A DNA stretch of 64,000 nt, taken from contig NZ_AP024452.1 in NCBI RefSeq assembly GCF_016865485.1, positions 4,610,501 through 4,674,500 of the forward strand, in the 5' to 3' direction. Below the pieces are notes generated by a model. That model saw nothing but the letters and a program-made list of their open reading frames with translations. It was not told where the DNA came from and searched no databases. Made by a program: the position numbers and the translations under genes. Positions 1 through 64,000 of this stretch are shown piece by piece (within the stretch, counting starts at the first letter, position 1; each line of letters starts with the position of its first letter). This DNA comes from Luteitalea sp. TBR-22. GTDB taxonomy: Bacteria > Acidobacteriota > Vicinamibacteria > Vicinamibacterales > Vicinamibacteraceae.

Positions 1-1
1 C

Positions 2-1370
<1,369 letters not shown>

Positions 1371-1381
1371 TTGGCGCGCCG

Positions 1382-2911
1382 ATGTCCGACGTCCGCTTCA
1401 CCCGCTCGATCGACAAGGCCCACCTCGCCCGCCTGAAGGCGGCGCGGGAGGAGGCCGACGCTGCGTACAACGCGGCGCTGTCGGCGCTCGACGCGGCGCT
1501 GCCCGCAGTGCCGGAGATGCCGCACCCGGCCGCACCGGCCGACGAGGCACAGGTCACCACGCTCAACGAGCGCTACGCGGTGCTTTCGGCGGCTCCCGTC
1601 GTCGGCGGCCTGAAGGGCCTGCTGCTCAAGCCGGTGCTCGCCGTGGTGGCCCCCTACCTCGCGCGGCAGGAGGCGTTCAACGCGGCGCTGGTCGATCACG
1701 TCAATCGGAACGTCGCGGCGGAGCGGTCGGTGCGCGAGAGCCAGGCCGCGCTGATCGAGACGCTGCGCATCGAACTGGAGCGGCTCGCCACCTTCCACTC
1801 CGCGCTCATCGTCTACCTGCAGCAGCTCACGCCGTACGTCGACACCAAGGACTACGAGTTCGACGGGTTGGCCATGCGGCGGCTCGAGGACGTCGGCGAG
1901 GCCGTCGACACGCTGCACCACCGGACCGTCGGCCCTGGCGGCGCGATCAGCGGGGTGGGCGACGAGTTGAACAAGCGCCTCGAGCGGCTGGCCGTGCACG
2001 AGCGGCGCTTCGAGGCGCGAGTGGCCGCACTCGACGCCGCGCACACCCAACTGGCGCAATCGCTCGGCGTGGTCACCCGCGCGACCCAGACGCTCAAGCG
2101 CGAAGTGGAACGCCTCGTCGAACGGGAACCGCGTTCCGGGCACCGGGCACCGGAACCCGTCGCGGCGACGGGCCCTCTGGACGTCGAGTCGGCGGGGCCG
2201 TCGGCGGCCAGCGACAACTCCTTCGCGCGCGGCGGGATCGAGTCGTTCAAGTACGTCGGCTTCGAGGACCAGTTCCGCGGGTCGACGACGGTCATCAGGG
2301 AGCGGCTGAAGGACTACCTGCCGGTGTTCGCGGGCCAGCAGGACGTGCTGGACATCGGGTGCGGGCGCGGCGAGTTCCTCGAACTGCTCCGTCAGCAGGG
2401 AATCCGCAGCCGCGGGCTGGACATCAACCACGAGATGGTCGAGGAGTGCCGTCAACGCGGCCTCGACGCGCTCGAAGGCGACGCGCTCGGCCACCTGCGC
2501 GGCCTGCCCGACGACAGCCTCGGCGGCATCTTCGCGGCGCAGGTCGTGGAGCACCTGCAGCCCGACTATCTGGTGGCGCTGCTGCAGCGCGCGCACGACG
2601 TGCTGCGCCCGGGCGGCGTGCTGGCGCTCGAGACCGTCAATGTCGCGTGCTGGTTCGCCTTCTTCCAGAGCTACGTGCGCGACATCACGCACGTCCGGCC
2701 GCTGCACCCAGAGACGCTCGCGTACTTCGTGCGCGCCAGCGGGTTCCCGCACGTCGACGTGCAGTTCCGCTCGCCGTACCCCGAGGCGCACAAGCTGCAG
2801 CACGTGCCGGGGAGCGACGCCATGCACTACGCGCTGAACGCCAACGTCGACACGCTCAACAGCCTGCTGTTCACCCACCTCGACTACGCGGTGATTGCGC
2901 GCAAGCCGTAG
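1382..2911 (+). CDS. Coiled-coil SAM-dependent methyltransferase
   Basis: A 509-residue protein. The first ~270 residues are rich in Ala, Glu, Arg and Leu in heptad-like order and probably form helices or coiled coil. A class I methyltransferase domain follows, with motif I VLDIGCGRGEF at about 321-331, an acidic post-motif LDIN, and the late AAQVVEHL segment. This layout resembles polysaccharide-cluster methyltransferases, including chain terminators such as WbdD in which a coiled coil sets chain length. Here there is no kinase domain. The ATG at 1382 lies 11 nt after thiG. A role in capping or methylating the glycan exported by the Wzm/Wzt pair of this window is inference; the methyltransferase call itself is firm. 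Confidence 0.85.
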   Translation: MSDVRFTRSIDKAHLARLKAAREEADAAYNAALSALDAALPAVPEMPHPAAPADEAQVTTLNERYAVLSAAPVVGGLKGLLLKPVLAVVAPYLARQEAFNAALVDHVNRNVAAERSVRESQAALIETLRIELERLATFHSALIVYLQQLTPYVDTKDYEFDGLAMRRLEDVGEAVDTLHHRTVGPGGAISGVGDELNKRLERLAVHERRFEARVAALDAAHTQLAQSLGVVTRATQTLKREVERLVEREPRSGHRAPEPVAATGPLDVESAGPSAASDNSFARGGIESFKYVGFEDQFRGSTTVIRERLKDYLPVFAGQQDVLDIGCGRGEFLELLRQQGIRSRGLDINHEMVEECRQRGLDALEGDALGHLRGLPDDSLGGIFAAQVVEHLQPDYLVALLQRAHDVLRPGGVLALETVNVACWFAFFQSYVRDITHVRPLHPETLAYFVRASGFPHVDVQFRSPYPEAHKLQHVPGSDAMHYALNANVDTLNSLLFTHLDYAVIARKP

Positions 2912-2919
2912 GCCGCACT

Positions 2920-2984
2920 CCGGGCACCGGGCAACCGGGCAACCGGGCAGCGGGCAACCGGGCAACGGGGCAACCGGGCGGCCG
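2920..2984. repeat. Short tandem repeat, period about 8 (CCGGGCAA)
   Basis: Immediately after the methyltransferase stop there are about seven imperfect copies of CCGGGCAA/CCGGGCAG. The 216-nt gap up to the next start otherwise contains only a possible promoter box at 3081. The unit differs from the period-7 arrays elsewhere in the window. Confidence 0.8.
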
Positions 2985-3080
2985 GCACCGGCGGCAAGGT
3001 GCAAGCGTCCGGCAGGGCCGACGCGCAGACACCCGGACGAGCCCGGCACACGAGCGGGCGGCAGGTACGGAACCGACGGC

Positions 3081-3086
3081 TATACT
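3081..3086 (+). promoter_or_regulatory. Possible -10 box TATACT
   Basis: TATACT sits in an otherwise GC-rich gap, about 40 nt before the ATG at 3128. It matches the sigma70 -10 consensus in 5 of 6 positions. No good -35 box is visible. The same hexamer occurs immediately before the Wzt start at 61274. Confidence 0.4.
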
Positions 3087-3127
3087 TGCCTGTTGGCCCG
3101 CCCTCGGCCGGCCGCCTTGATGCACGC

Positions 3128-4006
3128 ATGACGACGCGCCACCTCCTGCTGGTTCTTCTCACCCTCGTCGGCCCGCTCGCGCTCGCGACGGGCGCCCAGC
3201 GCCTGCCCTCGCGCCTCGGCGGCCCGGTGGGCCCACCGCCCAAGCCGGGCGCCCCGGCGCCGCCGCGGCCCGGCGCGCCTGCCACGGGCGCCCCGTCCAC
3301 GCCAGCCAGGCCGACCGGCCCCGAGAAGGTGGTGCCCTTCAAGGCCGGCGAGACCCTGACCTACGACGTGTCGTGGTCCGATTACCTGACCGCCGGCGCG
3401 GCCACCATGGTGGTGCGCGACAAGCGCGCCTCGTACGGCTCCACGGCCTGGTACGTCTTTGCCGAGGGTCGGCCCACCGCCCTGCTCTCCAAGCTGTATT
3501 CGGTCTACTACAAGGCCGATTCGCTGATGGATGCCTACACGCTGTTCCCGCAGCGCGGGTCGGTGTTCAGCAACGAGAACGGCCGCCAGCGCATGAAGGA
3601 GACGCGCTTCGAGCAGGCCAGGCGCAGCGCGGTGTTCCAGATGCGCACCTCGACCACGATGCAGGTCGACCAGACCCTGCCCGGCCCGACGCACGACGGC
3701 CTCTCGGCGCTGATGGCGATGCGCACGATGAACCTCGCACCTGGCGCCAGCACGTCGTTCGGCGTTTCCGACAGCGGGTACCTCTATCGCGTGACGCTGA
3801 CGGTGGGCGCCAAGGAGTCGATCAAGACGGGCCTCGGCCAGGTGGGCGGCTGGAAGATCGTGCCGTCGATCCGCGACCAGAAGGGGCAGGTGGTCGGCCG
3901 CGGCCTCGCCGTGTGGATCTCCGACGATGCGCGACGGTTGCCGCTGCGGATCCAGGCACAGTTGCCGGTGGGCTCCTTCGTGCTGACGCTCAAGGAGGCG
4001 CGTTGA
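3128..4006 (+). CDS. DUF3108 domain secreted protein
   Basis: 292 residues. An N-terminal signal peptide (TTRHLLLVLLTLVGPLALATGA) is followed by a Pro/Ala/Gly-rich linker at about 28-60. The conserved domain begins VVPFKAGETLTYDVSW and contains the DUF3108 features WYVFAEG and YKADSLMD. DUF3108 proteins are periplasmic or envelope beta-rich proteins of unknown biochemical role, common in Acidobacteria. The second of two nearby ATGs is used because it directly precedes the signal peptide. The stop overlaps the next gene's TTG start, so translation is probably coupled with the sugar epimerases downstream. Confidence 0.8.
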   Translation: MTTRHLLLVLLTLVGPLALATGAQRLPSRLGGPVGPPPKPGAPAPPRPGAPATGAPSTPARPTGPEKVVPFKAGETLTYDVSWSDYLTAGAATMVVRDKRASYGSTAWYVFAEGRPTALLSKLYSVYYKADSLMDAYTLFPQRGSVFSNENGRQRMKETRFEQARRSAVFQMRTSTTMQVDQTLPGPTHDGLSALMAMRTMNLAPGASTSFGVSDSGYLYRVTLTVGAKESIKTGLGQVGGWKIVPSIRDQKGQVVGRGLAVWISDDARRLPLRIQAQLPVGSFVLTLKEAR

Positions 4007-5076
4007 CGCCAGCCCGCGTCCTGGTGACCGGGGGTGCCGGCTTCGTCGGATCGGCGCTGGCCCTCCGCGCGCGGCAGGCCTGGCCGGGCGCCACGGTCAT
4101 CGCGCTGGACAACCTGCGGAGGCGTGGCAGCGAGCTCAACCTGGCCCGGCTGCGCCAGGCCGGCGTGACGTTCGTCCACGGCGACATCCGCCAGCCGGCC
4201 GACCTCGGCCCGCTCGGCAAGGATCTCGACCTCCTCCTCGAGTGTTCGGCCGAGCCCTCGGTGCTCGCCGGCTACGACGGCGACCCCAGCTACGTGGTCG
4301 ACACCAACCTGACCGGCACGGTCCATTGCCTCGAACTGGCCCGCAAGGCTGGCGCCGCCGTGCTGTTCCTGTCGACGAGCCGCGTCTATCCCATCGCCGC
4401 GCTCAACGCGATTGCGACGGTCGAAGGCGACACGCGGTTCGAGATCGCCGACGCGCCGCACGGCCCCGGGTTGTCGACGCGCGGCGTCGCCGAGGACTTC
4501 CCGCTGGCCGGCACGCGGTCGATCTACGGCGCCACCAAGCTCGCCTCCGAGTTGCTCATCGCGGAGTACCACGAGGCCTTCGGCGTGCCGACCATCGTGA
4601 ACCGCTGCGGCGTGATCGCGGGCCCCTGGCAGATGGGCAAGGTCGACCAGGGCGTGTTCTCGCTGTGGATGGCGCGGCACCTGCACGGGGGCGCCCTGAC
4701 CTACAACGGGTGGAACGGCCAGGGCAAGCAGGTGCGCGACCTGCTGCACGTCGAGGACCTGGCCGACCTGGTGGTCGCCGAGGTCGAGCAGTTCGAGCGC
4801 CTCGACGGCCAGCTGTTCAACGTCGGCGGCGGCCGGGCGTGCAGCCTGTCGTTGCGGGAGACCACGGCCCTGTGCGAGGCCATCACGGGCAGGCGCCTCG
4901 ACATCACGCCGAATCCGGCGATGCGCGTGGCCGACATCAAGCTGTACCTGACCGACAACGCGCGGGTGACGGCGGCCACCGGTTGGGCGCCTCGGCGGAC
5001 GCCGGCCGACGTGTTGCGGGACCTGCACGCGTGGATGGTCGAGCACGGCCCTGCCCTGCAGGCGGCAGGCATATGA
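4003..5076 (+). CDS. NAD-dependent NDP-sugar epimerase/dehydratase (SDR)
   Basis: 357 residues, extended SDR fold: [15 protein letters not shown] near the N-terminus binds NAD, and STSRVYP and YGATK (about 175-179) supply the catalytic Ser/Tyr/Lys. The C-terminal region [17 protein letters not shown] is typical of CDP-paratose/tyvelose 2-epimerase relatives and other nucleotide-sugar epimerases. The start is TTG at 4003, preceded by a strong AAGGAGG ribosome site five bases away and overlapping the previous stop. The next gene (5108) shares the GKQVRD motif and is probably a diverged tandem copy. Substrate unknown; UDP- or CDP-hexose is likely. Confidence 0.85.
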
Positions 5077-5095
5077 CCCGACGGGACCCGGAAGG

Positions 5096-5101
5096 TACAC
5101 T
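5096..5101 (+). promoter_or_regulatory. Possible -10 box TACACT six bases before ATG
   Basis: TACACT is followed by six bases and then the ATG at 5108. If it works as a -10 element, the first transcribed base would be the start codon, giving a leaderless mRNA. No Shine-Dalgarno sequence lies before this ATG. See the leaderless-promoter finding. Confidence 0.4.
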
Positions 5102-5107
5102 GCGCTG

Positions 5108-6184
5108 ATGGCTGTCGCCCTCATCACCGGCTCGGCCGGCCTGATTGGCTCGGAAGCCGTCGACTCGTTCGTGGCCCGTGGGTACGACGTCGCCGGCATC
5201 GACAACGACATGCGCCGTCGCTTCTTCGGCGACGAGGCGTCCACGGCCTGGCAGCGCGACGAGCTCGAGCGGCGCCACGGCCGGCAGTATCGCCATCACG
5301 ACGTCGACATCCGCGATGCGGCGGCCATCAATGCCGTCGTGGCGCAGTACGGCACGGCCATCGCGGCCGTGATCCACACGGCGGCGCAGCCGTCGCACGA
5401 CTGGGCCGCCCGCGAGCCGTTCACCGATTTCGGGGTCAACGCCATCGGCACGCTCAACCTCCTCGAGGCGTGCCGCGAGCACTGCCCGGACGCCGTCTTC
5501 GTGTTCACCTCGACCAACAAGGTGTACGGCGACACGCCGAACCGCCTGCCGCTGGTCGAGCAGGAGACGCGCTGGGAGATCGACCCGTCGCATCCCTTCG
5601 CGGACGGGATCGACGAGTCGATGAGCATCGACCAGTCGACGCACTCGCTGTTCGGCGCATCCAAGGTCGCCGCCGACGTGCTCGTGCAGGAGTACGGGCG
5701 CTACTTCGGGATGCGGACGGGCGTGTTCCGCGGCGGCTGCCTCACCGGGCCGCACCACTCGGGCACGATGCTGCACGGCTTCCTGGCGTACCTGATGAAG
5801 TGCACCGTGACCGGCACCCCGTACCGCGTGTTCGGCTACAAGGGCAAGCAGGTGCGCGACAACATCCACAGCGCCGACCTGGTCAGCGCGCTGCACGCCT
5901 TCGTCGACGCGCCGCGCGCCGGCGAGGTCTACAACATCGGCGGCTCGCGGTTCTCGCACTGCTCGATGCTCGAGGCGATCACGCTGTGCGAGGAAATCGC
6001 GGGCCGCGAGCTGTCCTGGTCCTACGAGGAGAAGAACCGCATCGGCGACCACATCTGGTACGTGAGCGACATCGGCAAGTTCAGGCGCCACTACCCGACC
6101 TGGGTCCAGCAGCACGACGTCCGGAGCCTGCTGCGCGACATCCACGACCGGAACGTCGACCGATGGACGGCACTTCAACCGTGA
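5108..6184 (+). CDS. NAD-dependent sugar epimerase, Tyr-to-Phe in YxxxK
   Basis: 358 residues. [15 protein letters not shown] binds NAD and FTSTNKVYG holds the active-site Ser/Thr. The usual YxxxK is FGASK, with Phe near residue 182 and Lys near 186, so the classical SDR tyrosine is missing. [18 protein letters not shown] and FRGGCLTGP are conserved in relatives of CDP-tyvelose 2-epimerase found beside polysaccharide genes. It lies 31 nt downstream of another epimerase and overlaps the following methyltransferase, so the three are probably one unit. Either a different residue acts as general acid/base or the enzyme uses a modified mechanism. Substrate not assignable. Confidence 0.85.
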
Positions 6185-6852
6185 GCGGGGCAGCGGGTGG
6201 TGTCGACGTCCAGGCCGTGTACGAGCGCCGGTTCGGCGACACGCTGGCGTTCCGTCGGCAGATGTGGGACGTCCTCTGTCGCGACTTCTTCCAGCAGTAC
6301 GTGCCTGCGGATGCCACGGTCGTCGAGATCGGCGCCGGCTACTGCGAGTTCATCAACCACATTCGCGCCGGCCGGAAGGTGGCCGTCGACCTCAATCCGG
6401 ACACGCGCGGGCACGCCGGCCCCGACGTCGCCGTGATCACGTCCTCCACCTCGCACATCGCGCCGCTGGGCGACGCGAGCGCCGACGTGGTGTTTGCCAG
6501 CAATTTCCTCGAGCACCTGACGCGTGAGGACATCCTCTCGACCCTGCGCGAGGTGCGACGGATCCTCAAGCCCGGCGGCCGGTTCCTCGTCCTGCAGCCC
6601 AACATCCGGTACTGCAAGGAAGACTACTGGCAGTTCTTCGATCACATCACGCCGCTCTGCGACCGGAGCCTCACCGAGGCGCTCGAGATGACGGGCTTCC
6701 GGGTGCCGTACGTGCTCCGGCGGTTCCTGCCGTTCACCACACAGGGGCGGCTGCCGAACTCCATCGCCCTGCTGAAGCTGTACCTCAAGCTGCGTCCCGC
6801 GTGGCGCATCTTCGGACAGCAGAGCTTCCTGATCGCCACGCCCCGTGCCTGA
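6163..6852 (+). CDS. Class I SAM-dependent methyltransferase
   Basis: 229 residues. Motif I is [14 protein letters not shown], followed by [15 protein letters not shown] and [14 protein letters not shown] are the later methyltransferase 11/23-type motifs. The ATG at 6163 overlaps the preceding epimerase by 22 nt, and the end overlaps the next glycosyltransferase by 8 nt, so translation appears coupled. The segment [20 protein letters not shown] is typical of cluster methyltransferases that act on sugars or lipid-linked intermediates. The substrate cannot be told from sequence. Confidence 0.85.
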
Positions 6853-7612
6853 CGCGCCGTTGACCCTCTCGGTGGTGATTCCTGCCCATAACGAGGCCGA
6901 GGGCATCACCGGGACGCTGAGGACGTTTGCCGCCCGCCTGCGGGCCGAGGCGATCCCGTTCGAGCTGCTCGTGGTGGACGACCACAGCACCGACGGCACC
7001 GCTGCGGTGCTGGCGGCCCTGGCCGGCGAGCTGCCGGAACTGCGGCGCGTCGACAATCCCAGGCCGGGCGGCTTCGGGCATGCCGTCATCGCCGGCCTCG
7101 AGGCGTTTGCCGGCGACGCCGTGGCGATCGTCATGGCCGACGCCTCCGACGACCCGGCCGACCTGGTGACCTATTACCGGACGCTCGCCTCCGGGTACGA
7201 TTGCGTGTTCGGGTCGCGGTTCGTGCGGGGGGCCCGCGTGGTGGACTACCCCCGGCACAAGCTCCTGCTGAACAGGGTCGCCAACGGGTTCATCCGCCTG
7301 CTGTTCGGCCTGCGCCTGAACGACGTGACCAACGCGTTCAAGTGCTACCGGCGCGAGGCCATCGAGGGCTGCCGGCCGTACCTGAGCAAGCACTTCAACC
7401 TCACGGTGGAGCTGCCCCTGAAGGCGATCGTGCGCGGCTACACGTACGCGGTGGTGCCGATCAACTGGTACAACCGGACGAGCGGCGTGTCGAAGCTGAA
7501 GATCAAGGAGATGGGGAGCCGGTACCTCTTCATCGTCCTGTACGTGTGGCTGGAGAAGGTGTTGTCGCGAGGGGACTACCGGAAGCCCCAGCATGCGGCC
7601 CCGGACCGCTGA
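6845..7612 (+). CDS. GT2 glycosyltransferase, polyprenyl-phosphate sugar synthase type
   Basis: 255 residues with a GT-A fold: LSVVIPAHNEAEGI, VVDDHST and MADASDDPADL (metal-binding region), then the KCYRREA and WYNRTSGVSKL regions seen in dolichol/undecaprenyl-phosphate mannose or glucose synthases (DPM1/ArnC-like). There are no long C-terminal helices, so it resembles the soluble DPM1-type enzymes. GTG start at 6845 inside the previous gene. Such enzymes charge undecaprenyl phosphate with one sugar for membrane GT-C enzymes; two candidate GT-C proteins (10256 and 17362) lie nearby, which fits but is not proof. Confidence 0.85.
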   Translation: MPDAPLTLSVVIPAHNEAEGITGTLRTFAARLRAEAIPFELLVVDDHSTDGTAAVLAALAGELPELRRVDNPRPGGFGHAVIAGLEAFAGDAVAIVMADASDDPADLVTYYRTLASGYDCVFGSRFVRGARVVDYPRHKLLLNRVANGFIRLLFGLRLNDVTNAFKCYRREAIEGCRPYLSKHFNLTVELPLKAIVRGYTYAVVPINWYNRTSGVSKLKIKEMGSRYLFIVLYVWLEKVLSRGDYRKPQHAAPDR

Positions 7613-7629
7613 GAGGATTGTCTACGACC

Positions 7630-8566
7630 ATGCATGTGCTGATCACCGGCGGTGCCGGCTTCATCGGATCCCACCTGTCGGATGCCCTGCTGGCTGCCGG
7701 CCATCGGGTCCACGTGATCGACGATCTGTCCACCGGCTCGATCGGCAACATCGCGCACCTGAAGCCGAACCCCGCGTTCTCGTACACGGTCGACACGGTG
7801 GACAACGAGCGGCTGCTGGCCGAGCTGGTCGACGAGGCCGACGTGATCTTCCACCTGGCCGCGGCGGTGGGCGTCAAGAAGATCGTCGAGGAGCCGGTCG
7901 CCACGATCGAGAACAACGTGCACGGCACCGAGGTCGTGCTGCGGCAGGCCAACAAGAAGAAGAAGCTGGTGGTGATCGCCTCGACGTCGGAGGTGTACGG
8001 CAAGAGCACCGACGTGCCGTTCAACGAGGATCAGGACCTGGTGATGGGGCCGACGCACAAGCACCGCTGGGCGTACGCCTGCAGCAAGGCGATCGACGAG
8101 TTCCTGGGCCTGGCCTACCACAAGGAACGCAAGCTGCCGGTGATCATCGTGCGCTTCTTCAACACGGTGGGCCCCCGTCAGTCCGGCCAGTACGGCATGG
8201 TCATCCCCAACTTCGTGAAGCAGGCGCTGGCGGGCACGCCCATCACCGTGCACGGCGACGGCACCCAGTCGCGCAGCTTCACCTACGTCGGCGATGTCGT
8301 GCGGGCCCTGCTGGCGCTGGTGGCCGAACCGAAGGCCATCGGGCAGGTGTTCAACATCGGCAACGGCGAGGAGATCACCATCAACGCGCTGGCCGAGAAG
8401 GTGAAGGCGATGACCGGCAGCGCGTCGGAGATCGTCCGCATCCCGTACGACCAGGCCTACGAATCGGGCTTCGAGGACATGCCGCGCCGCGTGCCCGACC
8501 TCACCAAGATTCGCAACCTCGTCGGCTACGAGCCCAGGGTGGGCCTCGACCAGATCCTGCGCGAGG

Positions 8567-8589
<23 letters not shown>
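7630..8589 (+). CDS. NAD-dependent UDP-sugar epimerase/decarboxylase (SDR)
   Basis: 319 residues. VLITGGAGFIGSHLSDALL binds NAD; ASTSEVYGKS, YACSK (catalytic Tyr/Lys) and RFFNTVGPRQSGQYG follow. This combination is seen in UDP-glucuronate decarboxylases and UDP-glucose 4-epimerase relatives. ATG at 7630, 17 nt after the GT2 gene. The last 23 nt overlap the convergent CapD-like gene, so the two transcripts face each other. Exact activity is undecided. Confidence 0.85.
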
Positions 8590-10027
<1,438 letters not shown>

Positions 10028-10203
10028 CGCTGCCCTTCGGCTGTCAGGACGCCGCCTGGCCGGGTGCGGTGATGCGTCCGGACGGTGGCGGCGCGAGGGC
10101 TCGGAACGGTCGTGATCATCCGGGCCCCGATGGTAACCCCACCTGCACCGGTCGGCATGCGGAGCGGCGTGCGCGGCGCGCCAGCGCGGTCGCGACGAAC
10201 TGC

Positions 10204-10209
10204 TATGCT
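10204..10209 (+). promoter_or_regulatory. Possible extended -10 (TGC-TATGCT)
   Basis: The 228-nt gap between the reverse CapD-like gene and the forward membrane glycosyltransferase contains TGC followed by TATGCT at 10201-10209, an extended -10 pattern. With the ATG at 10256 the leader would be about 40 nt. The ATG at 10205 inside the box makes an alternative start unlikely. Nothing else is recognised in this gap. Confidence 0.35.
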
Positions 10210-10255
10210 ATCGGGCGTTCCGGCCGAGAACAGCCGCGCCGCGCGGCATGCGTCG

Positions 10256-12079
10256 ATGCCCTCGCCAGCCTTCACGACACCATCACCACCGACACGCCTC
10301 GCCCCGTGGCGGATCCTGGCCGCGCTCGCGGTGGTGATGATCGGGGCCTGGGTGTTCCGCGGCGATCTGAACCGCATCCTGTTCGCGCGGGAGCCGGCAG
10401 CGCCAGTCCTGACCGAAGACTTCAACCAGGGCGACGCCCCTTCGGCCGGCGTGACCGACGTGCAGGGCCTGTCGCGCTGCGGTGACGGATGGTGCCTCGC
10501 GCCGTCGGCGACGGGGCACCTCGTGTACCGATTCAGCGCGCCCCGGGCCAATCCCTTCGTCGTGCTGTGGTGGTATCTGCCGCCCGGCGGGCACAACCGC
10601 GTGCTCGTGTCCGAGGACGGTGGCCTCACGTATCGGCCGGTCCTGCAGGACACGACGCTGACGTCGGCCCCGGTCGATCTCGGCATCCGTGGGCGGCGGC
10701 CATCCCCGGTGTTCGTGCGGTTCGAGGTCGAGAACCCGTCGCCGAACCTCGTGCTCGCGCTCGACAAGCTGACGGTGATGGATGGTGAGGGCGGCGTCGC
10801 GTCCATGGACGCGAGGGTGCTCCACGTCTTCGCCATGCTGCTCTGCTTCGGCCTGGCGGCCGTCCTGCTCTCGCGCGACTGGCGCCTCGCCGCGACGACG
10901 GCGCTGATCATCGCGGTCGGCGGCACGCTGCGGTACCGCGCCGTGACGCTGTTGGCGCTGGTGCCGCTCGAGCCCGACGCGGAAGGTTATCTGCGGTTCG
11001 CCCACCTGATGGTGCCGTTCTCGGACACGGGCTTCTACTCGGCTCGGTTCGGTGAGCGGGAACCCGGGTTCATCTTCTTCACATGGCTGTGGGGACGGGC
11101 CTTCGTCCTCTCCGAGGTCGGGTTCCGCATGCAGGGAGCGGTGCTGAGCACCGCGAGCCTCTGGGCCATCATGCGACTCGGACGGAGCCTGTTCGGCAGG
11201 GTCGCCGGGCAGGGGATCGGGGTGGTCGTCGCCCTGAGCACGGTGCTGGTCACCGAGGCGCCACGCGGCCTGCGGCTGGAGTTCGAACTGCTCCTCTGCA
11301 TGGGGTACTTCTGGGCGGCTTTCGTGCGGGAGTGGTCGAGCCTGCGCCCGATGGTCGTCGTCCTCACGGCGCTGGGCGCGGCGATGACGCTGACGCGCGC
11401 GACGTACCTGCCAGTGGTCGTGGCGCTCAACGCGCTTGCGTTCTTGCGCGTGCGCCCGCTGTCTCTCGTCCGGTGGGCGGCCGCCGCCGGGGTGGCCGCG
11501 CTCGGCGTGATCCTGCTGATGGCGCCCCATCGCCACAGCATGTATCGCCTCCGGGGTGACCCCTTCTGGGACACGGCGCGTTACGCGCGGTGGAACGCCA
11601 ACTGGGAGTTCGTGGGCCAGCCGGGCTTTCCGACGGCCGAGCAGCTGCAGGCCAGTGGCTACGTCGGTCCTCCGCTGAGCTACGGCGAGTACATGTTCGG
11701 CATGCACACGCCCGCGGAACTGCTGGTCGGCACCACCCGGGGCTACGGCAAGCTGTTCGTCATGATGCGCGCCTGCCCGGTGAAACTGGAGGTGGGCAAC
11801 GGGGTGTGCCGCGTGCCGTTGATCGATCAGGTGTTCGTCGTGCTGGCGGGGATCGGCATGATCGCCTGCGCCGTCGTGGCGCGCTACCGCTGGATTCCCA
11901 TCGCGTTCCTCATCATCGAATTCCCGGTGGCCTTTCTGTACGATCGACGCCTCGTGGAGCTGTACCGGCACAGTTACACGGCGTACCCGCTGGTGCTGTT
12001 CGCGGCGACGTACGCGTTGGTCCTCGCGGGTCAGGCCCTTCGCAGGTGGACGCGGCCCGCCGCACACACGCCGGCATGA
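10256..12079 (+). CDS. Membrane glycosyltransferase-like protein with periplasmic beta domain
   Basis: 607 residues from ATG 10256. One N-terminal helix (about 16-35) is followed by a ~145-residue exported, beta-rich region, then about ten hydrophobic helices from residue ~184. In the membrane part, PLEPDAEGYLRFAHLM and FGEREPGFIFF lie in a first large loop, where GT-C enzymes (GT39/GT83, PMT_2) carry their acidic catalytic residue and Arg/Glu pairs. It would use an undecaprenyl-phosphate sugar to decorate glycan in the periplasm. The ATGA overlap with the next gene shows coupling. No closer family was recognised. ATG 10205 is a possible alternative start. Confidence 0.65.
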   Translation: MPSPAFTTPSPPTRLAPWRILAALAVVMIGAWVFRGDLNRILFAREPAAPVLTEDFNQGDAPSAGVTDVQGLSRCGDGWCLAPSATGHLVYRFSAPRANPFVVLWWYLPPGGHNRVLVSEDGGLTYRPVLQDTTLTSAPVDLGIRGRRPSPVFVRFEVENPSPNLVLALDKLTVMDGEGGVASMDARVLHVFAMLLCFGLAAVLLSRDWRLAATTALIIAVGGTLRYRAVTLLALVPLEPDAEGYLRFAHLMVPFSDTGFYSARFGEREPGFIFFTWLWGRAFVLSEVGFRMQGAVLSTASLWAIMRLGRSLFGRVAGQGIGVVVALSTVLVTEAPRGLRLEFELLLCMGYFWAAFVREWSSLRPMVVVLTALGAAMTLTRATYLPVVVALNALAFLRVRPLSLVRWAAAAGVAALGVILLMAPHRHSMYRLRGDPFWDTARYARWNANWEFVGQPGFPTAEQLQASGYVGPPLSYGEYMFGMHTPAELLVGTTRGYGKLFVMMRACPVKLEVGNGVCRVPLIDQVFVVLAGIGMIACAVVARYRWIPIAFLIIEFPVAFLYDRRLVELYRHSYTAYPLVLFAATYALVLAGQALRRWTRPAAHTPA

Positions 12080-13578
12080 ATCCAGCAGAGACGATCGACA
12101 TGACCGAGGCATCGACCGGCGTCACACCGTCGGCGGCCGAGCGCTACCGCACCGAACGAACCGCCCACTGGGACGGCGTGGCCCGCATGGGCGACCGCGC
12201 CCCGAACTGGGGCGCGTACTATCACGCGCGGCTGGCGGAGGTGTATCGGCTGCAGGTCCCGGAGGGCCAGCGGGTGCTGGAACTCGGGTGCGGCGCCGGT
12301 CATCTGCTGGCCGCGGTCAAGCCGGCGCACGGCGTCGGCATCGACATGTCGCGCGAGATGATCGAGCGCGCCCGGCAGGCGCACCCGGCCCTCACCTTCG
12401 AGGTCGCCGACGCGCATGCGCTGCAGCACCTGACCGAGCCGTTCGACGTGATCATCCTGTCGGACCTGGTCAACGACCTGTGGGACGTCCAGTCCGTACT
12501 CGACCACGTGCGTCGCCTCTCCCATCCGCGCACGCGGGTGGTGATGAACTTCTACAGCCACCTGTGGGAACTCCCGCTGCGCGCGGCGGGCCGCCTCGGC
12601 CTGACGCGGCCCCTGCTCTACCAGAACTGGCTGACGACGCCCGACATGGCCAACCTGCTGTACCTGGCCGACCTCGAGGTCGTGCGATCGTGGGAGGAAG
12701 TGCTGTGCCCGCTGCGCGTGCCCGGCCTCGCGCGCCTGTGCAACAGGTTCCTGGCCAAGCTGTGGCCCTTCCGGCACCTGGCGCTGGCGCACTTCGTGGT
12801 CGCACGGCCGCGCGCCGGCGCACTGGATGCCGGGTCCCCCGCCGCGGCAGGCCGCGATCGTCCCACCGTGTCGGTCATCGTGCCGGCCAGGAACGAGGCG
12901 GGCAACATCCGGGCGGCCTTCGAGCGCACGCCGCGGATGGGAGGCGGCACGGAGTTGATCTTCGTCGAGGGCCACTCATCCGACGACACCTGGGCCGCGA
13001 TCGAGCGCGAGATGGCGGCGCATCCCGACGTGCCGAGCCGCGCCTTCCGCCAGACGGGCAAGGGCAAGGGCGACGCCGTCCGCCTGGGATTCGCCGAGGC
13101 ACGCGGCGACATCCTGATGATCCTCGACGCCGACCTGACGATGCCGCCCGAGGACCTGCCGCGCTTCTACGAGGCCGTGGCGTCGGGCAAGGCGGACTTC
13201 GCCAACGGCGTGCGTCTGGTGTACCCGCAGGAGAAGCAGGCGATGCGCTTCCTGAACCTGCTGGGCAACAAGTTCTTCAGCGCGGCCTTCTCGTGGCTGC
13301 TCGGACAGTCCCTCAAGGACACGCTGTGCGGCACCAAGGTGCTGTGGCGGCGCGAATACGAGCGCATTGCCGCCAACCGCGCCTACTTCGGCGAGTTCGA
13401 TCCGTTCGGCGACTTCGACCTGCTCTTCGGCGCGGCCAAGCAGGGCCTGAAGATCGTGGACGTGCCGATCAGGTACCGCGAGCGGACCTACGGGTCGACC
13501 AACATCCAGCGCTGGAGCCATGGCTGGCTGCTGCTGCGCATGGTGATCTTCGCCGCGAGACGCATCAAGTTCGTGTGA
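12076..13578 (+). CDS. Fused SAM methyltransferase and GT2 glycosyltransferase
   Basis: 500 residues with two complete domains. Residues ~40-250 form a class I methyltransferase (VLELGCGAGHLLAAV at ~67-81; IILSDLVNDL). After an Ala/Gly-rich linker (~252-262), a GT2 domain begins at ~263 with VSVIVPARNEAGNI, followed by FVEGHSSDDT, LDADLTMPPEDLP (metal-binding) and YRERTYGSTNI, as in polyprenyl-P-glycosyltransferases. The start is an ATGA overlap with the preceding membrane GT. The fusion suggests that one lipid-linked sugar is both transferred and methylated, or that the two steps are simply co-expressed. Both domains are normally separate genes in such clusters. Confidence 0.85.
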   Translation: MNPAETIDMTEASTGVTPSAAERYRTERTAHWDGVARMGDRAPNWGAYYHARLAEVYRLQVPEGQRVLELGCGAGHLLAAVKPAHGVGIDMSREMIERARQAHPALTFEVADAHALQHLTEPFDVIILSDLVNDLWDVQSVLDHVRRLSHPRTRVVMNFYSHLWELPLRAAGRLGLTRPLLYQNWLTTPDMANLLYLADLEVVRSWEEVLCPLRVPGLARLCNRFLAKLWPFRHLALAHFVVARPRAGALDAGSPAAAGRDRPTVSVIVPARNEAGNIRAAFERTPRMGGGTELIFVEGHSSDDTWAAIEREMAAHPDVPSRAFRQTGKGKGDAVRLGFAEARGDILMILDADLTMPPEDLPRFYEAVASGKADFANGVRLVYPQEKQAMRFLNLLGNKFFSAAFSWLLGQSLKDTLCGTKVLWRREYERIAANRAYFGEFDPFGDFDLLFGAAKQGLKIVDVPIRYRERTYGSTNIQRWSHGWLLLRMVIFAARRIKFV

Positions 13579-13585
13579 GGCACGC

Positions 13586-14410
13586 GTGCTGAAGGCGCTG
13601 CTCGAGCATCCCCTCACCCGCGGCATCGCCATCGACGACCCGCGGACCACCGCCATCCGTCGCGAGATCATCGCGACCAAGCCCTTCCTGCGTCGGCTCT
13701 ACGACGACTGGTATCGGTTGCTCGCTGCGGCCGTCCCGGCAGGGCGGGCGCCGGTGCTCGAACTCGGCGCCGGCGCCGGATTCCTCGACGAGTACATCGA
13801 GGGCCTGATCCCGACCGAGATCTTCCAGTGCCCTGGGCTCAAGGCCGTGCTCGACGCCACGCACCTGCCCTTCGCCGACGGCACGCTGCGCGGTGTGGTG
13901 ATGACCGACGTGCTCCACCACGTGCCCGACGTGGAGCAGTTCCTGCACGAGGCCGCGAGGTGCACCCGCCCGGGCGGCGTGATCGCCATGGTGGAGCCGT
14001 GGCACACCGACTGGTCGAGCCTGGTGTACCGGCACCTGCACCACGAGCCGTTCGAGCCGCAGGCCACCTCCTGGGCCTTTCCGTCGACCGGGCCGCTGTC
14101 GGGCGCCAACGGCGCCCTGCCATGGATCCTCTTCGCGCGCGACCGTGCCCGGTTCGAGCGCGAGTTCCCGGCGTGGCGCATCGAGGTGCTGCGCCCGATC
14201 ATGCCGTTCAGGTATCTTCTATCGGGCGGTGTCTCGATGCGGGCGATGATGCCCGGCTGGACGTACCGCCCGTGGGCCGCCGTCGAACGCGCGCTGCAAC
14301 CGCTTTCGGGCCGGCTCGCGATGTTCGCCTTCATCGTCCTTCGCCGGACCGACGAGGGCACGCAGGCCGTCGGCGCGTCGAGCGGCCCGGACAAGGGAGA
14401 CACGCGGTGA
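13586..14410 (+). CDS. Class I SAM-dependent methyltransferase
   Basis: 274 residues from GTG 13586, 7 nt after the fusion gene. Motif I is VLELGAGAGFLDEY, DATHLPFADGTL follows, and VMTDVLHHVPDVEQFL and CTRPGGVIAMVEP complete the methyltransferase 11 core. The C-terminal ~110 residues contain PFRYLLSGGVSM and are less conserved, possibly membrane-associated. Its stop overlaps the GDP-fucose synthase start (GTGA), so it belongs to the same operon. Substrate unknown. Confidence 0.82.
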   Translation: MLKALLEHPLTRGIAIDDPRTTAIRREIIATKPFLRRLYDDWYRLLAAAVPAGRAPVLELGAGAGFLDEYIEGLIPTEIFQCPGLKAVLDATHLPFADGTLRGVVMTDVLHHVPDVEQFLHEAARCTRPGGVIAMVEPWHTDWSSLVYRHLHHEPFEPQATSWAFPSTGPLSGANGALPWILFARDRARFEREFPAWRIEVLRPIMPFRYLLSGGVSMRAMMPGWTYRPWAAVERALQPLSGRLAMFAFIVLRRTDEGTQAVGASSGPDKGDTR

Positions 14411-15378
14411 ACAAGGACGCGAGGATTTTCGTTGCCGGCCACCGTGGCCTCGTCGGCTCGGCGATCGTGCGCCGGCTGGGCGAACTGGGTCACGCCAACC
14501 CGATCACGGCGACGCGTGAGCAGCTCGACCTCCGCGACCAGGCCGCGGTCAACTACTGGTTCCGCGCCAACCGGCCCGAGTACGTGTACCTGGTGGCCGG
14601 CACGGTGGGCGGCATCCTGGCCAACTCGACGCGGCCCGCGGAGTTCATCTACGACAACCTGATGATCCACGCGACGGTGGTGCACGCGGCCCACCTGTAC
14701 GGGGTCCGCAAGCTGCTCTACCTCGGCAGCTCGTGCATCTACCCTCGCCTGGCTCACCAGCCGATCGAGGAAGGCGAGTTGTTGAGCGGCCAGCTCGAGC
14801 CGACCAACGAGCCGTACGCGATCGCCAAGATCGCCGGCATCAAGCTGTGCCAGGCCTATCGAACGCAGTACGGCAGCAACTTCATCTCGGCGATGCCGAC
14901 CAACCTGTACGGTCCCGGCGACAACTTCGACCTGACCAGCTCTCACGTCCTCCCGGCGCTGATGCGGAAGTTCCACGATGCCAAGGCGCAAGGCGACCGC
15001 TCGGTGGTCGTCTGGGGCTCGGGCACGCCGCGACGCGAGTTCCTGCACGTCGACGACCTCGCCGACGCCTGTGTGTTCCTGATGGAGCGGTACGAGGGCG
15101 ACACGCACATCAACGTCGGCACCGGCGTCGACCTCACCATCCGTGAGCTGGCCACGATGGTCGGCGAGGTGGTGTATCCGGAGGCGACGATTACCTTCGA
15201 CACGTCGCGCCCCGACGGCACGCCGCGCAAGCTCCTCGACGTCTCCCGCCTGCACGGCCTCGGGTGGCGTCACCGCTACGAGTTGCGGGAAGGCATCGCG
15301 CAGACCTACGACTGGTTCCTGCGCCACCAGTCCGAGGCGCGCATGGCCACCGTCGTCCCTGCGGCTTCCGAAGCCTGA
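14407..15378 (+). CDS. fcl: GDP-L-fucose synthase
   Basis: 323 residues, the normal length. It epimerises and reduces GDP-4-keto-6-deoxymannose to GDP-L-fucose with NADPH. IFVAGHRGLVGSAI binds the cofactor. LGSSCIYP (S108) and Y137/K141 in PYAIAKIAG form the catalytic triad, matching S107/Y136/K140 of the E. coli enzyme. NLYGPGDNFD and RREFLHVDDLADA are family signatures. The GTG start overlaps the previous stop. The partner GDP-mannose 4,6-dehydratase is not adjacent but lies 18 kb away at 33870, on the other strand. It converges on asnB with a 7-nt gap. Confidence 0.93.
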   Translation: MNKDARIFVAGHRGLVGSAIVRRLGELGHANPITATREQLDLRDQAAVNYWFRANRPEYVYLVAGTVGGILANSTRPAEFIYDNLMIHATVVHAAHLYGVRKLLYLGSSCIYPRLAHQPIEEGELLSGQLEPTNEPYAIAKIAGIKLCQAYRTQYGSNFISAMPTNLYGPGDNFDLTSSHVLPALMRKFHDAKAQGDRSVVVWGSGTPRREFLHVDDLADACVFLMERYEGDTHINVGTGVDLTIRELATMVGEVVYPEATITFDTSRPDGTPRKLLDVSRLHGLGWRHRYELREGIAQTYDWFLRHQSEARMATVVPAASEA

Positions 15379-15385
15379 CGCGCGA

Positions 15386-17296
15386 TCAGCCGGGCGGCGC
15401 GAGTGACGGGCGCGCGTCGATGAAGGTCCGGAACCACCCTTCGAGCATCAGCAGGTTCCAGATCTGGTAGTGCCAGAACACCCGGCCCGACGCATGCTCG
15501 TCGAGGATGCGCCGGACCTCTTGCGGCTTGAAGTACCCCCGGCTCAGGGTGCGCTCGTCGAGCAGGATCTCGCGCGCGTGGCCCTGCAGCCGATCCTGGA
15601 ACCAGCGGTCGAGCGGCACGCCGAAGCCCATCTTCGGACGCTCGAGGATCTCTGCTGGCAGCAACTTCCCCGCCACGCGGCGCAGGAGGTGCTTCTTCAC
15701 GCGACCGTCCTTGATCTTGAACGTCGAGGGCAGGCGCGCCGCCAGTTCCATGAGGCGGTGGTCCAGCAACGGCGACCGCGCCTCGAGCGAGTGCGCCATG
15801 GTCGCGATGTCGACCTTCACCAGCAGGTCGTCCAGCAGGTAGGTCCGCACGTCGAGGTCCAGCAACCGGTCCACGAGGTCCGGCCCCGTCGACCGGGCCA
15901 GCACGGCTTCCATCGCGGGCACCACGTCGGGCGTCACTGCCTCGAGGAACGACTCCCGACAGATCGCCCGCTTGCGCTTCAGGTCGAAGTGCAGCATCCA
16001 CGCGGCATAGCGCTGTTCGGTGGTGTCGCCGAGCCGATCGAGGAAGCGGTGGGCGCTGCGCAGGAGCGGCGTCGGGAAGGCGTGCGCCAGCGGACCGCTC
16101 GCCAGCGCCGGGAGCCGTCGCAGCCAGGCAGGCAGCACGCCGTCGATCCTGGCAGCCGCCAGACTGGCCACGTACCGCGTGTAGCCCGCGAAGCTCTCGT
16201 CGCCGCCATCGCCGTTGAGGGCCACCGTCACGTGGCGCCGCGTCATCTCCGCGAGGATGAACGACGGCAGCGCCGACGAGTCCGCGTAGGGCTCGCCGTA
16301 GTGCCACACCAGCTTCGGCATCAGCGCAATCGCGTCCGGCTCGACGACGAATTCCTCGTGGCTGGTGCCGTATCGCTCCGCCACCAGGCGTGCCGCGGGC
16401 AGTTCGTTGTAGCGCTCCTCGGTGAAGCCGATCGAGAACGTCCTGACGGGCCCCGACGAGTGGCGGGCCATCAACGCGACGACGGTGCCCGAGTCGATAC
16501 CGCCGCTCAGGAAGGCGCCGAGCGGCACGTCGCTCACGAGTCGGTCGCGCACGGCGCGGTCGAGCGCCTCCTCGACCGCCTCGACCGCCTCGTCTTCCGT
16601 GAGCGACAGCTTCGGCTGGTACTGCAGCGACCAGTACGAGGTGATGCGGGAGGCACCATCCTCGATGGTCATCACGTGGCCGGGAGGCAGCTTGTGGACG
16701 CCCTTGAAGGCGCTCCCCGGAGTCGGCACGTACTGCAGCCCGAGGTAGTCGGCGATCGCCTGCGGGTCCGGCTCGGCGCGGAACCCCGGCTCCCCGAAGA
16801 ACGCACGCACTTCCGACGCGAAGGCCATGCCGTCGGCGTCGAACCGGTAGAAGAGCGGCTTCTTGCCCACGCGGTCACGCGCGAGCAGCGCCCGGCGCCG
16901 GCGGGTGTCCCAGATCGCGAACGCGAACATGCCGACGAAATGCTGCACGCAGTCGTCGCCGTAGGCGTCGTAGGCCGCGAGGATGACTTCCGAGTCCGAG
17001 TGCGAGCGGAACGTGTAGCCCTTGCCCTCGAGCGTGCGGCGCACGTCCTGGAAGTTGTAGATCTCGCCGTTGAACGTCAGCCAGAGGCGGCGATCGGCCG
17101 TGCACATCGGCTGCGCGCCGGCACTCGACAGGTCGATGATCGACAGGCGTCGATGACCGAAGGCCACGGGGCCGTCGGACCAGACGCCCTCACCGTCGGG
17201 TCCGCGATGGCGGAGGAAGTCGCACATCGCCGTGACGTGCGTGGGGTCGACCGGCGCGCCGCTGCGGAAGTTGATGCGTCCTGCGATGCCGCACAC
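15386..17296 (-). CDS. asnB: Glutamine-hydrolysing asparagine synthetase (AsnB type)
   Basis: 636 residues. The GTG start exposes Cys2 (CGIAGRI), the N-terminal nucleophile of the class II glutaminase domain; RHRGPDGEG and FNGEIYN follow. The ATP-pyrophosphatase domain has FLSGGIDSGTVVAL and NGDGGDESFAGY. A GAGGA ribosome site lies before the GTG. AsnB homologues in polysaccharide clusters are often proposed to amidate uronic acids instead of making asparagine; the sequence alone does not decide. Last gene of a reverse three-gene block. Confidence 0.92.
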   Translation of the reverse strand: MCGIAGRINFRSGAPVDPTHVTAMCDFLRHRGPDGEGVWSDGPVAFGHRRLSIIDLSSAGAQPMCTADRRLWLTFNGEIYNFQDVRRTLEGKGYTFRSHSDSEVILAAYDAYGDDCVQHFVGMFAFAIWDTRRRRALLARDRVGKKPLFYRFDADGMAFASEVRAFFGEPGFRAEPDPQAIADYLGLQYVPTPGSAFKGVHKLPPGHVMTIEDGASRITSYWSLQYQPKLSLTEDEAVEAVEEALDRAVRDRLVSDVPLGAFLSGGIDSGTVVALMARHSSGPVRTFSIGFTEERYNELPAARLVAERYGTSHEEFVVEPDAIALMPKLVWHYGEPYADSSALPSFILAEMTRRHVTVALNGDGGDESFAGYTRYVASLAAARIDGVLPAWLRRLPALASGPLAHAFPTPLLRSAHRFLDRLGDTTEQRYAAWMLHFDLKRKRAICRESFLEAVTPDVVPAMEAVLARSTGPDLVDRLLDLDVRTYLLDDLLVKVDIATMAHSLEARSPLLDHRLMELAARLPSTFKIKDGRVKKHLLRRVAGKLLPAEILERPKMGFGVPLDRWFQDRLQGHAREILLDERTLSRGYFKPQEVRRILDEHASGRVFWHYQIWNLLMLEGWFRTFIDARPSLAPPG

Positions 17297-17361
17297 GTGG
17301 TGTCCTCTTCGATGGTGCCGTCATCGGCACGCCGTCTCAGGTGTCCAGCGTGCCCGGCGCG

Positions 17362-19065
17362 TCAGAGCACGCGCGACCGCAACGCCAGGTGGACGCCGGC
17401 GAGCAGCACGATGCAGCCGAGATAGGCGGCGTATCCCAGCACTGGCCACTTCGATGCGGGACGACGGCTGACGACGAAGGCCGCGCCGAGGGCCAGGAAC
17501 GGGAACATGAACTCGCGCTGCCGGTACGAGAGGTTCAGCACGAGGTACTGCAGGAACAGGATACCCACGAACGCCGTGAGGGCGAGCAACGGATAGGCGA
17601 ACTGTCCCTGCCGGAGGGCCGTCCAGGGCACCAGCAGCAGCCCCGCCAGCGCCAGCGGCAGGAGCAGGTACCAGATGATCATGCCCGGGAACATCAGGTA
17701 GTCGCCCACCAGGATGGTGCGCGCGTCCCAGGAGGTCGGCATCACCCACGGAAACGGGCCGAAGAGCTTGCGCACGCCATTGGCCGCGATGCGGACGAAC
17801 CGCTGCCGCATCGTCGGCGGCGGCCCCTGCGGCGCCGCGGTCACCGGAGGCGGCGCGGGCTGGACGAACGGGGCAAGGCGCTCGCCGGACGCCGCCCCCC
17901 TCGCCACCTGCGCAACCACGTCGCTGGCGCGCATGCTCAGGTTGCCGCTGGCCGACAAGTCGCCGGAGTGCTTCGGCCCCACGTTCCCGCCGGCCTGCAT
18001 CCGGTCGACCATCCCTACGGCAGACAGTCGCATTTCCGCTGTGTCGAGTGATTGGTTGAAGGCCCGCCACACCATCACCGGCGACGACGGCCACCCCAGC
18101 CCCATGGGAATCAGTTCGACGAGCAGGATGGCGGCCGTCAGGCCCAGGACGGCGGATCGATTGAGAGGCGACGCCGGTACACCCACGACCTGCCTTGCCA
18201 AGGCGACCCCGATCGCGACCAGCAACCCCGCCTCGAAGAACGCCGGCACGTAGAAACGCGACATCCGCACGTACGACAACACGACGACCGCAGTAGCCAC
18301 CAGCACCACCCGGCGCATGGTCCCACTGTCGGCGCGCCAGAGCTCGACCGTCGCCCAGGCGCCGACCATGAAGAAACCGATGACGCTGGCGTCCTTCATG
18401 AGGTCGTTGATCGATAACGCGATCAGTGACGGGTACAACGCCACGATGACGCCGACCGCGAGGGCGTAGGGCACCGCGAGGCGACGCGCGATGGCATATG
18501 TCAACGGCCCCACCAACGACGACAGGATGATGTTGACCATCTGCAAGCTGAAGAGGTCGGCGCCCGCCAGCCAGCGCGCTGCGCCGAAGAGGTAGTAGTG
18601 GGCGCAGTCGAACGTCCCGAAGTACACGTAGGGCGGCAACGGCAGGCGCATGCCGGCCAACGAGAGCTGGAGGCTCTGGCCGAAGTAGAGCGTGGCGTCA
18701 GGGCTCAGGTACGGGCCGTCGGCCGACCGCGCCCAACCGTAGACGGCAAGGTGCAGGACAGCGCGGACGGTCAGGGCGAGCAGGAAGAGGCCTCGGAACT
18801 CGCCGCGCCACGACAAGGGCTGCGCCGCCGTGAGCGCGGCGCCGACGAGCAGGCCGCAGCCGAGCATCCACAGATGTGCCCCGTTCGACCAGCCGAGCAG
18901 CAGCGGGAGCAGGCCAGCGATGGCGAGCAGGCCGGCACAGGTCCATGCAAACGAACGGCTGGCCAGGGGCGAGGCGTGGCTGTCGATGGTGTGAGCAGCG
19001 TCCACGAGAAACCCACCGAGGGTAGCACGCCTCAGACGGGAGCCCGAGGCGTGCTGCGATGACAT
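17362..19065 (-). CDS. Polytopic membrane protein, candidate GT-C glycosyltransferase or polymerase
   Basis: 567 residues from ATG 19065, with about ten to twelve hydrophobic helices. DGPYLSPDATLYFGQSL and FDCAHYYLFGAARWL fall in the first two outer loops, in the place where GT-C enzymes keep their acidic and aromatic catalytic residues. A long, Pro/Gly-rich soluble loop occupies ~330-420. C-terminal NLSYRQREFMFPFLALGAAF resembles the end of GT39/ArnT-like and some O-antigen polymerase proteins. It overlaps the upstream GT4 by 34 nt. No separate wzy was recognised in the window, so a polymerase role is possible. No firm family assignment. Confidence 0.6.
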   Translation of the reverse strand: MSSQHASGSRLRRATLGGFLVDAAHTIDSHASPLASRSFAWTCAGLLAIAGLLPLLLGWSNGAHLWMLGCGLLVGAALTAAQPLSWRGEFRGLFLLALTVRAVLHLAVYGWARSADGPYLSPDATLYFGQSLQLSLAGMRLPLPPYVYFGTFDCAHYYLFGAARWLAGADLFSLQMVNIILSSLVGPLTYAIARRLAVPYALAVGVIVALYPSLIALSINDLMKDASVIGFFMVGAWATVELWRADSGTMRRVVLVATAVVVLSYVRMSRFYVPAFFEAGLLVAIGVALARQVVGVPASPLNRSAVLGLTAAILLVELIPMGLGWPSSPVMVWRAFNQSLDTAEMRLSAVGMVDRMQAGGNVGPKHSGDLSASGNLSMRASDVVAQVARGAASGERLAPFVQPAPPPVTAAPQGPPPTMRQRFVRIAANGVRKLFGPFPWVMPTSWDARTILVGDYLMFPGMIIWYLLLPLALAGLLLVPWTALRQGQFAYPLLALTAFVGILFLQYLVLNLSYRQREFMFPFLALGAAFVVSRRPASKWPVLGYAAYLGCIVLLAGVHLALRSRVL

Positions 19066-20291
19066 GCGGCCGCCAGGAGTCGCTCCCGGGTGGCAGCAAA
19101 TTCGTTGGGCCGTCGGCGGGCCGTGGCGGCCCCCCGAAGCAGGTCGGACATGGCGGCGACGTACGTGTTCCGACTGAATCGCTCGACGATTCGCGCCCGT
19201 GCGCGGCGGCCCAGCGCCAGCCGCTCCGAGGCCGGCGCTGCGGCCAGCCCGAGGATCGCGTCGGCGAACGCCGAGGGCGATTGCCTCGGGACCACGATGC
19301 CGGTGTCCCCCACGACCCTCGCGCAGTCGCCGACATCGGTCACCACGCAAGACACCTCGCAACTCATGGCTTCGCCGATCACGTTGGGCAGGCCCTCGCT
19401 GATCGACGTCAGGCACGCGATATCCAGGCTGCTGTACGCGTCGACCATCCGCGCACACTCGCCAGCCCAGATCAGCCGATCGCCGAGCCCGAGTTCCTCT
19501 GCCCGCTGCTGCAGGCCGTTGCGAAACGCCGGGACGCCGTCGCCGATGCACACGAAGCGCATGGTCGGGCAACGATCGGCCAGCTCCGTGGCAGCCACGA
19601 GGAAGGTTTCATGGTCCTTGATGGGGTCCAGGCGCGCCACCAGGCCGACGAGCACGGCGTCCTCGGGGATGCCCCACTCCGCCCGGAGCCGTCGTCGCCC
19701 GTCGAGGGTCCGGGTGAAGCGCTCGGTATCGAACCCGTTGGGTACGACCGTCATGCGCCGATCCGACCAGCCCTGCGCGACATGAAAGGCAAACCCGGCG
19801 CAGGAGTTGACGACGATGGCATCGGGGAAGGGCGAAAGGCGCGCCCCCATCCTGAAGATCGCCGCCAGGCTCCAGTCGTACAGGGTGAAATCCATGTCCG
19901 ACGCGCCGAGGCGCCAGATGACCGGCCGACGGAGCAGTCGGCCCGCCAGCAGCGCCGCCTCGTTGGCCACGCCCTGAGAGCCGTGCACCACGTCGGGGCG
20001 GGCACGGCGGACCTCGCGGACCAGCCGCACCAGGAAGCCGGCGGTGTCCCAGCGGCCGCTCTTGCCGAGGCAGCGCACGCGCGCATTCGGGAGTCCGTCG
20101 AGTTCGCGCTCGAGGGCGCCACCTCCGTAGAAGGTGAGCACCGTCCAGTCGAACTCGGCCGGCGGCATTCCCCGTACCAGTTCGACAAGCTGTCGCTCGG
20201 CGCCCCCGGTGTCGAGGGACCGCACCACGAAGCAGACACGCAGGGGCAGGGCGGCACGCGCGGCCGAGGGCGCGGCGGCGTCTGTCGTCAC
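19032..20291 (-). CDS. GT4 glycosyltransferase
   Basis: 419 residues from GTG 20291. N-terminal domain: VCFVVRSLDTGGAERQLVELV, the usual acceptor-side opening of GT4 enzymes. C-terminal donor domain: VPNGFDTERF, GLVARLDPIKDHETFL, and the EGLPNVIGEAM motif (E-x7-E type). Soluble, retaining GT-B fold; it adds one sugar to the growing lipid-linked unit in the cytoplasm. Starts 28 nt from the divergent GT4 at 20320 and overlaps the downstream membrane protein. The longer reading frame upstream is antisense to the neighbour and was not used. Confidence 0.88.
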   Translation of the reverse strand: MTTDAAAPSAARAALPLRVCFVVRSLDTGGAERQLVELVRGMPPAEFDWTVLTFYGGGALERELDGLPNARVRCLGKSGRWDTAGFLVRLVREVRRARPDVVHGSQGVANEAALLAGRLLRRPVIWRLGASDMDFTLYDWSLAAIFRMGARLSPFPDAIVVNSCAGFAFHVAQGWSDRRMTVVPNGFDTERFTRTLDGRRRLRAEWGIPEDAVLVGLVARLDPIKDHETFLVAATELADRCPTMRFVCIGDGVPAFRNGLQQRAEELGLGDRLIWAGECARMVDAYSSLDIACLTSISEGLPNVIGEAMSCEVSCVVTDVGDCARVVGDTGIVVPRQSPSAFADAILGLAAAPASERLALGRRARARIVERFSRNTYVAAMSDLLRGAATARRRPNEFAATRERLLAAACHRSTPRAPV

Positions 20292-20299
20292 GAGCGCGG

Positions 20300-20305
20300 A
20301 TGATA
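20300..20305 (-). promoter_or_regulatory. Possible extended -10 TGC-TATCAT, leaderless spacing
   Basis: On the reverse strand TGCTATCAT is followed by eight bases and then the GTG start at 20291. The whole gap between two divergent genes is 28 nt, so any promoter for either gene must sit here or within the opposite gene. The spacing would place the first transcribed base at the start codon. Confidence 0.4.
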
Positions 20306-20319
20306 GCACTCGTAGTAAG

Positions 20320-21480
20320 GTGGCCCCTGCCTTGCCGCCTCCTCCGTTGCGCGTGGCGCACCTGATCACCGACCTCGACGTCGGCGGCGCCGAGAAGATG
20401 CTGTCCCGGCTCGTGCGCGCGATGGATCCGGCCGTCGTCTCACACCTGGTGATCTCGATGACCGACGCCGGTCCGCTCGGCACTGCCCTGGCGCGTGACG
20501 GGTACGACGTGCGGTGCCTCGGGCTGCGGCGTGGGCGGGTGAGCGCGGCCGCGCCCCTGGCCCTGCGACGGATTCTGCGGGAGTGGCGCGCCGACCTGCT
20601 CGAGACGTGGCTGTACCACGCCGACCTGCTCGGGACGCTGGCGACCGTGGGCGGGACCTCGCCGACGCTGGTGTGGAACCTGCGGGCGTCGGTGATGGAC
20701 ATGCGGCAGTACGGGTGGCTCTCCGGCGCCACGCGCTCGCTGTGCGCTCGCCTCTCCCGCCGCCCGGCGCTGATCATTGCCAACTCGGAGGCCGGCGTCT
20801 CCGCCCACGCGGCCCTCGGCTACCGTCCGCGCGCCTGGCGCGTGCTGCCCAACGGGATCGACACGGACGAGTACGCGCCCGACGGGCGCAGACGCGCCGT
20901 GGTGCGGTCGGCGCTCGGCATCCCGGAGGCTGCCGTGGTCGTCGGCGTCGGCGCCCGATACGACCCGATGAAGGGCCATGACGTGCTCGCCGACGCGCTG
21001 GCCGACTGGTTGCCTGCCGCTCCGGACGTCCACGTGCTCGTCGCAGGCGCCGGCGTCGGGTGGGACGCGCCGGCCTACGCCGCACTGGCCCGCCGGGCGC
21101 CCGCCTGCGTGCCGCGCGTGCACCTGCTGGGGCCGCGCGACGACATGCCGGCCGTGTGGAACGCCTGCGACGTCGGATGCGCGCCGTCGCATGGGGAGGG
21201 CTTTCCCAATGCGGTGGCCGAGGCCATGGCCACCGGCCTGCCGGTGGTGGTGACCGACGTGGGCGACTCGGCGGCGCTGGTGGCCGAGCCGACGCTGGTG
21301 GTGCCGCCAGCCCAACCCGGTGCGCTCGCCTCGACGCTCGCCGGCATCACGGCACTGCCGGCGGACGCCCGTCAGGCCCTCGGCGCCCGGGCCCGGGCAC
21401 GCGTCGTGGCGCACTACTCGATCGCGAGCGCCGCGGCGCGGTACGCCGAGACGTACCGCGACGCCGTCGAGCAGCGCTAA
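20320..21480 (+). CDS. GT4 glycosyltransferase
   Basis: 386 residues from GTG 20320. VAHLITDLDVGGAEKMLSRLV opens the acceptor domain, and LPNGIDTDEYAPDGR, GARYDPMKGHDVLADAL and HGEGFPNAVAEAM mark the donor-binding GT-B half. It resembles the neighbouring reverse GT4 in motif order, so the two may be an old inverted duplication. The four last bases overlap the convergent methyltransferase. Acceptor and donor unknown. Confidence 0.88.
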   Translation: MAPALPPPPLRVAHLITDLDVGGAEKMLSRLVRAMDPAVVSHLVISMTDAGPLGTALARDGYDVRCLGLRRGRVSAAAPLALRRILREWRADLLETWLYHADLLGTLATVGGTSPTLVWNLRASVMDMRQYGWLSGATRSLCARLSRRPALIIANSEAGVSAHAALGYRPRAWRVLPNGIDTDEYAPDGRRRAVVRSALGIPEAAVVVGVGARYDPMKGHDVLADALADWLPAAPDVHVLVAGAGVGWDAPAYAALARRAPACVPRVHLLGPRDDMPAVWNACDVGCAPSHGEGFPNAVAEAMATGLPVVVTDVGDSAALVAEPTLVVPPAQPGALASTLAGITALPADARQALGARARARVVAHYSIASAAARYAETYRDAVEQR

Positions 21481-22628
21481 CCCTCGACCACCTCCAACTG
21501 CTCGCCGAGCAACGCCACGACACCGCGGAACCCGAGATCCTCCCGGAGCGTGCGCAGGACCTCGGCCCGGTAAGCCATCGCCGTCACGACGACGGCGCCG
21601 ATGCCGCGCGAGGCGAGCACCGACGGCGGCTCGACGAGGAGGTGCGAGACGGGCGTGTAGAAGCCGTGCTTGTTGGGGTCACTGTCGACCAGCAGGTCGA
21701 CGTCGCTGATGCCCGACGAGGCGAGGACGCTCAGGCCCTTGCCACCCGCGCCCCAGATTGCCACGGCGCGTCCGGCGGCGCGCTGCGCGGTGATGAAGGC
21801 CCGCAACTGGCCCGCGAGGTCGTTCACGGCGCGCTGCACGCCCGACAGGTCCGCGGCCGCCACATGGCGGACGATCGCGGTGTCGTACTCGTCATGCATG
21901 TCCTGCCGCACCTCGAGCACCTCGAAGCCGTGCATCTCCGCGGCAAGCCGCAGCGTCGCGAACGAGAAGTAGTTCACGTGGTCCGAGAAGAAGTCGTAGA
22001 AGCGCGCGTCGGCCAGCGCCTTCTCGAGGCTGGGCACCTCGATCAGCCCCACGGCACCCGGCCGAAGGTTCCGGCGGATGCCCGCCAGCACGCCGTGGAT
22101 GTCGGGGACGTGCTCCATCACCTGCCTCGTCACGAAGGCGTCGAAGGGTCCGCCCTCGAGCACGCGATCGGCGGTGACGTAACCCTCCTCCACCGCATGG
22201 CCTCGCGCCCTGGCCAGCTCGCGCGTCACACGGGAGGGCTCGATGCCGCGCACGCGGGCACCGGCCCGCGCCAGGTGGTCGAGGTAGTTGCCGTCGCCGC
22301 AGCCGACCTCCACGACCGCCTTGCCGGCCAGGCCGAAGCGCGTCACGAAGTCGGACGCCTGCGCGGCCTGGAAGGCCTGCATCTGCGGCGAGTGCGTGGC
22401 GACCATCATGTAGTCGTCGTAGTACGTGTCCTCGAGCACCGGGGGAATCTGCACGAAGCCGCAGCGTCCGCACTGGTACACGGTGAGCGTGATCGGCCGG
22501 TCGGCCGCACGCTCGGCGGCTCGCAACAGCCGCTGCACGTTGCGCGGCGCGCGCTCGATCACGAGCGCGGGCACGAGGGGACGGGCGCCGCAGAGGCGGC
22601 AATCGTGGTCTGGCATGTCGGTGGTCAC
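21477..22628 (-). CDS. NovU/TylCIII-like sugar C-methyltransferase
   Basis: 383 residues, three parts: a zinc-binding N-terminus with C10-x2-C13 and C53-x2-C56; a SAM domain with VVEVGCGDGNYLDHL near 105-119; and a C-terminal domain containing AIWGAGGKGLSVLA. This is the layout of TylCIII/NovU/TcaB9 C-3 or C-5 methyltransferases that act on keto-deoxysugars. Last gene of the long reverse operon; it overlaps the upstream paralogue by ATGA. With rfbF/rfbG in the same operon, a CDP-4-keto-6-deoxyhexose is the likely substrate (inference). Confidence 0.82.
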   Translation of the reverse strand: MTTDMPDHDCRLCGARPLVPALVIERAPRNVQRLLRAAERAADRPITLTVYQCGRCGFVQIPPVLEDTYYDDYMMVATHSPQMQAFQAAQASDFVTRFGLAGKAVVEVGCGDGNYLDHLARAGARVRGIEPSRVTRELARARGHAVEEGYVTADRVLEGGPFDAFVTRQVMEHVPDIHGVLAGIRRNLRPGAVGLIEVPSLEKALADARFYDFFSDHVNYFSFATLRLAAEMHGFEVLEVRQDMHDEYDTAIVRHVAAADLSGVQRAVNDLAGQLRAFITAQRAAGRAVAIWGAGGKGLSVLASSGISDVDLLVDSDPNKHGFYTPVSHLLVEPPSVLASRGIGAVVVTAMAYRAEVLRTLREDLGFRGVVALLGEQLEVVEG

Positions 22629-23803
22629 TCGGCCTCCTGCACGACGCGGACGCCGCCGTCGAGCAGGGCGATGCGCCCGCGGAACCCGTAGGTCTCCTCG
22701 AGCGTGGCGCGGATCTCGCGCTGGTAGGCGGGCGCCGTGATCAGCACGGCCCGCACGTCTGCCTGCCTGAGCACGTCGGGATGCGACACGCGCAGGTGCG
22801 ACACCGGTGTGTACCGGCCGGCCTTGTGCGGATCACCGTCGAGCAGGTAGTCCACGCCCGACAGGTCGACGCCGGCCAGGATGCTCAGCCCCTTGCCACC
22901 GGCGCCCCACACCGCGACCTGGCCGCCTCGCGCGCGACTCTCGGCGACGAACGCCTCCATCTCGCGCGCCAGCGTGCCGAGCAGGCGGCCCGACGGACCG
23001 AAGTCGGCCGGTGCGTCAAGGCGCACGAAGGCCGCGAGCGCCTCGCCCTCGATCGCTGGCGCCGTCTCGATGACGTCGAAGCCCTGCAGCTCGAGCGCCG
23101 CGCGCAACGTTCGCGGCGTGAAGTAGTTCACGTGCTCGGGGAAGAAGTCGAAGTACCGTCCTTGTGCCAGCAGTGCCTCGAAATTCGGGACCTCGACGAG
23201 GCCGACCGCGCCGCCCGCGAGGTTGGCGCGAATGCCGCGCAGGAAGCCGCGCAGGTCGATCACGTGCTCGAAGACCTGGCGGGTGACGAAGGCGTCGAAA
23301 GGCGCGCCGGCGAGCATGCGGCCATCCGACAGGTACCCGTCCGCAACGTCGAGACCGCGCCCCAGGGCGATGGCGCGCTGGGCCGCCGAGGGCTCGATGC
23401 CGCTGGCCTCGGCGCCGGCCTGTCGCAGGCACTCGAGATAGGAGCCGTCGCCACACCCCACTTCGAGCACGCGCCGGCCGGCGAGCCCGAAGCGCTCGAC
23501 GAAGGCACCGGCCTGCGCCTGCTGCGCCGCTCGCATCTGCGGGGAACTCCCCGGCGCGTTCACGTACTCATCGTCGTAATAGCCCGCGTCCGGGCCGTCG
23601 GCGAGCATCACGAAGCCGCACTGCTCGCACGCGAGGAGCGTGACGTCGCGGCCGTGGTCGCTGGCCAGCTCCTGCTCTCGCAGCAGGCGCTGGTTCCACC
23701 GCGGCATGTTGCGCATGGTGAAGGCAGGCCTGGCCGTGCCGTCGCCGCAGAGGCGGCATGCGGCCTGGCCGGGCTCGCTGGAAGGCCGAGGCGTCGTGGT
23801 CAT
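22625..23803 (-). CDS. NovU/TylCIII-like sugar C-methyltransferase (paralogue)
   Basis: 392 residues with the same three-part layout as its downstream neighbour: C16-x2-C19 and a second CEQC pair, VLEVGCGDGSYLECL, and VAVWGAGGKGLSILAG. DAFVTRQVFEHV, DFFPEHVNYF and the C-terminal RYTPVSHL are shared almost residue for residue with the other copy, so this is a tandem duplication. Differences cluster in the loops between conserved blocks. Start ATG 23803 gives ATGA coupling with the epimerase upstream. Two active copies would allow two methylations, or one may have become a different catalyst. Confidence 0.82.
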   Translation of the reverse strand: MTTTPRPSSEPGQAACRLCGDGTARPAFTMRNMPRWNQRLLREQELASDHGRDVTLLACEQCGFVMLADGPDAGYYDDEYVNAPGSSPQMRAAQQAQAGAFVERFGLAGRRVLEVGCGDGSYLECLRQAGAEASGIEPSAAQRAIALGRGLDVADGYLSDGRMLAGAPFDAFVTRQVFEHVIDLRGFLRGIRANLAGGAVGLVEVPNFEALLAQGRYFDFFPEHVNYFTPRTLRAALELQGFDVIETAPAIEGEALAAFVRLDAPADFGPSGRLLGTLAREMEAFVAESRARGGQVAVWGAGGKGLSILAGVDLSGVDYLLDGDPHKAGRYTPVSHLRVSHPDVLRQADVRAVLITAPAYQREIRATLEETYGFRGRIALLDGGVRVVQEAE

Positions 23804-24729
23804 GAGGTTGGTCGAGCGCGCCGCGCGCGGTGGTGGTCGACGACCGCTTGCAGTCCCTCGCGCAGAGCAATGGCGGGAGCCCACCCGGTGGCGGCGCGCA
23901 GTCGCGTGACGTCGGCCTCGAGGTGCATCACCTGGTCGGGCCGATACGGCACCTCCCCGAACCCGAGCGGCAGCGACGGATCGATGGCGTCGCGGACCGT
24001 GGTGATGATGTCACGCAAGGGCCACGCGGTCCCTGATCCGAGGTTGAACACGCCCGTCGCGTCGGCATCGACCATGGCCACCACCGCCGCGGCCGCGTCC
24101 TCGACGTGAATGTAGTCCCACACCTGCTCGGCGGCCGTGAGCGACGGACGCTCGCCGGCCAGCAGGCGTTCGATGAGGTACGGGATCATCCAGCTCGGAT
24201 CGTCACCGGGCCCGTACGACGAGAACAGGCGCATCCACGCGAAGGACTGGCCAGCGGTGGCGCAGGCCCGCTCGAGCAGGATGGCCGTCGCCAGCTTGGC
24301 GGCGCCGTACATCGTGGTCGGGCGCGTCGGCGCGTCCTCCGCGATGCGGCCGGCCTGCGGGCCGTACTCGGCTTGCGATCCGAGGCCGACCATGCGCGTG
24401 CAGCCCACCGCCGTGGCCACGCGCTGCAGCGTGATGGCGGCCATCACGTTCTCCAGTTGCCCGGGATCGTTGCGGTCGCTGCCCTTCACGCCCTGCCAGG
24501 CCAGGTGCGCCACGACGTCGGGCCCGAACGCGGCGATCGCGTCGGTCACGGCGTCGAGATGCGCCAGGTCGCCGCGCACCACGGCGACGTGCGGCAGGAG
24601 GTCGTCGATGCGGCGCGTGTCGCTCGACGCGCGCAGCAGCACGGCCACCTCGCGCTCCTGCGCCACCATCCGGCGCAGCACGGCGGCGCCGACGAATCCG
24701 GACGCGCCCGTGAGCAGGACGCGCCTCAT
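23800..24729 (-). CDS. NAD(P)-dependent NDP-sugar epimerase/reductase (SDR)
   Basis: 309 residues. VLLTGASGFVGAAVLRRM binds cofactor; GLGSQAEYGP contributes the Ser and YGAAK the Tyr/Lys pair. DYIHVEDAAAAVVAM is typical. It lies directly downstream of rfbG with ATGA overlap, where many clusters encode a reductase or epimerase that finishes the 4-keto-6-deoxy sugar. Which carbon it acts on cannot be seen. Confidence 0.82.
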   Translation of the reverse strand: MRRVLLTGASGFVGAAVLRRMVAQEREVAVLLRASSDTRRIDDLLPHVAVVRGDLAHLDAVTDAIAAFGPDVVAHLAWQGVKGSDRNDPGQLENVMAAITLQRVATAVGCTRMVGLGSQAEYGPQAGRIAEDAPTRPTTMYGAAKLATAILLERACATAGQSFAWMRLFSSYGPGDDPSWMIPYLIERLLAGERPSLTAAEQVWDYIHVEDAAAAVVAMVDADATGVFNLGSGTAWPLRDIITTVRDAIDPSLPLGFGEVPYRPDQVMHLEADVTRLRAATGWAPAIALREGLQAVVDHHRARRARPTS

Positions 24730-25808
24730 GCAGCCGGGTCCGCGGCGCCGTAGCGCGCGATCTGCGCCTGCGTGAACAGTCGCATGTCCTTCCCGTCGCG
24801 GTGCGCCTTGTGCCACTCCACCACGTGGCCGATGGTCTCGGCGAGCGACCAGCGGGGACGCCAGCCGAGGCGGGCGCGCGCCTTCGAGCAATCGAGCTTG
24901 AGGTATGTCGCCTCGTGCGGCTGCGGCGTCGCGTCGTGCTCCCACGCGGCGCCCTCGCCCCATGCGGCCACGAGGCGGGCGACGATCCAGGCCACGGTGC
25001 GCGCGTCGGCGTCGTCGGGCCCGAAGTTCCAGCCGTCGGCTGCCGCCTCGCCCTCGTCCGACGCGAGCACCTCTGCCAGCCGTAGGTAGCCGCTCAGGGG
25101 CTCGAGCACGTGCTGCCACGGGCGGATCGCCTGCGGGTTGCGGATGCGGACGGGCACCCCTGCGGCGACGGCGCGCATCATGTCGGGCACCAGCCGGTCC
25201 ACCGCCCAGTCACCGCCGCCGATGACGTTGCCGGCACGCGCACTGGCCAGCCGCACGCCGGCCGGACCGAGGAAGGAGCGCCGGTACGTGGAGGTGACCA
25301 GTTCCGCGCAGCCCTTGCTGCTCGAGTAGGGGTCGAAGCCGCCCATCGGCTCGTGCTCGCGATAGCCCCACTCCCACTCGCGGTTCTCGTAGCACTTGTC
25401 GGAGGTGACGTTGACGACGGCGCGCACCCCTGCCGTCGCGCGCACGGCCTCGAGCAGGTGCACCGTCCCGAGCACGTTCACGCCATAGGTCTCGACGGGG
25501 TCGGCGTAGGAAGGCCGCACCAGCGACTGCGCCGCCAGGTGGAACACCACCTCCGGACGCGCGGCCGCCATCGCCGCACCGAGTCGCGCCGCGTCGCGGA
25601 TATCGCCGATGGTGCTCGAGGCCATGCCCTCGGCGACCCGCGCCTCGACGAAGATGCTCGGCGTGGTCGGCGGCTCCAGGGCGTAGCCGTGCACCTCGGC
25701 GCCGAGGTCCTGCAGCCACAGCGACAGCCAGCTGCCCTTGAAGCCGGTGTGGCCGGTGAGGAACACGCGGCGGCCACGCCAGAACGAGGCGTCGGTCACA
25801 CTCGCCAT
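24726..25808 (-). CDS. rfbG: CDP-glucose 4,6-dehydratase
   Basis: 360 residues, family length. It converts CDP-glucose to CDP-4-keto-6-deoxyglucose, using bound [21 protein letters not shown] is the characteristic RfbG N-terminus; [25 protein letters not shown] (shown in parts: [19 protein letters not shown]) and [10 protein letters not shown] carry the active-site residues; NVIGGGDWA and [14 protein letters not shown] are diagnostic. Overlaps the rfbF gene by 13 nt and the next epimerase by 4 nt. Confidence 0.95.
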
Positions 25809-26563
25809 GGCGCCTTTCCGCTCGCCCAGAGCTCCTCGAGGTAGTTCTTGTCCCGAAGCGTGTCCATGGGCAACCAGAACCCGTGGTGCTTGTACGCCAT
25901 CAGCTCTCCGTCTGCGGCGAGCTGCCTCAACGGGTAGCTTTCCCACGGCATCGTGTCGTCGGCGATCAGGTCGATGCACTTCGGCGAGAGCACGAAGTAG
26001 CCGCCGTTGATCCAGCCAGCCTCGCCCTGGGGCTTCTCCGTGAATCCGCGTACCGCCAGGTCGTCGAGCGACAGTGCGCCGTAGCGACCCGGGGGTTGGA
26101 CCGCCGTGACGGTGGCCAGCTTGCCATGCGAACGATGGAAGGCCACCAGCGCGGTGATGTCGACGTCGGAGACGCCGTCTCCATAGGTCAGGCACAGTGC
26201 GTCATCGTCGCGGACGAATGCGGCGACCCGCTTGAGGCGGCCGCCGGTCATCGTGTCCTCGCCCGTGTCCACCAGCGTCACCCGCCAGGGCTCGGCCTTG
26301 CGATTGTGCACCTCCATCCGGTTGTGCTGCATGTCGAAGGTCACGTCCGACATGTGGAGGAAGTAGTTGGCGAAGTACTCCTTGATGACGTACCCCTTGT
26401 AACCGCAGCAGATCACGAACTCGCGGATGCCGTGCGCCGAGTAGGTCCGCATGATGTGCCAGAGCAAGGGCTTGCCGCCGACCTCGACCATCGGCTTCGG
26501 CTTCAGGTGCGTCTCTTCCGAGATGCGTGTCCCCAGTCCACCTGCAAGGATCACCGCCTTCAC
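25796..26563 (-). CDS. rfbF: Glucose-1-phosphate cytidylyltransferase
   Basis: 255 residues from a GTG start at 26563. It makes CDP-glucose from CTP and glucose 1-phosphate. [21 protein letters not shown] is the nucleotidyl-transfer loop; [23 protein letters not shown] (metal-binding Asp) and the late WINGGYFVL and [12 protein letters not shown] segments are those of RfbF/DdhA. It commits glucose to the CDP-deoxysugar branch used by rfbG next to it. No rfbH (3-dehydrase) occurs in the window, so a 3,6-dideoxyhexose is not the obvious product. Confidence 0.95.
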
Positions 26564-26596
26564 GTCACTGCCTCCCTCGAAACGGGGTCGCGCCCC

Positions 26597-27670
26597 TCAC
26601 AGCCCGCGCTGCACGCCATCGAAGCCGCGACTCCGTTCGCGTTCGGCCTCGTAGCGACCCAGCGTGTCACCGCGCCCGCGCAGCTTGTCGATCCAGGCCA
26701 GCACGCGCACGGGCGTGCACCACACCGCGGCCAGGACCAGCGCATGGCCCAGCACCAGGGGCGCGCGCCACCCGAGCAGTCGGTACCGCGCCGCGTATGC
26801 TCGGACGGCGCTCGTCCTGAAGTCCGCAGGCTCCAGGAACCGCCAGTACACCATACCCTTCAGCGCGTCGGCGGCGTAGAGCTGCCCCAGGATCATCGCG
26901 TCGTAGAAGCCGCCAGCCGGGCCTTCGGCGGCACGGGCCGCGCCGGCCAGGTCCACCAGGCGGAGGATCAGGCGCATCCAGTCGTCCTGACGCCAGAACA
27001 GCACCTTCCCTGCGCCGGCCTGATGCACGAGCGGTGTGGCGCAGACGCGGATGCCGCCCGTCGCCACGTGACGCAGCAACAGCGCCACGTGTGGCCAGGG
27101 CTGCGAGGCTTCGGGCGACAGCCCCGTGAGCGTGGGCCGGAGCGAGGCGGGGAACACGTGCATGCCGATGAATCCGCAGCGCTGGAGCCCCAGGTGGCGG
27201 AGCAACGAGCGGGCTTGTGCCGTGTCGTAGGAGCCCGGACGGACACCTCCGAGGAACAGTTCATGTCCGGAGTCGTCGGCCACGCCGGCGAGCACCCAGG
27301 TCCCCTCTGGGGCAACCGCCAGTTCCCCCAGGAGGGCCTCGAGCCCCTGGGGCGACACGAGGTCATCGTCGCCCATGACCAGCACCCAGCGACCTCGCGC
27401 GAGTCCCACCACCTGCGACACGTTGCGCGTGGCGCCGATGTTCGACGCCTGCGTGATTGCGTCGAGGGGGAACCGCTGCTGCCACGACCTGATGACGGCA
27501 GCCGTGCCGTCGGGAGAGTGGTTGTCCGAGACGCACACCTGCACGCGCGTGCCGTGCCGCTCGACGGCCCCCGACAGGCAGCCGAGCAGGCGGTCGAGGC
27601 ATTCGGCCCGGTTGTACGTCGGAATGCAGATGGACAGCAGGGGCGACTCCGCCGCCACGTCCTCACGCAC
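26597..27670 (-). CDS. GT2 glycosyltransferase
   Basis: 357 residues from GTG 27670. LSICIPTYNRAECLDRLL, VSDNHSPDGT and VLVMGDDDL (DxD metal site) define a GT-A glycosyltransferase similar to abequosyl-/rhamnosyltransferases of O-antigen clusters. The C-terminal third has hydrophobic stretches (ALVLAAVWCTPVRVLAWI) that may attach it to the membrane. Overlaps the flippase gene upstream by 8 nt. A GT of this subgroup beside rfbF/rfbG is a good candidate for transferring the CDP-sugar (inference). Confidence 0.85.
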   Translation of the reverse strand: MREDVAAESPLLSICIPTYNRAECLDRLLGCLSGAVERHGTRVQVCVSDNHSPDGTAAVIRSWQQRFPLDAITQASNIGATRNVSQVVGLARGRWVLVMGDDDLVSPQGLEALLGELAVAPEGTWVLAGVADDSGHELFLGGVRPGSYDTAQARSLLRHLGLQRCGFIGMHVFPASLRPTLTGLSPEASQPWPHVALLLRHVATGGIRVCATPLVHQAGAGKVLFWRQDDWMRLILRLVDLAGAARAAEGPAGGFYDAMILGQLYAADALKGMVYWRFLEPADFRTSAVRAYAARYRLLGWRAPLVLGHALVLAAVWCTPVRVLAWIDKLRGRGDTLGRYEAERERSRGFDGVQRGL

Positions 27671-29033
27671 GGCTCACCGCCTGCACCGCCACGTCCCACT
27701 GCCGACGCTTACGCACGAAGACGGCCGTGCCCGCCCCGAGCCCGACCACGAGACTGGCTGTCGTGTAGGCGAGCACCGCGCCCATGGACCCGAGGGGCGG
27801 CACGAGCAGCATCGTCAGGGCGGCCGTCGCCAGTCCGTTGGCCACCGAGACGGCCATGAACGGCTCCTCCTTGTGCGCCCGGAGGTAGATGGCCTCCGAC
27901 ACGACAAGGTGGTTGGCCACGCAGGCGACAGACAGCAGGGCAAACTGCGGCAGCGGCAGCACGCGTGTCGCGCCGCCTGGAATCAGCGCCAGCCCGGCGA
28001 GCACGACGACCACGCCGCCGAGCAGGACCAGCGTGGACTGGATGAGCGCGCGCGCGAAGAGCACGTCCAGGTCGCGACGCTGGCCGCGGGCGATCAGTTG
28101 GCCGAAGATGGGCGCGCGCGTCGAGATCCAGGCCAACGCCGCGCCGTTCATGGCGGCGATCATCTGCAGGCTCATGCCCATCTGGCCGGCGACCACCGGC
28201 CCGTGACTGGCCAGCAGCAGCGGGTTGAACAACTGCGTCACCAGGAAGCCACTCATCACGCTGACCGCGATGCGCCACTGGAAGGGCCAGATGTCCTCGC
28301 GCCAGGCGAGGCCGCGCCCGGGGGCGCGGTGTCTCAGCAGGTCCACGAAGAACGGCCTGTAGCGTCCGCCCAGCCAGGCCGCCGCTGCCAGCAGCATCAT
28401 CGCGCTGCTCGCCGCCACGGCGTAGAGTCCCCCGCCGGCGCCGAGCACCGCCCACAGCGCCAGCGACGAGGCCACCGACTGCGAGAGACGGACGAGGGCC
28501 ATGTCGGCCACCCGCCCGCACGCCTCGAGCAGCGAGATCCCGGCATTGGTCAGCAGCGCGAGAGCCGAGCACACCACCAGGACAATCCACGGCACGTCGA
28601 TCGCGCCACCAGCGGCTCCCGCCGCGGCGGCCCGGGCGAAGAACCGCAGACCGAGCACGGGCAGGACCGCCAGCATCAGCACGGCTGCCGCGCCATACCA
28701 GAGCAGCGCGAAGGTCAGCAGGGATTGCAGCCGGCGGTAGGCGGACTCGTCTCCGCGCACCGTGCCCTGCGGCGTCCACGCCAGCCGCGCCATCTCGTGG
28801 CTGCCGAACTGCACGATGGCGTGGTTGAGGCCGAGTTCGGCAAAGACCTGCAGCGCCACCAGGCTGTAGAACGTGTAATAGAAGCCTTGCAGTTCGGCCG
28901 ACAGGGCGCGCGTCACGGCGACGATCGTGACCAACCCGGCGCCCACGCCCCACACCCGGCTCACGAGCGTCACGAACACGGCGCGATCGATCCCGATCCG
29001 CGCGGCGAGCGACACGAGCCGGCCACGGGTCAT
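27663..29033 (-). CDS. Wzx-like polysaccharide flippase (MATE/MOP superfamily)
   Basis: 456 residues from ATG 29033 with about twelve to fourteen hydrophobic helices. Typical Wzx openings (SRVWGVGAGLVTIVAVTRALS) and the paired-helix pattern are present; the middle loop has HRAPGRGLAWREDIWPFQWRIAVS. It would move the undecaprenyl-linked unit across the inner membrane. It sits between transketolase and GT2 genes of the same operon with 4- and 8-nt overlaps. A Wzx flippase and a Wzm/Wzt ABC exporter occurring together in one window suggests two glycans. Confidence 0.85.
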   Translation of the reverse strand: MTRGRLVSLAARIGIDRAVFVTLVSRVWGVGAGLVTIVAVTRALSAELQGFYYTFYSLVALQVFAELGLNHAIVQFGSHEMARLAWTPQGTVRGDESAYRRLQSLLTFALLWYGAAAVLMLAVLPVLGLRFFARAAAAGAAGGAIDVPWIVLVVCSALALLTNAGISLLEACGRVADMALVRLSQSVASSLALWAVLGAGGGLYAVAASSAMMLLAAAAWLGGRYRPFFVDLLRHRAPGRGLAWREDIWPFQWRIAVSVMSGFLVTQLFNPLLLASHGPVVAGQMGMSLQMIAAMNGAALAWISTRAPIFGQLIARGQRRDLDVLFARALIQSTLVLLGGVVVVLAGLALIPGGATRVLPLPQFALLSVACVANHLVVSEAIYLRAHKEEPFMAVSVANGLATAALTMLLVPPLGSMGAVLAYTTASLVVGLGAGTAVFVRKRRQWDVAVQAVSRA

Positions 29034-29905
29034 CGCAGGCCGCCCAGGGCGTTCAGCGTGTGCTGGTCGCCGACCTTTCCGAAGATCTCGTGCGACAACG
29101 CCCGTACCTCGAGCCGGGTGCCGGATACCTGCCCCGAGCAGGCCTCCGCCAGCCAACTGCCGAACCCAGCGTCGGCGAGGTGATCCTCGATGGTCAGCAC
29201 GTGCGTCCAGCGCGAGACCTGTGCCGGTTGCGAGCCCTTGTGACGCAGCCCCCACAGGGGCAGCGTGTGGAGGGAGAACCCGGCGAATTCCGGACGCTCC
29301 AGCCATGCCCGCCCGAGTGCCAGGGTGGCGCCGGTGGTGAGCAGCGTCGCCGTCCCGGTGCCCTCGCGCACCGGCACCCACCTGCCCGGCGCGATGTCGG
29401 GGATGGCCTCGTGGACCAGCGGCTCGCCTGCCTTGCCGAGGCGCAGGTACGACGGCTGCGGGTGCGCCATCAGGTAGCGCATGCAGGCCCGCACCTCGGC
29501 GGGGTCGCCCGGCGCGGCGATCAGCATGTTCGGCATGAGCCGGATCAGGCCGTAGTCCTGCACCGCATGATGCGAGTACCCGAGCGCGCCGTAGGACAAT
29601 CCCCCGCCGACGGCGACCACAGTCACGGGCAGTTCGTGGTAGTCGACGTCGTTCCGGATCTGCTCCGCACAACGGAACAGGGGGAAGTTCGCGATGGAGT
29701 AGACGAACGGATGGAAGCCCTCGGATGCGAGTCCGGCGGCCAGCCCCATCAGGTCCTGCTCGGCCACGCCGGCGTTGATGAATCGATCGGGGAACCTCGT
29801 CGCGAAGGGCTCGACGACCGAGAACCCGAGGTCGCCGACCACGAGCGCAACGCGCGGGTCGGCGGCGGCGGCCGTCACCAGTTCGTCGATGAAGGCATTA
29901 CGCAT
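29030..29905 (-). CDS. Transketolase, C-terminal subunit
   Basis: 291 residues covering the pyrimidine-binding and C-terminal domains of transketolase. The conserved INAGVAEQDLMGLAAGLASEG contains the Glu that activates the thiamine aminopyrimidine. The second half gives a GATLALGRAW-like Rossmann domain. Together with the next gene upstream (8-nt overlap) it forms one split transketolase. In sugar clusters such pairs can add a two-carbon unit to a keto-sugar; the better-known alternative is ordinary pentose metabolism. Position inside an rfb-type operon favours the former. Confidence 0.88.
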   Translation of the reverse strand: MRNAFIDELVTAAAADPRVALVVGDLGFSVVEPFATRFPDRFINAGVAEQDLMGLAAGLASEGFHPFVYSIANFPLFRCAEQIRNDVDYHELPVTVVAVGGGLSYGALGYSHHAVQDYGLIRLMPNMLIAAPGDPAEVRACMRYLMAHPQPSYLRLGKAGEPLVHEAIPDIAPGRWVPVREGTGTATLLTTGATLALGRAWLERPEFAGFSLHTLPLWGLRHKGSQPAQVSRWTHVLTIEDHLADAGFGSWLAEACSGQVSGTRLEVRALSHEIFGKVGDQHTLNALGGLR

Positions 29906-30710
29906 CGTCGCCGCGGACCTCCGCCATCGCCCGAGCCAGGAGCTCGGCGTTCGGGCTCCGGTAGTGCCATTCCACCCGGTTTTCCATGAAGCTCACGCCC
30001 TTGCCCTTGACGGTGTGCGCGAGCACAACTGCGGGACGGCCAGGGGTCCACGGGGTGCTCGACAGGGCGTCGTACAGGGTGTCGTGGTCGTGCCCGTCGA
30101 GCTCTCGCACGTCCCACCCGAACGCCTGCAGCTTGTCGGCGAACGGCTCGAGCGCGAGGGTCTCGGCGATCGTGGTGAGGCTCTGCAGCTTGTTGTAGTC
30201 GATGACCGCGACGAGGTTGTCGAGGCCATGGTGCGCCGCGAACATCAACGCCTCCCAATTGCTGCCCGCATCCATCTCGCCGTCACTGAGCAGCACGAAC
30301 GTCCGCCAGTCGGCGCCGAGGCGCCTTGCGGCCAGGGCTTTCCCCACGCCGAAGGGCAGGCCGTGGCCCAGCGAGCCGGTCGAGAACTCGACGCCGCGGA
30401 TGCGGTGACTCACGTGCGTCATCATCGACGAGCCGTTCTGGCCGTACCGCTCGAGGTCCTCCATCGGCAGGAACCCGGTCTCGGCGAGGACCGCATAAAC
30501 AGCGGCCGCCGCGTGCCCCTTGCTGAGGATGAACCGGTCGCGATCGGCCCAGTCCGGCTGGTCGGGGCGGACGTTGAGCACGCGACCGTACAGGACCGCC
30601 AGGACGTCCACCGATGAGAAGCAGCTTCCGACGTGCGAAGCGTTGGCGCGGTGGACCATCTGCAGCACGTCCAGGCGGACGCGGCGCGCGAGTTCCCTGG
30701 TGTCGGTCAC
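29898..30710 (-). CDS. Transketolase, N-terminal subunit
   Basis: 270 residues from GTG 30710. The ThDP-binding domain contains ILSKGHAAAAVYAVLAETG, FSTGSLGHGLPFGVGKAL and LSDGEMDAGSNWEALMFAAHHGL (ThDP/Mg motif), ending with VVLAHTVKGKGVSFME. It matches the N-terminal half of transketolase in gene-split form. Translational coupling to the C-terminal half is shown by overlap. The 193-nt gap to the next gene upstream (30711-30902) shows no promoter I can defend. Confidence 0.88.
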   Translation of the reverse strand: MTDTRELARRVRLDVLQMVHRANASHVGSCFSSVDVLAVLYGRVLNVRPDQPDWADRDRFILSKGHAAAAVYAVLAETGFLPMEDLERYGQNGSSMMTHVSHRIRGVEFSTGSLGHGLPFGVGKALAARRLGADWRTFVLLSDGEMDAGSNWEALMFAAHHGLDNLVAVIDYNKLQSLTTIAETLALEPFADKLQAFGWDVRELDGHDHDTLYDALSSTPWTPGRPAVVLAHTVKGKGVSFMENRVEWHYRSPNAELLARAMAEVRGDDA

Positions 30711-30902
30711 GCTGGGGTGCTCACGTGGGGGTGGAAGACGAAGGACACGGTCTCTACCGGGGACACGGATCGCCGGGACGTCATCGCGCCATTCTCGCCG
30801 ATGCCGCGGCACGGCCCCAAGCTGCCCCCTGACCGTCGGGACGTACGCGGCCAGGCCCCATCGAGACGGCAGCACGCGCAAGCACTCCCACGTTGGCGCC
30901 GC

Positions 30903-32666
30903 TCACGACAGCCGCTCGAAGCGCAGGTGCGCCTGCACGAGGCTGACCTCCAGGCCCTCGCACACCGTCGCCAGGGCACCGAGGCGTTCCGGGGACAACT
31001 TGGGCGTCGCCAGCACCACGCGCGTCGCGCCGGTCGCGCCGATCGCCGAGGCCAGCTGGTCGAGGCCGCCGATCACCCGCACGCCGTCGACCCGCGTGGC
31101 GTGCTTGGTGACGTCGTCGTCCAGGAAGCCGACCACGCGCCAGCCGAGATCCAGGTTCTCCCGCACCTCGCGCATGACCAGCAAGCCGCCCTTCCCGGCG
31201 CCGTAGACCAGCACCGGCTCGGCGTCGGGCGGGTCGCGCCGCAGCGACGAGTCGAGCGCCCGGAACGAGATGCGCGTGGCCGCCACGAGCACGAACAGCA
31301 GCACGCCGTGGATCACGAACACGGCGCGCGAGAAGCCCTCGAACCGGTACAGGAACAGCACGCCCAGCACCGACAGCACGGTGCCGGCCGCGCACGCCTG
31401 GGCCAGCCGGATCAGGTCCCACAGACCGGTATACCGCCAGATTCCGCGGTGCGTCCCCATCACGAGGAACGCCACCACCTGCGCCAGCAGCACGAACGGC
31501 AGCGATTGCGCGAAGACCGCCTGCTCGGACGGGAACCCCGCCTCGAACCGCAGCAGGTAGGCGGTGTAGTAGGCGACCACCACGAGCACCGTGTCGACCG
31601 CCACCGTGACCACCTGGCGCCGATACGTGAAGTCGGCCAGCAACAGCGCCACACCCGACGGCGCCTCGCCCTCCGGGTACACCTTCAGCCGCCCCAGGAA
31701 GATGCCCAGCAGCGCGGTGCCGAGGACGAGCAGGATGGCGAGCACGGCGCCATAGGACAGCCCCTGCCGATACGAGAACCACGCGATGCCGCCGCCGGCG
31801 ATCGCCAGCCCGTAGAGCGTGAGCACCGCCTGCTTCTCGCTCATGCCGAGCGCCACCAGGCGATGCGACGTGTGGTCGCGTCCGCCCTGCGACACGGGCC
31901 GGCCGGCCAGGATGCGCGCGACGGTCACGAACGTCGTGTCGAAGATGGGCACCAGCACCACGAGCACCGGCAGCACCAGCACCAGCGTCGTACCGCGCGC
32001 GTACGGCCACCCGCCGACCAGGCTGAGCCCGGCCACCATGAAGCCGAGGAACAGGCTGCCCGTGTCGCCCATGAAGATCGACGCCGGGTTGAAGTTGAAC
32101 ACCAGGAAGCCGAGGCAGGCGCCAAGCAGCACCGACGACAGCAACACGCCTTCAGCCGACCCGTCGGCCAGGAAGAACGACAGGCGGAAAGCCGCGACGA
32201 TGGCCGCGATGCCGGCCGCCAGGCCGTCCATGTTGTCCAGCAGGTTGAGCGCGTTGGTGATGCCGACCAGCCAGACCAGCGTGATCAGCATGTCGAGCGC
32301 GACGATGCCGGTGAACTGGAACTGCAGGCCGACCACGGTCATGACGCCGGCAGCGAAGATCTGCAGGAACAGCTTGGTCTGCGGCTTGAGCACCCGCACG
32401 TCGTCGACGAACCCGACCACGGCCAGCCCCGTGGCGCACGACAACAGCACCCACACGGGCATGCTGGTCGGGTGCCCCACCAGCACCGCCACGACGGAGG
32501 CGACGACGATGCCGACGCCCCCCATGAGCGGGATGTGCGTCCGGTGCCAGCGGTCGGCCTTCGGTACGGCCACCATCCCGGTCTGCGCCGCGATGCGCTT
32601 GACCAGCGGCGTGAACACCACGACCAGGAGGAAGGCCAGCAGTCCGGGCCAGGCCGCCATGCCCAT
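30903..32666 (-). CDS. WecA-like polyprenyl-P glycan phosphotransferase fused to CapD-type membrane/sensor domain
   Basis: 587 residues. The N-terminal ~320 residues form a MraY/WecA-family transferase: about ten helices, FVDDVRVLKPQTKL, NALNLLDNMDGLAAG, NFNPASIFMGDTGSL and GGRDHTSHRLVALGMSE carry the Mg and nucleotide contacts. It would start glycan synthesis on undecaprenyl phosphate. From ~355, YRRQVVTVAVDTVLVVVAYYT starts the four-helix region of CapD/PglF/WbpM proteins, followed by a Rossmann sensor (VLVYGAGKGGLLVMREV). The catalytic dehydratase domain is missing, and the protein ends at FERLS. The start ATG 32666 shares a TGATG with the GT4 gene. Complementary to the soluble dehydratase at 8567. 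Confidence 0.85.
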   Translation of the reverse strand: MGMAAWPGLLAFLLVVVFTPLVKRIAAQTGMVAVPKADRWHRTHIPLMGGVGIVVASVVAVLVGHPTSMPVWVLLSCATGLAVVGFVDDVRVLKPQTKLFLQIFAAGVMTVVGLQFQFTGIVALDMLITLVWLVGITNALNLLDNMDGLAAGIAAIVAAFRLSFFLADGSAEGVLLSSVLLGACLGFLVFNFNPASIFMGDTGSLFLGFMVAGLSLVGGWPYARGTTLVLVLPVLVVLVPIFDTTFVTVARILAGRPVSQGGRDHTSHRLVALGMSEKQAVLTLYGLAIAGGGIAWFSYRQGLSYGAVLAILLVLGTALLGIFLGRLKVYPEGEAPSGVALLLADFTYRRQVVTVAVDTVLVVVAYYTAYLLRFEAGFPSEQAVFAQSLPFVLLAQVVAFLVMGTHRGIWRYTGLWDLIRLAQACAAGTVLSVLGVLFLYRFEGFSRAVFVIHGVLLFVLVAATRISFRALDSSLRRDPPDAEPVLVYGAGKGGLLVMREVRENLDLGWRVVGFLDDDVTKHATRVDGVRVIGGLDQLASAIGATGATRVVLATPKLSPERLGALATVCEGLEVSLVQAHLRFERLS

Positions 32667-33829
32667 CACGCCACGCCCTTCCGCGCCAGGAGCCGCGTGT
32701 AGAGCGCATCGATGTCGGCCACCAACCGCCCGGCGCCGTAGGTCGCCTTCACGTGTTCGCGACCGGCGCGCGCCACAAGCGCCGCCCGAGACGGCTCCGC
32801 GAGCACGTCCAGCACCGTCCGCGCCAGCGCCGCCGCGTCGTCCATGTCGACCAGCCAGCCCGTGACTCCGTGCTCCACGACGTCGGGCACGCCGCCGACC
32901 CGAGTGGAGACGACCGGCCGGCCGCACGCCATCGCCTCAATCAGCGCCACCGGCGATCCCTCGTTGCGCGAGGTGAGCGTCACGACGTCGAGGTCGGCGT
33001 AGATGCGTGCGAGGTCGGCACGCCAGCCGAGCAAGTGCGTGACCGCCTGCAGGCCCGCCTCGGTCACCAGGCGCTCGAGTTCCTGACGGCGCTCGCCGTC
33101 GCCGACGACGACGAAATGCATGTCGGGCCGCTCGGCGTGCAGGAGCCGCGCCGCGGCCACGAACACCTCGTGCGCCTTGATGGGCACCAGCCGCGCGACG
33201 ATGCCGGCAAGCGGCACGTCCGGAGCCAGACCGAGTTCGCGGCGCAACTCGCCGCGGTGCGTCGACGCGTCCTCGAACTGATCGAGATCGAAGCCCAGGG
33301 GCACGACGCTGAATGACTCCGGTCGACCGATGCCCATGTCGAGCAGTTCCTGCCGGACGCGCGGCGTCACCGCCACCAGTTCGTCGGTGACCCGCGCGAG
33401 GCCGCGCTCGATGCCGCGGAAGACCTGTTCCTTGCGGGGCGAGAAATAGCCGCGCAGGACATGGCCATGGTAGGTGTGCACGACGACCGGCACCCGGCAG
33501 AGGGCCGCGGCGACCCGCCCGAGGGCGCCGGCCTTGGCGGCATGCGTGTGGACGATGTGCGGCCGCTCACGACGGATGAGCGACACCAGGGCCCTGAGGC
33601 TGCCCACGTCCCTGGCGCCGCTGAGTTCGCGACCGAGGTCGGGCACCTGCACCAGCCGCGCCGACGACCTGCCGTGCAGCGCCAGATAGTTCCCTTCGGA
33701 AGCCGCCTCGGTCCCGGTGACCAGCGTGGTGCGGTAGCGTGACGGGTCGAGGCGGTCGGTCAGCAGCGTGGCGTGGATGGCCGGCCCCCCCACGTTCAGC
33801 CGGGCGATGATCCGAAGGATGCGTGTCAC
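32666..33829 (-). CDS. GT4 glycosyltransferase
   Basis: 387 residues from GTG 33829. ILRIIARLNVGGPAIHATLL and HTHAAKAGALGRVAA belong to the acceptor domain; VPLGFDLDQF, GIVARLVPIKAHEVFV and NEGSPVALIEAMACGRP belong to the donor domain. This subgroup, with HTYHGHVLRGYFS, is common as the first glycosyltransferase after the initiating phosphotransferase. The 40-nt gap to gmd is occupied only by GC-rich sequence. Confidence 0.88.
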   Translation of the reverse strand: MTRILRIIARLNVGGPAIHATLLTDRLDPSRYRTTLVTGTEAASEGNYLALHGRSSARLVQVPDLGRELSGARDVGSLRALVSLIRRERPHIVHTHAAKAGALGRVAAALCRVPVVVHTYHGHVLRGYFSPRKEQVFRGIERGLARVTDELVAVTPRVRQELLDMGIGRPESFSVVPLGFDLDQFEDASTHRGELRRELGLAPDVPLAGIVARLVPIKAHEVFVAAARLLHAERPDMHFVVVGDGERRQELERLVTEAGLQAVTHLLGWRADLARIYADLDVVTLTSRNEGSPVALIEAMACGRPVVSTRVGGVPDVVEHGVTGWLVDMDDAAALARTVLDVLAEPSRAALVARAGREHVKATYGAGRLVADIDALYTRLLARKGVA

Positions 33830-33869
33830 CGACGTCGGAGCCGGGCGGGAGGGCCCGACGCTTCGTGGA

Positions 33870-35015
<1,146 letters not shown>

Positions 35016-35032
35016 TCAGGCAGGGCGCGGTC

Positions 35033-35054
35033 GCCCTTCGACTTTGCTCAGGGC
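35033..35054. repeat. Intergenic palindrome GCCCTTCGACTTTGCTCAGGGC
   Basis: A 22-nt imperfect inverted repeat with GCCCT...AGGGC ends. Related CCCTTCGAC-N-GCTCAGGGC sequences are widespread short repeats in environmental bacterial genomes. It directly adjoins the REP array. Confidence 0.6.
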
Positions 35055-35090
35055 ACGCTGACCGCGCGGTTCGTCAAGATCTGCCCTGAC

Positions 35091-35167
35091 CAACGGCGGC
35101 GTGGGACACCCCGCCCTACCTGTGTGGCAGGACACCCCGCCCTACCTCGGTGGGCTGGCCGCCCTAC
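35091..35167 (-). repeat. Three tandem GTAGGGCGG-headed REP units
   Basis: Read on the reverse strand, GTAGGGCGG occurs three times, at 35167, 35145 and 35119. The last unit continues as GTAGGGCGGGGTGTCCCACG and closes with CCGCCGTTG, almost the same sequence as one arm of the element at 49858-49921. GTAG heads followed by a GC hairpin are the hallmark of REP elements mobilised by RAYT (TnpA-REP) proteins. No RAYT gene is in the window. Confidence 0.7.
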
Positions 35168-35178
35168 CTGTGTCGTCG

Positions 35179-36015
35179 TCACAGGGTTGCGACGTACCGG
35201 CGGATCGCGTCCTGCCACCCGGGCAACGGCCGACCGATGGCCGCAGCGAGTCTGTCGTTCGACAGGGCGCAGTACACCGGCCGCTGGGCCCGCAGCGTCA
35301 CGTCCTTGACCGAGGTCGGCACGAGCAGGCCCGGGTCGGCCCCGAGCAGGTCCGCGATGTGGCGCCCCACGTCGGCCCACGTGCCCTGGCCGCTGTTGAC
35401 GCAGTGGAAGACGCCCGATGGCGTGTCGCGCGCCAGCAGCGCGAGCGTCGCGTCACGCACGTCCTCGACGTAGCTGGGCGTGACCACGCGGTCGACGAAC
35501 ACCGGCGCGCGTCGCCCCTCCTTCAGCGCCGCGGCGATCTTGTCCACGGAACTGCGTGCCTGCCGCCCGCCGAACAGGCTCTCCACGCGGAGGACGTACC
35601 AGCGCGGCGCATCCTGCGCGAACCACTCCCCGAGCAGCTTCGAGCAGCCGTACGTGCTCACGGGCCGGGTGCGGTCGTCCTCGGTGTACGGCCGGGTGGC
35701 CTCGCCGTCGAAGACGAAGTCGGTGCTGTAGTGCACCAGCGTGGCGCCGACGCGCGTCGCGGCCGCGGCCATCGACCGCACCGCCATCGCGTTCACCGCC
35801 AGGGCCGTCATGGCGTCGTCCTCGGCACCGTCGACGTTGTTGTAGGCGGTGCAGTTGACGATCACGTCGGGCGTCTCGCGCGCGGCGGCGGCCACGACGG
35901 CACGGTGATCGGTGACGTCGAGATCGACGCGCGTGAGGCCCACCACGTCGTGATTCCGAACGGCGGCGAAGGTCGAGCCGAGCTGCCCCGCCGCGCCCAG
36001 GATCAACAGCTTCAT
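35179..36015 (-). CDS. RmlD-like NDP-4-keto-6-deoxysugar reductase
   Basis: 278 residues. LLILGAAGQLGSTFAAV, VDLDVTDH and NCTAYNNVDGAEDD match RmlD/StrL reductases; YSTDFVFDG and YGCSKLLGEW give the Thr and Tyr/Lys. RmlD reduces dTDP-4-keto-rhamnose with NADPH. No rmlA/B/C is present here, so it may use another nucleotide sugar, such as the GDP- or CDP-linked keto sugars made nearby. The 4-nt overlap with the upstream transporter indicates co-transcription. Confidence 0.85.
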   Translation of the reverse strand: MKLLILGAAGQLGSTFAAVRNHDVVGLTRVDLDVTDHRAVVAAAARETPDVIVNCTAYNNVDGAEDDAMTALAVNAMAVRSMAAAATRVGATLVHYSTDFVFDGEATRPYTEDDRTRPVSTYGCSKLLGEWFAQDAPRWYVLRVESLFGGRQARSSVDKIAAALKEGRRAPVFVDRVVTPSYVEDVRDATLALLARDTPSGVFHCVNSGQGTWADVGRHIADLLGADPGLLVPTSVKDVTLRAQRPVYCALSNDRLAAAIGRPLPGWQDAIRRYVATL

Positions 36016-37289
36016 CGGAAGGCCTCGATCTGCCGGTCGTCGAGCACGCCTTCCCAGCGCGCCACCACGGCGGTGGCCAGGCAGTTGCCCGTCACGTTGA
36101 CCGCCGTCCGCCCCATGTCGAGCACCTGATCGATGCCGAGCAGGATGGCCGCGCCTTCGAGCGGCAGGCCGAAGGTACCGAGCGCCGCCGTCAGCACGAC
36201 GAGCGCGCCACGCGGCACGCCCGCCACGCCCTTGCTGGTGAGCATCAGCGTCAGCATCATCACCAGTTGCTGCCCCCACGACATCTGCAGCCCGGCCAAC
36301 TGCGCCACGAACACGCTCGCGATCGACAGGTACAGCGTCGTCCCGTCGAGGTTGAAGCTGTAGCCGGTCGGCAGCACGAAGCCGACGATGTTGCGCGGCA
36401 CGCCGAAGCGCGCCATCACCTCGAGCGCCTTGGGCAGCGCGGCCTCGGAACTTGCCGTGGTGAAGGCGATGAGGAAGGGCTCGCGGATGGCCCGGAGGAA
36501 CGTGAAGAACGGCACGCGGATCAGCATCGCGACGCCGCCGATCACGAGGAAGAGGAAGATGAAGAGCCCCAGGTACATCACGCCCACGAGCTTGCCGAGC
36601 GTGAGCAGGATGGCCAGGCCGCGGCCGCCGACGGTGGCGGCCATGGCCGCCATCACGCCCAGCGGCGCGAACTTCATCACGTAGTGGGTGAACCGGAACA
36701 TCACCTGCGCCACCGACTCGAGGAACTCGAGGACGGGGCGCCCCTTCTCGCCCACGCCGGCGAGCGCCACCCCGAAGAACGACGCGAAGACGACCACCTG
36801 CAGGATGTCGCCACGGGCCATCGCGTCGAAGATGGACGTCGGGAACAGGTGCAGAAAGATCTCGGTGAGGGTCTGCTGCTTCTGCGCCATCGCGGCGACG
36901 GCCTCGGTGCCGGTGCCGCTCAGCGCCACGCCGGCGCCCGGCTGGAACCAGTTCACCAGGCCGAGGCCGAGGAACAGCGCGATCGTCGTCGCGATCTCGA
37001 AGTAGACGAGCGCCTTGAGGCCGATGCGGCCCATGGCCTTCATGTCGCCGGTGCCGGCGATGCCGACCACCAGGGTGCTGAACAGCAGCGGCGCGATGAT
37101 CATCTTGATCATGCGCAGGAAGGCGTCGGCCACCGGCTTGATGGCCACCGCGGTCTCCGGCCACAGCGCCCCGAGCAGGATGCCGAGGGCGAGGCCGACG
37201 AAGATCTGGGGCGTGGTGCCCGCCCACCACGCGCCGCGCGGAGCGGCAGCCTCGGGGGCGCCGGGCGCCTCGACGTCGATCCTGGCCAT
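36012..37289 (-). CDS. Dicarboxylate/amino acid:cation symporter (DAACS)
   Basis: 425 residues with eight main helices and two re-entrant loops. IKMIIAPLLFSTLVVGIAG, TASSEAALPKALEVM (the first hairpin, SSxxxxP) and GYSFNLDGTTLYLSIASVF (NMDGT-like Na/substrate site) are diagnostic of GltP/DctA relatives. It imports C4-dicarboxylates or acidic amino acids with H+ or Na+. It is oddly placed between sugar-nucleotide genes and overlaps rmlD by 4 nt. Confidence 0.93.
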   Translation of the reverse strand: MARIDVEAPGAPEAAAPRGAWWAGTTPQIFVGLALGILLGALWPETAVAIKPVADAFLRMIKMIIAPLLFSTLVVGIAGTGDMKAMGRIGLKALVYFEIATTIALFLGLGLVNWFQPGAGVALSGTGTEAVAAMAQKQQTLTEIFLHLFPTSIFDAMARGDILQVVVFASFFGVALAGVGEKGRPVLEFLESVAQVMFRFTHYVMKFAPLGVMAAMAATVGGRGLAILLTLGKLVGVMYLGLFIFLFLVIGGVAMLIRVPFFTFLRAIREPFLIAFTTASSEAALPKALEVMARFGVPRNIVGFVLPTGYSFNLDGTTLYLSIASVFVAQLAGLQMSWGQQLVMMLTLMLTSKGVAGVPRGALVVLTAALGTFGLPLEGAAILLGIDQVLDMGRTAVNVTGNCLATAVVARWEGVLDDRQIEAFR

Positions 37290-37304
37290 GGACGGTGATC
37301 CCCT

Positions 37305-38435
37305 TCAGGCCCGCGCGTAGAACGTCGCGATGGTCTCCACCACGTACGCCTGCTGGGCCTCGGTCAATTCGCTGTAGATGGGCAGGGCGAGTGTCTCGGC
37401 CGCAGCCTGCTCGGACACGGGCAGGGCTCCGGCGGGCACGCCGAGATACGCAAAGCAGGGCTGCAGGTGGAACGGCACCGGGTAGTAGATCTCACAGCCC
37501 ACCCCGTTGGCCCGCAGGTGGTCGCGCAGGGCGTCGCGCCGCTCGGCGCGGATGACGAACTGGTTGTAGATGTGGCGGCGCCCGGGCTGCTCGACCGGGA
37601 GGCTGACCGGCGCGCCCGGAGCCAGCGACGCGAACAGGGCGCGATACCGGTCGGCGTTGCGGCGCCGCGCCTCGGTCCAGGCCTCGAGGTGCGGCAGCTT
37701 GACGCCGAGCACCGCGGCCTGCAGGGCCGCCATGCGGAAGTTGCCACCGACCTTCTCGTGGTGGTACGTCCGCTGCGCGCCGTGCACGCGGAGCAGGCGC
37801 ACCCGCGCCGCCAGGTCATCGTCGTTGACGGTGACCAGGCCGGCGTCGCCGGCCGCGCCGAGGTTCTTGCTCGGGTAGAACGAGAAGCAGCCGAAGTCGC
37901 CGAGCGTGCCGAGGGCCCGTCCCTCGTAGGTGGCGCCAATCGCCTGCGCCGCATCCTCGATCACCGACAGGCCCTGCTCGCGCGCCAGCGCCAGCAGGGG
38001 CGTCATCTCGGCGGCCTGCCCGTAGAGGTGGACGGGCACGATCGCCCTGGTGCGCGGCGTGATCGCGCGCCGCACGGCGTCGACGTCGAGGTTGTAGGTC
38101 ACCGGGTCGATGTCGACCAGGACCGGCGTCGCGCCGGTGCGCGACACGCAGCCCGCGGTCGCGAAGAACGAGTACGTCGGGACGATCACCTCGTCGCCGG
38201 GGCCGAGGTCGAGGGCCATCATGGCGACCAGCAGCGCGTCGGTGCCCGAGCTCACGCCGATCGCGTGGCGGGCGCCGAGGTAAGCTGCCGCTTGCGCTTC
38301 GAACCGCTCGACCTCCGGGCCCAGGATGAACTTCTGCGTGTCCACGACCCGCGTGACGGCCTCGACGACGGCGTCGCGGATCGGGGCGTACTGGGCGGCG
38401 AGGTCGAGCAGCGGCACCTGCATCACTGGCTGCAT
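37305..38435 (-). CDS. DegT/DnrJ/EryC1/StrS-family sugar aminotransferase
   Basis: 376 residues. PLLDLAAQYAPIRDAV opens the family; GVSSGTDALLVAMMAL binds PLP phosphate, IEDAAQAIGATYEG holds the ring-stacking/Asp residues, and FSFYPSKNLGAAGDAG contains the PLP lysine. The C-terminal YNQFVIRAERRD and GCEIYYPVPFHLQP are substrate-loop motifs. It aminates a keto-sugar nucleotide using glutamate. Start is ATG 38435 or ATG 38423; both fit. It is divergent from the permease by only 17 nt. Confidence 0.92.
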   Translation of the reverse strand: MQPVMQVPLLDLAAQYAPIRDAVVEAVTRVVDTQKFILGPEVERFEAQAAAYLGARHAIGVSSGTDALLVAMMALDLGPGDEVIVPTYSFFATAGCVSRTGATPVLVDIDPVTYNLDVDAVRRAITPRTRAIVPVHLYGQAAEMTPLLALAREQGLSVIEDAAQAIGATYEGRALGTLGDFGCFSFYPSKNLGAAGDAGLVTVNDDDLAARVRLLRVHGAQRTYHHEKVGGNFRMAALQAAVLGVKLPHLEAWTEARRRNADRYRALFASLAPGAPVSLPVEQPGRRHIYNQFVIRAERRDALRDHLRANGVGCEIYYPVPFHLQPCFAYLGVPAGALPVSEQAAAETLALPIYSELTEAQQAYVVETIATFYARA

Positions 38436-38437
38436 GC

Positions 38438-38443
38438 TACACT
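38438..38443 (+). promoter_or_regulatory. Possible extended -10 TGC-TACACT before wzm-like gene
   Basis: TGCTACACT lies 9 nt before the GTG start of the permease at 38453. It overlaps the first codons of the reverse DegT gene. Spacing again predicts a leaderless mRNA. Confidence 0.45.
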
Positions 38444-38452
38444 CGGCCCGCC

Positions 38453-39232
38453 GTGCCGGCCAACGATCTCCGCGCGCTGGTGGCCTATCGCGGCCTGCTC
38501 CGCGGCCTCGTGCAGCGCGATCTCACCGTCAAGTACAAGGGGTCCATCCTCGGGGTGGCGTGGTCGCTCCTGCACCCGCTCGTCATGGTGGCCGTGTACA
38601 CGCTCGCCTTCCGGTACGTGGTGCGCGTGCCGATCGAGCGGTTTCCGCTCTTCCTGCTCAGCGGCCTGCTGCCCTGGATGTTCTTCACCAGCGCCCTGAG
38701 CGCCGCCACCGGATCGATTGCCGACAACGGCACGCTGGTGCGCAAGGTGGCCTTCCCGCGGGCCGTGCTGCCGCTGGCAGCCGTGGCGTCGGCGCTCGTG
38801 CAGTTCGCGCTGATGTACACGGTGCTCGTGCCGACCGCGCTGGTGATGGGCGCCGGGCTGTCGCTGTCGTGGGCGGCGCTGCTGCCGGTGGTGCTGCTGC
38901 AGACGGCCTTCACCGCCGGCCTGGGCCTGCTGCTGGCCACCGCCTACGTCTTCGTCCGCGACGCGCGGCACCTGCTCGACGTGGCGCTCCAGGTGTGGTT
39001 CTGGCTCACGCCCATCGTGTACGCGGCAAGCCTGGCCCCGGCGACGCTCCGGCGCTGGCTGCAGTTGAACCCGATGATGCACTTCGTGACGGCCTACCAG
39101 CAGATCGTGACCCAGCACGTCGTGCCGTCGCTGGCCACCTTCACGCTCCTGGCGGCGCTGGCGGTCTCGTCGCTGGCCCTCGGGTGGACGGTCTTCGGCC
39201 GCGCCCAGAAGCGGTTCGCCGAGTACGTGTAG
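38453..39232 (+). CDS. wzm: ABC-2 type polysaccharide export permease (Wzm-like)
   Basis: 259 residues, six helices. LVQRDLTVKYKGSILGVAWSLLHPL is the amphipathic first segment of KpsM/Wzm/RfbA permeases; RFPLFLLSGLLPWMFF and FPRAVLPLAAVASALVQF are typical later segments. It forms the inner-membrane channel for an undecaprenyl-linked polysaccharide. A partner ATPase is not next door; the only one in the window is at 61274, 22 kb away, with a carbohydrate-binding C-terminus. GTG start at 38453. Confidence 0.92.
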   Translation: MPANDLRALVAYRGLLRGLVQRDLTVKYKGSILGVAWSLLHPLVMVAVYTLAFRYVVRVPIERFPLFLLSGLLPWMFFTSALSAATGSIADNGTLVRKVAFPRAVLPLAAVASALVQFALMYTVLVPTALVMGAGLSLSWAALLPVVLLQTAFTAGLGLLLATAYVFVRDARHLLDVALQVWFWLTPIVYAASLAPATLRRWLQLNPMMHFVTAYQQIVTQHVVPSLATFTLLAALAVSSLALGWTVFGRAQKRFAEYV

Positions 39233-39240
39233 GACTGATC

Positions 39241-39304
39241 GGCAGTCGGCAGTCGGCAGTCGGCAGTCGGTAGTCGGCAGTCGGTAGTCGGCAGTCGGTA
39301 GTCG
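39241..39304. repeat. Period-7 tandem array (GGCAGTC/GGTAGTC)
   Basis: About nine copies of GGCAGTC or GGTAGTC follow the wzm stop and run into the REPIN-like element that starts at 39305. Related arrays with GGGAGTC/GGGAATC units lie at 45305, 55019, 58388 and 59174. Confidence 0.85.
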
Positions 39305-39393
39305 GTAGCCGTCGCCCTTGGGCGACGGTCAGTGATGCTTCGCTCGGCGTCGGGCACAGCCGACGGCGACGGCCGGCCAAGGCCGGCAGCTAC
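39305..39393. repeat. REPIN-like element, GTAG-headed pair
   Basis: It begins GTAGCCGTCGCCCTTGGGCG (stem CCGTCGCCC/GGGCGACGG) and ends with the reverse unit whose complement is GTAGCTGCCGGCCTTGGCCGGC. Two hairpins with outward GTAG heads, about 90 bp in all, is the layout of a REPIN. It overlaps the stop of the reverse membrane-protein gene by 4 nt. Confidence 0.65.
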
Positions 39394-40706
39394 GGGGTGG
39401 CGACGACGCGCGCGACGCCGGCGGCGGGATCCCGTGGCCACTCGATGCGCGGCTCGGTCCACACGGGCACGTCGTTGACGGCGTTGCCGAAGCGTTCGGG
39501 CGTCGATTCGAGCGTGATCCGCACCTGTTGCCCGGCCCACCGGTGGAGCGGCACCTCGAGCGGGAACAGCCGGCGGTGCTCGGCCACGCCGAGCGGGAAC
39601 AACGTGAGGTCGGCACCGACCGTGCGCTCGCCAGCGTGCTCGATGATCACCCGCATCTGGATGCCGTCGCTCTGCTTCTCCCACATGTCCTGGCGCATCG
39701 CGGCGCCGAGGCGCAGCACCGCATCGCGTGGCACGTCCACGGTCCACGTGATCGTCGCAGGCGGCATCGCGACGATGCCGCGATGGATGCGCGGCGAGAA
39801 CAGCACCGGCCCGGGAGCAATGCTGCCGTGCAGCGTGCCCCATCCATTGGTCACGTGCGCATCCGGCAACGCCTCGATGAGATCGAGCGACCGATAGCGG
39901 CCCGTCGGCCAGGCCGCAGCGATCACTCCCCCTGCGGCGATGGCGCACGCGAGCCCCAGCGCCAGGCGGCCGACCGCGCCGGGGGCAGGCGCCTGTCGCC
40001 CCGCGACGACCTCGAGGTCGTCGCCTGCCTCACCCAGCACTCCGGTCGCGATCGCGCACGCCCAGGCGAGGACGAGGTTGAAGGCGAGCAGGACGGCCAC
40101 GATGAACGGCCACGAGCGCGCCCAGACCGGCCACGGCCGGAGCACCTCGTGGAGCCAGTACGGCAGCGTGGCACGACGACTCACGGTCTCGAAGACCAGA
40201 TCGCCCCACTGCTCGACCCCGCCGGCGACAAGCCGACCGGCGGGCAGGACATCGCCTCGCGACGCGGCGAAATCGAGACCCGGCCCATCGCCGAGATTCA
40301 CGTGACGGAGGTCGATCCGGAAGTTCCGCCCGCGCGAGGCGCGGATCGGCCTGAACGCGACGCGCAGCGACGTGTCGCGCACCGCCGCTGCGGCCGGCAC
40401 GACCACCCGCTCGACACGCCTCGGAGAGCCATCGGTGGTGTCCAGGAGGTCGACGAGAAGCTCGCCACGCGGGACGCCCGTCGAGACGAGGGGCCGCAGC
40501 CAGACGCCGTCGAGGCCGTCGGCGCCCATCGCGAACGACTGCGACACGCCCTGCGGTGACGCGGCCGACACGCGTCGACCATCACCGCGAGCGCTCCACG
40601 TCGAGGCGAGACCGTGAGGAGTGAAGCACCACCGGTCGACCTGCCACGCCAGGAGCGCGCCGTACAACAGCAGGAAGGCTGTCCGGGCCCGAGGAGTCAC
40701 GCGCAC
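39390..40706 (-). CDS. Membrane protein of unknown function, two exported beta domains
   Basis: 438 residues from GTG 40706. Helix 1 (~9-22) is followed by an exported region (~25-190) of beta character, helices at ~198-225 and ~245-270, then a second beta-rich region to the C-terminus containing ITWTVDVPRDAVLRLGAAM and VRITLESTP. The layout recalls the N-terminal part of the membrane GT at 10256. No catalytic motif is recognised. It lies 27 nt after the kinase gene and may be transcribed separately from a box at 40715. Confidence 0.55.
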   Translation of the reverse strand: MRVTPRARTAFLLLYGALLAWQVDRWCFTPHGLASTWSARGDGRRVSAASPQGVSQSFAMGADGLDGVWLRPLVSTGVPRGELLVDLLDTTDGSPRRVERVVVPAAAAVRDTSLRVAFRPIRASRGRNFRIDLRHVNLGDGPGLDFAASRGDVLPAGRLVAGGVEQWGDLVFETVSRRATLPYWLHEVLRPWPVWARSWPFIVAVLLAFNLVLAWACAIATGVLGEAGDDLEVVAGRQAPAPGAVGRLALGLACAIAAGGVIAAAWPTGRYRSLDLIEALPDAHVTNGWGTLHGSIAPGPVLFSPRIHRGIVAMPPATITWTVDVPRDAVLRLGAAMRQDMWEKQSDGIQMRVIIEHAGERTVGADLTLFPLGVAEHRRLFPLEVPLHRWAGQQVRITLESTPERFGNAVNDVPVWTEPRIEWPRDPAAGVARVVATP

Positions 40707-40714
40707 GCGGCCAT

Positions 40715-40720
40715 AGCGTA
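40715..40720 (-). promoter_or_regulatory. Possible -10 box TACGCT, leaderless spacing
   Basis: TACGCT on the reverse strand is followed by 8 nt and then the GTG at 40706. Weaker match to the consensus than the other boxes; listed because spacing is the same. Confidence 0.3.
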
Positions 40721-40733
40721 GCGCAGAGCGACC

Positions 40734-42383
40734 CTACCGCAGGGCGCGCAGGCGGTGCATCAGGTCACGCTGGCGGCCGAACAGGTCGTAGAGCTCGCCA
40801 TAGATGGCGTAGAGCGCGCTGTAGCGAAGGTGCGCCTCGGGATCGCAGTGGTACCGCTCCGTCGGCGCCGGCGCCATCGCGGCCGCAGCGGCCTCCACCG
40901 ATGCGTGGCCGCCAGCCTCGACGCCCGCGGCCACCGCCCCGAGCATCGCCGCCCCGAGCGCCGAAGCCTGTGACGCCCCCGCCACCTCGATCTCGAGGCC
41001 GAGGACATCGGCGTAGATCTGCATCAGCATCCGGTTGCGCGTCAGGCCACCGCCGGCGACGATGCGCGTCACCGGCACGCCGCCCGCACGCAGGGCGTCG
41101 GTGATCACCCGTGTGCCGAACGCCGTGCTCTCCACGAGCGCCCGATACACGTGCTCGGGGCGAGTCGCCAGCGTCGCCCCCACCAGCAGTCCGCTCAGTT
41201 CCGCATCGACGAGCGTGCTGCGGTTGCCGTTCCACCAATCGAGCGCCACCAGGCCACTCTCGCCTGGACGCAGGTTCGCCGCGCGCGCGGTGAGCACCTC
41301 GTGGGCCGACACCTGGCGCCGCGCCGCCTCCTCCTGCACGTCGGCCGGCGCCATCGCGTCCACGAACCACGCGAAGCTGTCACCCACCGCCGCCTGACCG
41401 GCCTCGTAGGCGAAGAGGCCGGCGACGATGCCGTCCTCCACCACACCGGCCACGCCCGGCACCAGTTGCTCCTGTTCGGCCAGCACGAGGTGACAGGTGG
41501 ACGTGCCGAGGATCAGCATCAGGGCGCCCGGCGTGGTCGCCCCGCTGCCGAGCACGCCGGCGTGCGCGTCGATGAGCGCCGCGCCCACCGCCGTCGACGG
41601 CGACAACCCGAGGCGCTCGGCCCAGCCCGGAGTGAGCGTGCCGACGCATACGCCGGGGGCGACGACGCCCTGCCCGCCGCCCTTCGAGGCGTAGAAGCCC
41701 TCGAGCCCCGGGTGCAGGGCGCGCAGGTAGGCGTCCGACGGGTATCCGTCGCGCTTGTGCCAGAGGCCCTTGTAACCCGCGGCGCACGCGTTGCGGGCGA
41801 AGGTGCCGGTCAACTGCCACACGACCCAGTCGCCACCCTCGACGATGAGGTCCGCCGCCTCGAACACGGCCGGCGCTTCCTCGAGCACCTGCAGGGCCTT
41901 GGGCAGCATCCACTCGGACGAGATCCTGCCGCCGTACCGTGGCAGCCAGCGCTCGCCGCGCGCGGCGGCCACGTCGGTGACGCGTGTCGCCTGGGGCTGC
42001 GACGCGTGGTGCTTCCACAGCTTGGGCCAGGCGTGCGGCTCGGCCGCGAACCCGGGGTCCTGCATCAGCGGCGTGCCGTCGGCACGGACCGGCAGGACGG
42101 TGCAGGCGGTGAAGTCGATGCCGATGCCGACGACATCGGCCGGGGCGAGTCGAGCGCTGGCCAGCGCCTCCCGGACGCACGTCTCGAGCGAGGTCACCCA
42201 GTCGCCGGGATGCTGCAGCGCCCACTCCGCGCCGAGTGCGGCGCCCGTGGAGGGCAGTTGCTCGTCGATGACCGCGTGCCGGTACACCCCGACGCCGCTG
42301 CCGAGCACGCGACCGTCGCGCGTGTCGACCACGAGGGCGCGCGCCGATTCGGTGCCGAAGTCGATGCCGATGACCGCCGTCAT
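40734..42383 (-). CDS. araB: FGGY-family carbohydrate kinase (ribulokinase-like)
   Basis: 549 residues from ATG 42383, ribulokinase length. TAVIGIDFGTESARALVVDT is the ATPase phosphate-1 loop; GIDFTACTVLPV, WPKLWKHHASQ and EWMLPKALQVL are ribulokinase-like segments, and GGGLTRNRMLMQIYADVLG is the adenosine motif. AraB phosphorylates L-ribulose. No araD or classical araA is nearby; a FucI-like isomerase lies immediately upstream, so the real substrate may be a ketose from fucose, arabinose or a related sugar. The symbol is by similarity only. Confidence 0.85.
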   Translation of the reverse strand: MTAVIGIDFGTESARALVVDTRDGRVLGSGVGVYRHAVIDEQLPSTGAALGAEWALQHPGDWVTSLETCVREALASARLAPADVVGIGIDFTACTVLPVRADGTPLMQDPGFAAEPHAWPKLWKHHASQPQATRVTDVAAARGERWLPRYGGRISSEWMLPKALQVLEEAPAVFEAADLIVEGGDWVVWQLTGTFARNACAAGYKGLWHKRDGYPSDAYLRALHPGLEGFYASKGGGQGVVAPGVCVGTLTPGWAERLGLSPSTAVGAALIDAHAGVLGSGATTPGALMLILGTSTCHLVLAEQEQLVPGVAGVVEDGIVAGLFAYEAGQAAVGDSFAWFVDAMAPADVQEEAARRQVSAHEVLTARAANLRPGESGLVALDWWNGNRSTLVDAELSGLLVGATLATRPEHVYRALVESTAFGTRVITDALRAGGVPVTRIVAGGGLTRNRMLMQIYADVLGLEIEVAGASQASALGAAMLGAVAAGVEAGGHASVEAAAAAMAPAPTERYHCDPEAHLRYSALYAIYGELYDLFGRQRDLMHRLRALR

Positions 42384-42420
42384 GTCCACTCCGTCTCCGT
42401 CGTAGCCGTCGATCTTGCAG

Positions 42421-42454
42421 ACTCGCCGACATGCGCCTGCGGCGCACGGCGAGT
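42421..42454. terminator. Stem-loop after the isomerase gene
   Basis: ACTCGCCG pairs with CGGCGAGT, and inside it TGCGCC pairs with GGCGCA around TGC. It lies about 20 nt downstream of the isomerase stop (reverse strand) and before the kinase start. There is no T-run, so it could be an attenuating hairpin or a decayed REP unit (GTAGCCGTCG starts at 42402) as well as a terminator. Confidence 0.45.
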
Positions 42455-42474
42455 TCAGGTCGGCGGTCGCCTGG

Positions 42475-43926
42475 TCAGCCCAGCACCTCGTACTCGACGC
42501 CGAGCACGTCGCACACGCCCTGCAGTTCGGCGAGGCAATCGCCGTACACGCCGTGGATGTGGTTGCAGTTGAAGGCCTGGATGAACTCGTCGGGCGTGCA
42601 GGCGAACCTCGCGAAGGCGTGCGGCCAGTTGTCCTGGCTGATGGCGGCGACCTCGTGCTTGCGCTTACCGAGGTCGACGAACTCGGCGCGGAAGGCCACC
42701 ATCCGGTAGCGACCGGCGCGGCGCGTCAGGCGCGCGAGGGTCACCGGTCCGGGCGCGGCCACGTGGTACACCGCGGCGCCGCCTGCCGGGAAGTAGAAGC
42801 CCTGCGGCCGGAACTCGGTCTGGGCGAGGTTGACGGCCGGATCGAGGCTGCGGCCCGCGAAGTACGTCGCGTGCTCGCCGCTGTTGCACAGGTCCCACAG
42901 CCCGAGATCGGCGTGGTAGTGACGCACGTCGGCAAACAGCACCGGCGTCCCGGCGAGGTGCTTGAAGATCTGCATCGTGAGCGCGGCGTCGGAGTCGGCC
43001 TCCGTCGAGCACACGATGGACGGCTTGGGCGTGCCGTCGGGATGATACGGGTCGTTGAGGAACGCCTCGGCGACGTCGGCGGTGGCGTAGTGCTCGGTGA
43101 GTTCGCGCTGGCCCTTGATGCCGCAGAAGTCGTAGCCGAACTCCTCGATGAGGTCGATGGCGCCGTAGTACATGCCGAGCTGCTTCTTCAGCAGGTCCTC
43201 GGTGAGGCGGAAGGTCGCATCGGCCGCGGTCCAGTGGATCTTCCCGACGTGCTGCTTCAGGTACGCCAGCGCCGTCGTCACGCGCGTGCCCGTCGCGATC
43301 TCCTTCTCGGCGCGACGCACCAGTTCCATCTGGTCGACGTGGTCGACGTCGATGCCGAACTGCGCCATCCACTGCGCCGGGTCGATCACGGTGGTGTCGA
43401 TGCCGAGCGAACGCCCGCCGATCAGGGCATAGGTCAGGCCCTTGAGCCGACGGGCGGCCGCCACGGCCTTGAGCCGCGTCACGAGCGCGCCGTACACCTG
43501 CGGGTCGGCGAGGTCGCCGAACGTCTTGGTGAAGCGGATGCCAGCCTGGTCGAGGGAGCCCGCGTTGGCGAGCATGCCGACCAGCCCGGGATACTGCGGG
43601 TTGACGTTGGAGAACATCGCGATCGGCTGCGGGCAGAACTGCCCCGCCACCCTCGCGTACTGCGGCCAGGCCCACACGGAGAAGTTGAAGACGACCGCGT
43701 CGACGTCGGCCGCCGCCATCGCCTTGCCGTTGCGCACCGCGATGTCGTTGCGCCAGATCACGTCGTCGCCGAGCACCACCTCGTGGCCGTCGGCGCGCAG
43801 GCGCGCGGCGAGCGCGTCGCGGAACTGCCGCTGCACCGGCGCGAGCGGCTGGCTGAGGAAGTCGCGGCCATCGCCGAAGTCGAGGAGGCCGATGCGGAGG
43901 GGACGGGGGTTCAGGTGGTCGAGCAT
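42475..43926 (-). CDS. L-fucose/L-arabinose isomerase-family protein
   Basis: 483 residues. LRIGLLDFGDGRDFLSQPLAP begins the first alpha/beta domain; NFSVWAWPQYARVA and FSNVNPQYPGLVGM belong to the second; CSTEADSDAALTMQIF and FADVRHYHADLGLWDLCNSGEHATYF contain the acidic and His metal ligands expected in the C-terminal FucI domain. It interconverts an aldose and a ketose using Mn2+. Next to an FGGY kinase it probably makes the kinase substrate. It lacks close similarity to classical AraA motifs. Confidence 0.8.
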   Translation of the reverse strand: MLDHLNPRPLRIGLLDFGDGRDFLSQPLAPVQRQFRDALAARLRADGHEVVLGDDVIWRNDIAVRNGKAMAAADVDAVVFNFSVWAWPQYARVAGQFCPQPIAMFSNVNPQYPGLVGMLANAGSLDQAGIRFTKTFGDLADPQVYGALVTRLKAVAAARRLKGLTYALIGGRSLGIDTTVIDPAQWMAQFGIDVDHVDQMELVRRAEKEIATGTRVTTALAYLKQHVGKIHWTAADATFRLTEDLLKKQLGMYYGAIDLIEEFGYDFCGIKGQRELTEHYATADVAEAFLNDPYHPDGTPKPSIVCSTEADSDAALTMQIFKHLAGTPVLFADVRHYHADLGLWDLCNSGEHATYFAGRSLDPAVNLAQTEFRPQGFYFPAGGAAVYHVAAPGPVTLARLTRRAGRYRMVAFRAEFVDLGKRKHEVAAISQDNWPHAFARFACTPDEFIQAFNCNHIHGVYGDCLAELQGVCDVLGVEYEVLG

Positions 43927-43956
43927 GGGTTCTCTGGCGCGGTCGTTCTTCCACTC

Positions 43957-44018
43957 GTAGGCGTCGAGCTTCAGCTCGACGCGCTGATCGGACCGTCGAC
44001 CTGAAGGTCGACGGCTAC
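43957..44018. repeat. REPIN-like element, GTAG-headed pair
   Basis: 62 bp in the 99-nt gap between two reverse genes. Left unit GTAGGCGTCGAGCTTCAGCT with stem GTCGAGCT/AGCTCGAC; right unit, read in reverse, GTAGCCGTCGACCTTCAGGTCGACGG in parts. The two hairpins face each other with GTAG at both outer ends. Confidence 0.75.
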
Positions 44019-44025
44019 TGCCTGT

Positions 44026-45291
44026 TCAGCGCGCCGTAACCCAGGCCTCGTCGAACACCGCGTGCTTGATGGCCTTGCGGACGGCCCGGCCCCGGTCGTC
44101 GGTGCGGGTCTCGGCCTTCGGCGCGAAGTAACTGTAGGTCACGTGGATGGCCCCGTCACGTGCCTGCAGGATCGAGGGGTAGTGGTACTGGCCGCGATCG
44201 GACTCCGGCAGGTCGTTCGGGTCGCGCTCCAGGTGGCGGGTCGCGCTCCACGTGTGGCCTTCGTCGGTGGACAGCGACACGGCCAGGCTGTGCCGCCCGC
44301 GTTCGAGGTCGTTGTACACGAGCACCCAATGGCCGTTGGCCAGCACGGTCACGTCGACGCTCGTGCCCGGGTTGGGCAGGTCCATGTCGCGCACCTGCGA
44401 CCAGGTCTCGCCGCGGTCGCGCGACTCGCTGACGTGGATGCGCTTGGGCGGTGGCCCGTTGTCGCGCATGTAGGCGACGATGGTGCCGTCGGTGCGGCGG
44501 GCCAGCGCGGGCTGGATGTTGGCGCCACCCACCAGGGGGTCGCTCACCTTCCACGTCGCCCCGCCATCGTCGGTCAGGGCCATCAGCGCACAGTCGAAGC
44601 CGTCGGAATAGAGCGGCACGATGATGCGGCCGTCGGCGAGCTGCAAGGGATGCACGCGGGTCATCCAGCCGAGGCGGCGCGTGAGCTTGTCGCCGGCGTC
44701 GGCCTTGATCTTGTCCACGTAGGCGCGCAACTGCGGCGGCGCCTGGTCGGCCGGCATGGCCGCCGCCAGGCGATCCATGTCGCGACGCACCACCTCCGCG
44801 AACCGATCACCGGGCGTGAGGTGCATCACCTCGCTGGAGTCCCACGCCGGCACCTTGCCGACGGGCCAGCGCGTCGCCGTCTTCACCTTCATCAGCGCGG
44901 TGTGCCACTCGTTGGCCAGGATGGTCGGCCAGAGCAGCCACAGCTTCTCGGACCGGTCGACGAAGAGCGTCGGATTGGTGTCCGGATACCCCGGCGTGTC
45001 GGCCAGGCGGGCCGGCGCCGTCCACGTGGTCGTGCCGGCGCGCTGCCAGGCGAACTGCAGTTCGACGTCGTCGGCGGTGCGCTCCCCCGAGCCGTGGAAC
45101 CAGGTCACCAGCAGGTGCCCGTCGGGGTGCTGCACGATGCTCGAGGAATGGTTGTGCCAGTGTTCGAGTGGAAAGATGAGCTCGGAGCGCAGCCTGCCCG
45201 GTGAGGGCGCCTGCGCCCCAACGGTCACCAGCGCCAGCACCACGCCAGCGGCGACCGCCAGCAGCCTTCCCCGCGTCACGCCACGTTGCAT
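44026..45291 (-). CDS. Secreted BNR/Asp-box protein (sialidase fold)
   Basis: 421 residues. Signal peptide (VTRGRLLAVAAGVVLALVTVGAQA). The beta-propeller repeats carry Asp boxes TDDGGATW, SRDRGETW and STDEGHTW. The opening HWHNHSSSIVQHPDGHLLVTWFHGSGE resembles the BNR_2 group rather than true GH33 sialidases, which need an Arg triad that I cannot confirm. Likely an outer-envelope or periplasmic glycan-binding protein or glycosidase. First gene of a reverse group with the isomerase and kinase, divergent from the TonB receptor. Confidence 0.78.
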   Translation of the reverse strand: MQRGVTRGRLLAVAAGVVLALVTVGAQAPSPGRLRSELIFPLEHWHNHSSSIVQHPDGHLLVTWFHGSGERTADDVELQFAWQRAGTTTWTAPARLADTPGYPDTNPTLFVDRSEKLWLLWPTILANEWHTALMKVKTATRWPVGKVPAWDSSEVMHLTPGDRFAEVVRRDMDRLAAAMPADQAPPQLRAYVDKIKADAGDKLTRRLGWMTRVHPLQLADGRIIVPLYSDGFDCALMALTDDGGATWKVSDPLVGGANIQPALARRTDGTIVAYMRDNGPPPKRIHVSESRDRGETWSQVRDMDLPNPGTSVDVTVLANGHWVLVYNDLERGRHSLAVSLSTDEGHTWSATRHLERDPNDLPESDRGQYHYPSILQARDGAIHVTYSYFAPKAETRTDDRGRAVRKAIKHAVFDEAWVTAR

Positions 45292-45304
45292 CGACCCGTC
45301 CTCG

Positions 45305-45362
45305 ATCCGGGATCCCCGACTTCCGATCGGCGACTCCCCACTCCCGACTCCCGATTCCCGGC
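45305..45362. repeat. Period-7 tandem array (GACTCCC/GATTCCC), degenerate
   Basis: On the forward strand CGACTCCCCACTCCCGACTCCCGATTCCC and its degenerate left flank. Lies just upstream of the BNR gene start in the 306-nt divergent gap; the rest of the gap holds an operator-like palindrome and the receptor promoter. Confidence 0.7.
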
Positions 45363-45423
45363 CCGGTCTCGGTTCCGCGCCACGCTAGCCGATCCGGCGA
45401 GGCATTTTCAATCAGCGGGCGTC

Positions 45424-45441
45424 CGTTTCAAAAATGAAACG
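45424..45441. promoter_or_regulatory. Operator-like palindrome CGTTTCA-AAAA-TGAAACG
   Basis: Perfect 7-nt arms around AAAA, centred about 26 nt before the -35 box of the receptor promoter and between two divergent glycan genes. It is strikingly AT-rich for this genome. TTTCAAAAxTGA-like sequence also occurs before the gene at 55864 (58331 region). A binding site for the IclR regulator at 59254 is a guess. Confidence 0.55.
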
Positions 45442-45458
45442 CGTGTCCCAAATTTTGG

Positions 45459-45487
45459 TTGACACGTCCGGCGGCCGGGAGTCTGAT
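45459..45487 (+). promoter_or_regulatory. Sigma70-like promoter TTGACA-N17-TCTGAT
   Basis: A perfect -35 hexamer TTGACA (45459-45464), exactly 17 nt, then TCTGAT (45482-45487), matching 4 of 6 positions of TATAAT. The leader to the ATG at 45598 would be about 105 nt. A second palindrome CCAAATTTTGG lies just upstream of, and touching, the -35 box (45448-45458). Confidence 0.6.
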
Positions 45488-45597
45488 GTTGCCGCGCCTC
45501 GACACGCAACAAGGGGTGGGTGGGCCCGCCCTCCGCCGCACGTTCCCTCCCGTCGTCCGGTGGGCGTGTGGGGCGCTCTCGAACGAGGAATCTCCCC

Positions 45598-48500
45598 ATG
45601 ATCAGGACTTGGACGCGAGTGGTGCTGGCCGGTGTGCTGGCTGCCCTGGCCGGCGTCGGCGGGTTGCACGCGCAAACCACGACGGGTGGACTCACGGGCG
45701 TGATCCGTGACAGCGATGGCGCGGTGGTGCCCGGGGCGACGGTGAAGGCGACGGCCACGGCCACCGGCACGTCGCTGACCGCCGTCAGTGACGAGGCGGG
45801 ACAGTACCTGCTCCGGGGCCTGCCGGTGGGCGGCTACGCGGTGCAGGTGGAACTGGCCGGCTTCCAGACCGTGCAGGTGCCCGACGTGGTCATCCGCGTC
45901 AACGAGGAGGTGCGCCTCGACGTCTCGCTGAAGGTCGGCAGCCTGTCGGAGTCGGTGACGGTGAGCGGCATCAGCAGCACGGTCGACACCGTGTCGAGCA
46001 CGCTCAAGACGGTGGTCGACCAGAAGCGCATCGAGGAGTTGCCGCTGAACGGCCGCAACCCGACGCAGCTCATGAGCCTGGTCGCTGGCGTGATCCCGGA
46101 TCCGCGCGCCGACGTGACGTCGGGCGCCACCTACCCCGGGGCGAGCGGCATCACGTCCAACGGCGCCCGCGCCAACTCGACCAACTACATCATGGACGGC
46201 GGGTCGAACAACGACCACTACAGCAACGCCTCCAACCCGATGCCCAACCCCGACGCGCTGCAGGAGTTCTCGGTGCAGACCAACTCCTTCAGCGCCCAGT
46301 ACGGCCGCAACGCGGGGGCGATCGTCAACGCGGTGACCCGCTCGGGCACCAACCAGTTCCGCGGGCTCGGCTTCGGCTACCTGCGCGACTCGGCGATGAA
46401 CGCCAACAACTTCTTCACGCCGGGCATCGACGACGGCCTGAAGCGCAAGCAGTTCGGCGGCACCTTCGGCGGTCCCATCCTCAAGAACCGGTCGTTCTTC
46501 TTCTTCTCGTACCAGGGCACCCTGCAGGAGCAGCGGCCGGCCGACCTGACGGCGCTGGTGCCGACGGCGGCGCAGCGCCGCGGCGACTTCACCGGGTACT
46601 CGCGCACGCTGCGTGACCCGCTGACCGGGCTGCCGTTCCCCGGCAACGTCATCCCCTCGGACCGCATCGACCCGACGTCGGCGAGGATCCTCGCCGAGTC
46701 GCTGCCGCTGCCCAACCCGCGGGCCGGCGATCCGGTCAACACGCTGCGCTACTCGCGGCCGGCCAACTCCGACGATCACCAGTACCTGCTGCGGATGGAT
46801 CACGCGTTCAGCAGCAACCACCGCCTGTACGGGCGCTACTGGCTGTCGAAGGCGTCGGTGCCCGAGTACCTCGAGCCGAGCAACGTGCTGACCAGCTCGT
46901 TCGGCCGCACGTGGGACAACCAGATCATCTCGGTCAACGACACGTGGGTGATCTCGCCCACGCTCGTCAACAACCTGGTGGTCACCTACAACCGCACCTA
47001 CAACGACAACTTCCAGGTGCAGTCGCCCTCGTACGCCGACATCGGCATCCCGGGCGTGTACAACGACGCCAACCCGCAGTGGTTCTTCAACGTCGGCGGC
47101 TGGTTCGGCATCAACACGGGCGACACCAACCAGTTCAACCGCGACGAATACCAGGTCGTGAACACGCTGCGCTGGAGCAAGGGTCGCCACGAGGTCACCG
47201 GGGGCATCGACTACAGCTACGGCAAGGGCGACATCATCAACAACTTCCGCGCCAACGGCCGCTACACGTTCAACAACGCGGCGCCGTTCACCGGCGACGC
47301 GCTGGCCGACTTCCTGCTCGGCAAGTTCCAGTCGTTCGAGCAGGGCGTGGGCGAGTACAAGAACACGCGCTTCCACTACGTCGCGGCATTTGCCGAGGAC
47401 ACGTGGCGCCTCAACCCGCGCCTGACGCTGACCCTCGGCCTGCGCTGGGATCCCAACGTCCCGTACACCGACGTCAACGGCCGGCTGGCCGGCTACCGGC
47501 CCGGGCAGGAGTCGCAGGTCTACACCAACGCGCCCGTCGGCATGCTGTACCCCGGCGATGCGGGCTTCCCCGACGGCGGTTACGACGCCAGCTGGGGTCT
47601 CTTCGCGCCCCGCGCCGGCTTTGCCTGGGACGTGACCGGCGACGGCAAGACGAGCCTGCGCGCCGGCTACGGCCTGTTCTACGACAAGCCGAACACGATC
47701 ACCACCAACAGCGCCGCGACACAGGGCCCCTTCGGCACCGTGGCGCGCGTCGACGGCAACGCCACCAACAGCCTGCGCAACACCTGGGCCGGCAGCACCA
47801 ACCCCTTCCCGGTCGACATCTTCAACGTCCCGCCCGACGCGCCCGTCGTGCTGCCGTTCAACGCCTTCAGTTACGCCGAGAACATGCGCCCGGGCAGTCT
47901 GCACTCCTGGCACGTCACCGGTGAGCGCGAGATCCTCAAGGCGACGATGCTGCGCGTGGCGTACGCGGGCTCGCGCGGCGACCAGCTGACGATCGGCGTG
48001 GAGCGCAACCCGGCCATCTATGCGCCGGGCGCGACCACGGCGACCACCAACCAGCGCCGACCGCTGTTCCCGAACTTCGGCAACATCACCAGCATCGAGC
48101 CGCTCGGCAGGTCCACCTATCACTCGCTGCAGGTCACGCTCGACAAGCGACTCAGCAACGGCCTCTCGGTGCTGTCCAACTACACGCTCAGCAAGAGCAT
48201 GGACAACACGTCGGCCAACAAGCAGAACGGCACGACCTCCGTGAACCCGTTCGACCTGTCCTACGACTGGGGGCCGGCCAACGCCGACCGCCGGCACCGC
48301 TGGGTCACGTCGGTGCTCTGGCAGATCCCCGGGCGGTACGACAACGGCCTGGTGAACGCCGTGCTCGCCGACTGGAACGTCACGGGCATCTTCACGATCA
48401 TGAGCGGCCAGCCGTTCACCGTGACCAGCGGCGTCGACAACGCCCGCTCGGGCACCGGCGGCCAGTTCGCCGACGTCGTGGGCGATCCAGACCTGTCGAG

Positions 48501-48816
48501 CGATCGCCCGACCTCCGAGCGCATCGCGCAGTGGTTCAACACGTCGGCCTTCACGGTCAACGCCCTCGGCACGTTCGGCAACGCCGGCCGCAACTCGCTG
48601 CGCGGCCCCGACTACCAGACGCTCGACCTCGGCCTGATGAAGACCTTCAACATCACCGCCCGGGTGAAGACGCAGTTCCGGTTCGAGGCCTTCAACGCCC
48701 TGAACCGCGCCAACTTCAACATCCCCGACGGCAACCGGTCGTCGGGCAACTTCGGCCGCATCACGTCGGCGCAGGATCCGCGCATCCTGCAGCTGGCGCT
48801 GCGGGCCTGGTTCTAG
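45598..48816 (+). CDS. Oar/CarboxypepD_reg-type TonB-dependent receptor
   Basis: 1072 residues. Signal peptide ending near LHAQ. A carboxypeptidase-regulatory-like domain follows (GGLTGVIRDSDGAVVPGATVKA; DEAGQYLLRGLPVGGYAVQVELAGF). The plug has LPLNGRNPTQLMSLVAGVIP and GARANSTNYIMDGGSNNDHY. The long barrel ends ILQLALRAWF, with the aromatic C-terminal residue needed for outer-membrane insertion. Such receptors import or tether oligosaccharides in Acidobacteria. A GAGGA site precedes the ATG. Neighbouring BNR and aldolase genes suggest a carbohydrate substrate. Confidence 0.93.
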   Translation: MIRTWTRVVLAGVLAALAGVGGLHAQTTTGGLTGVIRDSDGAVVPGATVKATATATGTSLTAVSDEAGQYLLRGLPVGGYAVQVELAGFQTVQVPDVVIRVNEEVRLDVSLKVGSLSESVTVSGISSTVDTVSSTLKTVVDQKRIEELPLNGRNPTQLMSLVAGVIPDPRADVTSGATYPGASGITSNGARANSTNYIMDGGSNNDHYSNASNPMPNPDALQEFSVQTNSFSAQYGRNAGAIVNAVTRSGTNQFRGLGFGYLRDSAMNANNFFTPGIDDGLKRKQFGGTFGGPILKNRSFFFFSYQGTLQEQRPADLTALVPTAAQRRGDFTGYSRTLRDPLTGLPFPGNVIPSDRIDPTSARILAESLPLPNPRAGDPVNTLRYSRPANSDDHQYLLRMDHAFSSNHRLYGRYWLSKASVPEYLEPSNVLTSSFGRTWDNQIISVNDTWVISPTLVNNLVVTYNRTYNDNFQVQSPSYADIGIPGVYNDANPQWFFNVGGWFGINTGDTNQFNRDEYQVVNTLRWSKGRHEVTGGIDYSYGKGDIINNFRANGRYTFNNAAPFTGDALADFLLGKFQSFEQGVGEYKNTRFHYVAAFAEDTWRLNPRLTLTLGLRWDPNVPYTDVNGRLAGYRPGQESQVYTNAPVGMLYPGDAGFPDGGYDASWGLFAPRAGFAWDVTGDGKTSLRAGYGLFYDKPNTITTNSAATQGPFGTVARVDGNATNSLRNTWAGSTNPFPVDIFNVPPDAPVVLPFNAFSYAENMRPGSLHSWHVTGEREILKATMLRVAYAGSRGDQLTIGVERNPAIYAPGATTATTNQRRPLFPNFGNITSIEPLGRSTYHSLQVTLDKRLSNGLSVLSNYTLSKSMDNTSANKQNGTTSVNPFDLSYDWGPANADRRHRWVTSVLWQIPGRYDNGLVNAVLADWNVTGIFTIMSGQPFTVTSGVDNARSGTGGQFADVVGDPDLSSDRPTSERIAQWFNTSAFTVNALGTFGNAGRNSLRGPDYQTLDLGLMKTFNITARVKTQFRFEAFNALNRANFNIPDGNRSSGNFGRITSAQDPRILQLALRAWF

Positions 48817-48825
48817 GACGCTCGC

Positions 48826-49782
48826 GTGCAGGAACGTCACAGCGGGATGGAGGCCTCCGGGCCTCCGCCCCTCACCGGCCTCTACGCCGCCGCGGTCACG
48901 CCCCGGACCGACGACGGCACGATCGACATGCTCGCCTTCGACCGCGTGCTGGACCTGCTGCTGGCCGCCGGGGTCGCGGGTGTCTGCCTCGGTGGCGCGA
49001 CCGCCGAATACCCGCACGCCTCGCGCGAGGAGCGCATGCGCCTGATTGCGCACACGGCGCGCCGCATCGGCGATCGCGGCCTGCTGGTGGGCATCGGCGC
49101 CGCGGCTCCCACCGACGTGGTGCCGCTCGGGCACGCGGCGCTCGACGCCGGGGCCCGCGCGGTGCTGCTGTCGATGCCGCTGTTCTTCCGCTACGCGCAG
49201 GACGACCTCGAGGCCTTCTGCCTCGACACCGCCGCCGCCATCGGTGGCCCGGTGCTGCTCTACGACCTGCCGGCCTTCACCACCCCACTGGCCACCGACA
49301 CGATCCTCCGCCTGCTCTCCGGCGCGCCTCACGTCATCGGCATCAAGGACAGCAGCGGCCAGGCCGACCGCCTCGGCCCGATCGCCGAGGCTCGCGGCGA
49401 CCAGCCATGGCGGCTGATGGTCGGCGACGACGCGGTCCTGATCGAGGCAATCGCCGCCGGCTGGGACGGGTGCATCTCCGGCACGTCCGGCGCCTTTCCC
49501 GAGCTGATGCTGGCCGTGCTGCGGGCGGCGCAGGCACACGACCATGCGGCGCTGCACCGATTGCTCCCGCTGTTGCGCGAGCTGTTCGCGCAGCAGGGGG
49601 TCTTCCCCACCCCGTGGGGCATCCGCATGGGCCTCGAGGCGCGCGGCATTCCCGTGGGGCCGTTCCCGCTGCCGGCCTCCCCGACCAGGGTCGCGCAGCG
49701 CGCGACGTACCTCGCATGGGCGCCGGACTGGATGGAGCGCGTGGCGGCCGCACTCGGACACGCGCTGGTGGGCACACGCTGA
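48826..49782 (+). CDS. DapA/NanA-family (DHDPS superfamily) aldolase
   Basis: 318 residues from GTG 48826 (ATG 48847 is an alternative). TIM-barrel class I aldolase: GGATAEYPHAS replaces the usual GTTGE, Y146 in LLYDLPAF and K174 in VIGIKDSSG form the catalytic pair, and GDDAVLIEAIAAGWDGCISG closes the barrel. Members cleave or form bonds to pyruvate-derived keto acids (dihydrodipicolinate, N-acetylneuraminate, 2-keto-3-deoxy sugar acids). Ten nt after the receptor stop, so a sugar-acid lyase role fits better than lysine synthesis. Confidence 0.85.
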   Translation: MQERHSGMEASGPPPLTGLYAAAVTPRTDDGTIDMLAFDRVLDLLLAAGVAGVCLGGATAEYPHASREERMRLIAHTARRIGDRGLLVGIGAAAPTDVVPLGHAALDAGARAVLLSMPLFFRYAQDDLEAFCLDTAAAIGGPVLLYDLPAFTTPLATDTILRLLSGAPHVIGIKDSSGQADRLGPIAEARGDQPWRLMVGDDAVLIEAIAAGWDGCISGTSGAFPELMLAVLRAAQAHDHAALHRLLPLLRELFAQQGVFPTPWGIRMGLEARGIPVGPFPLPASPTRVAQRATYLAWAPDWMERVAAALGHALVGTR

Positions 49783-49857
49783 ACACGTAGCAATGTGAAA
49801 TGTGACATTCGAAATTCTCGGAGCGCGGCTTCGCCGGCGCCCCACCGAATCCCACAG

Positions 49858-49921
49858 GTAGGGCGCGAGTCCCACCGCGCCGTCAGCCAACCAACGGCGG
49901 CGTGGGGACACGCCGCCCTAC
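49858..49921. repeat. REPIN-like element, GTAG-headed pair
   Basis: Left unit GTAGGGCGCGAGTCCCACCG with stem GGCGCG/CGCGCC; right unit, read in reverse, GTAGGGCGGCGTGTCCCCACGCCGCC (stem GGCGGCGTG/CACGCCGCC). The latter sequence recurs at 35091-35119. It fills much of the 152-nt gap; upstream of it AATGTGACATT (49799-49809) is a small perfect palindrome. Confidence 0.75.
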
Positions 49922-49934
49922 CTGAGAGTTCTCC

Positions 49935-51074
49935 ATGGATCGCCGATCGTTTCTCTCGCGGGCCTCGGTGTCGTTGTCGTTGTCGGCGCTTGCGCCGCGC
50001 GCCCTCGCGCAGCCCTCGTCGGCCAGCGACGCCGAGCACGTGGTGGTGTGGCGTGAGCCCGGCCGCTACGGTGGCTGGCCCGCCAACCACGGCATGTGGG
50101 CCTGGGACGACGAGTTGCTGGTGGGCTTCACCGCCGGCGTCCTGAAGACCGGCGACCCGAATCGTCATCCGATCGATCGTGCCGCGGGCGAACAGCACGT
50201 GCTCGCCCGGTCGCTCGATGGCGGGCGCTCCTGGGCGTTCGAGGCGCCGCAGGCGCTGCAACCGCCGCCACGGCCGGAACGACGGGCGGTCACCGGTGAG
50301 CCGCTCGTGCTGCCGACGCCCTCGAGGGTCGCAGCCCCAATCGACTTCTCGGCGCCCGGCCTCGCGCTCACGTTCCGCGCGGCGCACGGCACGGCTGGCG
50401 CATGGCTCTTTGTCAGCCGGGATCGCGGCCGGCAGTGGGCCGGGCCCTACGGCGTGCCCTCCCTGGACACGCCCGGCTTCGACCCGCGGACCGACTACCT
50501 CGTCGTCGATCGCCACACGCTGCTCGTCGGGATGACGGCGTTCAAGAGCGACGGCAAGGAAGGCCGGCCGGTGATGCTGCGCACCCGCGACGGCGGCCAG
50601 ACATGGGAGCGCCTGGGCTGGATCGGACCGGAAACCAGTGGCTTCCGCATCATGCCGGCGACCGTCACGCTCGGCGGGCGCCGCCTCTTCACGGTGATCC
50701 GTCGGCGCGACGACCAGCAGCATCACCTCGAAGGCTACCGGAGCGACGACGGAGGCGAGACGTGGACCCTGGCGGGCATCGTCGCGGCCGACACCGGGCG
50801 TGGCAACCCGGCGAGCCTGGTGCGCCTCGCCGACGGTCGCCTCTGCTGCGTGTACGGCTTCCGCGCCGAGCCGTTCGGCATGCGCGTCGTGATCAGCCGG
50901 GACGAGGGCGGCACGTGGTCGGCTCCGCACCCGCTACGCTCAGGCGCCGCCGACTGGGATCTCGGCTACCCGCGCACCGTCGTGCGCCGCGACGGACGCC
51001 TGGTCACGACGTACTACTTCAACGATCCCTCGGGCCCGGAGCGCTATATCGCCGCGACTCTGTGGCGCCCCTGA
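49935..51074 (+). CDS. Secreted BNR/Asp-box protein, Tat-type leader
   Basis: 379 residues. MDRRSFLSRASVSLSLSALAP is a twin-arginine-type signal (RRSFL). Five Asp boxes are visible: SLDGGRSW, SRDRGRQW, TRDGGQTW, SDDGGETW and SRDEGGTW, a six-bladed sialidase-like propeller. Catalytic identity unknown; related genes lie at 44026 and 60147. The distinct Tat leader suggests it is folded before export, unlike the Sec-type leaders of the other two. Confidence 0.78.
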   Translation: MDRRSFLSRASVSLSLSALAPRALAQPSSASDAEHVVVWREPGRYGGWPANHGMWAWDDELLVGFTAGVLKTGDPNRHPIDRAAGEQHVLARSLDGGRSWAFEAPQALQPPPRPERRAVTGEPLVLPTPSRVAAPIDFSAPGLALTFRAAHGTAGAWLFVSRDRGRQWAGPYGVPSLDTPGFDPRTDYLVVDRHTLLVGMTAFKSDGKEGRPVMLRTRDGGQTWERLGWIGPETSGFRIMPATVTLGGRRLFTVIRRRDDQQHHLEGYRSDDGGETWTLAGIVAADTGRGNPASLVRLADGRLCCVYGFRAEPFGMRVVISRDEGGTWSAPHPLRSGAADWDLGYPRTVVRRDGRLVTTYYFNDPSGPERYIAATLWRP

Positions 51075-51220
51075 GCCCATTCCGTCGCCTGTGCGAGCGA
51101 GTAAAGTCATCGCTTCTGCAACCTTCCGCCCCCCGCGTTCGACCGATCAAAAGCCAACGTTCGTTAGGCAATGACTCACGGTCCTCGGCTTCGACGTGAG
51201 TGGCCAACAGGGAGGTGTGG

Positions 51221-51943
51221 ATGAGCAGGATCTTGCGCGGATGCTCGCTCGCGATGGGGCGAGCGTGTGTAGTAGGCCTGGCCACGGGACTGTTGTGGTT
51301 GGGTACGACGACGGCGGTCTCGGCCGCCAGCCTGACGATCCGGACCGGCGTGGATGCCGGCGGCGCCGTGCTCGGATCCGGGGTGGCGGACCCGTTGTGG
51401 ACCATCTCGGTCCAGGGTGGCGCCTTTGTGGCCGCCGAGGTCGCAGCGCCGGGGCACCCGATCATCTGCTGCGGCATGGAGACCGTCAGCTCGACTGCAC
51501 GATGGATCTCCGATCCGTCGATCAGCACAGGGAGTGCCGCCACGGGATGGGGAGTGGGACCAACGGCCATCGCCCGCCGGTCGTTCGACCTGAGCGCCTT
51601 CGACCTGTCGACGGTCGCGCTGACGGGTTTCTGGCGCGTCGCCGACAACCGTCGTGGCGTCTTCATCAACGGCAACCTGCTGCCGGGCACCAATGACGGT
51701 GGCGCGGGGTGGAACAACGACCAGGCGCTGAACCTGGCGGCCGGCAGCGGCTTCTTCGTCCAGGGCCAGAACGTCATCGAGATCCGGGGCACCTCGCAGA
51801 ACAGCAACTGGGACGGCTTCTGGCTCGATGTCACGCTCGAAGGCCGCGACCGGAACGGTGGTGGCACCGTGCCGGAACCGACAACGCTGGCCCTGATGGG
51901 CACGGCTCTGCTCGGCGCGGTGACCCGCCGGCGTCGCCGGTAG
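51221..51943 (+). CDS. PEP-CTERM sorting-domain protein
   Basis: 240 residues. Signal peptide (VVGLATGLLWLGTTTAVSAAS), a beta-rich passenger with WNNDQALNLAAG and FVQGQNVIEIRG, and the C-terminal VPEPTTLALMGTALLGAVTRRRRR split as Pro-Glu-Pro, a helix and an Arg tail. Exosortase (EpsH) cuts such tails and attaches the protein to the cell surface in EPS-producing bacteria. Start ATG 51221 is chosen because GGGAGG sits 6 nt before it. No exosortase gene is in the window. The passenger is not assigned; it resembles carbohydrate-binding-like surface proteins. Confidence 0.88.
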   Translation: MSRILRGCSLAMGRACVVGLATGLLWLGTTTAVSAASLTIRTGVDAGGAVLGSGVADPLWTISVQGGAFVAAEVAAPGHPIICCGMETVSSTARWISDPSISTGSAATGWGVGPTAIARRSFDLSAFDLSTVALTGFWRVADNRRGVFINGNLLPGTNDGGAGWNNDQALNLAAGSGFFVQGQNVIEIRGTSQNSNWDGFWLDVTLEGRDRNGGGTVPEPTTLALMGTALLGAVTRRRRR

Positions 51944-51964
51944 GCGCAACGCAGCAAGAGGTGC

Positions 51965-51982
51965 GTGAGCGCACGCGCTCAC
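51965..51982. terminator. Hairpin between convergent genes
   Basis: GTGAGCG-CACG-CGCTCAC, a perfect 7-bp stem with a 4-nt loop, 20 nt after the PEP-CTERM stop and before the tctA stop on the other strand. No U-tract on either side, so termination is plausible but not proven. Confidence 0.45.
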
Positions 51983-52067
51983 GGTTCCAGCAGGAAGGCG
52001 GGGCGCACGTCTGTGGACGCGCGCTCCGCGCTCCGTTCCCGGGATGCTGGATGGGCGCCGCCTCGGT

Positions 52068-53585
52068 TCACAGCGTGTCGCTGTCGGGCACCGACGAGTC
52101 CGGCAGCCGACTGTCGCCACCCTTCTTCGAGAACAGCGGCCACAGCAGCGTCAGCGCGGCGAGCGCCAGGAACAGCAGCGAGATCGGCCGCGTGAAGAAC
52201 GTGGCGACCGATCCTTCCGACAGGGCGAGCGCGCGCCGCAGGTTCGACTCGGCCATCGGTCCCAGGATCAGCGCGAGCACCAACGGCCCCATCGGGAACC
52301 CCTGCTGGCGCAGCAGGAACCCGAACACGCCGCCCAGCAGCGCCGTCCACACGTCGCCGGTCGACTGGTTCAGCGCGTAGCTCCCGCCCAGGGCGACGGC
52401 GAGGACCGTGGCCCATAGGTACTGGTCGCGGATCTTCAGGATCTTCGCCAGCACGCGCGCGCCGAGCAGACCCCACACGAGCGTCACCAGCGACGCCATG
52501 AAGACGAGCGCGACGATCGTCGCAACGAGATCGGGACGGTTGCGGAACAGGAGCGGCCCCGGCTGGAGGCCGTGCATCAGCAGCGCGCCGATCAGCACCG
52601 CGGCCGCCGAGTCACCCGGGATGCCCAGGGCCAATGTCGTCACCAGCGACCCGCCGATGCCGGCGTTGGCGCCGGTCGTCGCGGCAATCAGGCCTTCGAG
52701 CGAGCCCTTGCCGAACTTCTCCGGCGTCTTCGAGAATCGGCGGCTCTGGTCCCAGGCGAGGATGGCGCCGACGTCGGCGCCAGCGGCCGGCATGATGCCG
52801 ATCCAGATGCCCATCAGCGAGCCACGCAGGCCGTGCATCCACAGCGGCCGTGCCTCCTCGCGCGTCGGCAGCATGTTGGTCGTCTGCGTCGAGCCGTCGA
52901 GCTGCTGGCGCGCCGGGCTCACCATCTGCGTGAAGACCTCGGCGATTCCGAACAGCCCGACCATCACCGGGATGAACGAGACGCCATCGAGCAGTTCCGG
53001 CTGTCCGAAGGTAAAGCGCGGGTAGCCGGTGATCGAGTCGAGGCCGATGACGGCGAGCAGCAGGCCGATGATGCCCGTCGCAACGCCCTTCAGCATCGAT
53101 CCGCCGGATACGCCCACGATCGTGCTGAGCCCGAAGACGGCAACGGCGAAGTACTCCGCCGGGCCGAACCGCAGGGCGAGGCGCGACAGCGGCAGCGCCG
53201 CGATCAGCAGCACCACGAGGCTGAGGAAGATGCCGAGGAAGGCGCCGATGGCGTTGAGGCCGAGCGCCAGCCCGGCACGGCCCTGACGGGCCAATGGATA
53301 GCCGTCCCATGTCATGGCGATCGACGCGGGGGTGCCGGGCGTGTTCAACAGGATCGCGGGGACGCCACCGCTGAAGATCGCCGACACCAGCAGGCCGAGC
53401 AGCATCGCCATCGCCTGATCGGGCTTGACCCAGAACGTGAAGGGTGTGAGCACGGCCAGGCCCATCGTCGCCGTGAAGCCGGGCAGGCTGCCGAAGAGGA
53501 CGCCGAGCGCCACGCCGACGAGCACGTACAGCCACGCGTCGGGCGACAGCAGGGGCGCGAGCAGGAGCATGGGATCGCCGGGCAT
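52068..53585 (-). CDS. tctA: Tripartite tricarboxylate transporter, large membrane subunit
   Basis: 505 residues, about twelve helices. GVLFGSLPGFTATMGLAVLTPFTF and the FSGGVPAILLNTPGTPASIAMTWDGYP motif are diagnostic of TctA, as is the symmetric GTTGANAGIGGSLVTTLALGIPGDSAAAVLIGA region near ~350. It forms the pore of a cation-driven, solute-binding-protein-dependent importer for carboxylates. Follows tctB by 2 nt. ATG 53570 is an alternative start. Confidence 0.93.
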   Translation of the reverse strand: MPGDPMLLLAPLLSPDAWLYVLVGVALGVLFGSLPGFTATMGLAVLTPFTFWVKPDQAMAMLLGLLVSAIFSGGVPAILLNTPGTPASIAMTWDGYPLARQGRAGLALGLNAIGAFLGIFLSLVVLLIAALPLSRLALRFGPAEYFAVAVFGLSTIVGVSGGSMLKGVATGIIGLLLAVIGLDSITGYPRFTFGQPELLDGVSFIPVMVGLFGIAEVFTQMVSPARQQLDGSTQTTNMLPTREEARPLWMHGLRGSLMGIWIGIMPAAGADVGAILAWDQSRRFSKTPEKFGKGSLEGLIAATTGANAGIGGSLVTTLALGIPGDSAAAVLIGALLMHGLQPGPLLFRNRPDLVATIVALVFMASLVTLVWGLLGARVLAKILKIRDQYLWATVLAVALGGSYALNQSTGDVWTALLGGVFGFLLRQQGFPMGPLVLALILGPMAESNLRRALALSEGSVATFFTRPISLLFLALAALTLLWPLFSKKGGDSRLPDSSVPDSDTL

Positions 53586-53587
53586 CG

Positions 53588-54001
53588 CTAGAAGCGGACT
53601 CCCAGCCCGCGCTCGAAGAGGAGTTGGAGCACCGTGGCCATCAGCACGGCGGTGACGCCTGCGCCGCGCCACGACAGGCCGGTGATCCGCAGGAACGCGA
53701 GCAGTACGACGCCGGTCAGCACGCCGTGCCCGTTCGGGACGACGCGCCACAACAGCGCATACACGGCCAGCAGGGCCATGGTCAGGGGCACCTCGCGGTG
53801 ATGACGCACCCAGGCCGGCGCCGAGGTCCCGGGGCTGCGGAAGATGAGCAGGGAAACGACGAGCAAGGCGAGCGCCAGCACGCGCGGCACCAGGGCCGGG
53901 CCGGGCACGCCCTGCGAGCCTCCGGGCCAGTGCATCGTCGTCAGGGCGATCGCGGCGGCAAGCACCGCGAGCACCTGGGCGACCAACCGCGGCCCTCGCA
54001 T
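53588..54001 (-). CDS. tctB: Tripartite tricarboxylate transporter, small membrane subunit
   Basis: 137 residues with four hydrophobic helices and the GPALVPRVLALALLVVSLLIF segment typical of TctB, which pairs with TctA. Starts in a TGATG overlap with tctC. Identity depends on context, since TctB is poorly conserved. Confidence 0.82.
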   Translation of the reverse strand: MRGPRLVAQVLAVLAAAIALTTMHWPGGSQGVPGPALVPRVLALALLVVSLLIFRSPGTSAPAWVRHHREVPLTMALLAVYALLWRVVPNGHGVLTGVVLLAFLRITGLSWRGAGVTAVLMATVLQLLFERGLGVRF

Positions 54002-54984
54002 CAGCGCACGAACCCGAACTCGCGCACCAGGCGCGCGTATCGCGTGGCCTCCGCGTCGACGAACGCGCGGAACGCCCTGGAGTCGAGCGGCTGCACGTCG
54101 AGGCCGGCGGTCTGGCAGTACTTCACGAAGGCGGGCTGCGTGAAGGCCGCCAGGATGTCCTGCTCGAGCCGCGCCAGCGTGGCAGGCGCGACACCCTTCG
54201 GCATCATGAAGCCGCCCCACGCCTCGAAGATCAGGTCGAGTCCTTCGCTGCGGAACGTGACCGCTTCAGGGAACACGGGCGAGGGTGTGTCGGCCATGAT
54301 GCCGAGCAACCGCACGGCACCACCGCGCACCAGCGCCTGCACTTCCGGCACGCCGGCCATGACCGCATCGACGTGGCCGCCGAGCAGCGCCGTCGTCGCC
54401 GGCCCCGACCCGGGGAACGGCGCGAAGACGAAGGATCGGCCGAGCTGGCGCGCCAGGGCCAGCGTCCCCAGGTGCCACACACTGAGTGGTCCGGCCGCCC
54501 CCATCGCGACGCGCGCGCCGCCCCGCACGGCGGCGATGAAGTCGCGCAGGGTGCGGTAGGGCGATGCGGCTGGTACCGCGAGCGCCGCCGGCGCCCGGTG
54601 GTGGCGGGCGAGCAGGTCGAAATCGTGCGTCGACAGGTCCACGTACTTGAGGTGCGGGACGACGGCGAGCTCGACCGGCGCGTAGCCCACGAGGTAGCCG
54701 TCGGGCGCCGCGTACTTCACGGCGGAGAACGCAACCGCGCCCATCGCGCCGACGCGGTTCTCGCAGAGCACCGGCACGTGCAGGCGTTCGTTGAGCCCCC
54801 GCGACGTGAACCGCGCGACGGTGTCGGACATGCCGCCGGGTGCGGCGTGGACGATGACACGCACCTCACGCGACGGCCACGGTCCTTCCTGCCGGGCGCA
54901 CGCTGCCGCTGAACCCGCGAGCATCGCCAGTCCCGCTTGCAGGAAGCGCCGGCGCTGCGCGTCGACGTGAACGTCGACGCCCAC
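54001..54984 (-). CDS. tctC: Tripartite tricarboxylate transporter substrate-binding lipoprotein (BugT/TctC)
   Basis: 327 residues from a GTG at 54984; the frame stays open further upstream only because the period-7 array translates into RES/GIGN-type repeats. RRRFLQAGLAMLAGSAAAC looks like a lipoprotein or Tat leader with Cys after LAGSAAA. The Bug core follows: IVHAAPGGMSDTVARFTSRGL, VENRVGA-like ENRVGAMG, and GYLVGYAPVELAVVP. It captures a carboxylate substrate for TctAB. The start could also be a few codons away; no clear ribosome site is seen. Confidence 0.85.
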   Translation of the reverse strand: MGVDVHVDAQRRRFLQAGLAMLAGSAAACARQEGPWPSREVRVIVHAAPGGMSDTVARFTSRGLNERLHVPVLCENRVGAMGAVAFSAVKYAAPDGYLVGYAPVELAVVPHLKYVDLSTHDFDLLARHHRAPAALAVPAASPYRTLRDFIAAVRGGARVAMGAAGPLSVWHLGTLALARQLGRSFVFAPFPGSGPATTALLGGHVDAVMAGVPEVQALVRGGAVRLLGIMADTPSPVFPEAVTFRSEGLDLIFEAWGGFMMPKGVAPATLARLEQDILAAFTQPAFVKYCQTAGLDVQPLDSRAFRAFVDAEATRYARLVREFGFVR

Positions 54985-55018
54985 GACCTGGTCGTCGACG
55001 CCCTCGACCTGGTCGCCG

Positions 55019-55052
55019 ACTCCCGATTCCCGATTCCCGATTCCCGGTTGGT
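55019..55052. repeat. Period-7 tandem array (GACTCCC/GATTCCC)
   Basis: Four to five units, CGACTCCCGATTCCCGATTC and onward, directly after the HpcH-type aldolase stop and before tctC. The array lengthens apparent reading frames on both strands. Confidence 0.8.
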
Positions 55053-55054
55053 GC

Positions 55055-55867
55055 TCAGTACGCCGCACGCGGCCCGCCCTTCGCGCGACCGAGCGGGTCG
55101 AGCCACGCCTTCGCGCCTTCGGCAAACAACGTGAGGTCGGAGGCGGCGTGGAACAGCCGGAAGCCTTCGGCCGCGAACCGCTGCACCGACTCGGGCGAGG
55201 CGACGGGGCGACCGCAGTACTTGCCGTGCCGATGCGCGGCGTCGCGCACCCGCTCGGCGGCCTTCAGCACGTCGGGATGCATCATGTTGCCGCGCAGCCC
55301 CATCGAGAACGAGAGGTCGCTGGTGCCGACGAAGAGCACGTCGATGCCTTCGACCGCCGCGATCTCCTCGCAACGCTCGACGCCCTCCGCCTGTTCGATC
55401 ACCGCCACCACCAGCACCTGGTCGTCGGCCGAGTCGAAGTAGGACGGCACCGCGGGCCACGTGCCCTCCGCGAGCCCCGACCCCGAACCGCGTACGCCCC
55501 GTGGCGGATATCGGCACGCCCGCGACGCCTGTTCGGCCGCCGCCGGCGTGCTCATGAACGGAAACACCACGCCGTGTACGCCCTGGTCGAGCACCCGCTT
55601 GGCCATCCACGTCTCGCCGGCCGGCACGCGCGCGATCGGCACTGCCGGCAGGCCGCGTGTCGCGAGGACGATCCCGCGCAGCGTCTCCAGCGTGATCGGG
55701 CTGTGCTCCATCTCGACCCACAGGAAGTCGAACCCGGAGCGCGCCGCCACGAGCGCCATGTCGAGGCTCGTCGCCGTGACGGGCATGCCCACCACGTACT
55801 CGCCCCGCGCCAGGCGCGCCTTCACCGGGTTCACCCAGGGGGTCGCCGTCTCCGCCGTCGTCGTCAC
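55055..55867 (-). CDS. HpcH/HpaI-family aldolase (2-keto-3-deoxy acid type)
   Basis: 270 residues from GTG 55867, coupled by GTGA overlap to the hydrolase upstream. TIM barrel with WVEMEHSPITLETLRGIV, IARVPAGE, KRVLDQGVHGVVFPFMST and FVGTSDLSFSMGLRGNM, where Glu/Asp ligands hold Mg. Such enzymes split 2-keto-3-deoxy sugar acids or hydroxy-heptenedioate to pyruvate plus aldehyde. Between a tripartite carboxylate importer and a GH, it likely handles a uronic-acid breakdown product. Confidence 0.88.
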   Translation of the reverse strand: MTTTAETATPWVNPVKARLARGEYVVGMPVTATSLDMALVAARSGFDFLWVEMEHSPITLETLRGIVLATRGLPAVPIARVPAGETWMAKRVLDQGVHGVVFPFMSTPAAAEQASRACRYPPRGVRGSGSGLAEGTWPAVPSYFDSADDQVLVVAVIEQAEGVERCEEIAAVEGIDVLFVGTSDLSFSMGLRGNMMHPDVLKAAERVRDAAHRHGKYCGRPVASPESVQRFAAEGFRLFHAASDLTLFAEGAKAWLDPLGRAKGGPRAAY

Positions 55868-58293
55868 TTCGCTGCCGCGTCCTTCATGAGCCACACCTCG
55901 GCCACCTGGTTGCCGCGCCCCGCGCCGCCGATGCCCTCGTTAATCCGCCAGGTGAGCGTGACGGCACCGTCGGCCGTCGCGGCCCTGGGGATCGTGAACT
56001 CCACCGGCGCCACCGGCGAAGGCTTGGCCATCGCCGCGTGCACCTCGTGCGTGTCGTCGGCGACCAGGCGGATGCGCACGTTCTGGCTGTAGACGTCGCC
56101 AGCGTAGACCACTCGCAGCTTGTAGGTGGCGGTGGGGTCGAGGCCGGCGTACCGCATCTGCAGGGCGCCATCGTAGAACGCCTCGGCATGGCTCATCCAC
56201 GACAACCGCCAGTTGGGCAGCGATCCGAAGCCCGTGAGGCCCGACAGGTAGGGGCCGGGGTCCTGACGGAAGTCGGGTGGCGCCACCAGGTGGGGCTGTA
56301 TCCCGGGGGCGCCGAGGTCGTCGTAGAAGCCGCCCGGCCCGGGATCGGTCCAGCGCGCCAACCGCTCGACGGCCTCGGCGCGCTGGCGCTCGTTCGGCAA
56401 CGCCCTGATCGCGGCGAACTGCTCGGAGAACCAGACGCGGTCGTTGAGGGGGGCGTCCACCAGATCGAGGTTGGCGCCGCGGCCGACGGCGATCGCCCGG
56501 TACAGTGGCACCGACAACTGCATCCGCACGCTCTGGTAAAGCGCCTCGGCGAGTTGGAACACGCGAGTGCGGAGGTCGGCGGCCACCGGCTGCGCCGCCG
56601 ACTGCGACAGCACGCGCTCGGCTTCCGCCATGGCCGCCATCGACCCCAGCCCGGCAACGTTGGCGAGCACGCTCGTGGCCTGCGCCTGCGCCGCCTGCTC
56701 GTGGATCAGCCGTCGGCGCACGTACGCATCGTAGTAGGCCCGATACAGGCCCTGCTGGAAGCGCCAGTTGAGCAGGTCGCGCGGCGCCGCGGCGCGCTCC
56801 ATCGCCTGGAACTGCGCGAGCGTGCGCTCGACGCCGATGTTGGCCGCGAGCGGCCCGCGCCAGTTCTCCTCGAGCCCGAGGATCGCCTCCGACAGGGGCT
56901 CGGCGTACGTCGGCCCAACGAAATAACGGGCGTACTGCCGCACGATGTCGCGCACGTCGGCCTTCGGGTTCCACCCGAGGCCGCTCCACACGATCTTGTT
57001 GACGTCGTCGTTGCAGCCTTCCGAGTACGTGATGAAGTCGGGCGACACCGACAGCCAGCGCTGGAACGCCGCCGCCTGATCGAGCGGACGCGGGTTGATC
57101 GGCTCGCGGTCGAGCGTGCGCGCGTACGCCACGTCCCACAGCGGCACGGGGTACTCGGCACGGATGGTGTGCGTGATGTCGGGGTACCGACGAAGCTTGT
57201 ACTGAGGCGGGATGCGCTTGCGAACCGTGGCGAGCGTGTCGCGATTCTGCGGGCCGATGACGATGCCCGTCAGCCAGGCGGGTTGCCTGGCCATCAGCCC
57301 GTAGAAGGTCTCCATCCACTGGGCGGTGAAGCCCTGCGGCGACATCCACATCGTCATCTTCGGGTGGAACTTCCTGATGTTGGCCGTCTGCCGCTCGAGC
57401 AGCTGGAACATCACCGACGGCTCGGTGTGGCCGGGGTCGCCGCCGGGGACGAAGATCGCATCGAGCCGCGGCAGTTGCTTCAGCACGCCCTCCCATTCGG
57501 CGAGCGCTCGCGTGATGTCGGCCTCGGTCGTGTACGACTCGTCGAGGGCCGGGTACCACACCCACACGTCGAGGCCGTACTTGTCGGCCAGCCGCGACAT
57601 CTCCACCATCATCTCCATCTGCGGACGCGGGAAGTGCGGACTGTCGGCTGCGTCGTCGGAGCGCGGCGGGATCAGCTCGATCGCGCTGGTCCCGAAGATG
57701 GCGAGATCGCGGATGTACTGGTCCCACTGCCGCTCGTCCCACGCGTCGTAGGAGTTGGTCTTCGGCCGGTAGCCGAGCTGATGGCCGCGGAGGGAGACGA
57801 CCGGCGTCTCGCTGACGTCGAGGGCGGCAGGCAGCACGACGCGATCGCGATGCATCTCGAGCGTGCGCAGGAGACGCCCGACGCCGAACAGCACGCCGCG
57901 ATCGTCGGTGCCGGCGACGACGAGGCTGCCGGGCGCGGTGCTGATGCGGTAGCCGTCGACGCCCGGGGCTGGTCCGCCAAGGCGACTGGCGAGCGGTCCA
58001 CGCCTCAGGGACGCGAGGCGACCAACGTGGATGGCGGGCCCGGCGCCGGCGCGCTCGGCGATCGTCCAGCGCACCAGTGACCGCTTCTGGACCTCCTCGA
58101 GCAGCACGGTGGCAGCCGTGCGCTCGCGCGGCGTCGCGTCGGGCGCGACGACGATGGTGGCGCTGGTGAGGTCGAGCGGTCGGGCAACCGGCACGATGGC
58201 CGGCGCGACGTCGGGCTGCGCGGCAACAACGGGTGTCGACAACACAGCCAGCCAGCCGAGGAGGGCCAGGGTCGAGCGGACGGACGCGGACAT
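55864..58293 (-). CDS. Putative secreted glycoside hydrolase with GH67-like N-terminal domain
   Basis: 809 residues. Signal peptide (VRSTLALLGWLAVLSTPVVAAQ). TIVVAPDATPRERTAATVLLEEVQ and LVVAGTDDRGVLFGVGRLLR match the small N-terminal domain shared by GH67 glucuronidases and GH20/GH84. A TIM-barrel-like middle contains LRGHQLGYRPKTNSYDAWDE, DVWVWYPALDES, FVPGGDPGHTEPSVMFQLLE and TYSEGCNDDVNK. The C-terminal domain (~690-800) is beta-rich and jelly-roll-like. Activity is not assignable: alpha-glucuronidase or hexosaminidase-like are options. The start ATG 58293 follows a promoter region with an IclR-like site. Confidence 0.72.
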   Translation of the reverse strand: MSASVRSTLALLGWLAVLSTPVVAAQPDVAPAIVPVARPLDLTSATIVVAPDATPRERTAATVLLEEVQKRSLVRWTIAERAGAGPAIHVGRLASLRRGPLASRLGGPAPGVDGYRISTAPGSLVVAGTDDRGVLFGVGRLLRTLEMHRDRVVLPAALDVSETPVVSLRGHQLGYRPKTNSYDAWDERQWDQYIRDLAIFGTSAIELIPPRSDDAADSPHFPRPQMEMMVEMSRLADKYGLDVWVWYPALDESYTTEADITRALAEWEGVLKQLPRLDAIFVPGGDPGHTEPSVMFQLLERQTANIRKFHPKMTMWMSPQGFTAQWMETFYGLMARQPAWLTGIVIGPQNRDTLATVRKRIPPQYKLRRYPDITHTIRAEYPVPLWDVAYARTLDREPINPRPLDQAAAFQRWLSVSPDFITYSEGCNDDVNKIVWSGLGWNPKADVRDIVRQYARYFVGPTYAEPLSEAILGLEENWRGPLAANIGVERTLAQFQAMERAAAPRDLLNWRFQQGLYRAYYDAYVRRRLIHEQAAQAQATSVLANVAGLGSMAAMAEAERVLSQSAAQPVAADLRTRVFQLAEALYQSVRMQLSVPLYRAIAVGRGANLDLVDAPLNDRVWFSEQFAAIRALPNERQRAEAVERLARWTDPGPGGFYDDLGAPGIQPHLVAPPDFRQDPGPYLSGLTGFGSLPNWRLSWMSHAEAFYDGALQMRYAGLDPTATYKLRVVYAGDVYSQNVRIRLVADDTHEVHAAMAKPSPVAPVEFTIPRAATADGAVTLTWRINEGIGGAGRGNQVAEVWLMKDAAAK

Positions 58294-58330
58294 GAGCGAG
58301 GCCTCCGGGCGGGAACAGCGCGGTGTCATT

Positions 58331-58345
58331 TTGAAAGTCGTTCCA
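58331..58345. promoter_or_regulatory. IclR-type operator-like site (TGGAA-N5-TTCAA)
   Basis: On the reverse strand TGGAACGACTTTCAA, close to the E. coli IclR pattern TGGAA-N5-TTCCA. It lies 20-35 nt downstream of a TATAAA box (58363-58368, reverse strand), where a repressor would block transcription. The adjoining reverse-strand TTTCAAAATGA resembles part of the palindrome at 45424. Confidence 0.45.
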
Positions 58346-58362
58346 TTTTCTACACCAGGTGT

Positions 58363-58368
58363 TTTATA
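58363..58368 (-). promoter_or_regulatory. Possible -10 box TATAAA for the hydrolase-aldolase-tct operon
   Basis: TATAAA within the AT-rich stretch 58325-58372 on the reverse strand, about 70 nt before the ATG at 58293. The ACACC-A-GGTGT palindrome (58352-58362) directly follows it. No convincing -35 box. Confidence 0.4.
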
Positions 58369-58387
58369 AATGCCACTCGCAAGGCAC

Positions 58388-58423
58388 GGGAGTCGGGAGT
58401 CGGGAGTCGGGAATCGGGAGTCG
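58388..58423. repeat. Period-7 tandem array (GGGAGTC/GGGAATC)
   Basis: Five units between the AT-rich promoter region and the RraA-like gene, forward orientation. Confidence 0.85.
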
Positions 58424-58483
58424 ACGCGCTGCGCTGCGACTCGGGTTGCCCGCAGCCTGTCGCCTGTGGCCTGCTCTACGCCC

Positions 58484-59167
58484 ATGTCCCTACTCACGCC
58501 CGAGGAGTTGGCTGCCCTGGCGGCCATCGACAGCCCCACGGTCGCCAACGCCATCGAGCGCTTCAAGGTGCGTCGGCGGGTGGATGGCTATGCCGACCGC
58601 GACCTGCGGTGCGCGTTCCCGCACTACGGCACGATGCTCGGATACGCGGTGACGTGTACGGCCGACAGCACCACCGAGGGCCGGGCCGACGGAGCGGGCC
58701 TGCTCGGCCTGTGGGCAGCGCTCGAGGCGGCGCCCAAGCCGGCGGTGCTGGTCATCAAGGACGTCGGGCCCGACCCGCGCAAGGGGTGCCACATAGGCGA
58801 GATCATGGCCACCACCGCCAAGGCGCTCGGGGCGGTGGGCTGCGTCTCCGACGGTGGGCTCCGCGACGTGAAGGAGGTGGAGTCGCTGGGCGGCTTCCAG
58901 TACTTCTGCCCGGGATTCGTCGTGTCGCACGGGCAGCCGGTCATCCTCGACGTCAACGTGCCGGTCGAGATCCACGGCCTGCCGATCGCGCCGGGAGCGC
59001 TGTTGCACGGCGACGTCAACGGCCTGGTGGACATCCCGCTGTCGATCGCGGCGGAGGTGGCCGACGCCTGCCAGGCGGTACGCGTCGAGGAAGGCGCCCT
59101 GCTCGAGTTGATCAAGGCGCCCGGGTTCTCGGTCGAGAAGTTGCGCCAGTGGAAGCTGACGCACTAG
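58484..59167 (+). CDS. RraA-like / 4-hydroxy-4-methyl-2-oxoglutarate aldolase family protein
   Basis: 227 residues from ATG 58484. ADGAGLLGLWAALEAAPKPAVLVIKDVG, GEIMATTAKALGAVGCVSDGGLRDV and the DVNVPVEIHGLPIAPG segment belong to the RraA/HMG-aldolase fold; GGLRD places the Arg/Asp used for Mg and pyruvate binding. Family members cleave or decarboxylate oxo-acids; true RraA is a ribonuclease E inhibitor, which lacks support here. It neighbours an HpcH aldolase and a carboxylate importer, which fits a sugar-acid pathway. Confidence 0.82.
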   Translation: MSLLTPEELAALAAIDSPTVANAIERFKVRRRVDGYADRDLRCAFPHYGTMLGYAVTCTADSTTEGRADGAGLLGLWAALEAAPKPAVLVIKDVGPDPRKGCHIGEIMATTAKALGAVGCVSDGGLRDVKEVESLGGFQYFCPGFVVSHGQPVILDVNVPVEIHGLPIAPGALLHGDVNGLVDIPLSIAAEVADACQAVRVEEGALLELIKAPGFSVEKLRQWKLTH

Positions 59168-59173
59168 CGGTGC

Positions 59174-59217
59174 CGGGAGTCGGGAGTCGGGAGTCGGGAG
59201 TCGGGAATCGGGAGTCC
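59174..59217. repeat. Period-7 tandem array (GGGAGTC/GGGAATC)
   Basis: Six units, CGGGAGTCGGGAGTCGGGAG and onward, in the short gap between the convergent RraA-like and IclR genes. Confidence 0.85.
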
Positions 59218-59253
59218 AGGACGGCATCAGTCCTGGACCCCGCGCCGAGACGA

Positions 59254-60072
59254 TCAGCCGTGTCTCATCGACTTGCCCGTCGCGGTCGCGGCGTCGCGGA
59301 CGGCAGCGATGATCTGCTTCTGCATGGCCTTGTCGCGCAGGCGCATCTTCGGCAGCGACAGGCTGATCGCGCCCACGACGACGCCGTCGGGCCCGGCAAC
59401 CGGGGCGCCGAAGCAGCACCCCTCGAGCACGCTCTCCTCGGCGTCGACCGAGAAGCCCTCCTTGCGCACCCGTTCGTATTCCTGCTTGAGCACGACCTCG
59501 TCGATGATGGTGTGCGCGGTGAAGCGATGCGTCCCGTAGCTGCGCCGCAGCCGCTCCACCACGTCGTCGGGGAGGTGGGCGGTGATGGCCTTGCCGAGCG
59601 AACTGGCGTGAGGGGGGAGGATGCGCCCCACCGTATTGGCCATGCGAATCAGCTGCGGGCTGTCCAGCGTGGCGACCACCTCGATCCGGTTGTCGAAGTG
59701 CATCGCCAGCGTGATGGTCTCGCCGAACTCGCGGCTCAGGGTCCGCATGTGCGGCATGGCGGCATCCACGAGATCGCTCACGCGCATTCCGTCGCCCCAC
59801 ACGCGCAGGTCGGCCGACAGCGCGTACGCGCCCTCGGCGGACCGATCGACGTAGCCCGAGACCTCGAGGGTGTGCAGCAGGCGGAACACCGAGCTCTTGG
59901 CCAGGCCCACCCGCGCGGCGATGTCGGCCAGCCCGAGCGGCGCCTCGGACTTGCGCAGCACCGCCAGGATCTCGAGCGCGCGGCCGATCACCTTGGAGTA
60001 GTACTTGTCGTCGCGGACGCGGGTCGTCGCCTTGCGGGTCGCGACGGTGGGACGGGAACTGCGGCTCGGCAT
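59254..60072 (-). CDS. IclR-family transcriptional regulator
   Basis: 272 residues. Winged HTH at ~25-85 with LGLADIAARVGLAKSSVFRLLHTLEVSGYV, then the effector (GAF-like) domain with FGETITLAMHFDNRIEVVATLDSP and EGCCFGAPVAGPDGVVVGAISLSLP. IclR regulators bind sugar acids, glyoxylate or aromatics and often repress catabolic operons next to them. Position between the hydrolase/tct operon and a BNR gene makes it the likely local regulator. Possible targets: 58331 and 45424. Confidence 0.92.
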   Translation of the reverse strand: MPSRSSRPTVATRKATTRVRDDKYYSKVIGRALEILAVLRKSEAPLGLADIAARVGLAKSSVFRLLHTLEVSGYVDRSAEGAYALSADLRVWGDGMRVSDLVDAAMPHMRTLSREFGETITLAMHFDNRIEVVATLDSPQLIRMANTVGRILPPHASSLGKAITAHLPDDVVERLRRSYGTHRFTAHTIIDEVVLKQEYERVRKEGFSVDAEESVLEGCCFGAPVAGPDGVVVGAISLSLPKMRLRDKAMQKQIIAAVRDAATATGKSMRHG

Positions 60073-60084
60073 CCGGGTCCCGTC

Positions 60085-60090
60085 ATTGTA
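60085..60090 (-). promoter_or_regulatory. Possible -10 box TACAAT before iclR-type gene
   Basis: TACAAT (5 of 6 consensus positions) on the reverse strand, followed by 12 nt and the ATG at 60072. The leader would be about five bases or less. No Shine-Dalgarno is present. Confidence 0.45.
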
Positions 60091-60146
60091 GCGCCCACGT
60101 CCCAGCGCCTCGAGCCGAAACCCTCAGCCCCTTGTCGAGACTCCTG

Positions 60147-61220
60147 ATGCGATCCCTGGTCCTTGCCGCCCTGTTGCTCGCCATGCCCCTGCTACCGGCC
60201 GCCGCCCAGGCGCCCGCCCCCGTGACCACGCGGGTGTTCGGCCCCGAGACCGCCACCGGGCCCTACAAGCACCCCGCGTGCCTGACCGAGTTGGCCAACG
60301 GCGACCTGTACCTGGTGTACTACGGCGGGCAAGGCGAGTATGCGCGTGACACCACGGTGTTCGGCGCCCGCCTGAAGGCCGGCACCAGCACGTGGAGCAC
60401 GCCGGTGCCCGTGGCCCACGACCCCTTCAGGTCGGTCGGCAACGGCGTGATCTGGCAGGCCCCCGACGGCCTCGTGTGGCTGTTCTACGTGGTGCGCTAC
60501 GGCGACACCTGGGGCACCTCGCGCATCCAGGCCAAGGTGTCGCGCGACCTCGCCGCAACGTGGTCGGATGCCTTCCCGGTGGCCCTCGAGCCGGGGATGA
60601 TGGTGCGCAACCGGCCGATCGTGCTCGCCGACGGGTCGTACCTGCTCCCGGTCTACTTCGAGGACGGCCAGGACACCGAGCAGGTGGGCCCGAAGAGCAC
60701 GTCGCGTTTCCTCCGCTTCGATCCGAAGGCGAAGGCGCCGGCCTGGGAGTCGCTCGGCGAGATCCGCTCGCCACGCGGGAACATCCAGCCGGCGGTCGTC
60801 GAGGTCGCGCCAGGGCACCTCATCGCGTACTCGCGCCGCGGTGGCGGCTACGGCCCGACCACCGATGGCTGGCTCGTGCGGGGCGAGTCGACCGACGGCG
60901 GCCGCACGTGGTCGGAGGGCCGCGACTCGGCCTTCCCGAACCCGAACTCCGCCGTGGACTTCCTGAAGCTGTCGTCGGGGGCGCTGCTGCTGGTCTACAA
61001 CGACCACATGTGGAAGCGATCGCCGCTGATGCTCGCGCTGTCGGACGACCAGGACCGCACCTGGCCCGTCAAGCGTGCGCTGGCCACCGGCGAGAACAGC
61101 TTCGCCTACCCGATTGCCTTCCAGGCCCGCGACGGCCGCATCCATGTGGTCTACACGTCGGACGAACGCAAGGTCATCAACCACGCCATCGTCACGGAGG
61201 CGTGGATCCGGGGGAAGTAG
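60147..61220 (+). CDS. Secreted BNR/Asp-box protein (sialidase-like propeller)
   Basis: 357 residues from ATG 60147 (TTG 60132 is less likely). Sec signal peptide (VLAALLLAMPLLPAAAQA). Propeller features: STDGGRTW, degenerate SRDLAATW and SDDQDRTW, and GNIQPAVVEVAPGHLIAYSRRGG, similar to GANIQPALARRTDGTIVAYMRDNG-type text in the protein at 44026. Thus 44026 and 60147 are paralogues, the Tat-type 49935 a more distant one. Conserved RNRPIVLADGSYLLPVYF could hold an active-site Arg. Catalytic activity unproven. Confidence 0.78.
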   Translation: MRSLVLAALLLAMPLLPAAAQAPAPVTTRVFGPETATGPYKHPACLTELANGDLYLVYYGGQGEYARDTTVFGARLKAGTSTWSTPVPVAHDPFRSVGNGVIWQAPDGLVWLFYVVRYGDTWGTSRIQAKVSRDLAATWSDAFPVALEPGMMVRNRPIVLADGSYLLPVYFEDGQDTEQVGPKSTSRFLRFDPKAKAPAWESLGEIRSPRGNIQPAVVEVAPGHLIAYSRRGGGYGPTTDGWLVRGESTDGGRTWSEGRDSAFPNPNSAVDFLKLSSGALLLVYNDHMWKRSPLMLALSDDQDRTWPVKRALATGENSFAYPIAFQARDGRIHVVYTSDERKVINHAIVTEAWIRGK

Positions 61221-61261
61221 GGGCTGGGCGCTGGTCAGGACTGGCGGCGCCGTGGCGCCGC

Positions 61262-61267
61262 TATACT
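61262..61267 (+). promoter_or_regulatory. Possible -10 box TATACT six bases before GTG of wzt
   Basis: TATACT, then TCCGGG, then the GTG at 61274. Spacing identical to the 5096/5108 pair. It predicts a leaderless mRNA for the export ATPase; the wzm gene at 38453 has a similar arrangement. Confidence 0.5.
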
Positions 61268-61273
61268 TCCGGG

Positions 61274-62497
61274 GTGTCTGCTCCTGCCGTCGCGCTGCAC
61301 GGCGTGTCCAAGCGCTTCACGCTCTACCACCAGGGCGGGAGCGGCCTCAAGGAGCGGCTCGTGGGGCTGGTCGGCGGTCGGCGCGAGGCGCGCGAGACCT
61401 TCTGGGCGCTCCGCGACGTCGGCTTCTCGGTGGATCGCGGCGAGACGCTGGGCCTGATCGGCCACAACGGCTGCGGCAAGAGCACGCTGCTCCAGATCAT
61501 CGCGGGCATCCTCGAGCCCGACGAGGGTCGCGTGGAGACCAGCGGCCGCATCACGTCGCTGCTCGAGCTCGGCGCCGGCTTCAGTCCCGACCTGTCGGGG
61601 CGCGAGAACATCTTCCTGAACGCCTCGCTCCATGGCGTGGCCTCGAGCGTCATCCGCGCGAAGTTCGACGAGATCGTCGCGTTCGCCGAGCTCGGCCGCT
61701 TCATCGACACGCCCGTCCGCAACTACTCGTCGGGCATGTACATGCGCCTCGGGTTCTCGGTGGCCGCGCACCTCGACCCGGAGATCGTGCTCGTCGACGA
61801 GGCGCTCGCGGTCGGCGACGAGTCGTTCCAGCGCAAGTGCCTGCGCAAGATCCAGCAGTTCCAGGCCCAGGGCGTCACGGTGATCATCGTGTCGCACGAC
61901 CTGCTCCTGGTGGAGCGGCTGTGCACGCGCGCCTGCCTGCTCCAGCGTGGCGAGCTGTTGGCGATGGGCCCGGCCGCCGACGTGATCTCCCGCTACCACC
62001 AGATCGCGGCCGCCAGCGGCGAGGTGGCCGGCGAATACCGCTGGGGCTCGCGCGAGGTCGAGATTCCGCAGGTGCGCCTGCTCGACGCCGCTGACCAGCC
62101 CGTGACCAGCCTGCAGACGGGCGAGGCCCTGACGATCGCCTTCTCGTACCGGGCGGCGAGGCGGGTGCCGCGCCCCGTGTTCGGCCTCGCCGTGTACCAC
62201 GAGGACGGCACCCACCTGACCGGCCCGAACACGCGGACCGGCGGATTGGTGATTCCGGAGGTCGAGGGAGACGGCGAGGTGCGCTACAGCATCGACCACC
62301 TGCCGCTGTTGCCGGGGCGATACGTCGTGTCCGTGTCGGCCTACGACTACCACCTGGTCGAGCCGCTCGATCACCGTGAGCGCGTCGCGACCTTCACGGT
62401 CACCGAGGGCGGCACGCTCGAGCGCTTCGGCAAGGTCACCCTCGGGGGGACCTGGCGACTCGTGCCGGCCCCGGCCCGGGAGCCCGTCGGCCCGTGA
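61274..62497 (+). CDS. wzt: ABC polysaccharide exporter ATPase with carbohydrate-binding C-terminus (Wzt-like)
   Basis: 407 residues from GTG 61274. LGLIGHNGCGKSTLLQIIAG is Walker A, YSSGMYMRLGFS the signature, IVLVDEALAVGD Walker B and VSHD the H-loop; the family insert LLELGAGFSPDLSGRENIFLNA is present. From ~255 to 400, a beta-sandwich Wzt_C-type domain (WGSREVEIPQVRLLDA ... GRYVVSVSAYDYHLVEPLDH) probably recognises the capped non-reducing end of the glycan. The matching permease is the Wzm-like gene at 38453. GTGA overlap with the next glycosyltransferase. Confidence 0.93.
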   Translation: MSAPAVALHGVSKRFTLYHQGGSGLKERLVGLVGGRREARETFWALRDVGFSVDRGETLGLIGHNGCGKSTLLQIIAGILEPDEGRVETSGRITSLLELGAGFSPDLSGRENIFLNASLHGVASSVIRAKFDEIVAFAELGRFIDTPVRNYSSGMYMRLGFSVAAHLDPEIVLVDEALAVGDESFQRKCLRKIQQFQAQGVTVIIVSHDLLLVERLCTRACLLQRGELLAMGPAADVISRYHQIAAASGEVAGEYRWGSREVEIPQVRLLDAADQPVTSLQTGEALTIAFSYRAARRVPRPVFGLAVYHEDGTHLTGPNTRTGGLVIPEVEGDGEVRYSIDHLPLLPGRYVVSVSAYDYHLVEPLDHRERVATFTVTEGGTLERFGKVTLGGTWRLVPAPAREPVGP

Positions 62498-64000
62498 CCG
62501 AGCGCCGCCTGGCCGCCATCGTCCATGGCGCGCGCTGGCCTGAGGGGGACGCCGAGGCGGCGTGGCGCGACCGCCTCGCCCGCGCCTTCGGTCACCCGGT
62601 CGAGGTCATCGTCGCGCGCGAGGACCACGCGTCACCACGGGGCGCGGCGGCCCTCATCCACGCCGCGCTCGGCCGCGCGGTGGCGGCGCAGGTGCTCGTG
62701 CTCGACGTGCACGCGCAACCCTCCGACGCCACGCTGCGCGCGCTGGTGCAGGCGCTCGGCGAGCACGCGCTCGCCGTCGCGCACGATGCGCCGCACACGG
62801 CCGGCGACGGCCGCCGCTGGCAGGATCGCTGGCTCGCTGCGCGCGAGGCCGCCCCGCCCGTCTTCGTCGCCGCGCCGGCGTGGGCGATCGACCGGGACGC
62901 GGTGGTCGGCGCCGGTGGCGTGGACCCTTCCCTCTGGTGCCACGGCGTCGTCGAGGACCTCGCTGCGCGACTGGCGCGCCGCGGCGGACGCACTGCCTGG
63001 CTCGCGGGGCCGGTGCCAGTGGCTGCCGAGTCGTACCCGCTGACGCCCGACCTGGACGCCTTCCTGCGCTGGCGCAACGGGCTGCGCCTGGCGTTCGCTC
63101 ACGCGTCGGCCGACGCGCTCGGGGAGACCCTGCTCTTGCCGGTGCTGGGGCTGCTGGCCTCCGCCTGGCGTGCCACCGGCCTCGACGCGCGGCACATCGC
63201 ATTCGGCGGCGACTGGGGACGCGCGTCGCTGGCCAGCAAGCTGCGCACGCGCCTCGGCGGTCCCCCTCCCGACCGCATCTGGCCCGCCGACGAGGCAGCA
63301 GCAGCCGTTCCCCTGGCGGCGCTCCAGGCCTTCACGCTCGAACTGCCGGAACTGGCGCGGGAGCGGCTGGCAGCCGGCCTCGAGCGGGTCGAGCCGCAGC
63401 CCATGGCGACCGCGGCATCTCTCGCGGTCGACGCGACGCGCCCCGATGGCGATGCCACGCAGCCGCGGGTGTCGGTGATCGTCGTCAACTGGAACGGCCG
63501 CGAGCACCTCGAGGCGTGCTTTGCGTCCCTTCAGGCGAGCGAGTACCCGTCCGATCGGCTCGAGCTGATCTGCGTGGACAACGGCTCGAGCGACGACAGC
63601 GTCGCGTTCATGACCGCGCGGTTTCCCGGCGTGCGCCTCGTGCCGTTGCCGGAGAACCGCGGCTTCACGGGCGGCAACGAGGCCGGCGTCGGGGTCGCGA
63701 CGGGCGACGTGCTGGTGTTCGTCAACAACGACATGCGCTTCGAGCCGTCGTTCCTCGCGCGGCTGGTCGGCGGGCTCGGGAGGGACGCCGCCTGTGCCGG
63801 CGCGCGCGTGATGGCCTGGGACGGCGGGCACATCGATTTCGTGCGCGGCACCGCCAGCTTCGAGGCGCGCGGCTACCAGGAGCAGTACGGTCAGCCGTAC
63901 ACGCCCGGCATGGCGCTGGCCGAGTCGTTCTTCCCCAACGGCGGCGCCTTCGCCGTGACGCGGCAGGCCTACGACGATGCCGGCGGCTTCGACCCTGCCC
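62494..64000 (+). CDS. Large glycosyltransferase, GT2 domain after ~320-residue N-terminal region (partial)
   Basis: Open frame from GTG 62494 to the window end without a stop; about 502 residues seen. The first ~320 residues have an alpha/beta pattern (LAAIVHGARWPEGDAEAAW; VLVLDVHAQPSDATLRALV) that looks like a decayed or very divergent GT-A domain. At ~324 a clear GT2 domain begins: VSVIVVNWNGREHLEACFASL, VDNGSSDDS, ENRGFTGGNEAGV and VFVNNDMRFEPSFL (metal site), as in rhamnosyltransferase-like proteins. Coupled to wzt by GTGA. More domains may follow beyond the edge, as in multi-domain O-antigen glycosyltransferases. Confidence 0.85.
   Translation, partial: MTERRLAAIVHGARWPEGDAEAAWRDRLARAFGHPVEVIVAREDHASPRGAAALIHAALGRAVAAQVLVLDVHAQPSDATLRALVQALGEHALAVAHDAPHTAGDGRRWQDRWLAAREAAPPVFVAAPAWAIDRDAVVGAGGVDPSLWCHGVVEDLAARLARRGGRTAWLAGPVPVAAESYPLTPDLDAFLRWRNGLRLAFAHASADALGETLLLPVLGLLASAWRATGLDARHIAFGGDWGRASLASKLRTRLGGPPPDRIWPADEAAAAVPLAALQAFTLELPELARERLAAGLERVEPQPMATAASLAVDATRPDGDATQPRVSVIVVNWNGREHLEACFASLQASEYPSDRLELICVDNGSSDDSVAFMTARFPGVRLVPLPENRGFTGGNEAGVGVATGDVLVFVNNDMRFEPSFLARLVGGLGRDAACAGARVMAWDGGHIDFVRGTASFEARGYQEQYGQPYTPGMALAESFFPNGGAFAVTRQAYDDAGGFDPA

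Follow-up and report, generated by a model that had tools for sequence, protein, structure and literature searches.

A WecA-like transferase fused to a CapD-type membrane and sensor module in Vicinamibacterales

Introduction

In Luteitalea sp. TBR-22, one gene joins a WecA-like transferase to four membrane helices and a Rossmann domain, and the chain ends there. What does such a tail do on an enzyme of this kind, and is it the missing half of a dehydratase encoded elsewhere in the same stretch? We addressed these questions using 64,000 nucleotides of the genome (hereafter the window, to which coordinates without a locus prefix refer); the genome itself is assembled as a single contig of 6,468,984 bp.

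Architecture of the fusion protein

The gene and its parts are arranged as follows.

30903..32666, minus strand: fusion gene, polytopic phosphoglycosyl transferase with a four-helix bundle and a Rossmann sensor, 587 aa
31692..32666, minus strand: MraY/WecA-like catalytic domain, residues 1-325 (Pfam, alignment, structure matches)
31242..31631, minus strand: four-helix membrane bundle of CapD/WbaP type, residues 346-475 (NCBIfam, alignment with WbaP 8t53, tree)
30906..31229, minus strand: CoA_binding_3 (DUF) Rossmann sensor, residues 480-587 (Pfam, conservation, 3nkl match)

The protein starts at the ATG at 32666, the open frame itself reaching further upstream, and the third-position GC of the gene is 0.96. 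Pfam placed Glycos_transf_4 at residues 72-218 (E 1.4e-34) and CoA_binding_3 at residues 417-571 (E 8.9e-14). Two NCBIfam models aligned below their cut-offs, WecA to residues 11-294 and EPS_sugtrans, by its N-terminal half, to residues 357-577; the half-model match points to four helices and a Rossmann domain without the catalytic end. Pfam found neither a dehydratase domain (Polysacc_synt_2) nor a Bac_transf domain (PF02397) after the sensor in this chain, and the four PF02397 matches in the genome all lie away from the fusion gene. The initial annotation had described a WecA-like transferase fused to the membrane and sensor half of a CapD-type dehydratase and ending before the catalytic domain; the Pfam and NCBIfam matches within one 587-aa frame bear out the fusion, and the lack of a Pfam dehydratase domain in the chain bears out the early end.

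The chain thus stops without the region that comes after the sensor in CapD and Lg-PGT proteins. Across 137 fusion frames the tail past the sensor had a median of 10 aa, as judged from sequence only, whereas the CapD and Lg-PGT consensus sequences continue where the fusion frames end. The exceptions were two frames that run on into a GT4 domain (L180 and L181, described below) and four others with tails longer than 40 aa.

Predicted fold and conserved residues

We aligned the window protein with 80 named relatives (81 proteins) and used this alignment both as AlphaFold2 input and as the conservation set. The model (pLDDT 88.7, pTM 0.86) has about 11 helices in the transferase part, a count that would place the active loops and the sensor both on the cytosolic side. 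Residues 1-302 match MraY (best Foldseek chain E 1.9e-9), with 284 residues aligned to the best MraY chain by VIA-align (Z 32.8, rmsd 2.4), and DPAGT1 also matches the transferase part (Z 30.2). At the other end, the Vibrio fischeri structure 3nkl matches residues 481-585 (26% identity over 102 residues, Z 16.3), and residues 346-581 align with WbaP 8t53 (VIA-align Z 11.0, rmsd 10.8); by sequence, 3nkl (E 4e-4) came ahead of WbaP (E 0.12) for the C-terminal part. The sensor fold also resembles Rex repressors, dehydrogenases and nucleotide-sugar enzymes among the structure matches, so NAD or another ligand is possible.

Invariant positions occur in both halves of the protein. In the transferase part, D88, D89, N141, D144, D201, H265, H268 and R269 are identical in 81 of 81 proteins, and the same holds for G489, A490, G491, G494, E500, D516 and D517 in the sensor. 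From work on MraY and WecA, we take the invariant Asp/Asn residues and the C-terminal His to be catalytic.

Spread of the fusion

Among 193 genomes of the class, 130 had at least one match at E 1e-20 or better. One uninterrupted two-part match, defined as running from residue 169 or earlier to residue 538 or later with no stop inside, was present in 78 of the 193, namely the window's genome and 77 further ones. All 78 belong to the window's order (162 genomes), and none is among the 31 other genomes of the class. Relatives made up 591 of 595 contig stretches among the matches listed (at least 591 in total), and in all of the best 80 of these at least 591 loci the match began at residue 40 or earlier and reached residue 556 or later in a single frame, both parts included. 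The record titles of the best 80 name Acidobacteriota, Deltaproteobacteria/Desulfobacteraceae, Rokubacteria, Nitrospirae, Binatia, Myxococcales/Sorangium and Isosphaeraceae, a taxonomic breadth that rests on binning because nearly all 80 loci are metagenome-assembled; one of them (L071) is a chromosome-level record. An assembly chimera or frame artifact was considered and excluded, given the joined match in so many genomes of the class and in every one of the best 80 named loci. By the genomes searched, the fusion architecture is old and widespread and not a local oddity.

Origin of the four-helix and Rossmann module

Using phmmer, the fusion module scored 70-106 bits against 26 of the 27 helix-bearing CapD N-termini of the class, the 27th (L139) being cut by a contig end, and at most 39 bits against Lg-PGT N-termini. 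Trees were built after four unclassified frames and near-identical rows had been dropped, the latter step reducing the fusions from 141 to 91. In a tree of 92 of the 157 kept rows, from which dereplication removed the window's row, a single branch set off the 38 fusion modules (SH-aLRT 99), and another the 28 Lg-PGT modules (support 100, branch length 1.29). A 65-row tree that omits L021 and L202 (long branches) includes the window's row, as does the sensor-only tree described below; here the fusion modules formed a clade (100/99) beside or within the CapD modules and apart from the Lg-PGT modules. Only 4% of the bootstrap trees of this 65-row set separated the CapD modules from all others by a single branch, which fits descent of the fusion module from within the CapD-type proteins, provided that the root is on the Lg-PGT side. 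Scores and trees together confirm the assignment of the C-terminal module to the CapD type. Kinship to WcaJ/WbaP rather than CapD had first been hinted at by the EPS_sugtrans match, there being no CapD N-terminus model among the NCBIfam matches listed, and the trees ruled it out.

No frame joining a fused-type WecA to a CapD catalytic domain, as a three-part intermediate would, was present among the frames of 224 loci. Four divergent fusions (L175, L176, L177 and L178), with 31-36% identity to the window protein and an HHRL-type motif, are set apart in the transferase tree yet lie inside the fusion clade in the module tree. By an AU test, a transferase tree with these four in one fusion clade is not rejected (p 0.087). 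A second fusion event behind these four is possible, making one or two events in total.

Gene neighborhood and the GT4 partner

32666..33919, minus strand: GT4 glycosyltransferase directly upstream of the fusion, its TGA overlapping the fusion ATG by one base (TGATG)

We surveyed the neighbors of the fusion in 62 loci (61 named loci of at least 9 kb each and the window), with genes called by a rough script. A cluster of GT4 proteins was represented in 33 of the 62. Of the 59 loci in which the fusion frame was called, 24 had a cluster member as the next gene upstream in the same orientation, a lower bound since the clustering threshold excluded the GT4 of the window itself; in BLAST the window's GT4 matched 34 of 34 cluster members. 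In 7 more loci the GT4 was found about 1.0-1.2 kb upstream of the fusion. Downstream, a TPR protein occurred in 18 of the 62 loci and a Wzy_C ligase in 19, and also nearby were an NDP-sugar epimerase (19 loci), Asn synthase (16), LptF/LptG (12), an RmlA-like nucleotidyltransferase (10) and an RmlC-like dTDP-sugar isomerase (9). The neighbors of the fusion are O-antigen/EPS-type genes, and the GT4 is a better-supported partner of the fusion than the soluble CapD discussed below.

The polysaccharide cluster of the window holds a transketolase split into two adjacent genes (29030-30875, minus strand), with an N-terminal ThDP domain at 29898-30875 and a pyrimidine-binding domain at 29030-29905. 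It lies near a nucleotidyltransferase gene, a GDP_Man_Dehyd/epimerase-type gene and two C-methyltransferase genes, perhaps as part of a branched-chain sugar pathway. Three long frames in or beside the cluster (27663-29033, 39390-40706 and 17362-19065, all on the minus strand) had no Pfam match at E 1e-4.

Natural variants

Two loci encode double fusions of WecA, helices, sensor and GT4 (L180:680-3886 and L181:4230-7367, both on the minus strand), which are paralogues in genomes G137 and G141. The GT4 behind the sensor belongs to the same family as the neighboring GT4s (up to 49-50% identity). The transferase site of both is degenerate, with D88 replaced by S, D201 replaced by E and H265 lost; the sensor motifs YGAG and DDD are kept.

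The opposite variation occurs at L190:6104-7831 (minus strand) and L191:7129-8649 (plus strand), which encode the transferase and the four helices with the chain ending just ahead of the sensor. This is clean sensor loss in two genomes of one genus group, and the sensor is thus dispensable in some lineages; L192 is a less clear third case. In the transferase tree, the main fusion clade (support 94) takes in L190, L191, L192 and the double fusions.

Proposed function

We propose that the fusion is an initiating polytopic phosphoglycosyl transferase with a CapD-derived, nucleotide-sensing regulatory tail that tunes it to precursor supply, a reading to which we assign a probability of roughly 0.6. 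It builds on the observed architecture, predicted fold, conservation, CapD kinship and genomic context; from these we infer the catalytic activity, the ligand and the direction of regulation, with regulation drawn by analogy from WbaP. The transferase is predicted to move a sugar-1-phosphate from a UDP-sugar to undecaprenyl phosphate and so to start a surface polysaccharide. Early in the history of the family, its C-terminus would have gained the CapD/WbpM-type four-helix and Rossmann module without the dehydratase domain. This module would most likely act as a cytosolic allosteric regulator, the sensor binding a uridine nucleotide or a UDP-sugar and setting transferase activity to precursor supply, as has been proposed for WbaP. 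The sugar-lipid product probably passes to the coupled GT4 glycosyltransferase.

Sensing of nucleotide sugars by the module is a fair idea. According to PMC10942596, the WbaP sensor domain alone is stabilized by UMP, UDP and UTP and destabilized by UDP-Gal, WbaP is inhibited by UMP at 4.1 uM, and a hairpin following the Rossmann core does most to hold its dimer together. The hairpin-bearing segment is absent in the fusions examined, so the WbaP mechanism cannot be copied as it stands. Table 1 of the same paper lists polytopic PGTs as dimerizing through their own core, and for the Lg-PGT EpsZ, which was modeled without the hairpin of WbaP, activation by the response regulator EpsW is described (PMC12802240). 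The WbaP ligand data, the hairpin-less fusions and the EpsZ/EpsW pair together lead us to expect control by a ligand or a partner, with the transferase dimerizing through its own core.

EpsZ, as a protein modeled without the hairpin and under the control of a partner (PMC12802240), is also consistent with a different role, in which the module would serve as a docking platform for the GT4 or for a response regulator rather than as a ligand sensor. In keeping with such a platform, the GT4 directly precedes the fusion in 24 of 59 loci and overlaps it by one base in the window, and in L180 and L181, whose transferase site is without D88, D201 and H265, a GT4 of the same family follows the sensor in the chain. 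However, 35 of the 59 loci lack a member of the GT4 cluster directly upstream, and the motif of nucleotide-binding type is invariant in all 81 sensors, which is beyond what docking needs. We consider docking in place of sensing less likely.

The soluble CapD and the idea of a divided dehydratase

8567..10027, minus strand: CapD/PglF-type dehydratase with a Rossmann sensor and without the four-helix bundle, 486 aa (Pfam, structure match)

The initial annotation had also pointed to a reciprocal protein at this position, with sensor and catalytic domain and no helices in front, and had suggested that one dehydratase was divided between the two genes of the window. The reciprocal protein is real: CoA_binding_3 matches its residues 9-93 (E 1.7e-4, 22.1 bits, under the Pfam cut-off of 25), Polysacc_synt_2 matches residues 148-420 (E 1e-99), the protein matches the PglF structure 5bju (E 4e-70), and no hydrophobic stretch precedes the sensor. 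The division itself, in which the fusion would recruit or anchor this soluble CapD, we regard as improbable.

Sensor-bearing CapDs were found in 42 genomes of the class, a count that required a match over both the sensor and the catalytic part and that may be low given the exclusion of shorter matches (e.g. in G077, G102, G051, G031 and G134, some at contig ends). The helices were kept in 35 of 41 judged genomes and absent in 6, with G052 left out since its CapD is cut by a contig end. The helix-less CapDs are those of G000, G188 and G190 (one genus), G082, G099 and G016; the match in G190 holds one TGA. In the 162 genomes of the order, most of the genomes in these counts being drafts, 23 had both the fusion and a sensor-bearing CapD, 55 the fusion only, 16 the CapD only and 68 neither. 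These counts show no significant association (odds ratio 1.8, p 0.14), and 55 of the 78 fusion genomes are without a sensor-CapD match, which speaks against one dehydratase divided between the two.

The tree of sensors points the same way. The sensors of the three same-genus helix-less CapDs fell outside the fusion clade (support 98), and the nearest rows by path to the window's soluble CapD sensor, after its own genus, were CapDs with helices, in a tree of 120 columns with few forks resolved that does not fix the placement of helix-less CapDs. The rows of this tree also included the helix-less CapD of G082. With this sensor outside the fusion clade and the fusion widespread, we do not retain a single dehydratase divided between two window genes. 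The two genes evolve mostly independently overall, which had been named beforehand as an outcome that would refute the divided-enzyme idea.

What favors division is proximity. In all 4 genomes with both (G000, G188, G190 and G082), the helix-less CapD is on the same strand as the fusion and no more than about 21 kb from it, and in G082 they are about 30 bases apart, compared with 1 of 18 helix-bearing CapDs within 25 kb of the fusion (G084, opposite strand); the difference gives p 0.0007, a value that ignores kinship, drops G052 and comes from a set in which drafts break linkage. However, these 4 genomes come from just 2 lineages. In G099 and G016 a helix-less CapD is present and no fusion was detected, and among genomes with a classifiable sensor-CapD the helix-less form makes up 4 of 22 with the fusion and 2 of 19 without (p 0.41).

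In the same-genus genome G187 (L187:9283-12675, minus strand), a WecA-like gene is followed in frame by a full-length CapD, with one TGA between them. Such a fusion could arise from an arrangement of this kind, for which we take wbpL-wbpM of P. aeruginosa to be a parallel, and the locus counts in favor of division. The WecA-like gene of G187, itself unfused, however belongs to a different subtype (HRSHLYQ), distant from the fused transferases.

Most improbable of all is a reading of the module as a structural leftover from the fusion, with helices that stabilize the transferase and no functional selection of its own: the clean loss of the sensor with the helices kept in L190 and L191 would fit, but the sensor motifs are invariant in 81 of 81 proteins, and L180 and L181 retain the sensor alongside a degenerate transferase site.

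Relation to known systems

A transferase with a nucleotide-sensing tail, as we propose, would have relatives in three known groups. Like the Lg-PGTs (WbaP, WcaJ and EpsZ), it carries four helices and a PF13727 domain on a glycan-initiating enzyme; unlike them, it has an MraY/WecA fold in place of the unrelated Bac_transf catalytic domain, its module comes after the catalytic domain instead of preceding it, and that module sides with CapD in the trees. WbaP differs further in the dimer-swapping beta-hairpin after its Rossmann core, for which the fusions have no sequence. The CapD/WbpM/PglF dehydratases hold the closest kin of this N-terminal-type module, but their Polysacc_synt_2 domain is absent from the fusion chain. 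With WecA, MraY and DPAGT1 the transferase part shares its fold and conserved residues, and it differs from them in the added module of about 240 residues.

We found no published description of a polytopic PGT with this module in the literature searched, which covered few subscription journals and no bioRxiv. The only paper found with both PF13727 and PF00953 (PMC7484181) treats PF13727 in an Lg-PGT, and the polytopic class is tabulated as 'PGT only' in Table 1 of PMC10942596. Sequence databases must hold such fusion proteins.

Significance

The fusion puts this module on a third, unrelated catalytic fold and is widespread in the genomes searched, which speaks for the module as a functional unit in its own right and suggests that it is a portable control unit. 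More specifically, and with considerable doubt, it may be a portable nucleotide-responsive controller on three unrelated folds (a monotopic transferase, a dehydratase and a polytopic transferase) that couples initiation by the third to the next glycosyltransferase, the degenerate transferase surviving as a membrane anchor for sensor and GT4 in two genomes. Transferases with the whole module, with the helices only, and with a degenerate site and a GT4 are natural test constructs, and these variants make what the PF13727 domain senses directly testable. The step concerned is the one that commits the shared lipid carrier to surface glycans.
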